From: Gemmatimonadota bacterium
GTDB lineage: Bacteria > Gemmatimonadota > Gemmatimonadetes > Gemmatimonadales > Gemmatimonadaceae
Assembly: GCA_021413975.1 (NCBI GenBank)
Contig: JAIOPJ010000021.1
Location: 124,001-188,000, forward strand
DNA length: 64,000 bases
Reading direction: 5' to 3'
The translations under genes and the position numbers were made by a program. The notes beneath the pieces are model-generated. The model ran no database searches. It had not been told where the DNA came from and was given only the letters and a program-made list of their open reading frames with translations. Positions 1-64,000 of this stretch are shown here, in pieces (the stretch's first letter is position 1; every line of letters begins with the position of its first letter).

Positions 1-1190
1 AGACCGAGGAGCCAGGGCACGAACGCCGAGCGCAGGGCGCGGTCGACGGAGAGGAAGTCCACGACGCCGGTCTGCCAGAGCGTCCACTCGGAGCCGATCG
101 TGGTGGCCAACGAGGGGTGCCCCGTGACGAGCACGATCACCGCATCCCCGTTGTCGGGGTTGATCCGCATCGACGTGTTGATGGCCGGCGCGTTGGCCCC
201 ATCGTGGCCATAGACGTAGGCGCCGCTCGCCGTCGGGGCGTAGAGCGCCACGCCGAGCCCCCAGATGTCGAGCCCGAGTTTGCGCCCATGTGGTTGCCGC
301 ATGCCTTCGAGGGCCGCCCGATGCAGCAGCAGCGCGCCGGCGCCATCATCGGTCCGCAGCTGGGCCTGCGCGAAGGCCACCAGGTCACGCGCCGACGCCG
401 AGAGACCGGTGGCGCCTGCCGCCGCATATCGATAGGTCGGGACGATCGCACCGCGTGCATCGAACGACCGGGACACGTTGTCGAGCGGCGCAAGGTACGC
501 GTAGGTCGCGCGCTGCATGCCGAGCGGGCCGAGGACCGAGTCCTGCATCCAAGTCGCGAACGGCATGCCGGTCACGTCCTCCAGCAGCGCCTGGAGGATG
601 AGGTAGCCGCCGCCCGAGTACTGGAATCCGCTCCCCGGGGCGCGACCCACCGCGATGGTGACGGTGGAGTCGGAGGACGCCCGCGGATGGCGCAGGGTCT
701 CCTGCAGCGACGGCAGGGATTCGCTGGGGAGGTAGTCGCCGAAGCCCAACCCATCCGTCAATCCGGCGGTGTGCGACAACAGCCGACCGATGGTCACCTG
801 TTTCTGATCGAACGTCCCCGCAGGGAGCTGCCACTGTTTGAGATAGGTCGACACTGGCGCGTCGAGGTCCAGCCGTCCGGCCTGCACCTGCTGCATCACG
901 GCGTAGGCGGTGAACCACTTGCTCATCGAGGCCAAGGGGAAGCGGGTGTCGCGATCGACGGGATCGATGGAGGGCTTGTACTGCTCGGCATCTACCCTGC
1001 CCTGACGCAGCAGGACTAGGGCGAAGTTGCCCTTGCTCTGGTCCTGAGCGAGCGCGGAGGCGGCTTGCATGAAGGCGTGCGTGTCGCCGCGGGGGGCGAT
1101 GGGGTGGAGCCACCAGCCTTGGATCGCGCCGTAGGCGGCGATGCCGGTCCAGGCGAGCACCGCAACGGCGGCCAGCAGGAGTCGTTTCAT
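1..1190 (-). CDS. Serine beta-lactamase-like hydrolase (partial, runs off left edge)
   Basis: From the ATG at 1190 the minus strand is open for 396 codons to the window edge, so the C-terminus is missing. A basic then hydrophobic N-terminus (residues 1-20) looks like a signal peptide or membrane anchor. The SxxK nucleophile motif is S88-M-S-K91, the second-site tyrosine motif is Y191-S-G, and H329-D-G sits where class C enzymes have the KTG box. This is the pattern of the class C beta-lactamase/PBP4*/esterase superfamily, which acts in the periplasm as peptidase, esterase or lactamase. The family is diverse, so no substrate is claimed. The next gene on this strand (1436-2437) is 245 bp upstream and the gap shows nothing recognisable. 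Confidence 0.85.
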   Translation of the reverse strand, partial: MKRLLLAAVAVLAWTGIAAYGAIQGWWLHPIAPRGDTHAFMQAASALAQDQSKGNFALVLLRQGRVDAEQYKPSIDPVDRDTRFPLASMSKWFTAYAVMQQVQAGRLDLDAPVSTYLKQWQLPAGTFDQKQVTIGRLLSHTAGLTDGLGFGDYLPSESLPSLQETLRHPRASSDSTVTIAVGRAPGSGFQYSGGGYLILQALLEDVTGMPFATWMQDSVLGPLGMQRATYAYLAPLDNVSRSFDARGAIVPTYRYAAAGATGLSASARDLVAFAQAQLRTDDGAGALLLHRAALEGMRQPHGRKLGLDIWGLGVALYAPTASGAYVYGHDGANAPAINTSMRINPDNGDAVIVLVTGHPSLATTIGSEWTLWQTGVVDFLSVDRALRSAFVPWLLG

Positions 1191-1435
1191 CGTTCGCTTG
1201 GGAAAGGGCGTCGGGTGTCAGGACGGCTCAGACTCGGGACTACGCATGCGCTGGGCGCGACGTTTCGGGGGGTACTGATGGCGCCAGAACGCTGCGTGCG
1301 ACCAGCAGTTGAACGGTGGCGCGCGGGCGGACGCCCCAAGCCGCGCACGAGGTATGGCACCGGCATCACGGGTATGCGGCCAGTGCTACGTCGGGCACGC
1401 GTCGTGACCCGGCTGCCGATGCGGTTCGCTCCGCG

Positions 1436-2437
1436 TTACTGGCGCACGAGGAAGCTCACGCCACCCACCGTCACACGCAGTTGCCCGGGGGCCTCTCGGA
1501 CGCGGACCCCTTGGCCTTTGCGCAGCGCACGAAAGGCGTCCAGCGTCTCCAGCAGTCGCGCCGGCGGCTCGCTGATGGTGTTGTGGGCTGGCAGCAGTCG
1601 GCGCAGCGACGGCGCCAAGGCGACCAGGCGCGTCAAGCTGCGCTCGTACGCTTCAACATCGGTGCCAGGCGAGAACAGCCAGATCGTCGCGTCGTAGTAC
1701 GAGTCACCGGTCCACAGCAAGCCATGCGCACGATCGAGCAACGCGACGGCGTCGGGCGTATGTCCCGGGACATGCAGCAGCTCGAGCACGCGCCCGCCGA
1801 TGTCGACGCGCTCGCCGTCCCTGAAGCGATGGGTCGTGCGCCACGCGCGCGAACGGAAGGCCGCGGTATCCACGCCCGACGGTGGCCCGTCGCAGAATGC
1901 ATCGCTCGCGACCTCGCTGGCGAGATCGGCATGCGGTCGCCCGGTCTCATGGTCTCGCGTGAACGCCGTCTCCATGCCCCACACGTCGCTGAACTCGGCG
2001 TTCCCACCTACGTGATCGAAGTGCGAGTGCGAGTTGATGACCGTCACCGGCAGCGTCGTGAGTCGCTCGACGATGGGTCGAACGGGCACCAGGCCGATGC
2101 CGGTGTCAAAGAGCAGGGCACGTGTGGACCCGACGATGAGGTACGCGATCGCTTCTTGCGCCTGTCGTGGTTGGTTGATGGCGAAGATACCGGGTTCGAC
2201 GCGGCGCACATCGAACCAGTCCGAAGCCACATCGACCGACGCGAAGGCGGCGTTGACGGGGCGCGGCACGCTGCCACACCAACTCACCGGCGGTGTCTCG
2301 CGAGCCGCCCCTGCGCAGGCGGAGGCAGCGCACACGATGGCGATGCGCAGTGGTCGGAGGGCACTCTTGACCCAGTGCCCGTCGGCACCGAGCTCACTGG
2401 CCGTCGACATCCGGCATGTCTTTGTCATACGTCCCAC
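1436..2437 (-). CDS. MBL-fold metallo-hydrolase, probably exported
   Basis: The 333-residue frame has the full metallo-beta-lactamase zinc set: HSHFDH at 137-142, H226 in HVPGH, D245 in LLWTGD and H285 in PAHN. That supports an active dinuclear metallo-hydrolase. A hydrophobic stretch at about 29-43 ending in a cysteine suggests export, possibly as a lipoprotein. The N-terminus before it is long, so Met10 or another start may be the real one. The family includes lactamases, lactonases and glyoxalase-II-like thioesterases, and the substrate cannot be told. The gene is probably transcribed toward the serine hydrolase below it. The 236 bp between it and the DinB gene hold no visible feature. Confidence 0.85.
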   Translation of the reverse strand: MGRMTKTCRMSTASELGADGHWVKSALRPLRIAIVCAASACAGAARETPPVSWCGSVPRPVNAAFASVDVASDWFDVRRVEPGIFAINQPRQAQEAIAYLIVGSTRALLFDTGIGLVPVRPIVERLTTLPVTVINSHSHFDHVGGNAEFSDVWGMETAFTRDHETGRPHADLASEVASDAFCDGPPSGVDTAAFRSRAWRTTHRFRDGERVDIGGRVLELLHVPGHTPDAVALLDRAHGLLWTGDSYYDATIWLFSPGTDVEAYERSLTRLVALAPSLRRLLPAHNTISEPPARLLETLDAFRALRKGQGVRVREAPGQLRVTVGGVSFLVRQ

Positions 2438-2673
2438 GGTGATTGGAGATGCTGGGGCGGTTCTCGCCGTCGCTTAACCTCGCGGTAAGCGTCCCGTCGT
2501 CGGCGTTCGCGTACCGGAACGGGGATGGGTCAGACAACGTGCGACCGGGCTACCTGTCGGACTGTGTGTGCCGCCGTACGCTCCACGATGCCTTCGGCGA
2601 CGAGCTTTCGCCAGACGAGTACCAGCGGCCCCACAGCCGCCACCGCCCCCGCGCTCGTCGACCGCAAGCGTCG

Positions 2674-3261
2674 TCATGAGGTGCTCATCGGGACACTCGC
2701 GAATCGGCGTTGTACGTTCTCGAGATGATGCCGATTGTGATAGACCGTGAAGAGCAGCATCTCGCGGATGGTCAGGCGCCCCAGGAGGGGATGCGGCAGG
2801 CGGCGCGCGTCCAGCGCTGACTCCGGCCAGTGCCCGATCGCGTCGCACAAGCTCGCGACGGCGGCCGCGTGCCGAGCCATGATGCTCGCGCGCGCGGCCT
2901 CCGGACTGCTCGGTGCCGCCTGAGGGCGCGGAGCGAATCGGCCCGCGCTGGCACCTTGCGCGAGGCGAGCCCGATAGATCTCGCGCACGGATGCGTAGGG
3001 CCGCGAGGGCGCGCTCGCTCTGCCGAACGCGAAGAACAGGACGACGTGGGGCACCCGCAGCCCTTGGGTGACTGCGCGCATCGACTTGGTCAGATGGCGG
3101 ACATTGTCGGCGGGCGACCAGGCATCGCCGATCGGCGTGAGGAACGTGCCCGTGGCGAGCGAGTCCCAGTACTCCACGCTCTCGCGGTGAAGTGCCTTGA
3201 GAGCCGATTGAATCGCGCCTCCGGTTGAACTCACGGTGTCGCGCAAAGCAGCTTCATCCAT
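2674..3261 (-). CDS. DinB-family putative metalloenzyme
   Basis: From the ATG at 3261 this encodes 195 residues with the DinB four-helix pattern. H56 (in NVRHL) and the C-terminal HNRHH cluster (175-179) supply the three-histidine metal site. DinB proteins include thiol transferases (bacillithiol, mycothiol) and many of unknown role, so the reaction is unknown. The frame is open upstream to 3354, but that part lies in the inverted-repeat element (3275-3439) and is low in coding character, so the internal ATG was chosen. With the GNAT gene at 3517-4056 it forms an accessory pair, each preceded by the same element, which suggests arrival as mobile cassettes. Confidence 0.8.
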   Translation of the reverse strand: MDEAALRDTVSSTGGAIQSALKALHRESVEYWDSLATGTFLTPIGDAWSPADNVRHLTKSMRAVTQGLRVPHVVLFFAFGRASAPSRPYASVREIYRARLAQGASAGRFAPRPQAAPSSPEAARASIMARHAAAVASLCDAIGHWPESALDARRLPHPLLGRLTIREMLLFTVYHNRHHLENVQRRFASVPMSTS

Positions 3262-3274
3262 GAGATCCGTTCGC

Positions 3275-3439
3275 AACGAGGATGTAGGAACACTCACTGT
3301 CGACTCTCGAACGCGGCGATGTGGAGAAAGCGATCGCCGCAGAGGCCCCAGCATCGACGATCGGCATTGCTTTGAAGATCGAAGCGCCCCGCATGCGGCG
3401 AGGCGAAACGCATCGCCGAGCTATTCTACAGCCTCAATG
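3275..3439. repeat. 165-bp inverted-repeat-ended element, copy 1
   Basis: The left end AACGAGGATGTAGGAAC (from 3275) is matched by the inverted right end TATTCTACAGCCTCAATG (to 3439). The interior is clearly related to the element at 4057-4220 but in opposite orientation: both contain TGTGGAGAA, a GCxCCAGxATCGACGATC block and GGCAxTG. The left end lies 13 bp upstream of the DinB ATG and the right end merges into the attC-like structure. It has no convincing ORF. It could be a MITE-like element or a promoter-bearing head of gene cassettes. Confidence 0.7.
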
Positions 3440-3532
3440 CCGAACATAGAATTCGCCGCAGTGTCATAAAGCGCCAGCGGAGCTGGCGCACACCTCACGA
3501 GTCTGCGGCGTCTGCTTCATGCATTGTTAGCC
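3431..3532 (-). other. Integron attC-like recombination site
   Basis: Read on the minus strand, the site opens with CTAACAATGCATGAAGC then GACGCCGC, which closely resembles the R''-L'' half of integron attC sites (CTAACAAT, AAGC, GACGCCGC). The site folds: CAATGC (3435-3440) pairs with GCATTG (3521-3526), CGCCGCAG (3454-3461) with CTGCGGCG (3503-3510), and a central perfect hairpin has GCGCCAGC (3471-3478), loop GGA, and GCTGGCGC (3482-3489). As in real cassettes, the stop codon of the upstream gene (GNAT, 3517-3519) lies inside the site. The other core, CATTGAGG, departs from GTTRRRY. No integrase gene is present in the window. Confidence 0.6.
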
Positions 3533-4056
3533 GCGGGCGCGCTGCTGCGGGCGACCAGGGCCATCAGGTCGGTCCATCCGTAGCCGCCATGAAACTCGCC
3601 GGCCGGGGAGTGGAGGCGCTCGGCACCGAGCGCCTCGTAGAAGGCATTCGCGGCGCTGCTCGCGTCGCCGAAGAGGAGCATCGAGCGTATACCGCGCTGC
3701 AGGAAGCGTTCGGCGGCGGCGAGCAGAAGGCGCTGGCCGAGCCCGCGGCGATGGAGTTCGCGTAGCAGGTAAATCTTGTTGAGCTCGCCCGCATACCCCG
3801 GGACGCCGCCATCGTGGGCACACCCCTTAGCGAACCCGACGAGCCGTCCGTCTGCGGCTTCGATGCCAATCACGAACGTGTTGCGGTCGGCTTCGCGGAA
3901 CGTGTGCGTCCACTGCTCCTCGCGCAGCGCGACAGTCGGCCCGCCCCCGCGCGGGGCGTGCGTCTCCGCGAAGGTCGCGACGTGCAGCGCCGCCAGCGCG
4001 GGCACGTCCGCGGCGCCTAGATCGCGAATGGTGTACGTCAGCGATTGAGTCTGCAT
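3517..4056 (-). CDS. GNAT-family N-acetyltransferase
   Basis: The ATG at 4056 gives 179 residues with a standard GNAT fold. It has an N-terminal IRDLGAADVPAL strand-helix, VGFAKG beta strand, IYLLRELHRRGLGQRLL acetyl-CoA loop (pyrophosphate-binding RRGLGQ at 103-108), and a C-terminal NAFYEALGAE helix-strand. It transfers an acyl group from acyl-CoA to an unknown amine, and small-molecule or antibiotic substrates are common for cassette-borne members. The open frame extends to 4173, but that stretch belongs to the upstream repeat element. The last codons and stop lie in the attC-like site, as expected for an integron cassette. Confidence 0.88.
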   Translation of the reverse strand: MQTQSLTYTIRDLGAADVPALAALHVATFAETHAPRGGGPTVALREEQWTHTFREADRNTFVIGIEAADGRLVGFAKGCAHDGGVPGYAGELNKIYLLRELHRRGLGQRLLLAAAERFLQRGIRSMLLFGDASSAANAFYEALGAERLHSPAGEFHGGYGWTDLMALVARSSAPAANNA

Positions 4057-4220
4057 AACGAGGATGTAGAATAGTCCGAGGTCCACTGCCCGGCCTGCTT
4101 TCTCCCATACCGAAACCATTGCCGATGCGGCGATCGTCGATACTGGAGCCAATGTGAAGGTCGCATTCTCCACAAGGAACCTGTCGAACTCAGCGGTCGA
4201 CTTATTCTACATCCTCAACG
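4057..4220. repeat. 164-bp inverted-repeat-ended element, copy 2
   Basis: GAGGATGTAGAATA (4060-4073) and its exact reverse complement (4203-4216) form 14-bp perfect terminal inverted repeats. The interior is homologous to copy 1 (3275-3439) read in reverse. One end touches the GNAT start codon directly (4056/4057). The other continues into the hairpin at 4235-4280. No coding potential was recognised. The position between a hairpin site and a start codon is the same as for copy 1. Confidence 0.7.
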
Positions 4221-4280
4221 TTTGGTTGTGCTGCGGGCACTCAACAGGATGCGGCGGCGAAGCCGCCGCTGAGCTTGCCC
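4221..4280 (-). other. Hairpin, possible second (partial) attC-like site
   Basis: GCGGCGGC (4251-4258), loop GAA, GCCGCCGC (4262-4269) form a perfect stem, extended by CTCA/TGAG and GGGCA/TGCCC (4235-4243 with 4270-4280). On the minus strand the next bases are AACGTTGAGG (to 4211), a GTTRRR-like core directly followed by the repeat element, as at the downstream site. A matching RYYYAAC core on the far side was not found, so this may be a decayed or half site. Confidence 0.35.
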
Positions 4281-4457
4281 CGATTTGGTGGACGCGTAAG
4301 TGATCGGCGAAATAGACAGACCTGCTTCGTCCGGCCGGATCAGTCCTCTCCCACCCGCTTCGGGCCCTACCCCACAGGTCGGTGGACCATGCGCGCCAGC
4401 ACCCCCACCGTCCTTCACGGCAGCATCGCAATGCCGTCGGCCCCACCCACACAACAA

Positions 4458-4490
4458 CAACGGGGAAGCGCCCCTAGCGCCCCCCCGTTG
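4458..4490 (-). terminator. Probable terminator of tRNA-Leu
   Basis: CAACGGGG (4458-4465) pairs with CCCCGTTG (4483-4490), with an inner GCGC/GCGC pairing. On the minus strand the stem is followed by TTGTTGTTGT. It lies 28 bp past the 3' end of the tRNA. The U-tract is interrupted, so strength is uncertain. The rest of 4281-4517 holds no recognisable gene. Confidence 0.5.
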
Positions 4491-4517
4491 CCATCCACCC
4501 GCTCCGATCTCCGATCA

Positions 4518-4601
4518 TGCCCAGAGGGGGAATCGAACCCCCATGAGGTTGCCCTCGACGGATTTTGAGTCCGTTGCGTCTGCCGGTTCCGCCATCCGGG
4601 C
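4518..4601 (-). tRNA. tRNA-Leu (anticodon CAA)
   Basis: On the minus strand the acceptor 5' arm GCCCGGA (from 4601) pairs with TCTGGGC (4525-4519), with one G-U pair, followed by discriminator A at 4518. The anticodon stem ACGGA/TCCGT encloses loop CTCAAAA, giving anticodon CAA (4565-4567). A long variable arm and the T-arm GGGGGTTCGATTCCCCC complete a class II tRNA. CCA is not encoded. It reads leucine UUG codons. The cassette region 2674-4280 begins just past its 3' end, a common insertion site for islands. Confidence 0.95.
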
Positions 4602-4645
4602 CACCCGAGGAACCTAACGCCCCCGGCCAGCCGGATGAAGCGGGA

Positions 4646-5287
4646 TCAGGCCCGGCCCAGCGGCCGACGCACACCACCACGCGGCGTCGCCGCGCCCGGA
4701 CGACCGCCGGGCTGCGTCCCGCCTATGCCGCCAGGCCGGCCTCCGGGCGCGATGCCCCCGGGCCGACGCGCGCCGCCACCCGGAGGAGCACGCATCCCAT
4801 CCTCGCGCATCTCCATCACGCGGCGCCGGATCTGCTCCTCCATCGCGAAGTACTTGGCCCGCTGGATCGGCGTGAGGAAGGTGCCGAGCTCGCGCTGCTC
4901 CGCCTCCAACTGCTCGAACCGCTGCCGTTGCACCGCGAGCATCTGGTCCAGCAACCGCGCCACCTGCGCCTGACGCGTGGTGTCCCCCGACTCCATCTCG
5001 TCGCGCAGGTCCATGCGCACGTCACGCTCGCGCGTCAGCAGCTCGCGCCGCTGCACGTCGAACCGGCGGTTCGTCTCGCCGAGCTTCTTCATCTGCTCGT
5101 TGTTGAGCCCCAGCTGCCGGCGCACCACCTCGGCCATGCGCTGACGCACGCGCGCCTCGAGCGAATCGCGCTCGGCGCCCTGCAACAGCGGCGGCGGCGG
5201 ACCGGGCTCCTGTGCACCGGCGGCAGCACCCGCGCCACCGAACAGGAGTGCGGCAAGGGCCAGGCGAAGGATCGATCGCGTACGCAT
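4646..5287 (-). CDS. Exported Spy/CpxP-like LTxxQ protein
   Basis: This 213-residue protein has a signal peptide (cleavage near AGA-Q26) and a long charged helical region. It carries two LTxxQ-like motifs, LGLNNEQ (59-65) and FLTPIQRAKY (137-146), spaced as in periplasmic Spy/CpxP chaperone-like proteins. The C-terminus (about 165-213) is low-complexity Gly/Pro/Arg. It is the last gene of the ECF sigma operon, with its ATG overlapping the anti-sigma stop by one base (TGATG). It may be an envelope-stress effector or sensor for that system. The sequence match to the family is loose. Confidence 0.7.
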   Translation of the reverse strand: MRTRSILRLALAALLFGGAGAAAGAQEPGPPPPLLQGAERDSLEARVRQRMAEVVRRQLGLNNEQMKKLGETNRRFDVQRRELLTRERDVRMDLRDEMESGDTTRQAQVARLLDQMLAVQRQRFEQLEAEQRELGTFLTPIQRAKYFAMEEQIRRRVMEMREDGMRAPPGGGARRPGGIAPGGRPGGIGGTQPGGRPGAATPRGGVRRPLGRA

Positions 5288-5901
5288 CAGCGGCTCCCCG
5301 GCGTGTCGACGACCGGCTGCCGCATGGCCGCCGGCTCGATCGTGATCTTCCCGTCGAACCCTTCGAGCTCGGTGAGCAGCGCCGAGAGATCGTCGGAGGT
5401 GAGGTCCACCAGCGCATCACCCACGGAGAGCTCGCTCCCCGCCGCTGCCGCCGGCGGCGCCGGATCGGTCGCGATCACCGTCGCGGTGTCGGGGGCCGAC
5501 GGCCCTTCGTTCGACGACGGAGTGCGATCGAGCAGGCGCAGCGAGAGCGACGCGACGATGAGCAGCGACGCCGCCGCGGCCAAGAGCTGCCGCGAGCGCC
5601 AGACGGAACGACGCGCCACCGCGGCGACGGGCTTCGCCCCGCCCCGCTCCACGCGGAGCACCGGCGCCGCAGAGGCACCTGCCGCCGACTGGCCCACCGC
5701 CGCGGCGATCGCCGCGACGTCCACGCGCGGCGCGCTCGCCCGCAGCACCAGCCGCGAGGTCTCGAGCACCGCGAGCTCGGCCGCGCACTCCGCGCAGCCC
5801 GCCGAGTGCATGCGCACCCGCTCCGCCTCGGCGGCCTCGAGCGACCCGTGCGCCAGCAGCGGCAGCAGGTCGCGCATCTCCTCATTCAGGCATTCAGTCA
5901 T
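5287..5901 (-). CDS. Anti-sigma factor with zinc-finger N-terminus
   Basis: The 204-residue protein has a ZAS motif H32-SAG-C36-AE-C39, a linker, one transmembrane helix (about 106-123), and an exported C-terminal part rich in acidic residues. This is the classic single-pass anti-sigma layout: the cytoplasmic zinc domain holds the sigma factor and the outer part senses envelope signals. It starts 8 bp inside the sigma gene, so the two are translationally coupled. Its partner is the sigma factor at 5894-6451, inferred from context. Confidence 0.85.
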   Translation of the reverse strand: MTECLNEEMRDLLPLLAHGSLEAAEAERVRMHSAGCAECAAELAVLETSRLVLRASAPRVDVAAIAAAVGQSAAGASAAPVLRVERGGAKPVAAVARRSVWRSRQLLAAAASLLIVASLSLRLLDRTPSSNEGPSAPDTATVIATDPAPPAAAAGSELSVGDALVDLTSDDLSALLTELEGFDGKITIEPAAMRQPVVDTPGSR

Positions 5902-6451
5902 CGCTCAGGTACTCCTTGATGATCCGCATCGCATTGTGGTAGTGCACCCGGCACGCGCCATCCGTGCTCTCCACGACCTTCGCGATCTCGTTGTACGGCA
6001 TCCCTTCCGTCACCCGCAGCGTGAAGACCTCGCGCTGCAACGGCGTCAACCGGGCCACCGCGTCGTTCACCCGCTTCGCCGTCTCCTCCGCCACCAGTCC
6101 GTCCAGCGCGTCGTACCCCACCACTGCATGTCCCTCGTCCAGCTCCACCCCGTCCCTTCGTCGTCGCTCAGTGCGCTTGCGGTCGAGCACCAGCCGTTTG
6201 CAGATCGTGAAGAGCCAGGTGCGGAGCGAACTGTCGGCCCGGAAGCTCTCCAGCGAGTTGAAGGCGCGTACGAACGTGTCCTGCACCAGCTCGTCGATCC
6301 TGTCCCGTTCCCCCAGGCTCGCCGCGAAGCGGGCCAGGGGCTGCGCATGACGCCCCACCAGGGCCGTGGCTGCCCGCTGATCGCCCCCCTGCCACTGGGC
6401 GATCAACTCCGCGTCGGTCGCGTCAGAGGTCCCGGGGACTGGATAGGCCAT
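5894..6451 (-). CDS. ECF-family RNA polymerase sigma factor
   Basis: The 185-residue protein contains sigma region 2 (DELVQDTFVRAFNSLESF, about 53-70) with the RTWLFTICKRL helix. It also has region 4 with the LTPLQREVFTLR and NEIAKV helix-turn-helix (about 135-165), as in RpoE-like ECF sigma factors. It heads a three-gene operon with its anti-sigma and a Spy-like protein, pointing to an envelope-stress regulon. It diverges from the glycerophosphodiesterase gene with only 49 bp between starts. I could not pick out an autoregulated promoter there. Confidence 0.92.
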   Translation of the reverse strand: MAYPVPGTSDATDAELIAQWQGGDQRAATALVGRHAQPLARFAASLGERDRIDELVQDTFVRAFNSLESFRADSSLRTWLFTICKRLVLDRKRTERRRRDGVELDEGHAVVGYDALDGLVAEETAKRVNDAVARLTPLQREVFTLRVTEGMPYNEIAKVVESTDGACRVHYHNAMRIIKEYLSDD

Positions 6452-6500
6452 GCGTTCACCCGATGAGACGCCGGCACCCCGTCGGCGTTAAGATTGGCTC

Positions 6501-7175
6501 GTGACCATCCCAGAGATCATCGCCCACCGGGGGGCCTCCCGGGAACGACCGGAGAATACCCTCGCCGCCTTCCACCGGGCAGTGGAGCTCGGTGCCGACG
6601 CCGCGGAGCTCGACGTCCACCGCACCCTCGACGGGGTGGTCGTGGTCCACCACGACCCCGGGATCGAGGGACTGGGGGCCATCCAGGCCCTGACCATGGC
6701 CCGGTTGGCCACCCACCGGGTTCGGGGCGAGCCCATCCCGACGCTCGACGAGGTCTTCGCGGCCGTCGGAGCGCGGCTCCGGATCTACGTGGAGCTCAAG
6801 GGGAGCGACGTCGCTCCCGGCGCGCTCGACTGCATCGCCCGGCACCCCACGGGGCCCGGCAGCGCGGTGCACTGTTTCGACCACCGGCTGGTGGCCGAGT
6901 CGCGCCGGCTCGCCCCGCAGGTGGCCCGGGGGGTGCTCGAGGTGAGCTACCCGGTCGATACGACCGGCGCCGCCCGCCAGGTCGACGCCCGCGACCTCTG
7001 GCGTCAGCGTGATTTCGTCGATCGCGCCTTCATCGAGGCCGCCCACGCCGAGGGCCGGCGGGTGGTCGCCTGGACGGTGAACGACGCCCCCCTCATGCGC
7101 CGGTTGGCCGACTGGGGCATCGACGCCATCTGCACCGACGACGTCGCCCTCGCCCGCGAGACGCTCGGCAGGTAG
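6501..7175 (+). CDS. ugpQ: Glycerophosphodiester phosphodiesterase
   Basis: The GTG start at 6501 gives 224 residues. Family signature residues are HRGASRERPENT (9-20), ELDVHRTLDG with the metal-binding E and D, VVVHHDP, a YVELKG strand and a C-terminal WTVNDAPLMRRL plus ICTDD. These match GDPD/UgpQ-type TIM-barrel enzymes that cleave glycerophosphodiesters to glycerol-3-phosphate and an alcohol. No signal peptide is visible, so it is probably cytoplasmic. Length is normal for the short bacterial form. Confidence 0.9.
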   Translation: MTIPEIIAHRGASRERPENTLAAFHRAVELGADAAELDVHRTLDGVVVVHHDPGIEGLGAIQALTMARLATHRVRGEPIPTLDEVFAAVGARLRIYVELKGSDVAPGALDCIARHPTGPGSAVHCFDHRLVAESRRLAPQVARGVLEVSYPVDTTGAARQVDARDLWRQRDFVDRAFIEAAHAEGRRVVAWTVNDAPLMRRLADWGIDAICTDDVALARETLGR

Positions 7176-7250
7176 CTTCTGCCGCCCCCACCGTCCCTCC
7201 CCGCCCGGCGCGCTCCGCCCCGGGCCCAGTCCTCCCCTCGTCTCCAGAGG

Positions 7251-8731
<1,481 letters not shown>

Positions 8732-8732
<1 letters not shown>

Positions 8733-10027
8733 TGCGCACCAACATGTTCCTGCGCCTCGCGGCGCTCGCGACCATCGCGCTCGCCCCCGTGGCGAACGCA
8801 CAGGTCATCGCCATCACCGGCGGAACGGTCTATCCGGTGAACGGCCCGAAGATCGAGAATGGCACCGTGCTCATCCGCGACGGGAAGATCGTCGCCGTCG
8901 GCGCGAATGTGGCCGTCCCCGCCGACGCTCGGCGCATCGACGCACGCGGCAAGTGGGTGACGCCCGGCTTCATCAACAGCGCGACCTCTCTCGGCCTGAG
9001 CGAGGCGGGCGGCCCGCAGTTCTCGGGCGGCTACGATGACACCGGGGCGCGCGGCACCGATGGCGTCGCAGCCTCGTTCGAGGCGTGGAAGGGGCTCAAC
9101 CCGGTCAACACGTTCATCATCCCGTCGCGGCAGGAAGGCGTCACGAGCGTCGTCGTCGCGCCCGGTGGCGGCATGGTGGGCGGGAAGGCGGCGCTGATCG
9201 ATCTCGTCGACGCGACTGCGGCGGTGGAGATGCTGCGCCGCGCGCCCACGGCGATGATCGGCGACTTCGGGAGCCCCGGTGGCGGATCGACCAACTCGCG
9301 CGCCGAGTACTGGGCCAAGTGGCGCACGCTCCTCGCCGACGTGAAGGCATACCAGGGCCGGCGCGCGGCGTACGAGGCGGGCAACTCGCGCACCCTCGCG
9401 GCCTCGCGCGCGGACCTCGAGGCGCTCATCCCGGTGGTGAGCGGACAGATGCCGTTGGCGCTGAGCGTTGATCGCGCGAGCGACATCCTCGCGGCCCTGG
9501 CCTTCGCCAAGGAGAACACCCTCCGCCTCTGGATCCTCGGCGGCGCCGAGGCATGGATGGTCGCACGCGAGATCGCGGCCGCGAAGGTCCCGGTCTTCAC
9601 CGGCGCGATGAACAACATCCCTGTCGACTTCAACTCGCTCGGCCAGCGGCAGGAGAACGCCGCGATGCTCCGCGCCGCCGGCGTCACGGTGGTGCTCGTC
9701 GGCAACGGCCCGGGCGGCGAGGAATCGTTCAACGTGCGCAACATCCGGCAGGAAGCCGGGAACGCGGTCGCCTACGGCCTCTCGTGGGACGAGGCATTGC
9801 GGTCGATCACGCTCGCCCCCGCCGAGGTGATGGGCGTGGCGGGGCAGATCGGTGCGCTGGCCGCGGGGCTCGACGCGAACGTCGTGGTGTGGAGTGGCGA
9901 TCCGTTCGAGTTCTCGTCGGTGGCCGAGCAGGTCTTCGTGCGGGGGCGGACCTTCGACACCAAGAGCCGGCAGCAGCAGCTCACCGAGCGGTACCTCACG
10001 TTGCCGCCGGGGTATCGGCGGCCCTGA
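8732..10027 (+). CDS. Exported amidohydrolase paralogue lacking metal ligands
   Basis: The 431-residue protein has a clear signal peptide (cleavage ANA-Q24) and the amidohydrolase framework (GGTVYPVNGP, GTVLIRDGKIVAVG, GKWVTPGF, and the C-terminal LDANVVVWSGDPFE). Where the upstream gene has IDTHSHLG this one reads INSATSLG, so both HxH histidines are replaced (A84, S86). The later His and Asp ligands are also absent (for example GNGPGG where an Asp is expected). It is therefore probably not a hydrolase of the usual kind. It may be a structural partner of the 7251-8732 product, with which it is surely co-transcribed. Confidence 0.85.
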
Positions 10028-10110
10028 TCGGGCGGGTGCGTGGGATGGGGCCCGGGTCGCGCTGGCGGCTCGGGCCTTGTTCGTGGGCAGCGCTGGCGAC
10101 TGCGACTACG

Positions 10111-10390
10111 TCACCACCGAGGCACCGAGGTCACCGAGAACTGCGACTTCTTTGTAACTGCAAAACCCTCCCGGAGTCACACTCCCCGTGCGCAGTCGCC
10201 CCTCAGGAGAGTGCCTTGGCAGTTGCAGTTCCCAAAGCCCCTGTAGTCATTCCCGGTGCCCCCGGTGCCCCCGGTGCCGCGGTGGTGAAAGCCGTAGCAG
10301 TTCCCTGTGCTCCCTGTGCCCCTGTGGTGAAGGCCGTTGCAGTTCCCCTTGCCCTCGGTGCCTCGGTGGTGAGAGCCGTTGCAGTTCCCG
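10111..10390. repeat. Intergenic 42-bp repeats with an inverted copy
   Basis: The motif GTGGTGAxxGCCGTxGCAGTTCC recurs at 10282, 10324 and 10366, exactly 42 bp apart, separated by stretches of GGTGCC- or TGTGCC-type short repeats. A less perfect unit precedes them from about 10243. Near 10112-10148 a related copy (CACCACCGAGGCACCGAGG) runs in the opposite orientation. This fills most of the 433-bp gap between the amidohydrolase and rpmA. The period is a multiple of three, so open frames pass through it, but they look non-genic. Confidence 0.75.
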
Positions 10391-10407
10391 CGCAAGCCCG
10401 AAAGACA

Positions 10408-10440
10408 GAGCGCCCCGCTGCAAGAAGCAGCGGGGCGCTC
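10408..10440 (-). terminator. Rho-independent terminator after rpmA
   Basis: A perfect 14-bp stem, GAGCGCCCCGCTGC (10408-10421) with GCAGCGGGGCGCTC (10427-10440), and a 5-base loop lie 20 bp past the rpmA stop. On the minus strand they are followed by TGTCTTTC. It should end the rplU-rpmA transcript and, being symmetrical, may also stop read-through from the amidohydrolase side. Confidence 0.85.
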
Positions 10441-10460
10441 GCACCACGGACGGACCAGCC

Positions 10461-10727
10461 TCAGGAGGCAGCCGCGACCGGGTAGACGGAGATCTTGTAC
10501 CGGCTCCGTGACTTGTGCTCGAACTTCACCACGCCATCGATCAGCGAGTAGATGGTGTAGTCAGTGCCCATCCCGACGTTGTTGCCGGGGTGCCACTTGG
10601 TGCCGCACTGGCGCGCGATGATGTTGCCGGGGATGACCTTCTCCCCACCGAACTTCTTCACGCCGCGGTACTGCGGGTTGGAGTCGCGCCCGTTGCGGGA
10701 CGAGCCAACGCCCTTCTTATGTGCCAT
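10461..10727 (-). CDS. rpmA: 50S ribosomal protein L27
   Basis: The 88-residue protein begins [16 protein letters not shown], contains [26 protein letters not shown] and [10 protein letters not shown], and is unmistakably bL27. Its N-terminal tail reaches the peptidyl-transferase centre. The start lacks the cleavable extension seen in Firmicutes. It follows rplU by 16 bp in the usual rplU-rpmA order and precedes a strong terminator. Confidence 0.98.
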
Positions 10728-10743
10728 GGTGTCCTCTCCCCGG

Positions 10744-11061
10744 TCAGCCGAGGGTGATGTCGCGGATCCGGACCTCGGTGTACCCCTGCCGATGGCCCTG
10801 CTTCTTCGCGTAGTTCTTGCGGCGCTTGAACTTGAAGACGACGATCTTGTCGCCCAGACCGTGCTTGACGATCTCGGCCGTGACCGAGGCGCCCTTGAGG
10901 GTCGGCACGCCGACCTTCACGTTGTTGCCGTCGGACCCGAGAAGGATGTCATTGAACTCGACCACGGCCCCGGCATCACCCAGGAGGGTGGGGAGGCGGA
11001 GGGTCGTGCCCTTCTCGGCGCGGAACTGCTTGCCGCCGGAGCGGAAGATTGCGTACGACAT
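10744..11061 (-). CDS. rplU: 50S ribosomal protein L21
   Basis: From the ATG at 11061 the product is 105 residues: [18 protein letters not shown] at the N-terminus and a C-terminal [20 protein letters not shown], the canonical bL21 signature. The frame is open further upstream to 11223, but the extra part is untranslated leader and a repeat hairpin, so the ATG at the family-normal length was chosen. A good promoter (11105-11133) lies 44 bp upstream. The product binds 23S rRNA in the large subunit. Confidence 0.97.
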
Positions 11062-11104
11062 GTGTGAACGGCTCGGGTGATACGGTTTTCGATGCGAGCC
11101 GAGA

Positions 11105-11133
11105 AAACTATCCCTCAGGGCCCAAGAGGTCAA
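11105..11133 (-). promoter_or_regulatory. Sigma-70-type promoter of rplU-rpmA
   Basis: On the minus strand, TTGACC (11133-11128), a 17-bp spacer and TAGTTT (11110-11105) give a good housekeeping promoter. The expected start is near 11098, leaving a leader of about 35-40 nt before the rplU ATG. Confidence 0.7.
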
Positions 11134-11175
11134 GTGCTTGGGCGGTGGGGGGTTGGCTACGGAGGAAGGAAGGAG

Positions 11176-11224
11176 GATGGAGGATGGAAGATGGGGGGCC
11201 AGGACCCCCCTTTCATCCTCCATC
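11176..11224 (-). terminator. Long hairpin between rng and rplU
   Basis: GATGGAGGATG (11176-11186) pairs with CATCCTCCATC (11214-11224), and GGGGGG (11193-11198) with CCCCCC (11205-11210). It lies just past the RNase G stop (11243) and upstream of the rplU promoter. No U-tract follows, so it may block 3' exonucleases or be a repeat-derived palindrome rather than an intrinsic terminator. The flanks are made of GGAGGATGG-type short repeats. Confidence 0.45.
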
Positions 11225-11242
11225 CTTCAGCCTTCATCCCCC

Positions 11243-12910
11243 CTAGGCTACCGCGTACTGGGACGTGATGTCCCTACCCGCCCCCTTGATCACCAACTTG
11301 AACTCGTCCGGCTTGAGCAGCGGGTCGTCCCGCATCTCGACCGTGAACCCGATCCCCTTCTCGAGCCGCTTGATCAGCTCCTTCTCCTGCTCGAGCACGT
11401 ACATCACGGTGTCGGGGTGCAGCTTGACCACGATGTTGTCGCGCCGGCCCTCGCTGGCCACCCGCTTCACCGCCCGCTCCATCCGCCGCACGATCGTCTC
11501 GGACGTGAACACACGTCCCGACCCGTTGCAGACCGGGCAGGGCTCGGTCATGGCGTGGAAGTGGCTCTGGCGCACCCGCTGGCGGGTCATCTCGATCAGG
11601 CCCAGGTCGCTCACCGCGAAGGCCTTGGTGCGGGCGCGGTCGCGGCCCAAGTGCGTGCGCAGCTCCTGCAGCACCTTGTCGCGGTTGGCCTTGGTCTCCA
11701 TGTCGATGAAGTCGCAGACGATGATGCCGCCCACGTCCCGCAGCCGGAGCTGACGCGCGATCTCGCGCGCGGCCTCGACGTTCGTCTTGGTGACCGTCTT
11801 CTCCGGGTCCTTCTTGCCGGTGAAGCGGCCCGTGTTCACGTCGATCGAGATCAGCGCCTCGGTGGGCTCGATGATCAGGTACCCGCCGCTGGGCAGGTCG
11901 CAGCGCCGCTTGAAGAGGTCGCGGATCTCGGTCTCCACCCCCTCCTTGTCGAAGAGCGGGACCTTGTCCTCGTGCAGGTTCACGCGGTCGATCAGCTCGG
12001 GCGCGATCCCCTTGAGGTACTCGACGATCTCGTTGTAGACCTGCCGCGAGTCCACCGTGAGGCGGTCGACCTTGGTCGAGAAGAGGTCGCGGATGATCCC
12101 GCGCGTGAGCGAGGTCTCGCGGTGCAGCAGCTTGGGCGCGCTGCCGACGAACTTCGTCTTCTTGTTGATCTTCTGCCACTGCCCGATCAACGTCTCGAGC
12201 TCGCGCGTGAAGGTCTCCTGCGTGACGTCCTCGCCCACCGTGCGCACGATCACGCCGCCGGAGTCCTTGGGCAGCACCTTCTGCACCTGCTCGCGGAGCC
12301 GCTGGCGTTCGGCGCGCTCGCCGATCTTGCGGCTCACGCCCACGCGCGAGGCGAAGGGCATGTAGACCAGGAAGCGGCCGGCCATGGAGACCTGCGCGGT
12401 GACGCGCGGGCCCTTGGTCGAGATCGGTTCCTTGGAGACCTGGCAGATGAGCGACTGGCCGCGCTTGAGCACGTCCTCGATCTTGGGCGGGTCCTTGCGC
12501 TGGCGACGGCCACGACCGCCCTTGCGGGGCTTCCTGGCCTCGGGCTTGGCGGCGTCGGACTTGCCCGACGGCTTGCCGGACTCGGGCTGCTCGGACTCGT
12601 CGGCGGCGGACTGGGCCTCGTCGGCCTCGCCCCCCTCGTCCTCGTCGCCCTCCTCCTCGTCGTCGTCATCATCCCCGTCCTCGTCGTAGACGAGGTCGGA
12701 GTTGTGGAGGAAGGCGCTCTTCTCGGTGCCGATGTTCACGAACGCCGCCTGGAGCCCCGGCAGCACCGCCTCGACCTTCCCGAGATAGATGTCCCCGACC
12801 ATCCGCTTGTTCTCCGGACGGTCGACCTGCAATTCAACGAGCTGTTCGTCCTCGATGATCGCGACGCGCACTTCGCGCTGCGTCGCACTGATCAGGATCT
12901 CGCGCTTCAT
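11243..12910 (-). CDS. rng: Ribonuclease G/E family endoribonuclease
   Basis: The ATG at 12910 (MKREILISATQREVRVAI) gives 555 residues. The S1 RNA-binding domain starts near residue 38 but is interrupted at about 74-139 by an unusual insert, first almost all Asp/Glu, then Lys/Arg/Gly-rich. The catalytic core holds the paired aspartates in ISIDVNTGRFTG and GGIIVCDFIDM and the zinc-link CPVCNGSG. It cleaves single-stranded A/U-rich RNA, matures 16S rRNA and turns over mRNA. There is no long C-terminal degradosome scaffold, so it is RNase G-like rather than full RNase E. The upstream open frame to 12976 looks non-coding. Confidence 0.93.
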   Translation of the reverse strand: MKREILISATQREVRVAIIEDEQLVELQVDRPENKRMVGDIYLGKVEAVLPGLQAAFVNIGTEKSAFLHNSDLVYDEDGDDDDDEEEGDEDEGGEADEAQSAADESEQPESGKPSGKSDAAKPEARKPRKGGRGRRQRKDPPKIEDVLKRGQSLICQVSKEPISTKGPRVTAQVSMAGRFLVYMPFASRVGVSRKIGERAERQRLREQVQKVLPKDSGGVIVRTVGEDVTQETFTRELETLIGQWQKINKKTKFVGSAPKLLHRETSLTRGIIRDLFSTKVDRLTVDSRQVYNEIVEYLKGIAPELIDRVNLHEDKVPLFDKEGVETEIRDLFKRRCDLPSGGYLIIEPTEALISIDVNTGRFTGKKDPEKTVTKTNVEAAREIARQLRLRDVGGIIVCDFIDMETKANRDKVLQELRTHLGRDRARTKAFAVSDLGLIEMTRQRVRQSHFHAMTEPCPVCNGSGRVFTSETIVRRMERAVKRVASEGRRDNIVVKLHPDTVMYVLEQEKELIKRLEKGIGFTVEMRDDPLLKPDEFKLVIKGAGRDITSQYAVA

Positions 12911-13094
12911 GGATGATGGCGGCAGGTGAGCCCGCGGCCCCGCACCGGATCGTCCACGCGGCAACCGCCCGGTCATCAGCCCCGGACCACCCCTGGGGGG
13001 TGCTCCGGGCGACCGGGAAGCGTCGGCGCAACGTGCGATCCTTCATTGGTGACGGCTCCGAGAGATGCCGGGACACGAGGTCCGGGCAGACAAT

Positions 13095-13118
13095 GCGCCC
13101 CGCGAACCGCCGGGGCGC
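13095..13118 (-). terminator. Hairpin, probable terminator after acyl-CoA dehydrogenase
   Basis: GCGCCCCG (13095-13102) and CGGGGCGC (13111-13118) form an 8-bp stem with an 8-base loop, about 70 bp past the acyl-CoA dehydrogenase stop. On the minus strand it is followed by ATTGTCTG. The rest of the 275-bp gap to rng (12911-13185) shows nothing recognisable. Confidence 0.5.
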
Positions 13119-13185
13119 TGACTTCTTCGTGCCTATATGGGTACCACCCCGTCACGGCCCGCGCAACCGGCCGGGCCGCGCGAGG

Positions 13186-14403
13186 TCAGAGCGTGAGGCC
13201 CTGGATCAGGTGGCGGGCGATCACCATCCGCTGCACCTCCGACGTCCCCTCGCCGATCTCGCCGATCTTGGCGTCGCGCATGAACCGCTCCACCGGATAG
13301 TCCTTGGTGTAGCCGTAGCCGCCGTGCAGCTGGATCGCCTTGATGGTGTTGCGCATGGCGAGCTCCGACGTGAAGAGCTTGGCCATCGCCGCTTCCTTCC
13401 CGTACGGATGCCCGTTCTGCGCGAGCCAGGCCGCGTGGTAGGTGAGGTGCCGCCCCGCCTCGAGCTCGGTCGCCATGTCGGAGAGCTGGAAGTGCACGCC
13501 CTGGAACTCGGCGATCCGCTTGCCGAACTGCTTCCGCTCGGTCGTGTACTTGAGCGCCTCCTCGAACGCACCCTGCGCCACGCCGAGCGAGAGCGCGGCG
13601 ATCCCGATGCGCCCCTCGTCGAGGGTCCTCATGAAGTTGATGAAGCCCCGCCCTTCCTCGCCGATGCGGTTCTCCACCGGCACTTCGACGTCCTCGAAGA
13701 TCAGCTCGCGCGTGTCGCTGGCGCGCCACCCGAGCTTGTCCTCCTTCTTGCCGGAGCGGAATCCCTTCATGGGGCCGATCGCGTCGTCATGGCCGATGCC
13801 GAGCCCCTTCACCTGCTCGAGATCGCAGGTGTCCTTGGTGAGCACGAAGCTCGAGATGCCCTTGGTGCCCTGCCCCGGATTCGTCACCGCCGTGATGACG
13901 AAGCTCTCGCCCACGCCGCCATGCGTGATGAAGCGCTTGGTGCCGTTGATGACGTAGTGGCCGCCCTTGCGCACCGCCGTGGTCTGCGTGCCACCGGCGT
14001 CGGAGCCGGCGTTGGGCTCGGTGAGGCCGAAGCCGCCGAGCACCTTGCCGCTCGCGAGGCGCGGCACGAGGCGGCGCTTCTGCTCCTCGGTGCCGAAGTT
14101 CACGATCGGCGAGGTGCCGAGGGTGGTGTGCGCCGAGATGGTGATGGAGTGCGAGGCGCAGACGCGGGCCAGTTCCTCGATCGCGATCATGAAGCTGATC
14201 TTGTCGAGTCCCGAGCCGCCGAGCTCCTCGGACCACGGGATCCCGAGGAGCCCGAGGTCGGCCATCTTCTTGACGTTCTCCCAGGGGAAGTCCTGGGTGT
14301 CATCGAAGTGGCGCGCGACCGGAGCGACCTCCTCACGGGCGAACGCGCGGACCATCTCGCGCGTGGCGAGGTGGTGCTCTTCGAAGTAGGTGGAGTCGTG
14401 CAT
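13186..14403 (-). CDS. Acyl-CoA dehydrogenase
   Basis: The 405-residue flavoprotein has the family's signatures: [15 protein letters not shown] (FAD/substrate loop), KRFITHGG, the [13 protein letters not shown] helix, [22 protein letters not shown], and a C-terminal GEGTSEVQR whose Glu385 sits at the catalytic-base position of short/medium-chain enzymes. It oxidises acyl-CoA to trans-2-enoyl-CoA, passing electrons to ETF in the cytoplasm. Chain length cannot be told; butyryl-CoA-dehydrogenase-like is the closest pattern. It stands alone between two intergenic repeats, with a run of AGGTGGG units just upstream of its start. Confidence 0.92.
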
Positions 14404-14410
14404 TGACGGC

Positions 14411-14444
14411 AGGTGGGAGGTGGGAGGTGGGAGGTGGGAGGCGG
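14411..14444. repeat. AGGTGGG short tandem repeat
   Basis: Four consecutive AGGTGGG heptamers and a degenerate fifth lie 8 bp upstream of the acyl-CoA dehydrogenase ATG (read as CCCACCT on the coding strand). A similar pyrimidine-rich CCACCTCCC run lies just upstream of the gene at 61420. Confidence 0.8.
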
Positions 14445-14482
14445 TACCTCCGTCACATCACATCGCCGTGGTCCGGCACAAT

Positions 14483-16120
14483 CTAAGGCGCCGCGGTCCG
14501 GAAAACCTGTGGCAACGGATGTCCGTCGAGGCGTTCCAGTGGGGGGATGCCCAACAGTCGCGCCAGCGTGGGGGCGATGTCGACGACGCGGGCGCTGCCG
14601 GTCACGCGACCGGGAGTGAAGGGCGTGCCCCAGAAGATGATCGGCACGGTCGCGTCGTAGTCGTGCGGCGAGCCGTGGGTGGCGGTGTTGCTCCGCCCGA
14701 CGTAGCTGTAGGGCGTGAGCGTGATCGTCGCCAGCACCTCGCCGCCGGGGCGGAACATGTGCAGCCAACGGCGCGCGGTGGTGTCCTTCACGGTGTCGGC
14801 CTTCGCGAGGTCGTCGATCACGTCCACGCGTTCCACGCCGGGGACCTTGCGCGCCTCGCGCGCGAAGGCGCGCGCCATCTCCCGCACGGCCTGGTCCTGG
14901 CCGACGACCTTCGACCGGTCGACCTCGAAGAGCAGGCCGTCGAAGCCGAAGGCGTCGGAGGGGAGCCGGTCGCGCCGCACGATCGGCGAGAGCGACGCGA
15001 GTGCGGGATCGAACGCTTCGCGGAAGACGCGCGTGGCGCGGCTGTTGTCGCCGAAGCTCGAGCGCACGTCGGGACTGGGCGCCACGCCATGATCCGCCGT
15101 GAGCGCCAGGACGATGCGGTCGGCGCCGCGCAGGGCGATCAGCGAATCGAGGAACACGCCGAGGCTCCGGTCGAGGCGCAGCACCTGGTCGTGCAGCTCG
15201 CGTGAGTCGGGGCCCCACCGGTGCCCGACCGCGTCGGTGGTGGAGAGCGAGATGGCGAGCAGGTCGGTCTGCGGTCCCGCGCCGAGGTCCATGGCGCGAA
15301 CGCCGCGCCAGGCGAAGTCGAGCGTGAACTCGTCCATCACCGGGAAGCCGATGACGAGGTTGCGCGCCTGCATCGTGTCGTCGGGCATGAAGTGCGGGAA
15401 GTTCACCTCCCCGCTCGGGAGCTCGCCGGGGACCGAATCCGCCTCGGGGTAGCTCGCCTCGGGAAGGAGCGGCGACCACTCGCTGCCGGCGAAGCGCTTC
15501 ATCACGCGGTCCTCGGCGTTGAAGGCCTGCACCCACGAGGGGAGCGAGTCGGCGTACCAGGTGCTCGTCACGAAGTTGCCCGCCCCCTGCGCATACCAGA
15601 ACACGGGGAGCTTGGCGCGACCGATCGGAAGGATCGCGCCACGGTCCTTGCGCGAGACCGAGAGCACCTTGGTCCGCGCGTCTGCGGCGATCATCCAGTC
15701 CGCGAGCGTGGTGCCGTTGAAGCGGAACGGCGAGGCGCCGATGCCGGGAGAGCCCACGAGCGGCGCGGTGGTCGTGTTGACCCCGATGCTGTTGCGCGCG
15801 ATCCCGGTCGAGTACGGGAACCTCCCCGAGAGCGTCGAGGCGTGCCCGGGGGCCGTCTCGGTGATCGCGTGGTCATGCACCCCCTGCGGCGCGAAGGCCC
15901 CCTGATCCACCAGGCGACGCAGGCCGCCGGTGAGCTGGTCATGCCACCGGATCAGGTAGTCGGGCCGGAGCTGGTCCACCGTGATGAAGACCACGAGGGC
16001 CGGCTTGGCCGCGGCCGGTCGTGCGGCTCCCTGCGCTCCGACCGGAGCGGCGGTGGCCATGGAGAGCATGGCGAGGACGGCGGCGGTGGCCTGCAGGACC
16101 CAGCGGCGGTCGATGCGCAT
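14483..16120 (-). CDS. PafA-like alkaline phosphatase / phosphodiesterase
   Basis: From the ATG at 16120 the product is 545 residues with a signal peptide (cleavage near GAQ-G). The alkaline-phosphatase superfamily core has metal ligand D49 (ITVDQLRPD) and nucleophile T89 (ITETAPGHAS). Further ligands are in STTDAVGHRWGP, LTADHGVAP and a C-terminal ATHGSPHDYD. A threonine nucleophile and this spacing resemble PafA-type secreted phosphate-irrepressible phosphatases and nucleotide pyrophosphatases. It likely releases phosphate from organic esters in the periplasm. An alternative start at 16225 adds a non-conserved extension. It diverges from the DUF4956 gene with 113 bp between starts. Confidence 0.85.
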   Translation of the reverse strand: MRIDRRWVLQATAAVLAMLSMATAAPVGAQGAARPAAAKPALVVFITVDQLRPDYLIRWHDQLTGGLRRLVDQGAFAPQGVHDHAITETAPGHASTLSGRFPYSTGIARNSIGVNTTTAPLVGSPGIGASPFRFNGTTLADWMIAADARTKVLSVSRKDRGAILPIGRAKLPVFWYAQGAGNFVTSTWYADSLPSWVQAFNAEDRVMKRFAGSEWSPLLPEASYPEADSVPGELPSGEVNFPHFMPDDTMQARNLVIGFPVMDEFTLDFAWRGVRAMDLGAGPQTDLLAISLSTTDAVGHRWGPDSRELHDQVLRLDRSLGVFLDSLIALRGADRIVLALTADHGVAPSPDVRSSFGDNSRATRVFREAFDPALASLSPIVRRDRLPSDAFGFDGLLFEVDRSKVVGQDQAVREMARAFAREARKVPGVERVDVIDDLAKADTVKDTTARRWLHMFRPGGEVLATITLTPYSYVGRSNTATHGSPHDYDATVPIIFWGTPFTPGRVTGSARVVDIAPTLARLLGIPPLERLDGHPLPQVFRTAAP

Positions 16121-16233
16121 GAAGGGGCGGGTTGGAGGGCCCATGAAGATACCCCGCCTGCCCCCCTCCGGTGCAGTTGCCCTCGGCGCGTTCATGCGGC
16201 ACTTTCTCACCTTCGATCCCCCCACTCAAGCGA

Positions 16234-17256
16234 ATGCCCCGCTCCCTCTCCGATCTCCCCGTCTGGCGCAACCTCGTCGCGCGCACGGTGCTCTGGTATC
16301 TCATCGTGGGTGCCGCGTACTACTGGATGCGCGACGTCGTGCCGGCCGGCACCGGGATCTTCGCGGTGACGCAGGCGCGGGATCTCCTCGTCGGCGGCGC
16401 CGGGGCGGCGCGCGTGGCCGCGCCACTGCCGACCGCGCTCGCGACGGCGATCGCGATGTTCACCGCGTTCCTGACGGCGCTGCCGGTGGCCTGGATCTAC
16501 ACGCTCACGCGCCGCAAGAAGGGCTTCCAGCAGTCGGTCGTGCAGACGTACCTCATCCTGCCCGTGGTCGCCGCGGCGATCGTGGTCTTCGTGAAGACGT
16601 CGATCGAACTCGCCTTCTCGCTCGGCGGCATCGTCGCCGCGGTCCGGTTCCGGACGTCGCTCGACGACAGCAAGGACGCCGCCGGTATCTTCGTCGTGAT
16701 CGGCATCGGCATGGCGGCCGGTGTGTCCCCCGAGGTCGCATGGGTGATCTCGATCGGCTTCAACACCCTGATGCTCGGACTCTGGGTGAGCGACTTCGGC
16801 AAGCCGTCGGCACTCGAGGGCAAGGACGCCAGCCGGAAGCTCGACCGCGCGCTCGCGACCGCCAACCGCACGGGGATGTTCCTCGCGCGCATGGACGACG
16901 AGGTGCTCAAGTCGATGTCGCCCGACCAGCTCGAGGCGCTCGCCGACCGCGCCTGGCGCCGGCGCAAGCGCAACGATCCCGATCTCGCCGAGGATGATTC
17001 GGTGACGACCGAGCGGCCGCGGTTCGCGCAGATGCTGCGCATCCGCACCGTCGACGTCGACCGGGCGCGCGAGCTCTGCGAGCCCAAGTTCGGCACGCTC
17101 TTCGGCAGCTGGAAGTACCTCGGCAGTGTCAAGGAGAACGAACTCCGGGTACTGGAGTACGGAGTGACCATGCTCGACACCGTGACGCCCGGCGTCGTCT
17201 CCGACGACCTGGGCGCGTTCCCCGACTCGCCGCTCCGCGGCGTGGAGCTGCGATGA
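16234..17256 (+). CDS. DUF4956 membrane protein
   Basis: From the ATG at 16234 the product is 340 residues. The first half has four or so transmembrane segments and the family-typical run of KGFQQSVVQTYLILPVV, LGGIVAAVRFRTSL and a following Asp/Lys-rich DSKDAAGIF block. The second half is cytoplasmic. DUF4956 proteins are usually encoded beside VTC-type polyphosphate polymerases or CotH-like proteins. Here the partner is the CotH-like gene overlapping by 4 nt, and no VTC gene is visible nearby. Function is not established. The start at 16171 would add an unconserved leader. Confidence 0.8.
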   Translation: MPRSLSDLPVWRNLVARTVLWYLIVGAAYYWMRDVVPAGTGIFAVTQARDLLVGGAGAARVAAPLPTALATAIAMFTAFLTALPVAWIYTLTRRKKGFQQSVVQTYLILPVVAAAIVVFVKTSIELAFSLGGIVAAVRFRTSLDDSKDAAGIFVVIGIGMAAGVSPEVAWVISIGFNTLMLGLWVSDFGKPSALEGKDASRKLDRALATANRTGMFLARMDDEVLKSMSPDQLEALADRAWRRRKRNDPDLAEDDSVTTERPRFAQMLRIRTVDVDRARELCEPKFGTLFGSWKYLGSVKENELRVLEYGVTMLDTVTPGVVSDDLGAFPDSPLRGVELR

Positions 17257-18293
17257 CCCGCCGGTTGCTGCGATCGCTCCTGCTCTCCCTCGTCGTCACG
17301 GCGCTGCCGCGCGTGGCGGACGCGCAGGCGCTCTTCCGCGACGAGGCACCGCTGGTGCTCACGATCACGACCAACCTGCGCGACCTCCTGCGGGAGCGCG
17401 ACTCCACCGAACTGCACTGGTTCGGCGCCGAGATGAGCTACACCGACGCCAAGGGGGTCGCGCGCCGGATCCCGACCGACCTGCGCGCGCGCGGGCACTT
17501 CCGCCGCCAGGTGCGCAACTGCGCCTTCCCGCCGATCTACATCCGCGCCGGCAAGGCGGCCCGTGACAGCTCGATCCTGCAGGGGAACCCGCGGCTCAAG
17601 ATCGTGACGCCCTGCCGGCCGGCCGCCGAGGACTACCAGCAGTACATCCTGCTCGAGTACCTCATGTACCGCACCTACTCGGTGATCCACGAGGTGCACC
17701 ACCGCACCCGCCTCGCGAACATCACGTACAAGGATTCGACCGACCGCGTGAAGCCGATCACGGTGACCGCCTTCTTCCTCGAGATCGAGGAGGAGGTCGC
17801 CGACGAGCACAAGCTCGAGCTGAGCACGATCCTCGGGGCGGTCTTCGCCGACGTCGACTCCGTGGCGCTCGACCGCATCTCGCTCTTCGAGTACTGGATC
17901 GGCAACACCGACTGGTCGCTCGCCGCGCTGCACAACATCGAGATGATGCGGAAGCCCGACGGCGATTACATCCCCGTGGCCTACGACTTCGACTGGTCGG
18001 GTGCGGTGAATGCGCGCTACTCGTTCCCCAACCCGACCCTCGGCATCAGGACGGTCCGCGAGCGGCTGCACCGCGGCCCCTGCAAGACCGCCGAGCAATG
18101 GGCGCCGACGATCGCGTACTACAAGTCGAAGCGCGCGGCGATCGATTCGGTCTGGGCACTGCCGGTCGCGGGCCTCGACCCCAAGCGCCGCGACGACACC
18201 AAGGCGTACCTCGACCAGCTCTGGCCGATCCTCGACAACCCGCGACTCTTCGGGCGCACGGTCGTCGACGTCTGCCAGCGTCAGGGCAACTGA
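17253..18293 (+). CDS. Exported CotH-like protein
   Basis: The 346-residue protein has a signal peptide (cleavage near ADA-Q25). It shows a motif series seen in uncharacterised secreted proteins that resemble CotH kinases: LRARGHFRRQVRNCAFPP, LKIVTPC, EYLMYRTYSVI, FEYWIGNTDWSLAALHN and VAYDFDWSGAVNARY. The NTDW...HN and DFDWSG blocks correspond to the kinase-like catalytic and metal sites of CotH, by my inference. Its start overlaps the DUF4956 stop by 4 nt, so the two likely act together at the envelope. I do not claim an activity. Confidence 0.65.
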   Translation: MTRRLLRSLLLSLVVTALPRVADAQALFRDEAPLVLTITTNLRDLLRERDSTELHWFGAEMSYTDAKGVARRIPTDLRARGHFRRQVRNCAFPPIYIRAGKAARDSSILQGNPRLKIVTPCRPAAEDYQQYILLEYLMYRTYSVIHEVHHRTRLANITYKDSTDRVKPITVTAFFLEIEEEVADEHKLELSTILGAVFADVDSVALDRISLFEYWIGNTDWSLAALHNIEMMRKPDGDYIPVAYDFDWSGAVNARYSFPNPTLGIRTVRERLHRGPCKTAEQWAPTIAYYKSKRAAIDSVWALPVAGLDPKRRDDTKAYLDQLWPILDNPRLFGRTVVDVCQRQGN

Positions 18294-18296
18294 CGC

Positions 18297-20417
18297 TCAG
18301 TCGCCCCTGAGGACCTCGAGGAAGGCGGCGCCGAACCTCTCGAGGCGCGTCGGACCCACGCCGTGCACGCGAGCGAGGTCGGTGCTCGTGCGCGGATGGG
18401 CGCGGGCCATCTCGCGGAGCGAGCGGTCGGGGAAGATCACGTAGGCGGGCACGCTGTCCTCCTTGGCGAGGCGGCTCCGCACGGCCTTGAGCGCGTCGAG
18501 CAGCTCGATCTCCTCGCGCGAGAGCGGCGCGTCGGTCGCGCCGGCCGTCGCGCCCGACCCCGCGCCAGACCCCGCGCCGGTCGCCTTCGACGTTCCGCGG
18601 CCGCCCTTCGCGCTCACCGCTGACCTCGTCGCCGCGCCGCGCCTGCCCTTCACGGCTGCGAGCCCTTCGCTCGCCATGATGCGCGCGCCGAGGCAGTTGT
18701 CGCACCCGTCGCACTTGGGGCGCGCGGCCGGGTCGCCGAAGTAGCGCAGCACGAACGCGCGGCGGCACTGGTCGGTGTAGGCGTACTTCTGCACCATCTC
18801 GAGCTTCTTCAGTTCGCCGCGGCGGCGGCGCTCGAGCCCGCTCCAGTCCACCGGCCAATCGGTGATCCCCTTGGTGCGGTCGGTGAGCGTGATCCCCTCG
18901 CCGAGCCGGCGCCAGACGACCATCTGCTTGTCCTGCAGCGCGTCGAGCAGCGAGGCCGCACCGCTCGCGCCGCCGAGTCCCGGCGGCAGCGCGTCGAGGT
19001 CGGCGACGATGCCGAGCTGGAACCGTTCGCCGGCGCGCTTCCAGAGCGAACGCAGCAGCGCGAGTTCGAGTCCGTGCTCGGTCTCGTTCAGCTCGGCCTT
19101 GATCCGCGCCGGCGTCGCGAGCAGCCGCACCTGCGCCTGCGACTTGGAGGGATCGGCCACCGCGAGCGCCCCGCCGCGCGCGAGGATCCGCAGCGCCGAG
19201 TCGGCCTCGCGATCGCTCACCTTGCCACGCGCCTCGGCGGCGATCGACGCCGCGTCGTCGGAGACGAGTCCGTTCCGGTCGGCGAGGCGCACGCAGGCGT
19301 CGTAGACCGCGGTCACCACGTCGGGCTCGGGGAGCGCGCCGTTGATGAAGAACTCGTGCATGAAGCGGTCGGGGAACGAGTGCAGCAGGATCGCCGTGGC
19401 CGGCAGCCGATCGCGGCCCGCACGACCGGCCTCCTGGTAGTAGGCCTCGAGCGTGCCCGGCATCGCGTGGTGCACGACGAGCCGCACGTTGGCCTTGTCG
19501 ATCCCCATCCCGAACGCGTTCGTCGCGACGATCACCCGCGCGCGCTCCTGCATGAACGCCTCCTGCACCTCGGCGCGGTGCGCGTCGTCGAGCCCGGCGT
19601 GGTAGGCCACGGCCGCCACGCGCGCATGCTGCAGCATGGTCGCGATCCGCTCGACCGTCTTGCGGGTGCTCGCGTACACGATCGCGACGCCGTCGTCGGT
19701 CCGCTCCCGGAGCAGGTCGATGAGCGTGGCGTCCTTCGCGGCGTCATTCTTCGTCGCGATGACGTGATAGCTCAGGTTGGTGCGGTCGAACCCGGTGAGG
19801 ACGAGGGCGGGATCGTTGAGCCCGAGCTGCCGCACGATGTCCTCGCGCACCTCCGGCGTGGCCGTGGCCGTGAGCGCGACCGTGGGCGGCGCGCCGAGGC
19901 GCTGGCGCACCTCCTTCACGCGCAGATAGCTCGGCCGGAAGTCGTGCCCCCACTCGCTGATGCAGTGCGCCTCGTCCACCGCCAGCAGCCGGACGCCCAC
20001 GGCCTTGAGCCGTTCGGCGGTGGTGCCGAGGTCGAAGCGTTCCGGCGCGACGTAGAGGAGCTTGATCTCGCCACGCTGCACGCGCGCCATGCGATCGCTC
20101 ACCTCCGAGGCCGGCAGCGTGCTGTTGATGAACGTCGCCGGCAGGCCGCGCGCGGTGAGCGCGTCGACCTGGTCCTTCATGAGCGAGATGAGGGGCGAGA
20201 TGACGACCGTGAGCCCGTCGAGCAGGAGGGCCGGCACCTGATAACAGAGCGACTTGCCGCCGCCGGTGGGGAGTACGACGAGCGTGTCGCGCCCTTCGAG
20301 CACGGCGCTCACGGCCTCGGTCTGTCCCGGCCGGAAGTCGGGATAGCCGAAGCGCTCCAGCAGGAGGGCGCGGGCCTCGGCGAGGCGCGGGGAGAGGGTC
20401 GGCGTGGAAACGGGCAC
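18297..20417 (-). CDS. recQ: ATP-dependent DNA helicase RecQ
   Basis: The 706-residue protein has all RecQ motifs: FRPGQ (motif 0), Walker A TGGGKS (51-56), DEAHCISEWGHDFRP (148-162), TATATP, VYASTRKTVE, and QEAGRAGRD. The zinc cysteines in CRRAFVLRYF and CDGCDNC follow. After a Gly/Ala/Ser-rich linker the C-terminal HRDC domain (about 625-706) ends the protein. It unwinds 3'-5' for recombination repair and fork restart. It ends 3 bp from the convergent CotH-like gene and stands alone otherwise. Confidence 0.96.
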   Translation of the reverse strand: MPVSTPTLSPRLAEARALLLERFGYPDFRPGQTEAVSAVLEGRDTLVVLPTGGGKSLCYQVPALLLDGLTVVISPLISLMKDQVDALTARGLPATFINSTLPASEVSDRMARVQRGEIKLLYVAPERFDLGTTAERLKAVGVRLLAVDEAHCISEWGHDFRPSYLRVKEVRQRLGAPPTVALTATATPEVREDIVRQLGLNDPALVLTGFDRTNLSYHVIATKNDAAKDATLIDLLRERTDDGVAIVYASTRKTVERIATMLQHARVAAVAYHAGLDDAHRAEVQEAFMQERARVIVATNAFGMGIDKANVRLVVHHAMPGTLEAYYQEAGRAGRDRLPATAILLHSFPDRFMHEFFINGALPEPDVVTAVYDACVRLADRNGLVSDDAASIAAEARGKVSDREADSALRILARGGALAVADPSKSQAQVRLLATPARIKAELNETEHGLELALLRSLWKRAGERFQLGIVADLDALPPGLGGASGAASLLDALQDKQMVVWRRLGEGITLTDRTKGITDWPVDWSGLERRRRGELKKLEMVQKYAYTDQCRRAFVLRYFGDPAARPKCDGCDNCLGARIMASEGLAAVKGRRGAATRSAVSAKGGRGTSKATGAGSGAGSGATAGATDAPLSREEIELLDALKAVRSRLAKEDSVPAYVIFPDRSLREMARAHPRTSTDLARVHGVGPTRLERFGAAFLEVLRGD

Positions 20418-20454
20418 GGCGAAGGATAGCGGAGCGGACGGTGAGGACAGAATC

Positions 20455-20482
20455 GCGTTCGCGCAGGGCGGCGCGCGAACGC
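20455..20482 (-). terminator. Hairpin after the U32 gene
   Basis: GCGTTCGCGC (20455-20464) pairs perfectly with GCGCGAACGC (20473-20482) around an 8-base loop, 43 bp past the stop of the U32 gene and before recQ. On the minus strand GATTCTGTCC follows, a weak U-tract. A smaller GGCGCTG/CAGCGCT hairpin sits beside it. Confidence 0.55.
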
Positions 20483-20525
20483 GCGCTACTCGGCGCTGAA
20501 CAGCGCTACGCGACGCGACGACGCG

Positions 20526-23012
20526 TCATACCGCGCGCGCGAAATGCCCGCGCGTGAACGCGTCGCCGACCACCTCGCGCACCTGACGGCCCGGCCCGCG
20601 TCCACTCTCCACCGCCGCGAGCGACGCGACGTAGCCGCGCACGATCGCGCTCACGTCGTCCTCGAACACGTTGAAGACCAGCCGGTAGCGCCGGATGCCC
20701 GACTGCCAGAGGCGGGCGAGGAACTCCGTCCCCTCCACTGGTCGCGAGTGCAACAAGCGGTTGCGGCAGGCGTAGTCGGTGGCGACCGGGAAGTCGTACC
20801 CGGCCGGATCCTTGAGGACCGTGTTCACATGCGACTTGGTGCAGAGATCGCGGCAGTGCGTCGGCGTGCGGTCGAACGCGGCGCTGAGCACGCAGTGCTC
20901 GAGCGTCATTCCTTCGGGCCGGCCGTACACGAACGCGTCGAACCGGTCCCCCTGCCAGGGCGCCGTGAGATCGGCGATCTCGCCGACCGTGAGTTCGATC
21001 GAGGGCGTGATGCGCGAGGCGCCGAGCGCGAAGAGCTCGGCGGCGGTGTGCTGGTTGAAACAGTTCACCGCATAGTCGGCCACCACGTCGCGCCCGGCCG
21101 ATGCCAGCTCTGCCAGGAGACCCAGATGTCCCGTCAGCAGCGGCGTGCCGAGCGCGAGCCACTTGTCGAGCTTCTTGCGTTCCTCGGGGCGCACGATCGT
21201 CGGCAGGCGGAGCCTGAAGACGGCACCGCGCGCCCGCACCGTGTCGGCAAGCGCCTGCACCCGCGCGACCGACGGGAAAGGGTGGCGCAGGAACGGATCG
21301 AGGACGATCTCCCCCGCCCCGGCGTCGAGTGCCGCTTCGGCATCCTCGATGCGCCAGACCTCGGCGACGACGATGGGAGATCCGGCGGCTTGTGGCGCGG
21401 TCACGTCGAGCGTCGAGATGGCCGCCTCGATCAGCGCATCACGCTCGGCCGACTCCGCCTGCTTCGCCCAGTCGCGTTGCACGAGGAGTTCGTCGACCGC
21501 CGCCTGCCGCAGGTGATTGAGCTGTCGCACGGGGAGGAAGAGCCCGTCGGCAAGGCCCGACGTATCGACGTCGGCGAGGACGAAGGGCGTCTCGCCGAGC
21601 CGGCCGAGCTGCTCGCGCAGCTGCGCCAGGTCGATCGCGCGCGACGCCGCCGGAGCGAGCACCGTCTCGCTGCGCACCGTGACCTCGTGATCCTCGGCGG
21701 TGATGATCGCCTTGAGCGGAGCGCCCGCCGCTCCGAACACGCGGACCGAGAGCGGCACACGGCGCCGGCGTTCCTCGCGTCCCACGTCGGCGAAGCTCGC
21801 GCGCGCGCGTTCGAGCAGGGCCGCCTGCGCGCTCCGCACCACGCGCCAACCGATCGGCACGCGGTGCCGCGCCTTGATCGCCTGGCGCCAGATGCCGCCC
21901 CGCTCGCTGAGCGTGCGCACCGTCCCGGCGGTGAAGCCCGTGCTCTCGAGGTGGCCGCCCGCCGGCGGCTCGAAGCCGAGTCCGTCGCGCTCCTCGATCG
22001 GCGCGCGGACCTCGACCGTCACCTCGCCGTCGGCGAAGCCGGTGACCACGCCGAGTTCCACGCCGCGGTTGTCGGGCTGGGTGCGCGTGATGTACTCGCG
22101 GCCGGCCCGCCCGCCGTACATGCCGCCCGTGAAGCCGCGCGAGAAGATCTGCACGAGCGGCTGCACCTCCTCGAACGTGGGCGGCGCGAACACGCCCTGC
22201 TCCACCTGCTTGAGGAACTCGCGATACCCGCGCGTGACCGTCGCGACGAACTCGGGCTTCTTCTTGCGTCCCTCGACCTTGAGGCAGCCGATCCCGGCGG
22301 CGGCGAGTTCGGCCAGATGATCCCACGCGCCGAGGTCCTTGGCCGAGATCAGATACCCGCGGTCGAGCTCGGCGCCGGTCGCGGCATCGCGCAGCACGTA
22401 GTCCTTGCGGCAGGACTGCGCGCACGAGCCGCGGTTGGCGGAGCGTTCCGAGATCATCCCCGACATGTAGCACTGGCCCGAGTAGGCGATGCAGAGCGCC
22501 CCGTGCACGAAGCTCTCGAGCCCGAGGGCCGGCACCGCCGCACGGATCGCGCGGATGTCGTCGAGCGTGTTCTCGCGGGCGAGCACCACGCGGTCGATGC
22601 CGAGGCGCTCCATGACCTTCGCACCGGAGGCGTCGTGCACGGTCATCTGCGTGGAGCCGTGGATCTCGAAGCCCGGATAGGTGCGCTGGATGAGCCGCAC
22701 GAGGCCGACGTCCTGCACGATCGCGGCGTCGATGCCGCGGTCGATGCACTCGCCGAGGTACCCGAGCGCCTCGTGGAGCTCCGACGGCTTCACGAGGATG
22801 TTGAGCGTGAGGTAGATCCGTGCGCCGCGCTCGTGCGCGATCAGGCAGGCCTGCTCGAGCTCGTCGAGCGTGAGCTGGGCCGCGTCGTCGCGGGCGTTGA
22901 ACTTGGAGGCGCCGAGGTAGACCGCGTCGGCGCCGTTGGCCACGGCCGCACGCACCGCGTCGAGCGACCCGGCGGGCGAGAGGAGTTCAGGGATCGGAAA
23001 CGGCGGGGCCAT
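20526..23012 (-). CDS. U32-family protein (RlhA-like, 23S rRNA hydroxylation)
   Basis: The 828-residue protein opens with PELLSPAGS and GADAVYLG and carries the U32 signature ESFVHGALCIAYSGQC, with cysteines at 174, 181, 197 and 201 that in this family hold an iron-sulfur cluster. A long C-terminal part matches the layout of U32 plus DUF3656 proteins such as E. coli RlhA, which is needed for 5-hydroxycytidine at 23S C2501. Older annotations say collagenase or peptidase, which is probably wrong. It is co-transcribed behind the DinB gene with an 8-bp gap. Confidence 0.82.
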   Translation of the reverse strand: MAPPFPIPELLSPAGSLDAVRAAVANGADAVYLGASKFNARDDAAQLTLDELEQACLIAHERGARIYLTLNILVKPSELHEALGYLGECIDRGIDAAIVQDVGLVRLIQRTYPGFEIHGSTQMTVHDASGAKVMERLGIDRVVLARENTLDDIRAIRAAVPALGLESFVHGALCIAYSGQCYMSGMISERSANRGSCAQSCRKDYVLRDAATGAELDRGYLISAKDLGAWDHLAELAAAGIGCLKVEGRKKKPEFVATVTRGYREFLKQVEQGVFAPPTFEEVQPLVQIFSRGFTGGMYGGRAGREYITRTQPDNRGVELGVVTGFADGEVTVEVRAPIEERDGLGFEPPAGGHLESTGFTAGTVRTLSERGGIWRQAIKARHRVPIGWRVVRSAQAALLERARASFADVGREERRRRVPLSVRVFGAAGAPLKAIITAEDHEVTVRSETVLAPAASRAIDLAQLREQLGRLGETPFVLADVDTSGLADGLFLPVRQLNHLRQAAVDELLVQRDWAKQAESAERDALIEAAISTLDVTAPQAAGSPIVVAEVWRIEDAEAALDAGAGEIVLDPFLRHPFPSVARVQALADTVRARGAVFRLRLPTIVRPEERKKLDKWLALGTPLLTGHLGLLAELASAGRDVVADYAVNCFNQHTAAELFALGASRITPSIELTVGEIADLTAPWQGDRFDAFVYGRPEGMTLEHCVLSAAFDRTPTHCRDLCTKSHVNTVLKDPAGYDFPVATDYACRNRLLHSRPVEGTEFLARLWQSGIRRYRLVFNVFEDDVSAIVRGYVASLAAVESGRGPGRQVREVVGDAFTRGHFARAV

Positions 23013-23020
23013 CCTTCAAT

Positions 23021-23572
23021 CTAAACCGTCGAGGCGACGACCTCGTGCAGCTGGAGCAGGTGCCGCTCTTCGTGGCGGGCGATCATGAGCGACCACTGCC
23101 AGCCGTCGTACGGTCCGAAGACCGGATGCGGGTGCCGGAACAACGAGAGACGGGGTCCGGCGTTGCGCATGGCGGCGAGGAACTGGGCGCGGCCGTCGGT
23201 CCACCGGGCCCGTTCGGCCGCGAGGTCGATCTCCGTGGGCGCCGGCGGCCGAATCGCCTCGGGGGCCGCGATCTTGCGACTGCGGTCGAGGAAGTTGTCC
23301 TTGTCCAGGAGCTTGAGCACCGACTCGGTGCGCGGACCGGGCGGGACGGTCGAGTTCGCGGGGAGCGCGGCGTCGAGTCGTTCGAAGAGGCGCGCCAGGC
23401 CACGCTCGACCTTGGCCACATGCCAGATGATCTGGGCGGGGGTCCAGTGATCGGGCGGCGCCTTGTGCAGCCGGTCGGGCGGCACGGCGTCGAGCGCCGC
23501 CTCGAACTCGGCACGGACGCGAGTGAGTTCGGTCTCGAGGACCGCGATCCGTCGGTCGGTTCCTGGCAGCAT
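23021..23572 (-). CDS. DinB-family protein
   Basis: From the ATG at 23572 the product is 183 residues. DinB_2-type features are WTPAQIIWHVAKVERG near the N-terminus and a C-terminal ARHEERHLLQLHEV, giving the three-histidine metal site. Function is unknown for this subgroup. It is not closely similar to the cassette DinB at 2674-3261. The open frame continues to 23647, but the ATG at 23572 matches family length. It sits 8 bp upstream of the U32 gene in the same transcript. Confidence 0.8.
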   Translation of the reverse strand: MLPGTDRRIAVLETELTRVRAEFEAALDAVPPDRLHKAPPDHWTPAQIIWHVAKVERGLARLFERLDAALPANSTVPPGPRTESVLKLLDKDNFLDRSRKIAAPEAIRPPAPTEIDLAAERARWTDGRAQFLAAMRNAGPRLSLFRHPHPVFGPYDGWQWSLMIARHEERHLLQLHEVVASTV

Positions 23573-23745
23573 ATGGGGCTCAGCGTGGGGGTCGGTGGCT
23601 CGGCGCGCCGTTCCACCGTACAGATACGGTAGCCCGAGGCGCGGCACTCCGCCACGCCGCCGGCGCGGCTCCCGACCGTCGGAGCGCGTGCCTGTCGAAA
23701 CCGGGCGGGAGGTCGGCGCGTACAGTGGGCAACAGGAGCGTTCCC

Positions 23746-24033
23746 ATGTTCGAACTCATCGGTCTCGCGGTTGCCTTCGGCGTCTCATGGTTCGGCTACA
23801 GCACCGCGCGCCGGTTCGTGCGCGAGCGGCTGCGGTATGTGGATGCGGCGCTCTCACCGGGTGCCGCGATCATGGCGGGGCTGGTCGCCGCGATCGTCGC
23901 GTATCCGATCGTGTGGCTCCTCCCGATCGTCGGCCCGGGGACCGCGATCGTGTTCGGCCTCGGCACAGGGCTCGGCACGCGCGCCGGTGCGGTGGACGTG
24001 AAGCGCGGATACCGGATCAGCTCCGGGAGCTGA
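23746..24033 (+). CDS. Small membrane protein, unknown function
   Basis: The 95-residue protein has a hydrophobic N-terminal helix (FELIGLAVAFGVSWFGYS), an amphipathic RRFVRERLRY segment and a second, glycine-rich membrane stretch (about 40-75). A good ribosome site (AGGAG at 23734-23738) lies 7 bp before the ATG at 23746 and decides that start over the one at 23725. I do not recognise the family. It converges on the small gene at 24040. Confidence 0.6.
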   Translation: MFELIGLAVAFGVSWFGYSTARRFVRERLRYVDAALSPGAAIMAGLVAAIVAYPIVWLLPIVGPGTAIVFGLGTGLGTRAGAVDVKRGYRISSGS

Positions 24034-24039
24034 GTGCCG

Positions 24040-24246
24040 TCACGGCCCCGGCTTGGGGGCCGTGCCGCCCGTGTTCGGACCCCGGCGCGGACCCGCGCGC
24101 GGACCGATGAACCGCAGCAGGAACGCCACGGCCACGAGCGCGATGCCGATCCACCGCACCGGCTCCATCTCGAGCCGGACCCCGGTGAGGAAGACCGCCA
24201 TGCCGACCGCGGTGATCACCAGCTTTGCCGTGAGACGCTCGTTCAT
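24040..24246 (-). CDS. Small two-helix membrane protein, unknown function
   Basis: The 68-residue protein has two hydrophobic helices (about 8-23 and 31-46) and a Gly/Pro/Arg-rich tail. Its start overlaps the stop of the oxidoreductase gene by 4 nt (ATGA), good evidence that it is a real, co-translated gene. The family is not recognised. Confidence 0.6.
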   Translation of the reverse strand: MNERLTAKLVITAVGMAVFLTGVRLEMEPVRWIGIALVAVAFLLRFIGPRAGPRRGPNTGGTAPKPGP

Positions 24247-25298
24247 GGCAGGTCCTCGCGCACGGTGCCCGGGATCTCCAGCACGAAGTCGGCACCGAAG
24301 GCCTTCGACGGTGTCGTGAAGCCCGTCGGCACGCCGCCCGCGAGCAGTCGCTCCGCCGCGCGCACCGCCGCCACCGCCGTCAGCTTGTAGCCGTTCGGCG
24401 CGGTGAGCCGGGCCTGCACGACCTTGCCGCTCGCGTCCCTGACCTCGCCCCAGACCTGACTCTTCGCGCGCGCGAGCGCCTCGGGCCCGGGGCCGGCCGG
24501 CCGGCTCTTGAGCCGCGCGAGCATGAAGCGCTTCACCGCGGCCATGCGAAGGACGGGCTCGAGGAAGCGCGACAGGCGCAGGCCGCGGAGTCCGGAGAGC
24601 GAGGTCGCCATGTAGGTCGTGATGTCGGGGATCCCGGTGCTGTGGAACGCCGTCGAGACGTCACCCCACGGGATCGTCACGCAGAGCCGCGGCTTGTCGG
24701 CGAACGCGATGGTGCGGGTGCGCCAGCCCGACGGGACGCGCTCGATGCGCCCGTTCCGGCGGATCGCACCGCCGAGTCCCATGCCCTCGATGACGGTCGC
24801 CGCCGTCCCGTGCGACGGGGCCGACCCGCCGCTGAACGCGAGCGTGAGCGAGTTCGCGCCCGGCAACCGGCTCTTGAGATGCGCCGCGAGGCAGTCCGTG
24901 GGGACGACGTCGAACCCCACGCCCGGCAACAGGGTGATGCCGGCCACGCGGGCGCGTTCGTTCGCGCCCGCGAGTCGTTCGAAGACGGCGATCTCGCCGG
25001 TGATGTCCATGTAGTGCACGCCCATGTCGAGACAGGCGTCGAGCATGGCGCTCACGGTGCGGAAGAAGGGGCCGGCGCAGTGCAGCACGGCGCCGATGCC
25101 CGTGAGCGCCCCGCGAAGCGCTTCCGGATCGTCGAGCGAGACCGGCCGCGCCTCGAGTCCGTGCTGCGCCGCGAGCGCACGCACCGCCTCGGCGTTGCGG
25201 CCCGAGATGATCGGCTTGAGTCCTCGTGCGAGCGCCTCGTCGAGGATGAGGCGGCCGGTGTAGCCGGTGACGCCGTAGATCAGCAGGGGCTTGGCCAT
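24243..25298 (-). CDS. Saccharopine dehydrogenase-like / trans-acting enoyl reductase family oxidoreductase
   Basis: The 351-residue protein starts with a Rossmann NAD(P) motif, YGVTGYTGRLI (8-18), followed by ISGRNAEAVRAL, HCAGPF and YMDITGE, and later LLPGVGFDVVPTDC. This is the signature of the saccharopine dehydrogenase/trans-acting enoyl reductase family (for example mycobacterial lipid enoyl reductases). The C-terminal NGYKLTAVAAVRAAERLL also fits. Likely an NAD(P)H oxidoreductase on a lipid or acyl substrate; the exact reaction is unknown. Confidence 0.8.
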   Translation of the reverse strand: MAKPLLIYGVTGYTGRLILDEALARGLKPIISGRNAEAVRALAAQHGLEARPVSLDDPEALRGALTGIGAVLHCAGPFFRTVSAMLDACLDMGVHYMDITGEIAVFERLAGANERARVAGITLLPGVGFDVVPTDCLAAHLKSRLPGANSLTLAFSGGSAPSHGTAATVIEGMGLGGAIRRNGRIERVPSGWRTRTIAFADKPRLCVTIPWGDVSTAFHSTGIPDITTYMATSLSGLRGLRLSRFLEPVLRMAAVKRFMLARLKSRPAGPGPEALARAKSQVWGEVRDASGKVVQARLTAPNGYKLTAVAAVRAAERLLAGGVPTGFTTPSKAFGADFVLEIPGTVREDLP

Positions 25299-25386
25299 GG
25301 GCGGAAAGCTAGCGCGCCCCGCGCGAGGAGGGATACCGCGTGCGGCGGCCGGCGACGGCCCTCGGTGGCACCGTGAGAGCGTGCGT

Positions 25387-25437
25387 CATCATCAATGGAG
25401 ATGATGGTTGACATTATCAAGCATCGCATGGTAGACT
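25387..25437 (+). promoter_or_regulatory. Promoter and palindrome upstream of MarR-GNAT gene
   Basis: TTGACA (25408-25413), an 18-bp spacer and TAGACT (25432-25437) form a strong sigma-70-type promoter 25 bp before the start codon. The 7-bp inverted repeat CATCATC-N6-GATGATG (25387-25406) sits immediately upstream of the -35 box and could be a regulator site, perhaps for the MarR domain of the gene itself. Confidence 0.6.
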
Positions 25438-25461
25438 CGATCACCCAGCACCCGGAGCCCG

Positions 25462-26472
25462 ATGCCCGTGCGCCGCCCTCCCGTCCCTGCGCCCCCGACC
25501 CTCCGCGCCGCCACCACCCCCGGCGAGATCGCGCGCGTCCGTCGCTTCAATCGCTTCTACACGGCGCGACTGCGGCTCTTGGACCGCAGTCATCTCGAGA
25601 GCTCCCTCACACTCACCGAGGTGCGTCTGCTCTACGAGCTGTCGCATCGCGACCACCCGACGGCCCGCGACCTCGGCGTGGCCCTGGCGCTCGACGAGGG
25701 GCAGTTGAGTCGTTTGATCGCGGCGCTGAAGCGCCGGGGTCTCGTGCGCGCGACCACGGGTGACGACCGGCGCCAGCGCCGACTCGCGCTGACTGCGCGA
25801 GGCACCCGCGCCTTCGCCGTTCTCGATACGCGCGCGAGCACGCAGGTGCGCAGCGTGCTCGACCCGCTCGCGCCCAGCGATCGCGGCGCGCTCCTCGAGG
25901 CGATGGCGGGCATCGAGGTGCTGCTCTCACCGACGGTCGGCGCCGCGCGAGCACCCGAGATCGTCCTGAGATCGCCGCTCCCTGGCGACCTCGGATGGGT
26001 CATCGAGCGCCACGGCGCCGTGTACGCGGCCGAGTACGGTTGGGACGCCTCGTTCGAGCGCCTGGTCGCGGGGATCGTCAGCACCTTCGAAGGCGACGAC
26101 CCCGCCGCACGCGAGCGCTGCTGGATCGCCACCGTCGACGGGCGACGTGCGGGCTGCGTCTTCCTCATGCGGAAGAGCGCGAGCGTGGCGAAACTCCGGA
26201 TCCTCCTCGTCGAGCCTTGGGCGCGCGGACTCGGTCTCGGCGGCACCCTGGTGCGCGCCTGCATCGCTGGCGCGACCGAGCTCGGTTACCGGCGACTGAC
26301 GCTATGGACGAACAGCGTGCTCAGCGCGGCGCGGCGGATCTACGAACGCGAAGGCTTCGTGCTCATGGACGAAGCGCGGCACCGCAGCTTCGGCGCCGAC
26401 CTCGTCGGTCAGACCTGGGAACGCGACCTCACACCTGCGCGACCTGTCACGGACGCGCGACGGGGACGTTGA
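25462..26472 (+). CDS. MarR-GNAT fusion: winged-helix regulator with acetyltransferase
   Basis: The 336-residue protein has a MarR domain (about 25-155; TLTEVRLLYEL, DEGQLSRLIAALKRRGLV as recognition helix, and the RRQRRLALT wing). A GNAT domain follows (about 167-325; PWARGLGLGGTLV as acetyl-CoA loop, ARRIYEREGF). Such fusions are a known architecture, thought to couple transcription control to acetylation. Targets are unknown. GGAG lies 4 bp before the ATG. The 3' end overlaps the convergent carboxylase gene by 26 bp. Confidence 0.88.
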   Translation: MPVRRPPVPAPPTLRAATTPGEIARVRRFNRFYTARLRLLDRSHLESSLTLTEVRLLYELSHRDHPTARDLGVALALDEGQLSRLIAALKRRGLVRATTGDDRRQRRLALTARGTRAFAVLDTRASTQVRSVLDPLAPSDRGALLEAMAGIEVLLSPTVGAARAPEIVLRSPLPGDLGWVIERHGAVYAAEYGWDASFERLVAGIVSTFEGDDPAARERCWIATVDGRRAGCVFLMRKSASVAKLRILLVEPWARGLGLGGTLVRACIAGATELGYRRLTLWTNSVLSAARRIYEREGFVLMDEARHRSFGADLVGQTWERDLTPARPVTDARRGR

Positions 26473-28102
26473 AGGGCGGGATCACGTAGGGCCCGAGATG
26501 CGGCCCGGGGTTCTGCCACGCCGCCCGCAACGCCATCGCGAGCGTGGTCCGCGTGTCCTCGGGGTAGACGATCGCGTCGATGAAGCCACGCGCGCCGGCG
26601 TACCGGGCATCGAGCTGATGTTCGTAGTCCTCGCGCATCTCGGCCATCGAGTCGCGCACCGCGTCGCTCGGGTCGCGACCCGAGACCTTCGCGGCGGTGA
26701 TCGCGGCACCGTGCACGGCGGCGACGGCGGCCTCCCCCTCCATGACCGCCATGCGGCCCGTCGGCCAGGAGAAGATGAAATCGGGGTCGAAGCCCTGCCC
26801 CGCCATCGCGTAGTAGCCCGCACCCGAGGCGTGATTCACCGTGAGCACGAGCTTGGGCACGGTGGCGGTGGCCATCGCCTCCACCCAGCGCGCACCGGCG
26901 CGGATGATCCCCTCGTGCTCCGCCTCCTTGCCGACCATGAAGCCCGAGACGTCCTGCACGAAGAGCAGCGGGATCCCCTCGCGGTCGCACCGGTCGATGA
27001 AGAACGCGACCTTCTCCGCGCTCTCCGCATAGATGATCCCGCCGAAGCGCGGCTGTTCGCCCGCGCGCCCCTTGATCAGGCCGCGCGCGTTGGCGATGAC
27101 CCCCACCGGGATCCCTTCGATCCGCGCGTCGCCGCAGATCAGCTCCCTGGCGAGGTTCGGCTGGAACTCGTCGAGCGACCCGCCGTCGAGCACGGCGCGC
27201 AGCACCGCATGCATGTCGTACGACATGCGATGGTCGGCCGGGAGGATGTCATAGAGCGTCTCGGGCTCGGCGCCCGGCGGCCGGTCGGCGTCATGCGGCG
27301 CCAGGCGCACGGGCGGCGCGAGCCGCGACACGAGGTCGCGCACCTTGGCGAGGCAGGCCTGATCGTCCTCGAGCGCGTAGTGCGCCACGCCGCTCACCTC
27401 GGTATGCATCGTCGCACCGCCGAGCGTCTCGCCGTCGACCGTCTGCCCGGTCGCGCCCTTGACGAGGTTCGGGCCGCCGAGGCCCATGAACGAGGTGCCC
27501 TTCACCATGAGGATCACGTCGCTCAGTGCCGGCAGGTAGGCGCCGCCGGCGACGCACTGTCCCATGACGGCCGCGATCTGCGGGATGCGCAGGTAGCGGC
27601 GCATGAGCGAGTTGTAGTAGAAGATCCGCGCCGCGCCGTACTGGCCGGGGAACACGCCCCCCTGATAGGGCAGGTTCACGCCCGCCGAATCGACCAGGTA
27701 GAGGATCGGGATGCGGCACCGCATCGCGCATTCCTGAGCGCGCAGGATCTTGGGGATCGTCTCGGGCCACCAGGAGCCGGCCTTCACCGTGGCATCGTTG
27801 GCCACCACGACGCACTCGCGGCCGTTCACCTGGATGATGCCGGTGATCACACCGGCCGCCGGCGCCTCTCCCTCGTACAGGTCATGCGCGACGAGGAGAC
27901 CGAACTCGAGGAAATGCGATCCCGGGTCCTTGAGCGCGGCGACGCGCTCGCGCGCGGTGAGCTTCCCCTGGGCGTGCTGCTTGGCGATGCGGTCGGGGCC
28001 ACCACCGAGGCGGAGCCGCTGCTCGAGTTCACGGGAGGCCGTCGAGAGCGCCCGCAAGCGGCCCTTCTCGGCGTTGGCCTCCTCCCCAGCCGCGCGCGCC
28101 AC
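26447..28102 (-). CDS. Acyl-CoA carboxylase, carboxyltransferase (beta) subunit
   Basis: The GTG start gives 551 residues. Both crotonase-like halves of the carboxyltransferase are present: N-terminal KLTARERVAALKDPG, LVDSAGVNLPYQGG and MGQCVAGGAYLPALSD, then C-terminal LFVQDVSGFMVGKEAEHEGI and NHASGAGYYAMAGQGFDPD. It resembles methylcrotonyl-CoA carboxylase beta as much as propionyl-CoA carboxylase. The B12-binding mutase subunit 2 bp upstream argues for propionyl-CoA to methylmalonyl-CoA. The biotin carboxylase/carrier subunit is not in the window. Confidence 0.88.
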   Translation of the reverse strand: MARAAGEEANAEKGRLRALSTASRELEQRLRLGGGPDRIAKQHAQGKLTARERVAALKDPGSHFLEFGLLVAHDLYEGEAPAAGVITGIIQVNGRECVVVANDATVKAGSWWPETIPKILRAQECAMRCRIPILYLVDSAGVNLPYQGGVFPGQYGAARIFYYNSLMRRYLRIPQIAAVMGQCVAGGAYLPALSDVILMVKGTSFMGLGGPNLVKGATGQTVDGETLGGATMHTEVSGVAHYALEDDQACLAKVRDLVSRLAPPVRLAPHDADRPPGAEPETLYDILPADHRMSYDMHAVLRAVLDGGSLDEFQPNLARELICGDARIEGIPVGVIANARGLIKGRAGEQPRFGGIIYAESAEKVAFFIDRCDREGIPLLFVQDVSGFMVGKEAEHEGIIRAGARWVEAMATATVPKLVLTVNHASGAGYYAMAGQGFDPDFIFSWPTGRMAVMEGEAAVAAVHGAAITAAKVSGRDPSDAVRDSMAEMREDYEHQLDARYAGARGFIDAIVYPEDTRTTLAMALRAAWQNPGPHLGPYVIPPFNVPVARP

Positions 28103-28104
28103 CC

Positions 28105-28515
28105 TCAGGCTTCCTGATGCCGCGCGGCGAACCAGTCCCGGATGTAGTCCACGAGCGCCGACGTGGGCGTCCCCGGGCCGAAGAGCTTGCCGACGCCCTG
28201 GGCCTCGAGCGCCTCCATGTCCTCCTTGGGGATGATGCCGCCACCCGTGATGAGGATGTCCTCGCGCCCCTGCTCGGCGAGGAGCGTCCGCACACGGGGG
28301 AAGAGCGTCATGTGCGCGCCGGAGAGGATCGACAGGCCGACCACGTCCACGTCCTCCTGCACCGCCGCGGTGGCGATCATCTCGGGCGTCTGGTGCAGGC
28401 CGGTGTAGATGACCTCCATGCCGGCGTCGCGCAGGGAGGCGGCGACGACCTTCGCACCGCGATCGTGGCCGTCGAGGCCGGGCTTCGCAACGAGGACTCG
28501 GATGGGGCGTGTCAT
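28105..28515 (-). CDS. Methylmalonyl-CoA mutase small (B12-binding) subunit
   Basis: The 136-residue protein is a stand-alone cobalamin-binding domain: [12 protein letters not shown] contains the D15-x-H17-x-x-G20 motif whose histidine ligates cobalt. [13 protein letters not shown] and ITGGGIIP follow as in mutase C-terminal domains. It should pair with the separate large subunit at 31072-32766, giving a two-chain mutase as found in archaea and several bacterial phyla. It directly precedes the carboxylase beta subunit. Confidence 0.92.
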
Positions 28516-28545
28516 GGAGGGAATTCTACCTGCGTGCGGTCGCGT

Positions 28546-30243
28546 CTACCAGCGCATGAGCGAGGCCCGGCCGGACCCGGAGCGCGCGTGCGCCACGTCC
28601 CGCGGCTCGGCCCACGCGACCGCGGTGCGGTCCGCCACGCTGAATCGGAGCGCGATCCCGCTGCCGCCCGGCTCCGGATTCACCGGGAATCCGATGTCGA
28701 CCCGGTAGACCCGCTTGCCCCCCGAGGGGAACGCGCCCAGCAGCGAGAAGCCCGCCGAGCTGCGCACCGGGGAGTCGGCACCGTACGGCGCATCGCCGGC
28801 CCACAACCGCCCCGCGTCGACGAACGCCGCGATCGCGACGTCGGCGCGGCGCGGGAACCAGGGCGTGAGCATCCGCTCCTCCACCCGGATCACGGCGCGC
28901 TGCCCTCCAGCGGCCCGCGATCCCGGGAAGCCGATGAGGCCACCGTCCTCGTCCCGCAATGAGAGCTGTGCGGGGAAGACGAGTCGGTGCATGCTCGCGG
29001 CGGAGAGACTGATCACGCGCGTGCGCTTCTCCGAGGCGATGATGTGCCACGAGAGCCGCGAGCTCGCGACCACGCCCTCCCACGGGCCCGCCGCCCTCAG
29101 CGCCGGCCGCGCCTCGGCGCGCATGCTCAGCGACGCGAAGGACCGCGCATGCCCCATGCCGACGTACAGGTCGCCGGCCACGAGCATGTCGCGCGTGCGA
29201 CGCGCCTGGAAGAGGCTCGGGGCGAGCAGGACGCCGAGCTGCACGCCCGACGCCACGTCCTGCGCGGCGCGGAGCGCGTCGTACCGCTCCACGCGCTCGA
29301 ATCGCAGTGCGCGCAGTCCACCGAGGACGGCCACGCGACTCACCCCGTAGTCCTGGTAGCGGCCCGCGAGCACCGTGTCGCCGGTCGCGATGAGTCCGGA
29401 GTCGGAGACGATCCGCACCTGATCGTCGGTGCGCACGTCGGCCCCCAGGAACATCAGCCCCACGAGACCCAACCCGCGCTCGGGCCGGTATCGGCCCAGG
29501 CGCCTGACCCAGCCCACGTCATAGGCCGAGCGCCGCAGCCGCACGGCGCCCTTGTCGCCGACCGGCCTGAGCAGCGTCGCATAGGCGACCTCGTGCGTGA
29601 ACTCCGCCTGCGCGGCATAGCGCTGCACGTCCGTGAGGAAGAGCTGCGAGATGCCGCCGACCGCGAGACCGCCGAGCGGCCGACGTTCGAGTTGGAGCGT
29701 GGCCACGGCAGGACGGCCTAACACGCCGTACTGCGCGAGACTCACCCCCACGCCCGGCCGGTAGACGCCCCCACGCTCCACCAGCGCGACGGCCGAGAGG
29801 CCGCGTCCCCGGTAGTCCAGCGTCCCGAACCTGAGCACGTCCACATGCGTCGCCGAGACCCGGCCGCTGACGACCCACGCGAACTCGCCGACCACGTCCA
29901 CGCGGATGCGCACACGCCCGGGGCCGTCGGAGAATGCCGTGACCTTCGCCGATGCGATGAACGGCTGCAACCGCAGCATGCGCTCGGACTCGCGCCGCTC
30001 TCGTTCGGTGCACGGCGCTCCCTTGGTCAGCCGCACATAGGCGAGGATCGGAGCCGTGTGGAACTCGTCGCTCTCGGTCGCGACCACCGAATCGCCGGGG
30101 TCCGTCGCTCGCTCCACGGTCTGACGCAAGGTCGGCGTGAACCGCTGCACGTCGATCCGCGTCACCAGCTCACCCGCGCACGCGACGGCGGCGAGGGCCG
30201 GTGCGACGACGGCGGGCGGGTGGTGCAGTGCGATCGGCGTCAT
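28546..30243 (-). CDS. Omp85/BamA-like outer membrane beta-barrel protein
   Basis: The 565-residue protein has a hydrophobic N-terminus (signal, cleavage near ACA-G). One POTRA-like segment follows (about 70-120; ERMLRLQPFIASAKV then RVRIRVDVVGE). A long stretch of alternating polar/apolar strands rich in Gly, Arg and Tyr ends the protein, with late repeats such as DVAIAAFVDAGRLW and YRVDIGFPVN. This is the pattern of Omp85/surface-antigen (D15) or patatin-associated barrels. Role unknown; not BamA itself, because only one POTRA domain is evident. Confidence 0.6.
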   Translation of the reverse strand: MTPIALHHPPAVVAPALAAVACAGELVTRIDVQRFTPTLRQTVERATDPGDSVVATESDEFHTAPILAYVRLTKGAPCTERERRESERMLRLQPFIASAKVTAFSDGPGRVRIRVDVVGEFAWVVSGRVSATHVDVLRFGTLDYRGRGLSAVALVERGGVYRPGVGVSLAQYGVLGRPAVATLQLERRPLGGLAVGGISQLFLTDVQRYAAQAEFTHEVAYATLLRPVGDKGAVRLRRSAYDVGWVRRLGRYRPERGLGLVGLMFLGADVRTDDQVRIVSDSGLIATGDTVLAGRYQDYGVSRVAVLGGLRALRFERVERYDALRAAQDVASGVQLGVLLAPSLFQARRTRDMLVAGDLYVGMGHARSFASLSMRAEARPALRAAGPWEGVVASSRLSWHIIASEKRTRVISLSAASMHRLVFPAQLSLRDEDGGLIGFPGSRAAGGQRAVIRVEERMLTPWFPRRADVAIAAFVDAGRLWAGDAPYGADSPVRSSAGFSLLGAFPSGGKRVYRVDIGFPVNPEPGGSGIALRFSVADRTAVAWAEPRDVAHARSGSGRASLMRW

Positions 30244-30288
30244 GGGCGTGAGGGAAAGCTATGGGCGCCCGCGCCGAAGCGAAGAGGA

Positions 30289-31041
30289 TTACTCCTTTCG
30301 TGCGATGAGCATCATCTCGCTCGACCGTCGCGTGAGCGGCCGGTCATCGAACGAGTCCCACGCCTGCTCGACGACGAGGCCCGCGTCGAGCATGAGCTCG
30401 GCGAGCCGCGAGGCGGTGTAGAGCCGGATGCGATGCTCGCGATGCTCGGTCTTCCGCCGCCCCTGCCAGGTCGACTTGATCGTGAGGAATCCGGTGAGCG
30501 GGTCGAACTCCCGGTCCTGCGCGATGATCGTGCCGTCCTTGGTGGTCCACCAGTCGCTCGGCAGGAACCTCGCCATCACGCCGTCGCGGCTCCCGCCCTG
30601 CCACACGAGCAGGGCGCCCGGTTTGAGCACGCGCGCGAACTCCCGGATCACCTTCGCGTCGTCGCGTGCGTCCACGAAGAAGCCGAAGCTCGTGAAGAGA
30701 TTCAGGACCGCGTCGAACCGGCCGGTCCAGCTGGCGGGCAGCCTGCGCATGTCCCCGCGCCGGTACCGGAGCGTGCGCGCCGTGCCGCGCGCCTTGGCGA
30801 TGTCGATCAGGTGCGCCGAGAGATCGAGCCCGTCCACGTCATAGCCGGCCTCGGCGAGCAGGTGCGCATGCCGTCCCTGCCCGCAGGGCACGTCGAGGAT
30901 GCGCGCGCCCGACTCGAGCTGCAGCAGCTCGATCAGCCGGGCGACCTGCCGGCGGTCGGAGACGAGGTCGAAGAGCGGCTCGTACTCGCGCACATAGCCT
31001 TCGTCGAAATAACGGACCCACCAGTCGGGTTCGGCGCTCAC
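30289..31041 (-). CDS. SAM-dependent class I methyltransferase
   Basis: The GTG start gives 250 residues with the methyltransferase core: ARILDVPCGQGRHAHLLA (SAM-binding motif I, about 46-63), DVDGLDLS (motif II), RRGDMRRLP, and FDAVLNLFTSFGFF (motif IV). The C-terminal strands are those of the ubiE/type-11 group. Substrate unknown. It lies between the mutase operon and the Omp85-like gene on the same strand. Confidence 0.85.
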   Translation of the reverse strand: MSAEPDWWVRYFDEGYVREYEPLFDLVSDRRQVARLIELLQLESGARILDVPCGQGRHAHLLAEAGYDVDGLDLSAHLIDIAKARGTARTLRYRRGDMRRLPASWTGRFDAVLNLFTSFGFFVDARDDAKVIREFARVLKPGALLVWQGGSRDGVMARFLPSDWWTTKDGTIIAQDREFDPLTGFLTIKSTWQGRRKTEHREHRIRLYTASRLAELMLDAGLVVEQAWDSFDDRPLTRRSSEMMLIARKE

Positions 31042-31071
31042 GAAGGCTCGCGTTGGAGATGAGGGGACGGC

Positions 31072-32766
31072 CTAGAAGAAGACCGGTTCCCTGTAGGCTC
31101 CGAACACCGATTCGAGCGCGGCGCGGATCTCGTAGAGCGTGCAGTAGCTGCGCGCGCACTCGAGGATGAAGGGCACGACGTTCTCCTTGCCGCGCGCGGC
31201 CTGGCGCAACCGCTCGATGTTCGCCGTGCACCTGGCGTCGTCGCGCGTGGTGCGGAGCCTGGCCAGCGCGGCGGCCTGGTCCTTCGCCGCCTGCTCGTCG
31301 AACTGGAGCAGCGGGATCGTGAGTTCCGTCTCGTCCGTCACGAACGAGTTGACGCCCACGATCAACCGGCGATGCTGCTCGATCTCCCACTGCTGGCGCG
31401 CGGCGGCCTCGGCGATCTTGCGCTGGAACCAGCCGTTCTCGAGGCCGCGCACCACCCCGCCCTCCTCCTCGATCTGCCGGAAGAGCTCCTCGGCCTGCCG
31501 CTCCATCTGGTCGGTGAGCTGCTCCACGTAGTACGACCCGCCGAGCGGGTCGATCACGTTGGGCACGCCGGTCTCGAAGGCGAGCACCTGCTGGGTGCGC
31601 AGCGCGACCTCCACCGCATGCTCGGTCGGCAGCGCGAGCGTCTCGTCCATGGAGTTCGTGTGCAGCGACTGCGTGCCGCCCAGCACCGCGGCCATCGCCT
31701 GGTAGGCGACGCGCACCACGTTGTTCATGGGCTGCTGCGCGGTGAGCGTCACGCCGGCGGTCTGCGAGTGGAAGCGCATGATGAGCGAGCGCGGACTCTT
31801 GGCCCCGTACCGCTCCTTCAGGTGGCGCGCCCAGATGCGACGCGCCGCGCGCATCTTGGCGATCTCCTCGAAGAAGTCGTTGTGCACGTCCCAGAAGAAC
31901 GAGAGTCGCGGCGCGAAGTCGTCCACGTCGAGGCCGCGGGCGATCCCCCGCTCCACGTAGGTGAACCCGTCGGCGAGGGTGAAGGCGAGCTCCTGCGCCG
32001 CCGTCGCGCCCGCTTCGCGGATGTGGTAGCCGCTGATCGAGACCGTGTTCCACTGCGGCACATGCTCGGCGCCGTACTCGAACATGTCGACGATCAACCG
32101 CAGCGCCGGCTCGATCGGGAAGCACCAGGCATGCTGCGCCATGTACTCCTTGAGGATGTCGTTCTGGACCGTCCCCCGGAGCTGCGCCGGCTTCACGCCC
32201 TGCTTCTCCGCCGCCGCGATGTAGAAGCACCAGAGGATGATCGCGGGGCCGTTGATCGTCATCGACGTCGACACCTGGTCGAGCGGGATCCCCTCGAACA
32301 GCGCCTCCATGTCCGCCAGCGAGCTGATCGCGACGCCGCACTTGCCCACTTCGCCCTCGGAGCGCGCATGGTCGGAGTCGTAGCCCATGAGCGTGGGGAA
32401 GTCGAACGCGACCGAGAGGCCGGTGGTCCCGTTCTTCAGCAGGAACTTGTAGCGCTCGTTGGTCTCCTTGGCCGACCCGAAGCCGGCGAACTGGCGCATC
32501 GTCCAGAGCTTGCCGCGATACCCCGTCGGGTGGATGCCGCGCGTGAAGGGGAACACGCCGGGTACCTCGAAGGCCGTGCCCGCCGATCCTTCCAGATCGA
32601 GCGCCGTGTAGAGCGGCGCGACCTCGGACTCGGAGTTCGTGTACGCGGTGTCGCGCTTCTCGCCCTTGTCGTAGCGCGCGCGCCAGGCGTCCACCTCGGC
32701 CCGGAGCTGCTCGAGCTCCTGCTGCATGGCGGCGACGGTCGGATCGAGATCGGGGACAGAGGTCAT
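31072..32766 (-). CDS. Methylmalonyl-CoA mutase-type large subunit
   Basis: From the ATG at 32766 the product is 564 residues and covers only the N-terminal substrate domain of acyl-CoA mutases: [61 protein letters not shown], and [17 protein letters not shown]. The B12 domain is encoded separately at 28105. F93 replaces the tyrosine of RQYAGF typical of methylmalonyl-CoA mutase, as in isobutyryl-CoA mutase-like proteins, so substrate is not certain. It overlaps meaB by 4 nt, which supports a B12 acyl-CoA mutase needing a G-protein chaperone. The upstream open frame to 32904 is out-of-frame shadow of meaB. Confidence 0.9.
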
Positions 32767-33863
32767 GGGGCGTTCCCGGTGAGGGTACCGGCCGCTACGC
32801 TCCGCACGAGCAGCGCTTGGGCCACGGCCAACGGCGTCAACTCGCCACGCTCGAGCGCGGGGAGCTGCGACTCCAACCAGTCCAGCGTGGACGCGTCGCG
32901 CCACAAGCGGCGACGCACCCGGTACTCGACCGCATCGATCACCCGCTCGCGGAGCCTCGTACGGCGCCGCGCCTGGAGCATCCCGCTCCGCTCAAGATAC
33001 GCGAAGTGGCGGTCGAGCGATGAGAGGAACTCCGGCACCCCTTCGCCCGTGGCGCCCACCGTCCGCAGCACCGGAGGGGTCCACGACTCGTCGTCGTCGC
33101 GCGCGGCCGCCTCGCGGGCGATCCGCTTGGGATTCAGGTGCTTGAGGTCCACGCCATGATGCGCCGGCACGTCCTTGAGCGTCGCGCCGTTGCGCAGGCC
33201 GAGCATGAGCTCGATGTCGTTGCGCAGACGGTCGGCGCCGGGCCGGTCGGCCTTGTTCACGACGAACAGGTCGGCGATCTCCATCACCCCGGCCTTGAGC
33301 GTCTGGATCGAGTCGCCCGACTCGGGCACCAGCACCACCGCGCTCGTGTCGGCGAGCCGCGCGATGTCGAGTTCGCTCTGCCCCACCCCGACCGTCTCCA
33401 CGAGGATGCGGTCCACTCCGAAGGCGTCGAGCACGTCGCACACCTCGCGCGTGGTCGAGGCGAGCCCGCCGAGCGAGCCGCGCGTCGCCATCGAGCGGAT
33501 GAAGACGTTGGGATGCAGCGCGACGCGCTCCATACGCACGCGGTCGCCGAGCAAGGCCCCACCGGTGAACGGCGAGGTCGGATCGACGGCCACGATGCCG
33601 ACGCTCAGGCCGGCGCCGAGATACGACTCGGCGAGCAGCGTCGTGAGGGTCGACTTGCCGGCGCCCGGCGGCCCCGTGATCCCCACACGCCGCGCGCGCC
33701 CCAGCACCGGGTGACAGGCGGCGAGCAGCTGCTCGCTCCCGTCGCGATGATTCTCGACGATGCTCACCGCCCGCGCGAGCGCGGCCTTCTTGCCCGCCGA
33801 GAAGTCCACGAGCAGCGCCTGCAGCGCCGCGGGCGCATCGGCCGTCAGCGTCACCCGGCTCAT
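32763..33863 (-). CDS. meaB: Methylmalonyl-CoA mutase-associated GTPase MeaB
   Basis: The 366-residue G3E P-loop GTPase has Walker A GPPGAGKS (64-71), VDPTSPFTGGALLGDRVRM (switch region), ETVGVGQSELDIA (Walker B area) and the NKAD base-specificity motif. These are diagnostic for MeaB/ArgK, which loads and protects the cobalamin of acyl-CoA mutases. It is the penultimate gene of the aspS operon and overlaps both neighbours by 4 nt. Confidence 0.95.
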   Translation of the reverse strand: MSRVTLTADAPAALQALLVDFSAGKKAALARAVSIVENHRDGSEQLLAACHPVLGRARRVGITGPPGAGKSTLTTLLAESYLGAGLSVGIVAVDPTSPFTGGALLGDRVRMERVALHPNVFIRSMATRGSLGGLASTTREVCDVLDAFGVDRILVETVGVGQSELDIARLADTSAVVLVPESGDSIQTLKAGVMEIADLFVVNKADRPGADRLRNDIELMLGLRNGATLKDVPAHHGVDLKHLNPKRIAREAAARDDDESWTPPVLRTVGATGEGVPEFLSSLDRHFAYLERSGMLQARRRTRLRERVIDAVEYRVRRRLWRDASTLDWLESQLPALERGELTPLAVAQALLVRSVAAGTLTGNAP

Positions 33864-34825
33864 CGCTCCCCCGCCGCGACGTCGTCATGCTCGTCGTTGA
33901 TGTCGCCCACGAACTCCTCCACGAGATCCTCGAGCGTGACCAGGCCGAGCGTCTCGCCGGCGGCACCGCGCACGATCGCGAGATGGCGCCGGTCGCGCAA
34001 CATCCGGCCCATCAGGGCGTGGCAGGGTTCCTCGGGGGTCGCGACCGCCACGCGCCGGAGGGAACGCAGCGGGGACTCCGGCTGCGCGATCACGTCCCAT
34101 GACGTCAGCATGCCCTGGATGTGATCGAGCGTGCGCTCGTACACCGGCACCCGGCTGAACTTGGACTGCGAGACCACGCGCGCCACCTCGTCCGGCGGTG
34201 CCCCCTGCTCGATCGCCACGATGTCGGCGCGCGGGGTCATCACCTCGCGCACCCGCTTGGTGCCGAACTCCACGACCCCGCGGATGATCGCCCGCTCGCC
34301 GGCCACGCCGAACCCCTCGACCTCGCCTTCGCGCAGGAGGTCCTGGAGCGACTCCGCCGCCGTCGGCGCTATGGCCGCGGCGGTCCCGCGCCACCGGTCC
34401 ACGACCCGCGACGCGATCGCGGCGAGGGGCGCGTTGAGTCGCTCGACGGCCCGCAGCGGCGGGAGCAGGACCGGGAGTGTCTCCGCCGGCCACCGCCGCG
34501 CGATCGCGCGCGGGAGCAACTGCCCGAAGACGAGCAGGAGCGCCACGGCGAAGAGCAACGCGCGCGCCAGCCCTGCCGGCTCGTCCCCCACCTGCAGGCC
34601 GAGCACGGCCCCGAGTGCGAAGACGGTGCCCGCGATGCCGGTGCCGGCGGCGAGGAGCAACCGCTGCGGCCGTTCGAGATAGAGCGCGGCCGTGCCGGCT
34701 CCCGCGAGGCGCCGCTCCGCCCAGTGACGCAGCCAGATGCGACTCACGCTGCGCAGCGCCGTCGCCGCGCCGGTGAGGACGCCGACGACCCCCACGAGGA
34801 GCATCGTGAGCACGAACGAACTCAT
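33860..34825 (-). CDS. CNNM/CBS-domain membrane protein (CorC/TlyC family), copy 2
   Basis: The 321-residue protein has an N-terminal membrane part (helices about 5-22, 55-77, 85-105). Two CBS domains follow, with the family marker VREVMTPRADIVAIE, SKFSRVPVYERTLDHIQG and LGLVTLEDLVEEFVGDINDEHD. The C-terminal CorC_HlyC domain seen in its upstream neighbour is missing. Family members act in magnesium/cobalt efflux or ion homeostasis. It sits between its paralogue and meaB with 4-nt overlaps on both sides. Confidence 0.85.
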   Translation of the reverse strand: MSSFVLTMLLVGVVGVLTGAATALRSVSRIWLRHWAERRLAGAGTAALYLERPQRLLLAAGTGIAGTVFALGAVLGLQVGDEPAGLARALLFAVALLLVFGQLLPRAIARRWPAETLPVLLPPLRAVERLNAPLAAIASRVVDRWRGTAAAIAPTAAESLQDLLREGEVEGFGVAGERAIIRGVVEFGTKRVREVMTPRADIVAIEQGAPPDEVARVVSQSKFSRVPVYERTLDHIQGMLTSWDVIAQPESPLRSLRRVAVATPEEPCHALMGRMLRDRRHLAIVRGAAGETLGLVTLEDLVEEFVGDINDEHDDVAAGER

Positions 34826-36072
34826 GCGCCCTCCCCGCTCGCCGGCACCGCGCCGAGCGGCTCGAGATACACCCGCTCGATGCGCCGGCGCACCACGCGC
34901 TCGACCACGAGCCGATGGCTCCCGATCACGAGGGTCTCGCCGTTGCGCGGCACCCGCCCGAGCAGGTCCATCACGAGGCCGCCGATCGTGGTCACGTCGC
35001 CGCGCCGCACGTCCTCGCCGGTGAGCTCGGAGAGGGCGTCGAGCGTCACGTTCGACGCGAGCCAGAGCCGCCCGCCTTCGGCGCGCTCGACGTCGGGGCG
35101 CTCCACGTCGCCCTCGTCGCGGATGTCGCCGACGATGAGTTCGAGCACGTCCTCGAGCGTCACGAGGCCGGCGGTGCCACCGAACTCGTCCACCACGACC
35201 GCCAGGTGATTCCGCGTGGCGCGGAAATCACGCAACTGCATCTCGACGTTCTTCGACGCCGGGATGAAGAGCGCCGGCCGCACGAGCGCCTGCCACCCGC
35301 CCTGGGGCTCCTCGTCCGAGAGCAGCGCCGAGAGCAGGTCCTTGGCGTAGAGCACGCCCACGACCTCGTCGAGCGTCCCGTCGAACACCACGAGCCGCGC
35401 ATGCTGGGCGCTGCGCACCTTGTCCGCGACCTCGGACCAGGGCGTCTCCTTCTCGATGCCGACGATGTCCACGCGCGGGACCATGATCTCGTGCACGCGC
35501 GTGTCGCCGAGCGAGAAGACGCCATGCAGCATCACCTCGCCGGCACCCTCCACCTCGGTCTCGGCGGCCACGACCTCGCGGAAACGCTCGACGGCGTCCT
35601 CCCGGTCATCCTCGTCCGGCGGCGGCGGGGGCAGGATCGTGTGGAGCACGCGTTCGCCCCACGCGCTCAACGCGACGATCGGCCCGCTGACCATCTCCAC
35701 GAGCCCCACCACCGACAGCACCCGCAGGATCCCGTTCGCGCCGGCCGCGTCCCCGGCCGCGCGGGCGATCGACTCCGAGAGCACCACCAGCGCGATCCCC
35801 GCGAGCACGATCACCGGCGCGAGCCAGGGGGTGGGGATCGAGTGGCTGTTGAGCAGCGCGATCGAGGTCGCGGCGCCGGCGAGCAGTTGCGCGATGATGC
35901 GACCGAACGCGAGGGCCCGGTGCACGCGCTCCCGCCGCGCGAGCAACGCGCGCACGCGCGCGTCTGACGGCGGCTCCTCCTCGTCGAGTCCCAGGAGGGC
36001 GCCATCCGCGAAGACGCAGAGCGCGGCCACGAGGGCCGCAGCCAATGCGAAGAGCGCCGAGGCGAGCGTCAC
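34822..36072 (-). CDS. CNNM/CBS-domain membrane protein (CorC/TlyC family), copy 1
   Basis: The GTG at 36072 overlaps the ybeY stop by 4 nt (GTGA), like its neighbours, so it is preferred over the longer frame to 36114; the product is 416 residues. The protein has three to four transmembrane helices, a CBS pair (VHEIMVPRVDIVGIE, ARLVVFDGTLDEVVGVLYAKDLL, GGTAGLVTLEDVLELIVGDI) and a C-terminal CorC_HlyC domain (about 335-405). Probable divalent-cation transport or regulation at the inner membrane. ybeY next to such genes is a widespread arrangement. Confidence 0.88.
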   Translation of the reverse strand: MTLASALFALAAALVAALCVFADGALLGLDEEEPPSDARVRALLARRERVHRALAFGRIIAQLLAGAATSIALLNSHSIPTPWLAPVIVLAGIALVVLSESIARAAGDAAGANGILRVLSVVGLVEMVSGPIVALSAWGERVLHTILPPPPPDEDDREDAVERFREVVAAETEVEGAGEVMLHGVFSLGDTRVHEIMVPRVDIVGIEKETPWSEVADKVRSAQHARLVVFDGTLDEVVGVLYAKDLLSALLSDEEPQGGWQALVRPALFIPASKNVEMQLRDFRATRNHLAVVVDEFGGTAGLVTLEDVLELIVGDIRDEGDVERPDVERAEGGRLWLASNVTLDALSELTGEDVRRGDVTTIGGLVMDLLGRVPRNGETLVIGSHRLVVERVVRRRIERVYLEPLGAVPASGEGA

Positions 36073-36503
36073 GCCTCGAGGGCCCGGGCGAGGAGCCGTT
36101 CCTGCCGCTTCCACATCGGCGACGCGGTGCGCCTGTCGCCCTCGGGATGCTCATGACCGAGCACGTGGAGCGTGCCGTGCACGACGAGGCGCATGAGCTC
36201 CTCGCGCACCGGCACCCCGTGGCGCTTCGCGTTGGCCGACGCGACCTCGGGGCAGATGTAGACGTCGCCGATCACCGCGCCGGCGGGATCGCGGAAGCCG
36301 AACGAGATCACGTCCGTCGCTCCCGCGTGCGCGAGGTGCCGCTTGTTGATCGCGGCGATGCGACGACGGGACACGAGCGTCACCGAGAGCAGCGCCGTGC
36401 GCGCCTTCTCTGCACGCAGCACCAGCTCGGCGACGCGGACGAGTCGCGCGAGCGCGACCGGGCTGCGCACCCCCTCGGTCTGGACCGCGACGGCCGCGCT
36501 CAC
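36069..36503 (-). CDS. ybeY: Endoribonuclease YbeY (16S rRNA 3'-end maturation)
   Basis: The GTG start at 36503 gives 144 residues. The zinc site is H109-GTL-H113 with H119 in HGTLHVLGHEHPEG, and ATDVISFGF plus IGDVYICPE complete the UPF0054 signature. It is a metallo-RNase for rRNA maturation and ribosome quality control. It follows phoH and precedes a CorC-like gene, the classic phoH-ybeY-corC order, with 4-nt overlaps on both sides. Confidence 0.95.
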   Translation of the reverse strand: MSAAVAVQTEGVRSPVALARLVRVAELVLRAEKARTALLSVTLVSRRRIAAINKRHLAHAGATDVISFGFRDPAGAVIGDVYICPEVASANAKRHGVPVREELMRLVVHGTLHVLGHEHPEGDRRTASPMWKRQERLLARALEA

Positions 36504-37462
36504 GCGCCCGCGTCCGCGGCGTACGCCTTCACGATCTCGCGCACGAGGCGGTGCCGGACGACATCGACCTCGGTGAAGTAGTGGAAGGCGACGCCCTCGA
36601 TCCCCGGCAGGATGCGCTCGATCTGCAGCAGCCCGCTGTCCTCGCGCCTGGGCAGGTCGATCTGCGTCTTGTCGCCGGTGATGACCGCCCGCGAGTTGAG
36701 GCCGAGGCGCGTGAGGAACATCTTCATCTGCGCGTTCGTCGCGTTCTGCGCCTCGTCGAGGATCACGAACGCGTCGGCGAGCGTGCGGCCACGCATGTAG
36801 GCGAGCGGGGCGATCTCGATCACGCGCGTCTCCAGCGCCCGCACCACGCGCTCGGGCGGCATGAGGTCGTCGAGCGCGTCGTAGAGCGGCCGGAGGTAGG
36901 GATCGACCTTCGCCTGCATGTCGCCCGGGAGGAAGCCGAGCGACTCGCCCGCCTCCACCGCCGGCCGTGCGAGCACGATCCGCTTCACGCGCTTGCGCGC
37001 GAGCGCATCGACCGCCGCCGCCACCGCCAGGTACGTCTTGCCCGTGCCCGCCGGGCCGATGCCGATCACGATCTCGTTGTCGAGCATCTGCTGCATGTAC
37101 TCGCCCTGCCCCTGCGTCTTGGGCTGGATGACCTTCCGCGCGCCGGGCAGCACGAAGCGCCCCGGCGCGACACCCTCGCGCACCGGTCCCTCCATGGAGA
37201 ACCGGAGCACGTCGTCGGGGTCCATCGTCTGGCGCAGCTTGGCCTGATCGATCATCCGCGCCGCCACCGCGGCCGCCTTCTCGACCTGCTCGGTGGCACC
37301 CGAGATGACCATCGCGTCGGCGCGCAACGTCACCCGGACCGGGAAGAGCTTCTGCAGCTCGGCGAGGTTGGTGTCTCCCGCGCCGGCGAGCGAGAGGAGA
37401 TCCGCGCCCTCGGTCGAGAGGCGGATCGTGGTGCTCTCCCCGGAGACCGTGCCGTCGCTCAT
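36500..37462 (-). CDS. phoH: PhoH-family ATPase
   Basis: From the ATG at 37462 (ATGA overlap with aspS stop) the product is 320 residues. Walker [11 protein letters not shown] (134-143), [38 protein letters not shown] (Walker B in DEAQN) and [13 protein letters not shown] define PhoH/YbeZ. The N-terminal RNA-binding-like part (about 40-75) is present. PhoH/YbeZ partners YbeY in rRNA processing. The longer open frame above 37462 is a shadow of aspS. Confidence 0.95.
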
Positions 37463-39255
37463 GCGCCCGTCACCGTGCGGATGTGCAGCTCCTCGAGGTC
37501 CTGCACCGGCACGACGCTCGGCGCGCCCTCGAAGAGGGCGCGGGCCGCGGTCGTCTTGGGGAACGCGATCACGTCGCGCAGCGAGGTCGCGCCGGCGAGG
37601 AGCATCGCGATGCGATCGAAGCCGAAGGCGATCCCGCCGTGCGGAGGCGCGCCCGCGCGGAGCCCCTCGAGCAGGAACCCGAAGCGGCGCTCCTGTTCCG
37701 ACGTCTCCGCGATGCCGAGGAGCCCGAACATCCGCGACTGCACCGCCGGGTCGCTCGTGCGGATGCTCCCGCCGCCGAGCTCCATGCCGTTGAGCACGCA
37801 GTCGTACGCGAGGGCGCGCCAACGCTCCGGTGCGCCGGGGTGCGCGGCCATGTCGTCCGCGTTGGGCGACGTGAACGGATGGTGCACCGCCGCCAGCGCG
37901 CCCGTCTCGGGGTCCTGGTCGAACATCGGGAAGTCGAGTACCCAGAGGAACCGGCGCACCGCCGGATCGACGAGGCCGAGCCGCACCGCGCACTCCTGCC
38001 GCACGCGATCGAGCGCCGGGCTCGAGATGCGGTCGGCACCGGCGACGGCGAGCAACAGGTCACCGTCGGAGAGTCCGAGCGCGGCCTGTGCCTCGGGCGA
38101 GAGGAACTTCGCGAGCGGTCCCTCCACCTGCCCGCCTGCCGACTTGAGGCGGACGAGTCCGCCGGCCCCGGCGCTCTTGGCGATCGCCTCGAGCTCGTCC
38201 ACCTGCTTGCGGCTCCACGCGCCACCACCGGGGATCACGATGCCGCGCACGCGTCCGCCGGCGGCGAGCGCCGACTGGATGATGCCCGACTCGCTCCCCG
38301 CGAACGTCGCGCTCAGGTCGGCGATCGCCAGGTCGTAGCGCAGGTCCGGGCGGTCGCACCCGTAGCGCTCCATGGCGTCGGCGTAGCTCATGCGCGCGAA
38401 GGGCGTCTCGACCGCGATGCCCGCTTCGGCCCACAGCGCCCTGATGAGCCCTTCGGCCATCGTGATGATGTCCTCGCGGCCGATGAACGACGCCTCGATG
38501 TCGATCTGCGTGAACTCGAGCTGCCGGTCGGCGCGCAGGTCCTCGTCGCGGAAGCAGCGCGCGAGCTGGAAGTACCGGTCGAAGCCGCAGCACATGAAGA
38601 GCTGCTTGTAGATCTGCGGCGACTGCGGCAACGCGTAGAACTCCCCCGCGTGCACGCGGCTCGGCACGAGGAAGTCGCGGGCGCCCTCGGGCGTCGGCTT
38701 CGTGAGGATCGGCGTCTCGAGTTCGAGATAGCCCAGCCCGCTGAGGTAGCTGCGCGTCGCTTGCATTAGCCGGTGCCGCAGGATCAGCGCGAACTGCAGC
38801 TCGGGCCGACGGAGGTCGAGCACCCGGTGCCGGAGGCGCAGCTCCTCGGCGGGGGGCTTGGCGTCCCGACCGACGGCCACCGGGATCGCCGGCGTCACCG
38901 CCGGACCGACCACGCGGATCGCCGTGGCGCGCACCTCGACCTCGCCCGTCGCCATCTCGGGGTTGTACTGGTCGGCCGGGCGCTCGTGCACCGTACCCTC
39001 GATGAGCACGACGCTCTCGACGCCGACCGCGGCCGCCGCCGTGATCACCTCCGGCGCGGTCCAGTCCGGATTGAACGAGACCTGCAGCACCCCCTCGCGG
39101 TCGCGCAATGTGAGGAAGACCAGTCCCCCCAGATCGCGCGAGCGATGCACCCACCCGCCGAGCGTGACCTTCGCGCCGACATCGGCGCGGCGCAGTGCAC
39201 CGCCCAGATGGGAGCGCATGGAAGTGACAGCCGACATCGCAGGAGAGACGTTCAC
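37459..39255 (-). CDS. aspS: Aspartyl-tRNA synthetase
   Basis: The N-terminal OB fold (VTLGGWVHRSRDLGGLVFL) binds the anticodon. The class II core has motif 2 ARCFRDEDLRADRQ with EFTQIDIE, a GAD insertion domain (about 290-420), and motif 3 GIAFGFDRIAMLL. KPTPEGARDFLVPSR is typical of bacterial AspRS. Two starts are plausible: GTG at 39255, overlapping the VanZ stop by 4 nt (598 residues, chosen for the operon pattern), or ATG at 39237 (592 residues). It may be discriminating or non-discriminating; gatCAB is not in the window. Confidence 0.95.
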   Translation of the reverse strand: MNVSPAMSAVTSMRSHLGGALRRADVGAKVTLGGWVHRSRDLGGLVFLTLRDREGVLQVSFNPDWTAPEVITAAAAVGVESVVLIEGTVHERPADQYNPEMATGEVEVRATAIRVVGPAVTPAIPVAVGRDAKPPAEELRLRHRVLDLRRPELQFALILRHRLMQATRSYLSGLGYLELETPILTKPTPEGARDFLVPSRVHAGEFYALPQSPQIYKQLFMCCGFDRYFQLARCFRDEDLRADRQLEFTQIDIEASFIGREDIITMAEGLIRALWAEAGIAVETPFARMSYADAMERYGCDRPDLRYDLAIADLSATFAGSESGIIQSALAAGGRVRGIVIPGGGAWSRKQVDELEAIAKSAGAGGLVRLKSAGGQVEGPLAKFLSPEAQAALGLSDGDLLLAVAGADRISSPALDRVRQECAVRLGLVDPAVRRFLWVLDFPMFDQDPETGALAAVHHPFTSPNADDMAAHPGAPERWRALAYDCVLNGMELGGGSIRTSDPAVQSRMFGLLGIAETSEQERRFGFLLEGLRAGAPPHGGIAFGFDRIAMLLAGATSLRDVIAFPKTTAARALFEGAPSVVPVQDLEELHIRTVTGA

Positions 39256-39650
39256 GTCAGGGGATCCGGGCGCGCATGCGCCGTCGAGAAGAGGTGATTG
39301 GCCACGAGGAGTCCGACCGTGGCGCCGAGGATGTCCGCCGTCCAGTCGCCCACGCTCGCATCGCGTCCGGGGATCCAGAACTGGTGGACCTCGTCGAGCA
39401 TCGCGAAGACCGTCATCCACGCGAGTGCGGCGAGCAGGTCCACACTCGTCCGCGGCCGGACGAGCGCGCGGGTGACGAGGAATCCGAGGACGCCGTACAT
39501 GCCGAAGTGCACGATCTTGTCCGCCCCCGTCTCGACGGAGCCGAGATGCGGGTTGGGCCAGGACGTGGCCACGAGGATCGCACCGGTCCAGATGAGCGGC
39601 AGCCGCCACCGCGACGTCCAGGACGCCGCGGTCCCACGTGAGGTACTCAC
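39252..39650 (-). CDS. VanZ-family membrane protein
   Basis: The core DKIVHFGMYGVLGFLVTRAL, with FAMLDEVHQFWIPGRDAS and DWTADILGATVG following, is the VanZ-like domain, with about three to four transmembrane helices. VanZ proteins are implicated in glycopeptide tolerance in some hosts, but most chromosomal copies have unknown roles. The start is uncertain: GTG at 39650 gives 132 residues beginning just before the first helix, while the frame is open to 39746 with a proline/arginine-rich, unlikely leader. It heads the aspS operon. Confidence 0.8.
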   Translation of the reverse strand: MSTSRGTAASWTSRWRLPLIWTGAILVATSWPNPHLGSVETGADKIVHFGMYGVLGFLVTRALVRPRTSVDLLAALAWMTVFAMLDEVHQFWIPGRDASVGDWTADILGATVGLLVANHLFSTAHARPDPLT

Positions 39651-39766
39651 GCGGTGGCGCGGGGGCCCGAGGGGTGGTCGGCCCGGGCGGTCCGGAGGCA
39701 GTAGGCGATGGACATACGAACCTGTAAACCTAACTCCCGTCGACACTTGGTGGTAGCCGACGGCCG

Positions 39767-39795
39767 TTGACCGGTACCTCTTCGGAGGGTACTCT
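39767..39795 (+). promoter_or_regulatory. Candidate promoter for rlmN, near-leaderless
   Basis: TTGACC (39767-39772), a 17-bp spacer and TACTCT (39790-39795) lie so close to the rlmN ATG (39801) that transcription would begin at or next to it. No ribosome-binding site is seen. A leaderless mRNA is possible. Confidence 0.45.
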
Positions 39796-39800
39796 GCAAC

Positions 39801-40874
39801 ATGGTGAATCTGCTTGACTTAGCCCCGGCCGACGCCGAACTCGCCCTCCGGGAGTTCGCGGTCGCGCACGGCCACGCCGCCTACCGCGGGAGTCAGGTCG
39901 TTCCCCATCTCTGGACCAAGCCGGTCGGCTCCTTCGCCGAGATGACCGACCTGCCTGCCGCGTTCCGCGAACTCCTGGCCGAGCATTTCCTGATGCCGCG
40001 GCTCGCGTTCGTCACCGAGCAGCTGTCCACCGACGGGACCCGCAAGTTCCTCTTCCGGATGCACGACGGGCAGGCGATCGAGACGGTGGCGATCCCCGAC
40101 GGCGAGCGGATGACCTTCTGCATCTCGTCGCAGGCCGGGTGCGCGCTCCAGTGCTCCTTCTGCGCCACCGGCGCGATGGGCTTCGCCCGCAACCTCGCCG
40201 TGCACGAGATCGCCGGTCAGGTGCGCGAACTGGCGCTGCTCGACCCGCCCCTCCGCGCGACCAACATCGTGTTCATGGGCATGGGCGAACCGCTCATGAA
40301 CTGGAAGGCCGTCTCCGAGGTGCTGACGATCCTGAACGACCCGAAGGGCTTCGGCATCGGCGCACGGCACATCACGGTCTCGACCGTCGGCATCCTGCCC
40401 GGGATCGTCGCGCTCGGTGAGCGGAAGGAACAGTTCCGGCTCGCCCTCTCGATCCATGCGCCCAGTGACGAACTGCGGCAGAAGCTCATGCCGGTCAACA
40501 CCAAGTATCCGCTCTCCGACGTGATCGACGCGGCCGCGGGATTCGACCGGCGCGTGACGTTCGAGTACGTGATGCTCGGCGGCGTGAACGACCAGCCGCA
40601 GCACGCCGACCAGCTCGCGGCGATCGCGCGGCGGTGCAAGGCGTTCGTGAACCTGATCCCGCTGCACCCGGGCGGGTCGATGGGCTTCACGCCGACCACG
40701 CCCGAGGCGATCGCGAAGTTCGCGCGGAAGATCCGCAACAGCGGGGTGGAGGTGGCGATCCGGAAGAGCCGCGGCATCGACATCGCCGCGGCCTGCGGTC
40801 AGCTACGGGTCGAACGGCAGCGCCGGCGCCCGCCAGCGGGTGCCGAGCACGATCGTGAGGTCGACGTAGCGTGA
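39801..40874 (+). CDS. rlmN: Dual-specificity RNA methyltransferase RlmN
   Basis: The 357-residue radical-SAM enzyme has the cluster motif C114-x3-C118-x2-C121 (AGCALQCSFCATG), GMGEPLMNW, HITVSTVGI, LALSIHAP and the C-terminal methyl-carrier Cys332 in AAACGQL. It methylates C2 of A2503 in 23S rRNA and A37 of some tRNAs. The last 72 bp overlap the convergent LytR_C gene, and the tail after ACGQL (about 23 residues) is not conserved. Confidence 0.96.
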   Translation: MVNLLDLAPADAELALREFAVAHGHAAYRGSQVVPHLWTKPVGSFAEMTDLPAAFRELLAEHFLMPRLAFVTEQLSTDGTRKFLFRMHDGQAIETVAIPDGERMTFCISSQAGCALQCSFCATGAMGFARNLAVHEIAGQVRELALLDPPLRATNIVFMGMGEPLMNWKAVSEVLTILNDPKGFGIGARHITVSTVGILPGIVALGERKEQFRLALSIHAPSDELRQKLMPVNTKYPLSDVIDAAAGFDRRVTFEYVMLGGVNDQPQHADQLAAIARRCKAFVNLIPLHPGGSMGFTPTTPEAIAKFARKIRNSGVEVAIRKSRGIDIAAACGQLRVERQRRRPPAGAEHDREVDVA

Positions 40875-41240
40875 CGTGTCGGGGCGCGCTTCGATGCGCG
40901 CCCCTCCGAGGGCCTTCGCGGCGAGTGCGCCCCAATCCATGTTCCCGGTGCGCACCAGCACCAGCGAACTGTCGACCGTCGCGTCCCAGTTGCCAGTCCC
41001 CACGACATCGAAGCCCGCGTCGCGCATCGCCGTGGTGCCGCGACGCGCGAGGCCACGCGTCCCCGCGCCATTGAGCACCTCGACGCGGATACGCGTCCCC
41101 GTTGGCACCACGCGTTCGATCGTTTGCACCGCGATCTCGTTCCGTCGGGGACGCCCGCCGCCGGACGCGCGGCCACGCCAGTACCAGACCACTCCGACGA
41201 TCACGACGACGAGCAGGATCCAGCGTCCCGGCTTCCTCAC
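40803..41240 (-). CDS. Membrane-anchored LytR C-terminal domain protein
   Basis: The GTG at 41240 overlaps the YqeK-like stop (GTGA) and gives 145 residues: one N-terminal helix (WILLVVVIVGVVWYW), a short basic linker and a LytR_C domain (RIRVEVLNGAGTRGLARR, VVGTGNWDATVDSSLVLVRTG). Such proteins often follow yqeK in nadD-yqeK-type clusters and may act in envelope assembly; function is unproven. It is the last gene of the trp/signalling operon and overlaps rlmN tail-to-tail by 72 bp. Confidence 0.8.
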   Translation of the reverse strand: MRKPGRWILLVVVIVGVVWYWRGRASGGGRPRRNEIAVQTIERVVPTGTRIRVEVLNGAGTRGLARRGTTAMRDAGFDVVGTGNWDATVDSSLVLVRTGNMDWGALAAKALGGARIEARPDTSRYVDLTIVLGTRWRAPALPFDP

Positions 41241-41779
41241 CGGATCGAGTTCCAGAGTCCGACGGCCTCGGGGAAGAGCGCCTTGCCCTCGCGCAGCGTC
41301 CATTCGAGCCGCATGCGAACGACCTGCCGGAAGACGCCGTCGAAGTCGTGCGGCAGATGCTCGGCGAGGAACGCGCGGTCGGGGCGCATGAAGTTGCGCC
41401 CGGGCTCGAGGAAGTCCGCCATGTAGAGCGCGCGCCCCACGCGATCCCACCCGGCCGATCCCATGGTGTGCCAGCGGACGGCATTCAGCACGCTCACCCG
41501 CGACTCGCCGATCGAGACGAGGTAGGTGGCCGCCGCCGGTCCGTGCAGCACATCGAGCGGGAGGTCGAAGCCGGCGCCGAGCCGGCGCAGTTCCGCCTCG
41601 GGAGCATCGCGGAGGGCGTCATGGAACCGACCCACGTCGTGCCAGGCCTGCGCCTCCGCCGCGTCGAGCTTGAGTTGCACCGCCCATCGGTCGAGCAGCG
41701 CGGTCACGCGCGCGATGTGCGCGCGGCGCTTCTCGCCGACCTGGGCCCAGTCGGGCATGACGAGCGCGCGGTCGGTCAT
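41237..41779 (-). CDS. YqeK-like HD-domain hydrolase
   Basis: The 180-residue protein has the HD-domain metal residues in a YqeK-like order: an early H in [18 protein letters not shown] (HD), [17 protein letters not shown] and [10 protein letters not shown]. YqeK proteins hydrolyse diadenosine tetraphosphate. The pattern fits but is not perfect (HDVGRFHD instead of HDIAK), so activity is inferred. It overlaps the chemoreceptor gene by 4 nt upstream and the LytR_C gene downstream. Confidence 0.72.
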
Positions 41780-43854
41780 CGGGCGTTCGTGATGCGGCGC
41801 GTGAGCTCGCCCAGTTCGCTCGCCACCTGCTTGAGCACGGTGGTCGACGCTTCCATCTCGCGCAGCGCCGCCGACTGCTCGACGGCGGCCGCCGCGACCT
41901 GCACGGCGCCGCTGCGGTTGCGGGCCGCGATCTCCACCACGCGACCCATGCGTTCCCGCAAGCGCGCGACCTCCACACCCTGGTCATCGGCGGCGCTGGC
42001 GATGCGGGCGGTCTGCGCCGCGGCGCCACCGGTCGCGCTCACGATCGTCCCGAGCGCTTCGCGCGAGCCGCCCGAGAGGGTCTCCGCGTCCTCCACCAGC
42101 GATTCGCCTCGCCCCATCAGTGCGGCGGTCTCGCGCATCTGCTGCTCGAAGTCCCTGAGCACGCCCTGGGCCTCGTCGGCGGCGCGCCCACTCTCCTCGG
42201 CGAGCTTGCGCACCTCGTCCGCGACGACGGCGAAGCCCCGCCCTTCGTGCCCGGCACGCGCCGCCTCGATGGCGGCGTTGAGCGCGAGCAGGTTCGTCTG
42301 GACCGCGAGTTCGCGGATGACGGCGATGAAGCCGGTCACCTGCGCCGTCGCCTGCGCGAGGGCGCGGACGCGCGTGGCCCCGTCGGCGACGAAGCGCTTG
42401 GCGCCGACGAGCCGTTCCATCGCGGTATCCACCGTCTGCCGGTGCTCGGTCGCGATCGCACTCGCGCGCCGCGTGGCGTCATGCGCACCGCGCGCATCGG
42501 TGGCGGTGCTGCGCGACCGCGAATCGAGCGTCTCGGTGACCTCGATGCCACGCTTCAGCTGCTCGGCCTCTTCGGCCACCGCGCGCTCGATGTCACCGGC
42601 CGTGCGCGCGACCGCATCGCCTCCGGCGCGCAGGGTGCGCGCAGAGGCCGTCAGGGTCGCGACCTCGCGCGCGAGGCGATCGACCGTCTCGAGCAGCGGG
42701 TTGCGCAGGTCGAGGATGTGGATCGTGGTCGCGAGCTGATTGGCGACGCGGCGGATGAGCAGCGTCTCCTTGGGTCCGTACGACCCGCGCTTGTGCGTGT
42801 CGAGCTCGAGGACGCCGATCGTGTGGTCCCCGAACCGGAGGGGCACGACCGCCCGCGAGGCCGCGGTCGGGAGCGGCCGCTCCACGCGCGGATCGCGATC
42901 GGCGTCGGTGAGCACGAGCGCCCGGCCGGTGTCGAGCACCTCGCGGCGGAGCATCTCGCCGTCGCGCGGCGCCGCTTCGGGCGGATCGACCAGGCCGACG
43001 CCCGTCCGGTAGATGAGCGCGATCCCGCGCCCGTCCGCGCGCAGCACGCGCATCTCCGTCCATTCGAGCAGGCGGTTCGCGAGCGCCTCGATCCGGCCGA
43101 TCGCCTGCCCGAGATCGGTGTCGGCCGCGGCCGCGAGTTCGAGCGCGAGCACCGTGTTCAGCTCCTCGGCCGCGATGCTCTCCTCGAGGATGCGCTTGAG
43201 CACCAGCCCGGCGAACGCGAGCACGAGGAGCACGATCGAGGCGCCGGCCCAGCCGAGCGAACTCACGGCGAGCAGGAGCGCGGTGAGTCCCGCCGCGCCG
43301 GTGCCGAGGCCGATGACCTCGTAGCGCAGCAGCAGCGCCCGCTCCTCGGCCGAGAGCTTCTGGCGCACCGCGAGGGTGAAGTAGTAGAGCCCCCTGCTGA
43401 TCATGAACTGGAGGAGCACGAAGAGCGCGATCGCCGGCGCGGCGTCGCCGCCGAGGACCGCCCCGCCCGCGCCGAGCGGTCCGCGGGCGATCGCATACCA
43501 GCCGTAGGCGGCGTGCAGCGCGATCACCTCGCGCGAGGCATTGATCCAGGCCGCCGTCGCGTTGCGCCGCAGCCAGAGCCGGTCGGCGGCGAAGATGCCG
43601 ATCGCCAGCGCCATCGCGGTGGGCACGACGCCGACCGCGAGCGACCCGCCGATGGCGACCGGACCGAGCAGGTGGATCGCCGAGTACTTCGTGACCGGGA
43701 GCTGGTCGCGCCGGAGGAAGGCGCTCACCACCGCGAGCACGCCGATCCACGGGAGCTGCTGCAACCAGGTGGGATCGAGCACCAGGCCCAGCACGAGCAC
43801 CGCGCCGCCGACGACCGGCAGCGCGAGTCGGTAGAAGTTCAGGATCGCATTCAT
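41776..43854 (-). CDS. Methyl-accepting chemotaxis protein with multi-helix membrane and GAF sensor domains
   Basis: From the ATG at 43854 the product is 692 residues. The N-terminal third has about six to eight transmembrane helices and no large periplasmic loop. A GAF domain follows (about 245-390; [18 protein letters not shown]). The signalling domain has the invariant tip [20 protein letters not shown] and then [19 protein letters not shown]. It should control a CheA-type kinase, or a non-motility output, in response to an intramembrane or cytoplasmic signal. It is translationally coupled to trpA, an odd partner. The upstream open frame is a shadow of trpA. Confidence 0.9.
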
Positions 43855-44633
43855 GCGGGCAGGGTGTCGAGGGCGGCGCGGAGTTCCCGGACCAGTGCGA
43901 GGGCCGCGTCCACACCGGACTCGGCGGCCCGCACCAACGCACTGCCGACGACGATGCCGTCGGCCAGGGCACCCACTTCGCGCGCCTGCGCCGCGTCGGA
44001 GATGCCGAAACCGACGCAGATCGGCAACTGGCAGACGGAGCGGAGGGTGGCCAGGGTGCGCGGCAGGTCGGCGGCGACATCCGACTGCATGCCGGTCACG
44101 CCGAGACGCGAGATGAGATAGACGAACCCGCTCCCGTGCTTCACGATCTCGGCCATCCGTTCCACCGGGGTCGTCGGTGCGACGAGGCGGACGAACTCGA
44201 GCGGGCCGCTCCCGAGCCAGGCCTCGCGCGGCCCGTCCATCCCGACGGGCAGGTCGGTCACGAGGACGCCCTGCACGCCGGCGGCGGCGGCGCGCGCGAG
44301 CACGTCCGGCCCCGCGGCGAGCAGCGGATTGAGATAGCTGAAGAGGACGACCGGGATCGTCGGGCACGCTTCGGCGACGAGCGCGAGCGTGCCCTCGAGC
44401 GTCATGCCGAGGTCGAGGGCGCGCTGCGAACTCGCCTGGATGACCGGTCCGTCGGCGAGCGGGTCGGAGAACGGCACGCCGACCTCGATGACGTCGGCGC
44501 CGGCACCGGCGAGCTCGCGGAGCAGGCGGAGGGACGCCGGCCGGTCGGGGTGACCTGCCGTGACGTAGCAGACGAGTGCGCGGCGCCGCGCCGCGCGCAG
44601 TCGCGCGAGATGCGACGAGAGCGGAACCGTCAG
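43851..44633 (-). CDS. trpA: Tryptophan synthase alpha chain
   Basis: The 260-residue TIM barrel has the catalytic E50 ([12 protein letters not shown]) and D61 (LADGPVIQ), [22 protein letters not shown] and CVGFGISDA. It cleaves indole-3-glycerol phosphate and channels indole to TrpB. No ATG, GTG or TTG exists near the expected start. The only candidate that fits length and the local overlap pattern is CTG at 44633-44631, overlapping the HD-GYP stop (CTGA). trpA is separated from trpB by two signalling genes. Confidence 0.93.
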
Positions 44634-46156
44634 AGGAAGTAGTCCCCGGCCCGGATCCCGTAGCGCTCGGGGTCGCCGGTCTTGATGATCGTGCGATGGA
44701 AGTTCCCTTCGGCGTCGCGCTCCGCGAGGTCGGCGAGGTCGCCGGGGTGCTGCACGTTGCCGAGCGCGTCGCTCACGAGCCGGACGATCGGCCGCGAGAC
44801 CATCTCGGGGAGCGGGTTCGCGCCGTGCACGATCCCGAGCTCGAAGGTGTCGAGGACGACGAAGGTGCCGACCGGGTAGATGCCGAGGAGCGCGACGAAG
44901 GCCTTCACGATGACCGGATCCATGCCGCGCCGCACGTTGTCGCGCATCTCCTTCAGCACCTCGGCCGGGTCCATCGCCTCGTTCATGTAGGCGCGCCGCG
45001 TGGTGGCGGCGTCGAAGCCGTCGGCCACGGCGACGATCTTGGAGTAGAACGTGATCTCGGCCATGCGCAGCGAGCGCGGATAGCCGGTGAGGTCGCGCTT
45101 CATGTGATGCTGATAGGCCACCAGCATGGAGCGATAGGGGAACTCCGACTGCTCCCGCAGCTGGAAGAGCGCGAGGACGCCGAGCCACGGATGGGCCGCG
45201 ACGATGCGCCACTCCTCGTCGGTGAGGCTCTCGGGCTTCTGGATGATGTCGATCGGCACGCGGGACTTGCCGATGTCGTGGAAGAGCCCGGCGAAGCCCA
45301 GGTCGTACAGCTGCAGCCGGGTGAGGCCGAGGCGGCGGCCGAGCGCGACCGAGAAGATGCAGACGTTCACGCAGTGCGTGAAGGTGTAGTCGTCGTAGTC
45401 GCGGATCGTGGTCAGGCCGATCAGCGAGGTCTCCTCGGCGAGGATCTGGTCGACGATGCCCTGCACCACGCGCTTGATCTTCTTGACGTTGGGACTGGCC
45501 CCCATCCGCACCGAGTTGATCACGTCCTTCGTGGTCGTCACCGATTCCGCGTAGGTGCGCTTGGCGCGTTCCTTCGCCTCGAGCGAATCCTCGGGCTGGT
45601 CCGCGCTCTCCATCGGCGGGAGGATCTCGAAGACGCCCACGTTGTTGTCGGCGAGGCGCTTCTGCAGCAGCTCGAACCGCTCGGTGGCCGTGCGCCCCTG
45701 CGGGTTCGAGAGGAACGCGAGCAGGATCGTCCAGTCCCGGCCGGTCGGCTTGGAGGTGAAACGGATCAGCCCGACGCCGGCGTCGCGGCACCGACCGAGG
45801 ATGTACGAGAAGCTCGTGTAGTTGTCGAGGTCGAGCTTCATCCGCGTCGCATTGAGGAACAGGAACTCCCCCGCGAGGCGGAACTCGCACTCCCCGTCGC
45901 CGTCGACGAGCTGGCCGGTGAGCACCGTCAGCTCCTCGAGCGCGCGCTGCACGACCGCGTTCTCCACCGGATACATCTTGAGGTTTCGCAACGCCACGTA
46001 GACGCCGAGCACCCAGGTGCGCCCGATCGCGCGCACGGTGCCCTCGCCCAGACCGGTCGTGGCCGAGGTGCTCGCGCGCGCGACCGACTGACGCCCGCCC
46101 GTGGGGGTGCCCGTCGACGGCCTGTCGCCCGGAGGCGTTCCGCCGGATTCGCTCAT
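44630..46156 (-). CDS. HD-GYP domain protein
   Basis: The 508-residue protein has an N-terminal module (about 35-190; [21 protein letters not shown] at its start) and a C-terminal HD-GYP domain: [25 protein letters not shown] (HD), [18 protein letters not shown] and [18 protein letters not shown] proteins degrade cyclic di-GMP or related dinucleotides. The usual HHExxDGxGYP box reads [11 protein letters not shown], losing the Glu and first Gly, so activity may be altered. It is coupled by 4-nt overlaps to the HEAT protein above and trpA below. Confidence 0.88.
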
Positions 46157-47909
46157 GCGGTCCCTCCGCGCAGCGCGCGTGCGACCGCCGATTTCACGAT
46201 CACATCCTTCTCGCCGACGGCCCGCTCCAGCGCCGTGCGCGCGCCCGCCGACCCGATCCGCCCGAGGGCGATCGCGGCACAGGCCCGAAGTTCGGGATCC
46301 TCCTTGCGCGCGAAGAGCCCGCCCTTGGAGCTGAGCAATCCGTCGAGGAAGGCGATGCCGGCATCGCCGCAGATCGCCCCATAGAGCTCGAAGATCGCGA
46401 TCCGCTCGGTGCGGTCGGCGTCCTTGGCGCCCTTCCCCTTCACGATCGCGTCGACCTTGCTCAGCGCCGGCCGATGCGCGCGCGCCGTGAGGGCGCGGAT
46501 GGTGACGAGCCTGATGTCGCGATCCTCGTCGTTGAGCGCGGTCTCGAGCGCCGCGATGGCGCCGGGCGTGCCGATCTCCGTCAGGGCAGTGACCGCCGCC
46601 GCGCGCAGCGGACGCTCGGCACCGCTCGCGAGCACCTCGCCGAGCGCGGGCACCGCCGCCGCCGTCCGCATCGCGCCGGCACGGCGGATCGCCTCGCGGG
46701 CGACCGCCGGCTTGGCGTCCTTCACCAACCGGACGAGTTCACCCGTGTTGGACTGCGCGAGCCGTTCGGCCGCCGATTCGAGCAACGGGCGGAGCCCGCT
46801 GTTCTGCGTGCGATCGATGAAGTCGAGCAGCACCGCGAGTGCCGTCGGCTTGAGCTGCGCGAAGAGCTGCGACAGGTCCTCCTTCGGCGGGAGCGTGCTC
46901 GCCTCCTCGAGGGCCTGCAGCATCTGCGCGAGTGCGTCCGGATGGCTGAGCCGGTCGGCCAGCTTGCCGAAACGCTCGCGGTCCGCCGGCGTGAGCTCGC
47001 GGGCACGCTGCATGGTGGTCTCGACCTCACGCAGCAGGAACGCCACCGACCCGAACTGCCCCGCCGAGAGCAGGTGGAGCACGAGGGCCTCGAGGTCGTT
47101 CGCCACCTCGGTGCGGACCAGCGGGTCCGCCTGGAGCTCGAAGATGTCGAGGAGGGCGCAGAGCACGAGGCGGCGGAGGTCGAGCGCGTACTCCGCCTGC
47201 GTCTGGTCGCGCAGGTACTCGATCTCGTTCGCGTCCAGGAAGTAGAGCGTCGAGTCGAAGTCCTCCATGCGCACCACGCCCGACTGTCGCGGCGCCGGTT
47301 CGGCCTCGTTCCCTCCGCGGCCGGGTTGCTGCTCCTCGCCTTCGCGCGCCTCGGCGACCGCCTTGGAGAGCGGTTCGTGCGACTTCCCGAGCGGCGCCGG
47401 CCACCGGCCCGGCTCCGCCGCCGGATCGAGCGCCTTCGTCGGCTCGTGCAGCTCGACGTACCGGTACCGCATGAACTGGAGATCCTGCTCCCAGAGCATG
47501 GTCAGCAGGTCGTCCTCGTGCGGCAGCGCGCGACGCACACGGGGGAAGATCGCGAGCAGCCGCTCGAGCTCCTCGCCCTCGAATCCCTCGATGAGCGTGA
47601 ACTCGCGCAGACCGTCCTTGAAGAGCAGCCAGGGCATGGAATCGCCGCCCTTGTCGGCCTGCGAGAACACCGGCACGCCGTACCAGATGAACTGCGTGTC
47701 GGTCACCGTGATCACGAGGCTGTCGAGCTCCGACCAGAGCGGCGCGAACGACCGGCGCACGTTCTCGATCGCCTTGAGGTAGGTCGGATTGTTGTGCATG
47801 TACAGCTGGTGCGCGCGCATCGCCTTGTCGAGGAGCTTGAACACGTCCTCGACGATCGCCGGTGAACAAGGCGGCGCCTCGCGCTCCTCCTCGGGTGCGT
47901 GCGTCGTGG

Positions 47910-47913
<4 letters not shown>
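46153..47913 (-). CDS. HEAT-repeat protein with HD-GYP-associated N-terminal module
   Basis: The GTG at 47913 (GTGA overlap with trpB) gives 586 residues. The N-terminal part (about 20-130; [55 protein letters not shown]) resembles the N-terminal module of the neighbouring HD-GYP protein. The C-terminal half is an alpha-solenoid of HEAT-like repeats (from about 380; [30 protein letters not shown]). It is probably a scaffold or regulator acting with the HD-GYP protein. No enzyme motif is seen. Confidence 0.75.
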
Positions 47914-49099
<1,186 letters not shown>

Positions 49100-49100
<1 letters not shown>

Positions 49101-49753
49101 CACTCCTCGTTGGCGCGCGCCGCGAGTGCGAACGCCCGCATCAAATCAGGGTCCTTGATCCCGGGCGACGCCTCGACGCCCGACGACACATCCACCACCC
49201 GTGGTGCGAGCAGCCGCACCGCCTCCTGCACATTCGCCGGCCGCAACCCGCCGGCGAGCACCACCGGACAGCGCACCGAGAGCGCCCTCACCGCCGACGC
49301 GCTCGACGACCAGTCGAACGCGACGCCCGTGCCACCCGTGCGTTCGGCGACCGCCGTGTCGAGCACCACCGCATCGATCGCCGCGAGCACCGTCTCGCTC
49401 ACCGCTTCGAGCGACGAACCGGACACGCGGACCACCGCCCAGATCGCCCCCGAGAACCGCTCTCGCAACGATAGAAGGCGTGCAGCCGTTGCGCCATCGT
49501 GCAATTGTAGCACATGCAAGTCGGTCGCGTCCGCGATCCGGAGCACCTCGTCCACCGGACTCGCGGCGAAGACGCCCACCCGCTGCACCGTCGATCCGGA
49601 GAGACCGGCGAACATCGCGCGCGCCCCTGCGACGTCGAGCAGGCGCGGACCGCCCGCGAAGATCGCCCCGGCGTAGGTCGCGCCGCACTCCACCGCGCAG
49701 GCCGCATCCTCGGCCCGGGTGAGGCCGCAGAACTTGATCTCAGGCGCGGCCAA
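49100..49753 (-). CDS. trpF: Phosphoribosylanthranilate isomerase
   Basis: The 217-residue TIM barrel has IKFCGLTR with catalytic C9, LQLHDG, D132 in [15 protein letters not shown] and the phosphate-binding AGGLRP. It converts phosphoribosylanthranilate to CdRP. The best start is TTG at 49753, overlapping trpC by 14 bp; no ATG or GTG fits. Confidence 0.95.
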
Positions 49754-50576
49754 TGCGCCTCACGCCGCAGAGCGCCCGCACCGCCTCGCTGCCGTCGGGC
49801 GCCCCCGAGAGCACCGAACCCACGAGCACGGCATCGGCCCCCCACGAAGCCGCACGCTCGACCTCGTCCACGCCGCGCACGCCACTCTCGTAGACCGCGA
49901 TCCGGTCCCCCGGCACGAGCGGCAGCAGGTGGCGCCCGACCGCATCGTCGATCACGAGCGTCTCCAGGTCGCGATTGTTCACGCCGATCACCGCGCCGGG
50001 GACGCTCACGGCGGTCTCCAGTTCGGCCTCCGTGCGCACCTCGACGAGGCACTCGAGCCCGAGCGCCCGCGCTTCCACGGCCAACGCGCGCAGATGGTCG
50101 GCCGGCATGGCGCGCGCGATGAGCAGCACCGCCGAGGCGCCGGCCGCGCGCGCCTCGAGCAACTGGAACGGGGCCGTGATGAAGTCCTTCCGCAGCAGCG
50201 GCAGGTGCACGGCCGCCCGGACCGCCACGAGGTCGTCGAGCGAGCCGCCGAATCGCGTCGGCTCGGTCAGCACCGAGAGCGCCGCCGCTCCCCCGCCTTC
50301 GTACTCGGCCGCACGGGCCGGGGCCCGCAGGGTGTCATTGATGACGCCCTTGCTCGGCGAACGACGTTTGAGCTCGGCGACCACGCGCACCGTCTCCCCG
50401 CGGAGGGCCGCCGCGAACGGAGGCGGCACCGGGGCGCTGGCGGCGCGGGCGGCCAAGGCGTCGCGCGCACCCGATTCCGCTCCGGCGACGCGCGCCCGTT
50501 CGGCCGACGCGAGCGTCAGTTCGCCGAGCGGCCCCCGGGGAGGGATCCAGAGAGGAATGGCTTGTGCTTCGGGCAA
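49740..50576 (-). CDS. trpC: Indole-3-glycerol phosphate synthase
   Basis: From the TTG at 50576 the product is 278 residues. Catalytic K70 lies in AELKRRSPSKG, K130 in LLRKDF, and the glutamate in CLVEVRTEAE; IGVNNRDLETL and ESGV complete the signature. It closes the indole ring from CdRP. The frame is open to 50651, but that part covers the lexA regulatory region. It is the first gene of the minus-strand trp/signalling operon and its start is 99 bp from that of lexA. Confidence 0.93.
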   Translation of the reverse strand: MPEAQAIPLWIPPRGPLGELTLASAERARVAGAESGARDALAARAASAPVPPPFAAALRGETVRVVAELKRRSPSKGVINDTLRAPARAAEYEGGGAAALSVLTEPTRFGGSLDDLVAVRAAVHLPLLRKDFITAPFQLLEARAAGASAVLLIARAMPADHLRALAVEARALGLECLVEVRTEAELETAVSVPGAVIGVNNRDLETLVIDDAVGRHLLPLVPGDRIAVYESGVRGVDEVERAASWGADAVLVGSVLSGAPDGSEAVRALCGVRRIGRA

Positions 50577-50577
50577 T

Positions 50578-50607
50578 GTTCGGATACCGTTACTTCGGGT
50601 ACTGTTC
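50578..50607. promoter_or_regulatory. Candidate LexA operator between trpC and lexA
   Basis: GTTC-N7-GTTA (50578-50592) and CTTC-N7-GTTC (50593-50607) lie in tandem in the shared trpC-lexA upstream region. GTTC-N7-GTTC is the SOS box form known from alphaproteobacteria. Direct-repeat spacing and location upstream of lexA support autorepression, but the match is imperfect and the phylum's true box is unknown to me. Confidence 0.4.
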
Positions 50608-50674
50608 GGGAGTCCATCAGGTGCCGGCCGGGACTGGTCGGGACCCCTCATCTCCAGACGCAGGAAAGGACGAG

Positions 50675-51283
50675 ATGCCGCTCACCAAACGCCAGCGCCA
50701 GATCCTGGACTTCCTCACGACCTATTCGGGCGAGCACGGTTACGCGCCGAGTTTCGAGGAGATCGCAGGACAGTTCAACTATAACTCGCTCGCCACGGTG
50801 CACGAGCACCTCTCCAACCTCGAGCGCAAGGGATACATCAAACGCTCGTACAACGAGAGCCGCGCGATCGAGATCCTGCCCTCGGACATCTTCCCGCGCT
50901 CGATCGAACTCCCGATCCTCGGCGCCGTCGCCGCGGGTCTGCCGATCGAGGCGTTCGAGACGCAGGAGACGATCGCCGTCCCCGACGACTTCGTCCGCCG
51001 CGCCGGCAATCATTACGTGCTGAAGGTGCGCGGCAACTCGATGATCGAGGACCAGATCTCCGACGGCGACTACGTCGTGGTGCACGACCGCCCGGCCGCC
51101 GACAACGGGGAGATGGTGATCGCGATGCTCGACGATTCCGGCGCGACGGTCAAGCGCTACTACCGCGAGCGGGACGGGCGGATCCGCCTGCAGCCGGCGA
51201 ACGCGTCCATGGCTCCGATCTACGTGCAGGAGAACCAGCTGCGCGTGCAGGGGATCGTGGTCGGGGTGATGCGGCGCTACTAG
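50675..51283 (+). CDS. lexA: SOS repressor LexA
   Basis: The ATG at 50675, with AGGAAAGG 6 bp before it, gives 202 residues. The winged helix LTKRQRQILDFL starts the protein. The self-cleavage bond is A87-G88 (GAVAAGLP) and the catalytic dyad is S122 (RGNSMIED) and K160 (GATVKRYY). It represses DNA-damage genes until RecA-stimulated cleavage. It is monocistronic and convergent with trpD. Confidence 0.96.
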   Translation: MPLTKRQRQILDFLTTYSGEHGYAPSFEEIAGQFNYNSLATVHEHLSNLERKGYIKRSYNESRAIEILPSDIFPRSIELPILGAVAAGLPIEAFETQETIAVPDDFVRRAGNHYVLKVRGNSMIEDQISDGDYVVVHDRPAADNGEMVIAMLDDSGATVKRYYRERDGRIRLQPANASMAPIYVQENQLRVQGIVVGVMRRY

Positions 51284-51299
51284 TCCGTTCAGCGCGAGT

Positions 51300-52334
51300 T
51301 CAGCGCCGTGCCGCCGACGCGCCGCGGAGCCGTCCGAGCGCGTCCCATCCCTTGCCCGCCACCAGCGCGCCGCGCACGGCAGTGACCGCCTCCGACATCG
51401 AAGCCGAGAGTCCGGCGACGTAGTGCGCCGCCGCCGCATTGAGCAGCACCGCCGCTTCCGCGCCCTTCGGCCCCTTTCCGAGCAGCACGCGCTCGATGAG
51501 CGTGGCATTCTGCGCCGGCTCGCCACCGGCGAGATCGCCGACCGCGATGTCGCGGAAGCCCAGCGCCTCCGGTTCGATCTCCCATCGCGTGAGGAGGTCG
51601 CCGCGCAGCTCGATCACGGTGGTCGGTCCGATCGGCGAGACCTCGTCCAGCCCGGCCGTCCCGTGCACGACCAGCGAGTGCACCGTCCCGAGATGCGCCA
51701 GCGCGCCCGCGATCAGCTCCAGGCGGGCCGGGTCGGCCACGCCGATGACCTGCCGGCCGGCCCCGGCGGGATTCGCGAGCGGGCCGACGAGGTTCATGAC
51801 CGTCTGGATCGCCATCTCGCGGCGCACCGGTCCGACGTGCCGCATGGCGGGGTGCATCGTCGGCGCGAACATGAACACGATGCCGGCGTCGTCGAGCACG
51901 CGGCGCATGCGATCGACCGGCACGTCGATCGGCACGCCGAGCGCCTCGAGCACGTCCGCGCTCCCCGACCGCGAGGTGAAGGAGCGGTTGCCGTGCTTCG
52001 CGATCCGCACCCCGGCACCCGCCGCGAGCAGGGCGGCGGCCGTCGAGATGTTGAAGGTCGTGAGCGCGCCGCCGCCGGTGCCGCAGGTGTCGACCAGTCC
52101 GGCCGGGTCGGTCACCTCGAGCTTGGTCATCGCCTCCCGCAGGGCCCGCGCGGCGCCGGCGACCTCGGTCGCGGTCTCGCCGCGTACGCGGAGGCCCATC
52201 AACAGCGCGGCCATCTGTGCCGGTGTGCCCTCGCCGGACATCACCGCGCGGAACGCATCCGCCGCGCCTTCGCTGTCGAGTCGTTCTCCCGCGGCCAGCT
52301 TGCGAAGGACGTGTTGGAGGACGCTAACGCTCAC
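51300..52334 (-). CDS. trpD: Anthranilate phosphoribosyltransferase
   Basis: The GTG start gives 344 residues. VDTCGTGGGALTTFNIST (GTGG at 85-88, PRPP site), AKHGNRSFTSRSGSADVLE and HPAMRHVGPVRRE are diagnostic. It joins anthranilate and PRPP. It overlaps the upstream GAF gene by 11 bp and is separated from the other trp genes by lexA. trpE and trpG are not in the window. Confidence 0.96.
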   Translation of the reverse strand: MSVSVLQHVLRKLAAGERLDSEGAADAFRAVMSGEGTPAQMAALLMGLRVRGETATEVAGAARALREAMTKLEVTDPAGLVDTCGTGGGALTTFNISTAAALLAAGAGVRIAKHGNRSFTSRSGSADVLEALGVPIDVPVDRMRRVLDDAGIVFMFAPTMHPAMRHVGPVRREMAIQTVMNLVGPLANPAGAGRQVIGVADPARLELIAGALAHLGTVHSLVVHGTAGLDEVSPIGPTTVIELRGDLLTRWEIEPEALGFRDIAVGDLAGGEPAQNATLIERVLLGKGPKGAEAAVLLNAAAAHYVAGLSASMSEAVTAVRGALVAGKGWDALGRLRGASAARR

Positions 52335-53628
52335 GACCCTGCCCCTGCAGCGCCTCGGCGAGTTGTCCCTCGCGGGCGATGAGGGAGATCACCAGCCCGA
52401 GCATGCGCACGCGCTCGACATCCTCCTCGACGAACAGTCCCTGCTGGGCGCGGTTCGTGAGGTTCACGACTCCCACGAGTTCGTCGTGCAGGACGAGCGG
52501 GAACGAGATGAACGAGCCGGTCGTGAGGTAATTGTCGCCGAGGAGAGGCGTCTGCTTGGCGTCGACGGCGTCGACGACGAGCATCGGCTCGCGGGTCTGC
52601 GCCACGCGGCCGGCGACGCCGTAGCCGAGCGTGATCACCTTTCCGATGTGCACATGCGGCGCCAGGCCGCGTGCCGCCGCGAGGTAGAGCGTGCCGGGTT
52701 CGTTCCCGACCAGGAAGAGCGAACAGCGGTTCGCGTGCATGTCGTCGCCGACCAGGGCGAGCAGCCCCTCGGTGAGCGCGAGGGCATCGTGCGTCTCGGC
52801 CGCGAGCGTCATCACGCGGTCGAGGAGATAGAGCGTGCGCGTGCGCTGGCGCAACGCCTCGCTCCGGCGGTGCAGTTCGATGTGCGCCTGTTCGAGCTGG
52901 CCGACCGAGGCGGTCAGCTGGTGCTCGAGCGCCGCGAGCTTGCGCAGCGTCCGGCGCGCCTCCTCGGCCCGCCGCGCCTCCTCACGCTCGCGGGCGAGGG
53001 CCTCGGCGGGATCCGGTTCGGCCGACGACGCTTCGCGGACGCTTGCGACCTCGCTCTCGAGGTCGGCGAGGCGCGTGAGGTACTCGCCGTGCACGCGCTG
53101 GGTGACCTCCTCGAGCGTGCGCGTCGCCTCGTCGCGGGTCTCCCGGTCGTGGAACCGGGCGACGGCGAGTTCGAAGAGCGCCGCCAGTGGCGCGAGCCGC
53201 TCGACCGCGCGGGTGCCGAAGATGCGCTTGGGCTCGACGAGCGAGAGTACGGCGACGAGTTGACCGTCGACCTTGAGGCCCCGCAGGGCGAGCGATCCGC
53301 CGTCGTCGTTCCAGGACAGCTTGAGGAGGCGCGCGTAGGCCGGAGGCTCCTCGGTCACATCGACGAAGGCGCCGCCGTCCTGGACGGCGCGCAAGGTGTG
53401 CACCGGGAGCTGTTCGAGCGAGGTCTCGAGCGTCACGCGGTCCACGCGGCCGTCGCGCACCGTGAGTCGCTCGCGGAGCAGGCCGTGGCGCGGGTCGAAG
53501 CGGAGGAGCGCGAGCGAGACGTCGCGGTCGCTCTCCGAGAGCGCCCCGGCCAGTGCGACGAGGGCCGCGTCGAGGTCGGTCGCAGCGCCGAGTGCCTGCG
53601 CCAGCGAAGGGAGCGTTCGGATGGTCAT
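52324..53628 (-). CDS. Double GAF-domain protein with central coiled coil
   Basis: The 434-residue protein has an N-terminal GAF-like domain (about 1-160), a long Glu/Arg/Ala-rich coiled coil (about 165-275), and a C-terminal GAF domain (about 280-425; DDMHANRCSLFLVGN, LGYGVAGRVAQTREPMLV, FISFPLVLHDELVGVVNL). There is no attached kinase, cyclase or HTH, so it would signal through partners. It is co-transcribed ahead of trpD. Confidence 0.8.
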   Translation of the reverse strand: MTIRTLPSLAQALGAATDLDAALVALAGALSESDRDVSLALLRFDPRHGLLRERLTVRDGRVDRVTLETSLEQLPVHTLRAVQDGGAFVDVTEEPPAYARLLKLSWNDDGGSLALRGLKVDGQLVAVLSLVEPKRIFGTRAVERLAPLAALFELAVARFHDRETRDEATRTLEEVTQRVHGEYLTRLADLESEVASVREASSAEPDPAEALAREREEARRAEEARRTLRKLAALEHQLTASVGQLEQAHIELHRRSEALRQRTRTLYLLDRVMTLAAETHDALALTEGLLALVGDDMHANRCSLFLVGNEPGTLYLAAARGLAPHVHIGKVITLGYGVAGRVAQTREPMLVVDAVDAKQTPLLGDNYLTTGSFISFPLVLHDELVGVVNLTNRAQQGLFVEEDVERVRMLGLVISLIAREGQLAEALQGQGRER

Positions 53629-53690
53629 GAAGGCCGAAAGGTCGCTTGCCGCGTCGTCTCAGTCAATGAAACGGACGCGTGATCCTTTCC

Positions 53691-53719
53691 TTGAACTCAC
53701 CTCGCGCGCACGGTAGGTT
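53691..53719 (+). promoter_or_regulatory. Candidate promoter for the truA-purL operon, near-leaderless
   Basis: TTGAAC (53691-53696), a 17-bp spacer and TAGGTT (53714-53719) place the expected start at about the truA ATG (53727). No other good promoter is seen in the 98-bp divergent gap. Confidence 0.5.
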
Positions 53720-53726
53720 TCCGTTG

Positions 53727-54512
53727 ATGTCGGAGCGCACCCTCCAGTTGGTCCTGCAGTACGACGGCACTGACTTCGCCGGCTGGCAGGTCCAACCCGG
53801 TCGGCGCACCGTGCAGGGGGTCCTCGAGAGTACGATGGCGTCGTTCGCGAGCTCGCCGGTGCGCGTGACCGGCGCCGGCCGCACCGACGCCGGGGTGCAC
53901 GCCCGGGGACAGGTCGCGAGCATCACCGTGCCGGAGCACTGGACGGGCGAGAAGCTGCGACGGGTCCTGAACGAGAAGCTCCCGCACGACCTGTGGGTCT
54001 CGGCCGCATGCGAGATGCAGCCGCGGTTCCATGCGCGATTCAGCGCGACCTCTCGCCGCTACAGTTACGCGGTGGGGCTCGACGAGGGGGCGGCCTCGCC
54101 ATTCCGGCGACGCTGGACACTCCCTTGGACCCGGGCCCTCGACCGCGAGGTGCTCGAGTGGTGCGCATCGCGGTTGGTGGGGACGCACACGTTCCGAGGC
54201 TTCGCCGTGCGCGGGACCGCGCCCGACGACGACGATCACAGGTGCGAGGTGCGTCTCGCCCGGTGGCGCCCGGCAGCATCGGGACCATCGGAAGGGTTGG
54301 TGTTCGACATCGCGGCCAATCGGTTCCTGCACCACATGGTGCGGTTCCTCGTGGGCACGATGCTCGAGGCAGCGAGCGGCAAGCGGCCGAAGGAGGACTT
54401 CACCGCCCTGCTCGCGGCCGACCGGAACGACGAGGTATCGCCCCCCGCGCCGTCGGTGGGGCTCTGCCTCGAGGAGGTCACCTATCCCGCCGACCTGTAC
54501 CTGACGCCCTGA
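53727..54512 (+). CDS. truA: tRNA pseudouridine(38-40) synthase
   Basis: From the ATG at 53727 the product is 261 residues. Catalytic D54 lies in AGRTDAGVHARGQ, and YDGTDFAGWQ, ARFSATSRRYSY and FLHHMVRFLVGTMLE are TruA landmarks. It makes pseudouridine in the tRNA anticodon arm. It is the first gene of a long plus-strand operon reaching purL. Confidence 0.95.
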   Translation: MSERTLQLVLQYDGTDFAGWQVQPGRRTVQGVLESTMASFASSPVRVTGAGRTDAGVHARGQVASITVPEHWTGEKLRRVLNEKLPHDLWVSAACEMQPRFHARFSATSRRYSYAVGLDEGAASPFRRRWTLPWTRALDREVLEWCASRLVGTHTFRGFAVRGTAPDDDDHRCEVRLARWRPAASGPSEGLVFDIAANRFLHHMVRFLVGTMLEAASGKRPKEDFTALLAADRNDEVSPPAPSVGLCLEEVTYPADLYLTP

Positions 54513-55177
54513 TGCGACTCTACCTCGCCACGCTCGCCGCCGAAGAGATCCGCTGGGCCACCGCGGCCGGCCTGATCGACGGCATCGTCGCCACGCCGGC
54601 GATCCTCTCGGCCGAGTTGCCGCACGCCGACCCGCGCGAAGTGCTCGCCGAACTGGTGGAGCGCACCGCGCTCCCGATCTTCGCCAGCGTGCCCTCGCTC
54701 GACGCCGCCGAGATCGCGCGTCAGGGCAAGGCGCTCTCGCGGATCGCCGAGCACGTGATCGTCGCCGTCCCGTTCGTGGAGGACGCGCTCCCGGCCATGC
54801 GCCGGCTCTCCAAGGACGGTGTCCGTATCGCGGCGACCCTCGTGCATTCCGTCGCGCAGGGTCTCCTGGCCGCCAAGGCGGGGGCGTCGCATGTGGTCGT
54901 GGCGGTGGATGCGCTCGAAGCGGTGGGGCACGCCGCCGACGAGATCGTCCGCGGGCTGCGCGACACGCTCGACCGCTCGGCGCACGAGTGCGACGTGGTC
55001 GCCGCCGGGGTCCCGAGCGCGGCGCGATTCGCCGAACTCGCCGCCGCCGGAGCCGATGCGGCCGTGGTCACCCCCGCCGCACTGCGCTCCTTCCTGCTGC
55101 ACCCGCTCACGGATCGTGGCGTCGACCGGTTCCTCGGCGACATCAGCCGCCGCGCCAAGCCGCGGAGGACCAAGTGA
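54512..55177 (+). CDS. Transaldolase/fructose-6-phosphate aldolase-like protein without catalytic residues
   Basis: The 221-residue protein aligns without gaps to E. coli FsaA through its first 90 residues (MRLYLAT, VIVAVPFVEDAL, then VAQGLLAAKAGASHVV, a strong TalC-like match). Yet the catalytic positions differ: D6 is A6, N28 is T28, and the Schiff-base lysine K85 is A85 (codon GCC at 54764). It cannot work by the aldolase mechanism and is probably a pseudo-enzyme with a binding or regulatory role. It overlaps truA by 1 bp and the HtrA gene by 4 bp. Confidence 0.8.
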   Translation: MRLYLATLAAEEIRWATAAGLIDGIVATPAILSAELPHADPREVLAELVERTALPIFASVPSLDAAEIARQGKALSRIAEHVIVAVPFVEDALPAMRRLSKDGVRIAATLVHSVAQGLLAAKAGASHVVVAVDALEAVGHAADEIVRGLRDTLDRSAHECDVVAAGVPSAARFAELAAAGADAAVVTPAALRSFLLHPLTDRGVDRFLGDISRRAKPRRTK

Positions 55178-56613
55178 CGCCTCGCCTGCCGGGGGCACTC
55201 CGCCGGCTGGGACCGGCGCTCTTCCTCGCGCTGGCCGCCTGCGAAGGGGCGAACCCGAGCCCCTCGGACGCGCAGTCGTTGCCCGCCGCCAGGCCGCAGC
55301 CGGCGCAACTCCCGACGTCGGATCAGGCGATCAACACGTCGCGCCGCACCGCCATCACCGAGGCCGTCACGAAGGTGGCCCCGGCGGTCGTGACCGTGCA
55401 GACCGAGCGGATGCAGCGCACCGCATCGACGCCGTTCGACCTCTTCTTCGGGACGCGATCCGGCGAGCAGGTCGCCTCGGGCATCGGGTCGGGGTTCATC
55501 GTGCGCGAGGATGGCGTCATCGTCACCAACGCACACGTGATCAATGGCGCGAGCCGCGTCTCGGTCGCGATGCGGGACGGCACCACCTACCCGGCCACCG
55601 TCGTCGGGGAGGATGAACTGAACGACCTCGCGGTGCTGCGGATCGACGCCAAGGGATTGCCCACGGCACCGCTCGGGACGTCGCGCGGGCTGCTCATCGG
55701 CGAATGGGTGGTGGCGATCGGCAACCCGTACGGGTTCCTGCTCGGCAACTCCGAGCCAAGCGTGACGGCGGGCGTGGTGAGCGGCGTGGGGCGCAATCTC
55801 ACCGGCCGCGGCGACGGACCAGGCGTCTACGTCGACATGATCCAGACCGACGCCTCGATCAATCCCGGGAACTCGGGTGGCCCGTTGATCACCGCGTCGG
55901 GCGAGGTGGTCGGCGTCAACAGCTCGATCTACACGCCGAGCGGCGGCTCCATCGGGCTCGGCTTCGCGATCCCCATCGATCGGGCCCGTCGCGTGGCCGA
56001 GGACCTGTTGGCGCACGGGAGCGTGCGGCGCCCCTGGATCGGCGTGAAGCTGCAGCAGAACGGTGCGTCGGCGGGGCGCGGGAACTTGAACGCCGGCGCC
56101 ACGATCGAGCAGATCGTGCCCGGCAGTCCGGCGGCGGAGGCTGGGCTGCGCGTCGGCGACGTCATCGTCCGCTCGCGCGACCGCCAGATCCGCAACTCGT
56201 ACGACTGGGAAGCCGAGCTTCTCGAACTCCGCGTGGGCGAGACCGCGCAGTTGCAGGTGCGCCGGTCCTCGCGCGAGCAGCGCGTGGACGTCCGGGTGAA
56301 GGACCTGCCCGAGGTGGGGGCCGAGAAGGTGGCCGTGATGCGCGAGCTCGAGTTGATCTCCCTCACGGCGGCGATCCGCGCCGAACGCGGCATCCGCGCC
56401 GAGCAGGGCGCGGTGGTCTTCAAGGTCACCGATCGCGTGCAGCAGGCGCTCGGCCTGCAGGCGGGCGACGTGATCATCCAGCTCAATCGCACGCCCGTCA
56501 CCGACGCGCAACAGGCGGCCCGCGTGCTCGAGTACTACAGCGTGCGCGGTCCGATCCGCATGTTCTTCGAGCGGGCCGGCACCGTCTACTCCACCGACTT
56601 CCGCATCTCATGA
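55174..56613 (+). CDS. HtrA/DegP-like serine protease, lipoprotein
   Basis: The GTG at 55174 (GTGA overlap) gives 479 residues. The signal ends in lipobox LAAC23. The trypsin-like triad is H121 (VTNAHVI), D151 (LNDLAVLRID) and S234 (NPGNSGGPL). Two PDZ domains follow (about 290-375 and 400-479). DegP/DegQ-type proteases degrade or refold damaged envelope proteins. Lipidation implies membrane attachment rather than a free periplasmic cage. Confidence 0.92.
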   Translation: MTPRLPGALRRLGPALFLALAACEGANPSPSDAQSLPAARPQPAQLPTSDQAINTSRRTAITEAVTKVAPAVVTVQTERMQRTASTPFDLFFGTRSGEQVASGIGSGFIVREDGVIVTNAHVINGASRVSVAMRDGTTYPATVVGEDELNDLAVLRIDAKGLPTAPLGTSRGLLIGEWVVAIGNPYGFLLGNSEPSVTAGVVSGVGRNLTGRGDGPGVYVDMIQTDASINPGNSGGPLITASGEVVGVNSSIYTPSGGSIGLGFAIPIDRARRVAEDLLAHGSVRRPWIGVKLQQNGASAGRGNLNAGATIEQIVPGSPAAEAGLRVGDVIVRSRDRQIRNSYDWEAELLELRVGETAQLQVRRSSREQRVDVRVKDLPEVGAEKVAVMRELELISLTAAIRAERGIRAEQGAVVFKVTDRVQQALGLQAGDVIIQLNRTPVTDAQQAARVLEYYSVRGPIRMFFERAGTVYSTDFRIS

Positions 56614-58043
56614 CGCACGCGCTGTATCGCTCCCCGCTCGCCGAGCGCTACGCCTCCAAGGCGATGCTCGGGCTGTTCAGCTCCCAGACGCGGCACGGAC
56701 TCTGGCGCCGCCTCTGGCTCGCCCTCGCCGAGGGGGAGCGGTCGCTCGGCGTCGCGATCCCCGAGCAGGCGATCGCGGAGATGCGCGCGCATCTCGACGA
56801 CATCGACTTCGAGAGGGTCGCCGAGTACGAGAAGCGGTTCCGCCATGACGTGATGGCGCATGTGCACGCCTTCGGCGACGTGGCCCCGGCGGCGAAGGGC
56901 GTGATCCACCTGGGCGCGACCAGTTGCTTCGTGACCGACAACGGCGACCTGATCCAGATGCGCCGCGGCCTGGAGTTGTTGCGCGGGCGCGTGGTCGCAC
57001 TGCTGCGGACGCTCGCCGCCTTCGCCCGCGACTGGCGCGGCGAACCGACGCTCGGCTACACGCACCTGCAGGCGGCGCAGCTCACGACCGTGGGCAAGCG
57101 CGCGACGCTCTGGATGCAGGACCTCGTGCTCGACCTCGCCGAGCTCGACCACCGGCTGGCGACGCTCCCGCTCCGCGGCGTGAAGGGGACGACGGGCACG
57201 CAGGCGAGCTTCCTCGAGATCTTCGCCGGCGACCATGCCAAGGTGCGTGCGCTCGACACGTACGTCTGCCATGCGATGGGCTTCCCGGGTTCGATCCCGG
57301 TGAGCGGCCAGACCTACTCGCGCAAGCTCGACGCGCACGTGCTCGACGTGGTCGCGGGGATCGCGACGAGCGCCGCGAAGTTCGCCAGCGACATGCGCAT
57401 GTTGCAGTCCTTCGGCGAGATCGAGGAGCCGTTCGAGAAGGACCAGATCGGGTCGTCGGCGATGGCCTACAAGCGCAACCCGATGCGCTCGGAGCGGATC
57501 AACTCGCTCGCGCGGTTCGTGCAGCAGGTCGCCGGCACCGCCAACCAGACGCACGCGGTGCAATACTTCGAGCGCACCCTCGACGACTCGGCGATCCGCC
57601 GCCTGGTGATCCCCGAGGCCTTCCTCGCCACCGACGCGATCCTGATCCTGATGGAGAACATCTGCGTGGGGCTCGAGGTGCACCCGGCGCGCATCCGGCA
57701 GCGCATCAACGAGGAGTTGCCGTTCATGGCGACCGAATCGCTGATCGTCCGGGCCGTGCAGGCCGGCGGCGACCGTCAGGAGGCGCATGAGGTGATCCGC
57801 CGCCACTCGATCGCGGCCGCGCGCGCGATGAAGGACGAGGGCAGGCCCAATGACATGCTCGAACGGCTCGCCGCCGACCCGGCCTTCCCGGTGCCGAGTG
57901 CCGACCTGCGCGCCGTGACCGACGCCTCGCACTTCATCGGCCGCGCGGCGCATCAGGTCGACGACTTCCTCGCGGAGGTGATCGACCCGATCCTCGTCGC
58001 CGCGGGCGAGAGCGGACCGGCCCGCGAGGAGGTGCGCGTATGA
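56610..58043 (+). CDS. purB: Adenylosuccinate lyase
   Basis: The 477-residue fumarase/aspartase-superfamily enzyme has the signature [11 protein letters not shown] (281-291), catalytic H152 in [10 protein letters not shown], and [12 protein letters not shown]. It acts twice in purine synthesis, on SAICAR and on adenylosuccinate. The ATG overlaps the HtrA stop by 4 nt and the stop overlaps purC by 4 nt. Confidence 0.96.
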
Positions 58044-58972
58044 GCCCGCTGCTCGTGGGGGAGACGCGCCTGCCGCTCCCGTTGCTGCGCCGGGGCAAGG
58101 TGCGCGACGTCTATGAGGTGGACGAGGCGCGGCTTCTGCTGGTGGCGAGCGACCGCGTGAGCGCGTTCGACGTGGTCATGCGCGAACTCGTTCCGTACAA
58201 GGGGGCGGTGCTCACGCAGGTCACCGCCTGGTGGCTCCGGCACTTCGAGTCCGAGGTGGCGCACCACATGATCTCGTGCGACGTAGAGGAGATCGTGCGG
58301 GCGGTCCCGGCGATCGCGATGCACCGGGACGAACTGGCCGGGCGCGCGATGCTCTGCCGCCGCACCGAGGTCTTCCCGGTCGAATGCGTCGTGCGCGGCT
58401 ATCTCTCGGGCTCGGCGTGGAAGGAGTACTTCGCGAGCGGGACCCTCGCCGGCGAGCGACTCCCCGCCGGGCTGCGCGAGAGCGACCGGCTCGACCCGCC
58501 GATCTTCAGTCCGGCGACGAAGGCCGAGACGGGGCATGACGAGAACATCACCGTGGCGCAGATGGCCAAGGTCGTCGGCGACGAGGCCGCGGTCACGCTC
58601 GAACGCCTCGCGCGGCTCATCTACGGCCACGGTCGCGAGATCGCCGGCCAGCGCGGCATCATCATCGCCGACACCAAGTTCGAGTTCGGTCGCACGACCG
58701 ACGGCCGGATCCTGCTCATCGACGAATGCATGACGCCCGACAGCTCGCGCTTCTGGCCGGCGGACCGGTACGAGCCGGGCCACGGACAGCCGAGCTTCGA
58801 CAAGCAGCCCCTGCGTGATTGGCTCGACGCGGAACGCCGCGCCGGCCGGTGGGACGGCAACGCCCCGCCCCCCACGCTCCCGGACGAGGTCGTCGCGGCC
58901 ACGAGCACGCGCTACCTCGAGGCCTACGAGCGCCTCACCGGTTCCCCCCTCGATCTCACCCGACTCCCGTGA
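58040..58972 (+). CDS. purC: SAICAR synthase
   Basis: The 310-residue ATP-grasp-like enzyme has [48 protein letters not shown]-type ([13 protein letters not shown]) and [13 protein letters not shown]. It makes SAICAR from CAIR and aspartate, upstream of the first PurB step. Length fits the longer, yeast-like ADE1 form. It has 4-nt overlaps with purB and psd. Confidence 0.96.
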
Positions 58973-59619
58973 ACTTCGCCCGCGAAGGGATCCCGTTCAT
59001 CCTCATCGCCATGGCCCTCGCGGCCGCCGGCTACGTCGCCGCGCTCGCGCGCCGCTCGTGGCCGCTCTGGCTGCTCGCGTTCGTCCTCACGCTGCTCGTG
59101 CTCTGGGTGGCGTACTTCTTCCGCGACCCCGAGCGTTCCGGGCCGCGCGGCGACACCCTCGTGATCTCGCCCGCCGACGGGCGGGTGATCGAGATCAAGG
59201 AAGTGGACGAGCCGGCCTTCCTGAAGGGACGCGCGATCCGCATCTCCGTCTTCATGAACGTCTTCAACGTGCATGTGAACCGGTATCCGGTCTCGGGCAA
59301 GGTCGCCTACGTGCACTACAATCCCGGCAAGTTCCTCAATGCCGCGGCCGAGAAGGCGTCGTTGGAGAACGAGCAGAGCTCGATCGGCGTGCAGACGGCG
59401 ACGCAGAAGGTGCTCTTCCGCCAGATCGCGGGCCTCATCGCCCGGCGCATCGTGACGTACAGCCGCGAGGGCGACGACGCCGAACAGGGGGCGCGGATGG
59501 GCCTCATCCGGTTCGGCTCGCGCGTGGACGTCTTCGTGCCGGTGGGCAGCGTGGTGAAGGTGCATCTCGGTGAGCGGCCGGTCGCCGGCACCACGGTGCT
59601 CGCGGAGCTCCCCAAGTGA
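58969..59619 (+). CDS. psd: Phosphatidylserine decarboxylase (short form)
   Basis: The GTG at 58969 gives 216 residues with two N-terminal membrane helices. The core [25 protein letters not shown] and the self-cleavage site G183-S184 (RFGSRVDVF) match psd of the short PSD-A class, which processes itself to a pyruvoyl enzyme. It makes phosphatidylethanolamine. The substrate comes from pssA immediately downstream. Confidence 0.93.
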
Positions 59620-60419
59620 AGCGCCGCCGATTCCCGCGCCCGTCGCTCGTGATGCTGCCGAACGGGTTCACGCTCGCCAACCTGTTCTTCGGCATCTTCG
59701 CGATCGTCTCGGCCTCACGGGGCCAGCACATCCAGGCCGGCTGGTACATCGTGCTCGGCGGCTTCTGCGACGCGCTCGACGGCCGGATCGCGCGGGCGAC
59801 CAACACCGGCAGCGCCTTCGGCGAGGAACTCGACTCGCTCGTGGACGCCATCTCGTTCGGCCTCGCGCCGGCGCTCATGATGTACTTCGCCGTGCTGCGC
59901 GACACGGGATGGGACTGGATCTTCGTCTTCATCTTCTGCGCCGCCGCCGTGATGCGGCTGGCGCGGTTCAACGTGGAAGAGGCCGGCGCGGCGAAGAAGG
60001 CCGCCTACTTCAAGGGGCTGCCGAGCCCCGCGGCCGGCGGCACGCTCGCCACCTACTACTGGTTCAGCCAGACGCCGCTCTACAACGAGTTCTTCATCGA
60101 CTGGCCGTGGGAGACCATCATGCGGTACCTGATGCTCATCCTCGCCGGCCTGATGATCAGCGACGTCCCCTACCCCGCCTGGCCGAAGTTCAGCTTCCGC
60201 ACGCTGCATGGCGTGCTCGGCATCACGGTGCTCGTCTCGTCGATCTTCGCGCTCTTCTTCCTGCCGCGCGAGTTCTTCTTCCCCGTCGGCGTCGCGTACG
60301 TGATCACCGGGCTCGTGCTCGCGATCCTGCGCAACGTGTTCGAACTCCCCCCGCCCTTCGCCGACTCGCCCGACAGCGACGACGAGGACGACCTTTCCCC
60401 CGAGGGTGCCCCCCAGTGA
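59616..60419 (+). CDS. pssA: CDP-diacylglycerol-serine O-phosphatidyltransferase
   Basis: The 267-residue membrane protein has the CDP-alcohol phosphatidyltransferase motif D52-x2-DG-x2-AR-x8-G69-x3-D73-x3-D77, preceded by LPNGFTLANLFFG, and about six helices. It makes phosphatidylserine for Psd. The acidic C-terminal tail is typical of nothing in particular. GTG start, 4-nt overlaps with psd and purS. Confidence 0.92.
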   Translation: MKRRRFPRPSLVMLPNGFTLANLFFGIFAIVSASRGQHIQAGWYIVLGGFCDALDGRIARATNTGSAFGEELDSLVDAISFGLAPALMMYFAVLRDTGWDWIFVFIFCAAAVMRLARFNVEEAGAAKKAAYFKGLPSPAAGGTLATYYWFSQTPLYNEFFIDWPWETIMRYLMLILAGLMISDVPYPAWPKFSFRTLHGVLGITVLVSSIFALFFLPREFFFPVGVAYVITGLVLAILRNVFELPPPFADSPDSDDEDDLSPEGAPQ

Positions 60420-60673
60420 AGCGGTTCCGCGTCTCCGTCCACATCGTCCCGCGCAAGGGACTGCTCGACCCGCAGGGCAAGGCCGTCGCCGATGCCCTCC
60501 ACACGCTCGGCTTCTCCACCGTCGCCGACGTGCACGTCGGCCGGCACCTCGTGATCGAGACGAGCGCGGGCGACGCCCAGCACGCCGAAGCGTCGGTGCG
60601 CGAGATGTGCTCGCGCCTGCTCGCCAACCCGGTGACCGAGGACTTCGAGATCGCCGCCGTGGCCGCCGCATGA
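60416..60673 (+). CDS. purS: FGAM synthase subunit PurS
   Basis: The 85-residue protein has VHIVPRKGLLDPQGKAVADAL, VGRHLVIE and CSRLLANPVTEDFEI, the PurS pattern. It forms the FGAM synthase complex with PurQ (60670-61362) and PurL (61731 onward), linking glutaminase and synthetase. GTG start in a 4-nt overlap with pssA. Confidence 0.95.
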   Translation: MKRFRVSVHIVPRKGLLDPQGKAVADALHTLGFSTVADVHVGRHLVIETSAGDAQHAEASVREMCSRLLANPVTEDFEIAAVAAA

Positions 60674-61362
60674 AGGTCGGCGTCGTCTCGTTCCCCGGGT
60701 CCAACTGCGACGAGGACGCGCTCCTCGCCGTGGTGGAACGGCTCGAAGAGCAGGCGGTGCTGCTCTGGCACAAGGATCACGACCTGCAGGGCGCCGACGT
60801 GGTCATCCTCCCCGGCGGCTTCAGCTACGGTGACTACCTGCGCGCCGGCGCGATCGCGCGGTTCTCGCCGATCATGCAGGAGGTCGTCGCGCACGCCAAG
60901 CGCGGCGGGCCGGTGATCGGCATCTGCAACGGGTTCCAGATCGCCTGCGAGGCGGGCCTGCTGCCGGGGGCGCTGCTGCGCAACGCGAGCCTGCAGTTCC
61001 GGTCGATGCCGGTCACGCTGCGCGTGGAGAGCACCGACACCGTCTTCACCCGTGCCGCGACCGCGGGCAGCCGTCTCACCATGCCGATCGCGCACGGCGA
61101 CGGCCGCTACACCGCCGACGACGCGACGCTCGACCGGCTCGAGGGTGAGGGCCGCGTGACCTTCCGCTACGTCGACGCCGCGGGCGAACCGACGGCCGCC
61201 GCGAATCCGAACGGCTCGATGCGCAACATCGCCGGCGTGGCGAACGGCACCGGCACCGTGGTCGGCCTCATGCCCCATCCCGAGCGCGCGATGGAGACAC
61301 TGCTCGGCTCGACCGACGGCCTGGTGCTCTTCCAGTCGCTGTTGGCCGGCGTCAAGGCCTGA
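60670..61362 (+). CDS. purQ: FGAM synthase glutaminase subunit PurQ
   Basis: The 230-residue class I glutamine amidotransferase has nucleophile C86 (IGICNGFQIA), FPGSNCDEDAL, LPGGFSYGDYLRAGA and the His-Glu pair in MPHPERAME. It supplies ammonia to PurL. It overlaps purS by 4 nt. A 57-bp gap with pyrimidine repeats follows. Confidence 0.96.
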   Translation: MKVGVVSFPGSNCDEDALLAVVERLEEQAVLLWHKDHDLQGADVVILPGGFSYGDYLRAGAIARFSPIMQEVVAHAKRGGPVIGICNGFQIACEAGLLPGALLRNASLQFRSMPVTLRVESTDTVFTRAATAGSRLTMPIAHGDGRYTADDATLDRLEGEGRVTFRYVDAAGEPTAAANPNGSMRNIAGVANGTGTVVGLMPHPERAMETLLGSTDGLVLFQSLLAGVKA

Positions 61363-61380
61363 GTCCCCGGCTAGCCGCCA

Positions 61381-61411
61381 CCTCCCAACTACCACCTCCC
61401 ACCTACCTCCT
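61381..61411. repeat. CCACCTCCC pyrimidine-rich short repeat
   Basis: Imperfect repeats of CCACCTCCC/CTACC lie 8 bp before the start of the zinc-ribbon gene. It is the same motif family as the repeat upstream of the acyl-CoA dehydrogenase (14411-14444). It lies in the only gap of more than a few bases inside the truA-purL operon. Confidence 0.7.
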
Positions 61412-61419
61412 GTCCTTCG

Positions 61420-61734
61420 ATGCCCTCCGACTTCAAGCCCTCCAAGAACGAAGACGAGTACTTCCTGCTCCAGGACGCCGAGCTGATCAAGGCGCAGCGG
61501 GCCAAGCTCGACGCCGAACGGCGCGATGCCGCCCGCAAGGCCCATCACATGAAGTGCCCCAAGTGCGGCGCCGACCTGCGCGAGCAGGAGTTCGAGCACC
61601 TCAAGGTCGACGTCTGCCCCGACTGCCGCGGCATGTGGCTCGACGCCGGCGAGATCGACCTGATCGGCAAGGTGCATGACCACGCGGTCGGCGGATTCAT
61701 CCGCGACCTCTTCAAGGGATTGCGCAACAAGTGA
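61420..61734 (+). CDS. TFIIB-type zinc-ribbon protein
   Basis: The 104-residue protein has a charged N-terminal helix, then a zinc ribbon [10 protein letters not shown] and [16 protein letters not shown] (zf-TFIIB family), and a short C-terminal helix. Function unknown; the family is widespread and often encoded near nucleotide or stress genes. The stop overlaps the purL GTG by 4 nt. Confidence 0.82.
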
Positions 61735-64000
61735 CCACTGGAGCCACTCCCCGCCCGGGCGATCCGACGATCACACCGGCGCTGGTCGCCGAGCACGGGC
61801 TCACGAGCGACGAGTACGACCGCCTCGTGAACATGCTCGGCCGCACGCCGACCTTCACCGAGCTCGGCATCATCAGTGCGCTCTGGAGCGAACACTGCTC
61901 CTACAAGCACTCGCGCCCGGTGCTCAAGACGCTGCCGACCAAGGCGCCCTGGGTGCTCCAGGGCCCCGGGGAGAACGCCGGCGTCATCAGCATCGGCGAC
62001 GGGCTGGCGGTGGCCTTCAAGATCGAGTCGCACAATCACCCGTCGGCGGTCGAGCCCTACCAGGGCGCGGCGACCGGCGTGGGTGGCATCCTGCGCGACG
62101 TCTTCACCATGGGCGCGCGACCGATCGCGATGCTCAACTCGCTCCGCTTCGGGTCGCTCGAGACGCCGCGCGTGCGGTATCTCGTCGCCGGCGTCGTGAA
62201 GGGCATCGGCGACTACGGCAACTGCGTGGGCATCCCGACCGTCGCCGGCGACGTCATGTTCGACGCCGCGTACGAGGGGAATCCGCTGGTCAATGCGATG
62301 TGCGTGGGCATCATGAAGGTCGAGGAACTCATCACCGCGAAGGCCGAGGGCATCGGCAACCCGGTGATCGCGGTGGGCGCCCGCACGGGGCGCGACGGCA
62401 TCCACGGCGCGTCGTTCGCCTCCGAGGACCTCTCCGAGGAGAACGAGGCCAAGCGGCCGCGCGTGCAGGTCGGCGACCCGTTCACCGAGAAGCTGTTGCT
62501 CGAGGCCTCCCTCGAGTTGATCCGGTCGGGCCACATCGTGGCGATCCAGGACATGGGCGCCGCGGGCCTCACGTCGAGCAGCGCCGAGATGGCCGAGCGC
62601 GGCGAGGTCGGCGTGACGATCGACACCAGGAAGGTGCCGGTGCGCGAGGAAGGCATGACTCCGTACGAGATCCTGCTCAGCGAGTCGCAGTAGCGGATGC
62701 TGGTCGTGGCCAAGAAGGGGCACGAGGAGGAGGTCCGCCAGATCCTCTTCAAGTGGGACCTCACCGCCGAGGTGATCGGCGAGGTGATCGCAGAGCCGGT
62801 CTATCGCGTGACCGACGGCGACCACATCGTGGCCGAGTTCCCGGGGACGCGCCTCGTAACCGACTGTCCGATGTACACGCCCGAAGCGAAGGAGAGCGCC
62901 GAGGCCGTGGCGCGCCGCGCGCGCGACGTGCACGCCATCGCACCGCTCGCGAGCGAGTCCGACCCCGCCTGGACGCTCGAGCGCCTGCTGCAGGCGCCGA
63001 CGATCGCGAGCAAGCACTGGATCCACCGGCAGTACGACTCCGTGCACGCCATCGCACCGCTCGCGAGCGAGTCCGACCCCGCCTGGACGCTCGAGCGCCT
63101 GCTGCAGGCGCCGACGATCGCGAGCAAGCACTGGATCCACCGGCAGTACGACTCGACCGTGCGCACCAACACCGTCGCCGGACCGGGCCACGCCGACGCC
63201 GCGGTGATCCGCATCCGCGGCACCAGGAAGGCGCTCGCGCTCAAGACCGACTGCAACGGACGCTACGTCTTCCTCGATCCCCGCATCGGCGGCCGCATCG
63301 CGGTCGCCGAGGCGGCGCGCAACGTGGCCTGCACCGGCGCGACCCCCCGCGCGATCACCAACTGCCTCAACTTCGGCAATCCCAAGAAGCCCGAGGTGTT
63401 CTTCCAGTTCCGTGAGGCCGTCTACGGGATGGGCGACGCCTGTCGCGCGCTCGAGACGCCGGTGACCGGCGGGAACGTCTCGCTCTACAACGAGAATCCC
63501 CAGGGCGCCGTCTACCCCACGCCCACGATCGGCATGGTCGGCGTGCTCGAGGACGCCGCCCACGCCACGCGACTCAACTTCACCACGCCTGGCGACGCGA
63601 TCGTGCTCCTCGGCGAGAACACCGACGAACTCGGTGGGTCGGAGTACCTCGCCTGGGTGCATGGGGTCGTGGCCGGCGCACCACCGGTCTGCGACCTCGC
63701 GGCCGAGAAGAAGCTCATCGACGCGCTCCTCGAATCGATCCGTGCCGGGCTCGTGCGTTCCGCGCACGACTGTTCGGAGGGCGGCATCGCCGTCGCGCTC
63801 GCGGAGAGCTGCATGGCCGACCGCGAGAGGACCACCGGCGCGACGATCGATCTCGGTGCATGGTCCGCGCTCCCGAGCCGGGCCCTGCTCTTCGGCGAAG
63901 CACAGGGGCGAGTCGTGATCTCCACGGCGAAGGTCGCGGAAGTCCTGGCGATCGCCGCGCGGCACGGAGTGCCGGCGCGCGCGATCGGCACGGTGACGGA
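61731..64000 (+). pseudogene. purL: FGAM synthase PurL, interrupted by TAG and an in-frame duplication (partial at right edge)
   Basis: The GTG at 61731 opens a classic Pur[84 protein letters not shown]. The frame stops at TAG 62691-62693, where the conserved SESQERM reads SESQ-stop-RM, so GAG has become TAG by one base. It then continues in the same frame to the window edge. From 62927 to 63154 a 114-bp segment is repeated in tandem, adding 38 residues (HAIAPLAS...HRQYDS) before VRTNTVAGPG. Without the duplication about 718 codons are visible, so only the extreme C-terminus is missing. It may be a true lesion, read-through, or an assembly error. Confidence 0.92.
62927..63154 (+). repeat. Perfect 114-bp tandem duplication inside purL
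   Basis: Bases 62927-63040 and 63041-63154 are identical, and the sequences differ immediately on both outer sides. The length is divisible by three, so the frame is kept. Complete identity implies a very recent event or an assembly artefact. Confidence 0.97.

Follow-up and report, generated by a model that had tools for sequence, protein, structure and literature searches.

The minus strand of positions 2583-4282 is very probably a decayed cassette cluster, distant from any integrase, which was later hit by MITEs of an IS1182-related lineage that insert at the foot of attC sites. In order, the cluster would comprise the remnant attC(a), MITE 1, a GNAT cassette with attC(b), MITE 2 and a DinB-family gene with the weak remnant attC(c). 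It holds three attC-derived sites, only one of which has a fair score, and an integron integrase (IntI) above cut-off lies on another contig. By itself, attC(b) is a site of a known kind; the new part is the association of attC cores with IS1182-type elements and MITEs. Positions are those of the window, the whole stretch of 64,000 nucleotides analysed here (G000:C20:124001-188000), which comes from a host genome of 3.08 Mb in 56 contigs. The features are collected in Table 1.

Table 1. Parts of the proposed cassette cluster, in the order read on the minus strand
Feature	Position	Strand	Description
attC remnant (a)	4213..4282	minus	central hairpin and intact 3' half ...GCATCCTGTTGAGTGCCC-GCAGCACAACC-AAAC-GTT
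MITE 1	4060..4216	minus	157 bp; terminal inverted repeats GAGGATGTAGAATA/TATTCTACATCCTC
GNAT acetyltransferase gene	3517..4056	minus	179 aa; Pfam Acetyltransf_1 46.1 bits
attC(b), the given site	3436..3532	minus	R3 score, fold, R'' common to host contig C11
MITE 2	3278..3435	minus	158 bp; ends GAGGCTGTAGAATA / TTCCTACATCCTC; flanks ATT and GTT
DinB-family (DinB_2) gene	2674..3261	minus	195 aa; Pfam DinB_2 47 bits; leader starts GTTGCGA
attC remnant (c), weak	2583..2679	minus	TGACGACGCTTGCGGTCGACGAGC...GCTCGTCGCCGAAGG...GTGG; DinB stop codon inside

The site at the end of the GNAT gene and its neighbours

The minus strand of 3431-3532 starts with GGCTAACAATGC, has GAAGC and GACGCCGC inside, and contains the GNAT stop codon. 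Its fold has three sets of arms (outer, middle and inner) and a DNA MFE of -26 kcal/mol. The mean of 200 shuffles is -16.7 (sd 2.5), which corresponds to a z of -3.8, and no shuffle equals the site. The original prediction, that this strand reads like attC halves with AAGC, a three-arm fold and the GNAT stop inside, is confirmed by the sequence and the fold. It had also placed an attC at 3431..3532. The attC origin is upheld, as the site ranks first in 64 kb with a clade-specific model (below), but the site is shorter than claimed and is decayed: its R' reads ATT and its L' is diverged. Bases 3431-3435 are the start of the adjoining inverted-repeat element, MITE 2, so that the site proper is 3436-3532, and the final GAGGC that had been counted as attC is part of that element.

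The anatomy of attC(b) is as follows: R'' GGCTAAC, a spacer, L'' with GAAGC, AGAC, the stem GCCGCAG/CTGCGGC and the hairpin GCGCCAGC-TCC-GCTGGCGC, and then, in the 3' part, TTTATGACA, the diverged L' GAATTCTAT, a spacer and the core ATT. The consensus of the attC boxes is RYYYAAC for R'' and GTTRRRY for R'. Here, the second base of R'' is off consensus, and the same R'' is found in two host attC sites on C11. R' is ATT followed by GAGG, having lost the G of GTT, which is invariant in attC sets A1 and A2. L'' and GAC are present, L' pairs poorly, and the single unpaired base of the MFE fold is on the 3' arm. In the clade, attC sites follow the order R''-spacer-L''-GAC-stem-central hairpin-TTTAT-stem-L'-spacer-core, and 16-base 5' arms are frequent. 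This order is kept by attC(b) as far as TTTATGACA-CTGCGGC, with L' and the core altered beyond. Judged on its sequence, attC(b) is a real, attC-derived and decayed site; it is probably a poor recombination substrate, whose activity would have been lost.

Two covariance models were built, with 80 loci around integron integrases and the arrays of family members as source. R2 is a general attC model made from 35 sites, arms only; it functions in general, its matches at E <= 1 in 100 loci numbering 148 when the training sites are counted. R3 is a clade model made from 25 full-length sites taken from Gemmatimonadota records and relatives' arrays, none of them from the window or the host genome. With R3, whose training sites were picked after the architecture of the window was known and whose E-values are rough, attC(b) is the first of only two matches at E <= 10 in both strands of the 64 kb (20.5 bits, E 0.0032). 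When filters are off in 2200-4700, 3431-3532 reaches 25.4 bits and spans all 101 model positions, and the top three of the 10 matches are attC(b), (a) and (c), all on the minus strand. Taken alone, the 20.5-bit score has an E of 0.15 at whole-genome scale and the case for attC(b) depends, therefore, on the combined evidence.

A covariance scan of both strands had been suggested as a check, and its outcome is divided: R3 gives the 20.5 bits, and R2 does not list attC(b) among its matches (12 kb, filters off; lowest listed 4.7 bits). The best R2 matches in the first 12 kb are 12.5 bits (8814-8841 minus) and 12.3 bits (4183-4226 plus, which straddles the end of MITE 1). Negative results from R2 are weak, because the model missed both attC(b) and the array of G012, a single-contig genome of the host's genus. 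That array (L137 2866-19881, G012:C1) contains 18 forward attC sites, mostly of about 135 bases and scoring 27.6-55.9 bits with R3, none of which was listed by R2. General attC models can overlook cassettes, since R3 recovered the decayed attC(b) as well as these 18 sites. Blast with the 102-base site was uninformative: it gave three chance-like plasmid matches and, in 56 of 61 relatives' genomes, matches at E <= 1 to short pieces of hairpin or arm, the best besides the site itself having E 0.0016 in the 61 genomes.

Both remnants lie on the same strand as attC(b) and in register with it. The second and last match of R3 in the window at E <= 10 is attC(a), with 14.3 bits for 4234-4282. Its 3' half is like the host attC ends GCTGCACAACCAAACGTT (C49) and GGCACAACCAAACGTT (C11), its 5' half (R'' and L'') is unrecognisable, and the four bases at its end (4213-4216) are part of MITE 1. 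R3 gives attC(c) 12.4 bits (E 0.03; 2.5 kb, filters off) and does not list it in the scan of the whole window; this remnant could be a chance match.

The GNAT gene starts at the ATG of the core GTTATGC, and attC(b) overlaps its stop. A homologue in Gemmatirosa (Gemmatimonadaceae, Gemmatimonadota) is 58% identical over 163 residues (gene at L191 14157-13678) and is flanked, in a long array, by attC sites at 14176-14273 (36.7 bits) and 13528-13623 (30.2 bits). In loci L044 and higher, GNAT homologues besides the host's were found only in Gemmatirosa, in two overlapping loci. From these sequence data the GNAT gene is a cassette-type gene. DinB, for which the same loci gave no homologue, is perhaps another.

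The surroundings were also searched. A tRNA-Leu (CAA) at 4518-4601, minus strand, lies directly upstream of the cassette cluster and is a possible insertion hot spot. A comparison of 2560-4320 with phage sequences was negative at E 1e-5, and the two Rfam matches at E <= 1 in 1-10000 were the tRNA and a weak sR53, far below the sR53 gathering score.

Integrons in the host genome and its relatives

The search of the host for intI and further sites, which the original prediction called for, succeeded. IntI is encoded at C15:42-989 (L010 18-1004), scores 412 bits with TIGR02249, has a frame without stops and has its 3' end at the contig end; this layout suggests that the 3' end faces a presumed array. 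R3 finds at least five clear attC sites: C11:557-689 (55.7 bits), C49:37341-37475 (50.8), C11:1086-1219 (47.4), C23:44907-44998 (44.4) and C49:33766-33839 (26.2). A sixth is on C49 (28.1 bits). The low score that was to count against the site is seen with R2 and not with R3, and related sites do exist in the genome. The original prediction of CALIN-like cassette genes without an adjacent integrase is partly borne out, in that the GNAT gene appears cassette-type and no intI is nearby, with the proviso that the genome has its IntI on C15.

At least 35 of the 61 genomes have attC sites by R2 at E <= 0.05, the host not being among those listed. These attC counts are lower bounds, as the genome scans scored the best 150 of 5037 first-look candidates for R2, 150 of 4270 for R3 and 92 per genome in the R2 survey. 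In six loci, R3 found nothing at E <= 10 in L011, L013, L014 and L145 (62 kb), one site in G005, and the 18 forward sites plus five reverse-strand echoes in G012. The attC sites lie downstream of the intI 3' end, on the same strand, in G012, G015 (host's genus) and Gemmatirosa. In class 1 integrons, the orientation of attC to intI is opposite to this layout. The view that integrons are little described in this phylum did not survive: IntI is above cut-off in 34 of the 61 genomes, host counted, and integrons are already in print for Gemmatimonadota (excerpt of PMC8618304) and for the 1.1 Mb replicon of Gemmatirosa kalamazoonensis (excerpt of PMC9024848).

Three further observations concern attC sites elsewhere. 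On the 415 kb contig C5, R3 has an 18.2-bit match (L214 4799-4888; G000:C5:289798-289887) with two weaker matches nearby; it is a candidate site that may also be due to chance. Similar 61-base attC sites occur at L196 6796-6856 and L197 6815-6875 (both G005:C1) and at L195 5776-5836 (G008:C134); each is the only R2 site listed in its stretch, and those of G005 are more than 1 Mb from the detected intI. The cassette region of C23 (L213, about 7976-8541) has two genes that look by eye like a MazE/MazF-type toxin-antitoxin pair.

Two other readings of the cluster have to be weighed against these data. In one, 3431-3532 is merely a Rho-independent terminator or a chance hairpin 3' of GNAT that resembles an attC. 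A strong, GC-rich hairpin directly after a gene would fit this, as would the lack of support from R2, but no T-run follows the hairpin, R3 ranks the site first in 64 kb, the order R''-L''-GAC-stem-hairpin-TTTAT is that of the relatives' attC sites, the remnants (a) and (c) are in register, and the GNAT gene is a cassette gene in Gemmatirosa. This reading is highly improbable. The other takes the cluster to be a live CALIN, the attC sites of which still recombine and from which the host IntI could excise the GNAT cassette; it draws on the uninterrupted IntI frame and the good attC sites elsewhere in the genome. The core of attC(b), which is ATT and not GTT, its diverged L' and the missing 5' half of attC(a) argue against activity, and we consider a live cluster quite improbable.

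Inverted-repeat elements at attC cores

Each gene of the cluster is preceded by an inverted-repeat element of 157-158 bp, positioned exactly at a core site. MITE 1 starts right after the core GTT of attC(a) and stops immediately before GTTATGC; MITE 2 starts right after the core ATT of attC(b) and stops immediately before GTTGCGA. Their left ends read GAGGATGTAGAATA and GAGGCTGTAGAATA, respectively. MITE 1 has GTT on both sides (left CCAAACGTT, right GTTATGC). The interiors of MITE 1 and MITE 2 match in inverted orientation, with an alignment score of 130 versus a maximum of 110 for 300 interior shuffles.

The host was searched with the end pattern TWTTCTACAYCCTCRWT. At two mismatches or fewer there are six places: the four window ends, C8:143-159 and C49:38134-38150. 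All six are at core-like triplets, a property partly built into the search, as the pattern contains the three flanking bases RWT and itself demanded them there. Another 11 places appear at three mismatches, and the control gave four matches in all. With the end patterns at two mismatches or fewer, no element copies were found at non-integron host sites. The C8 and C49 copies share 140 bp at 99% identity, both of their ends abut GTTAG, and they lead into MARYKHIDTNPRF, which by eye reads as a transposase start cut by the contig ends. The family assignment of these host IS copies, which is based on the element ends and on inspection by eye of 13 residues, is provisional; PF05598 was not found in the host genome. 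That the repeated ends were copies of attI was considered and dropped, since C8 and C49 continue into the apparent transposase start.

A longer element is present in G024, a genome of another genus. The criteria applied for the IS1182 family were a DUF772 plus DDE_Tnp_1_6 transposase and terminal inverted repeats. The G024 transposase (a query of 510 residues) matches PF05598, PF13751 and NF033551, the last at 239.9 bits, which is under its cut-off of 270, and the element has the inverted ends GAGGCTGTAGAAAA and GAGGCCGTAGGAAAA. An attC of 57.9 bits finishes in ...GCAGCAGAAGCAAACGTT, and the end GAGGCCGTAGGAAAA comes straight after it, with the junction exactly at GTT; the other flank is TTTGCG, not GTT. 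On a second G024 contig, an element of 159 bp with ends of this type is placed after a 24.9-bit attC, with GTT on one side and GTTAGGC on the other. The short elements of 157, 158 and 159 bp thus have similar repeats, with GTT on both sides in two of the three and ATT/GTT in the third; the interiors of the window and G024 short elements are not clearly alike. Four elements have both junctions known: two are flanked by GTT/GTT, one by ATT/GTT and one by GTT/TTT. PF05598 at E <= 1e-10 marks 10 places in 8 of the 61 genomes, and matching ends are found at one, G024:C412. In plasmids, three records carry relatives of the G024 transposase at 41-48% identity. In viral contigs, no relative of the transposase and no match to the element pattern (0) was found.

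Similar junctions may occur in other phyla, on thinner evidence than in G024. GTT followed by GANNNYGTAGRA has three matches in 80 IntI loci (959 kb, selected for IntI and not for IS) and none in the complement control, a count that is illustrative, as the pattern was loosened after its cases were known at 1-2 mismatches. The reversed-sequence control of the earlier 1-2 mismatch search, in all loci including redundant ones, had 22 matches. The three matches are in L069 (Betaproteobacteria), L118 (Sulfuritalea) and L122 (Hydrogenophilales). The attC sites of L069 (28.2 bits) and L118 (33.5 bits) both end at the junction, and the L069 element continues into MARFKPYDYA. L122 has an attC-like end by eye and part of a transposase, its final 52 residues, with 83% identity to that of G024. 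L095 (Desulfuromonas) adds a further by-eye attC and IS-like end. The remaining 136 and 94 bases of L118 and L095 contain no transposase, and R2 with filters off listed neither the L122 nor the L095 attC. All four loci are near contig ends, as is expected of repeats that break assemblies.

The inverted-repeat elements could instead be ORF-less cassettes or regulatory leaders of cassettes and not transposable elements at all. Their exact placement, GTT on each side and between cores, is cassette-like, and they contain TGTAGAAT, which we take to resemble an extended -10. Against this, they show no attC of their own, their ends are similar to those of the IS1182-type element of G024 and of the host IS copies, their interiors are inverted between copies, and the -10-like motif faces inward at each end; we regard this reading as unlikely. 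A weightier possibility, although short of an even chance, is that the IS1182 family goes to any palindrome, with attC one of many and no attC-specific group. IS1272, a member of the same family, targets inverted repeats of varied sequence (excerpt of PMC5678879), and the 3.2 kb locus L260 encodes a distantly related, IS1182-like transposase (28% identical to the one in G024) and holds no attC. What speaks for a preference for attC is that the junction is at the same attC base in G024, L069 and L118, and by eye in L122, and that six of six host ends (two mismatches or fewer) are at core-like triplets, with RWT built into the pattern.

Proposed course of events and known systems

Most likely, the cassettes were inserted away from attI by the host's own or an ancestral IntI, or were stranded via rearrangement; they lie just downstream of the tRNA-Leu gene. 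Afterwards, elements of the IS1182-family lineage would have inserted exactly at the 3' foot of the attC hairpins, beside the core GTT. In the window, this lineage would be present only as the two MITEs, mobilised in trans. GTT is often repeated on the far side, which points to structure-guided insertion with a short duplication. Such insertion would spare the attC on its upstream side as far as the GTT, as well as the core on its downstream side, and the MITE would become the leader of the cassette that follows. The upstream attC would be left with GAGG in place of RRRY. The window cluster would then have decayed further.

We propose an attC-core-targeting group of IS1182 elements with MITEs, a counterpart of the IS1111-attC group. 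The broader form of this proposal is that an IS1182-family lineage and its MITEs of about 158 bp recognise the folded attC foot and insert at the core GTT, in Gemmatimonadota and several proteobacterial integrons, and that the MITEs travel with cassettes and reshape and disable arrays; we hold the chances for and against it to be evenly balanced. If it is true, the repeated core would make the MITE a permanent leader of the cassette behind it, able to move with that cassette; integron arrays would then disseminate the MITE, which in turn would reshape them and in the end disable them. It suggests that a second, unrelated transposase family lands on attC hairpins. It also makes two ideas testable: that a transposase reads the folded single-stranded attC, as proposed for IS1272 with inverted repeats, and that MITEs ride with cassettes. 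Among the literature matches listed, a scope that leaves aside subscription journals, no report of IS1182 elements or MITEs targeting attC was found. The excerpt of PMC9137128 names IS1182 solely as a screened-for element and also mentions that cassette arrays contain transposase genes.

A CALIN is a cluster of attC sites lacking an integron-integrase, as the term is used in IntegronFinder 2 (excerpt of PMC9024848). The cluster resembles one: its genes are of cassette type and have sites derived from attC, intI is not adjacent and the genome has an integron elsewhere. However, its sites are decayed and one alone scores fairly, with the clade model only. The integron of Gemmatirosa kalamazoonensis is from the same family, has the homologue of the GNAT cassette and has its array 3' of intI on the same strand, whereas the cluster described here is separate from intI and includes MITEs.

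For the IS1111-attC group, the references are reportedly Tetu and Holmes in 2008 and Post and Hall in 2009. This group (ISKpn4, ISPst6) consists of insertion sequences aimed at one attC end (excerpt of PMC11187229). The elements of the window and G024 are also at one end of attC, but their putative transposase family is of the DDE type (IS1182) and not the DEDD type (IS110/IS1111), and they differ further in having inverted repeats at their termini and short derivatives that resemble MITEs. IS1272, which is counted in the IS1182 family, targets inverted repeats or stem-loops and replaces its target (excerpt of PMC5678879). It shares with the present elements the putative transposase family and the stem-loop or inverted-repeat target; here, however, the hairpin of the attC stays in place, with the element at its 3' foot. 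Finally, group IIC-attC introns are likewise mobile elements that insert beside attC hairpins (excerpt of PMC8876359), whereas the window element is DNA with inverted repeats and no coding capacity.
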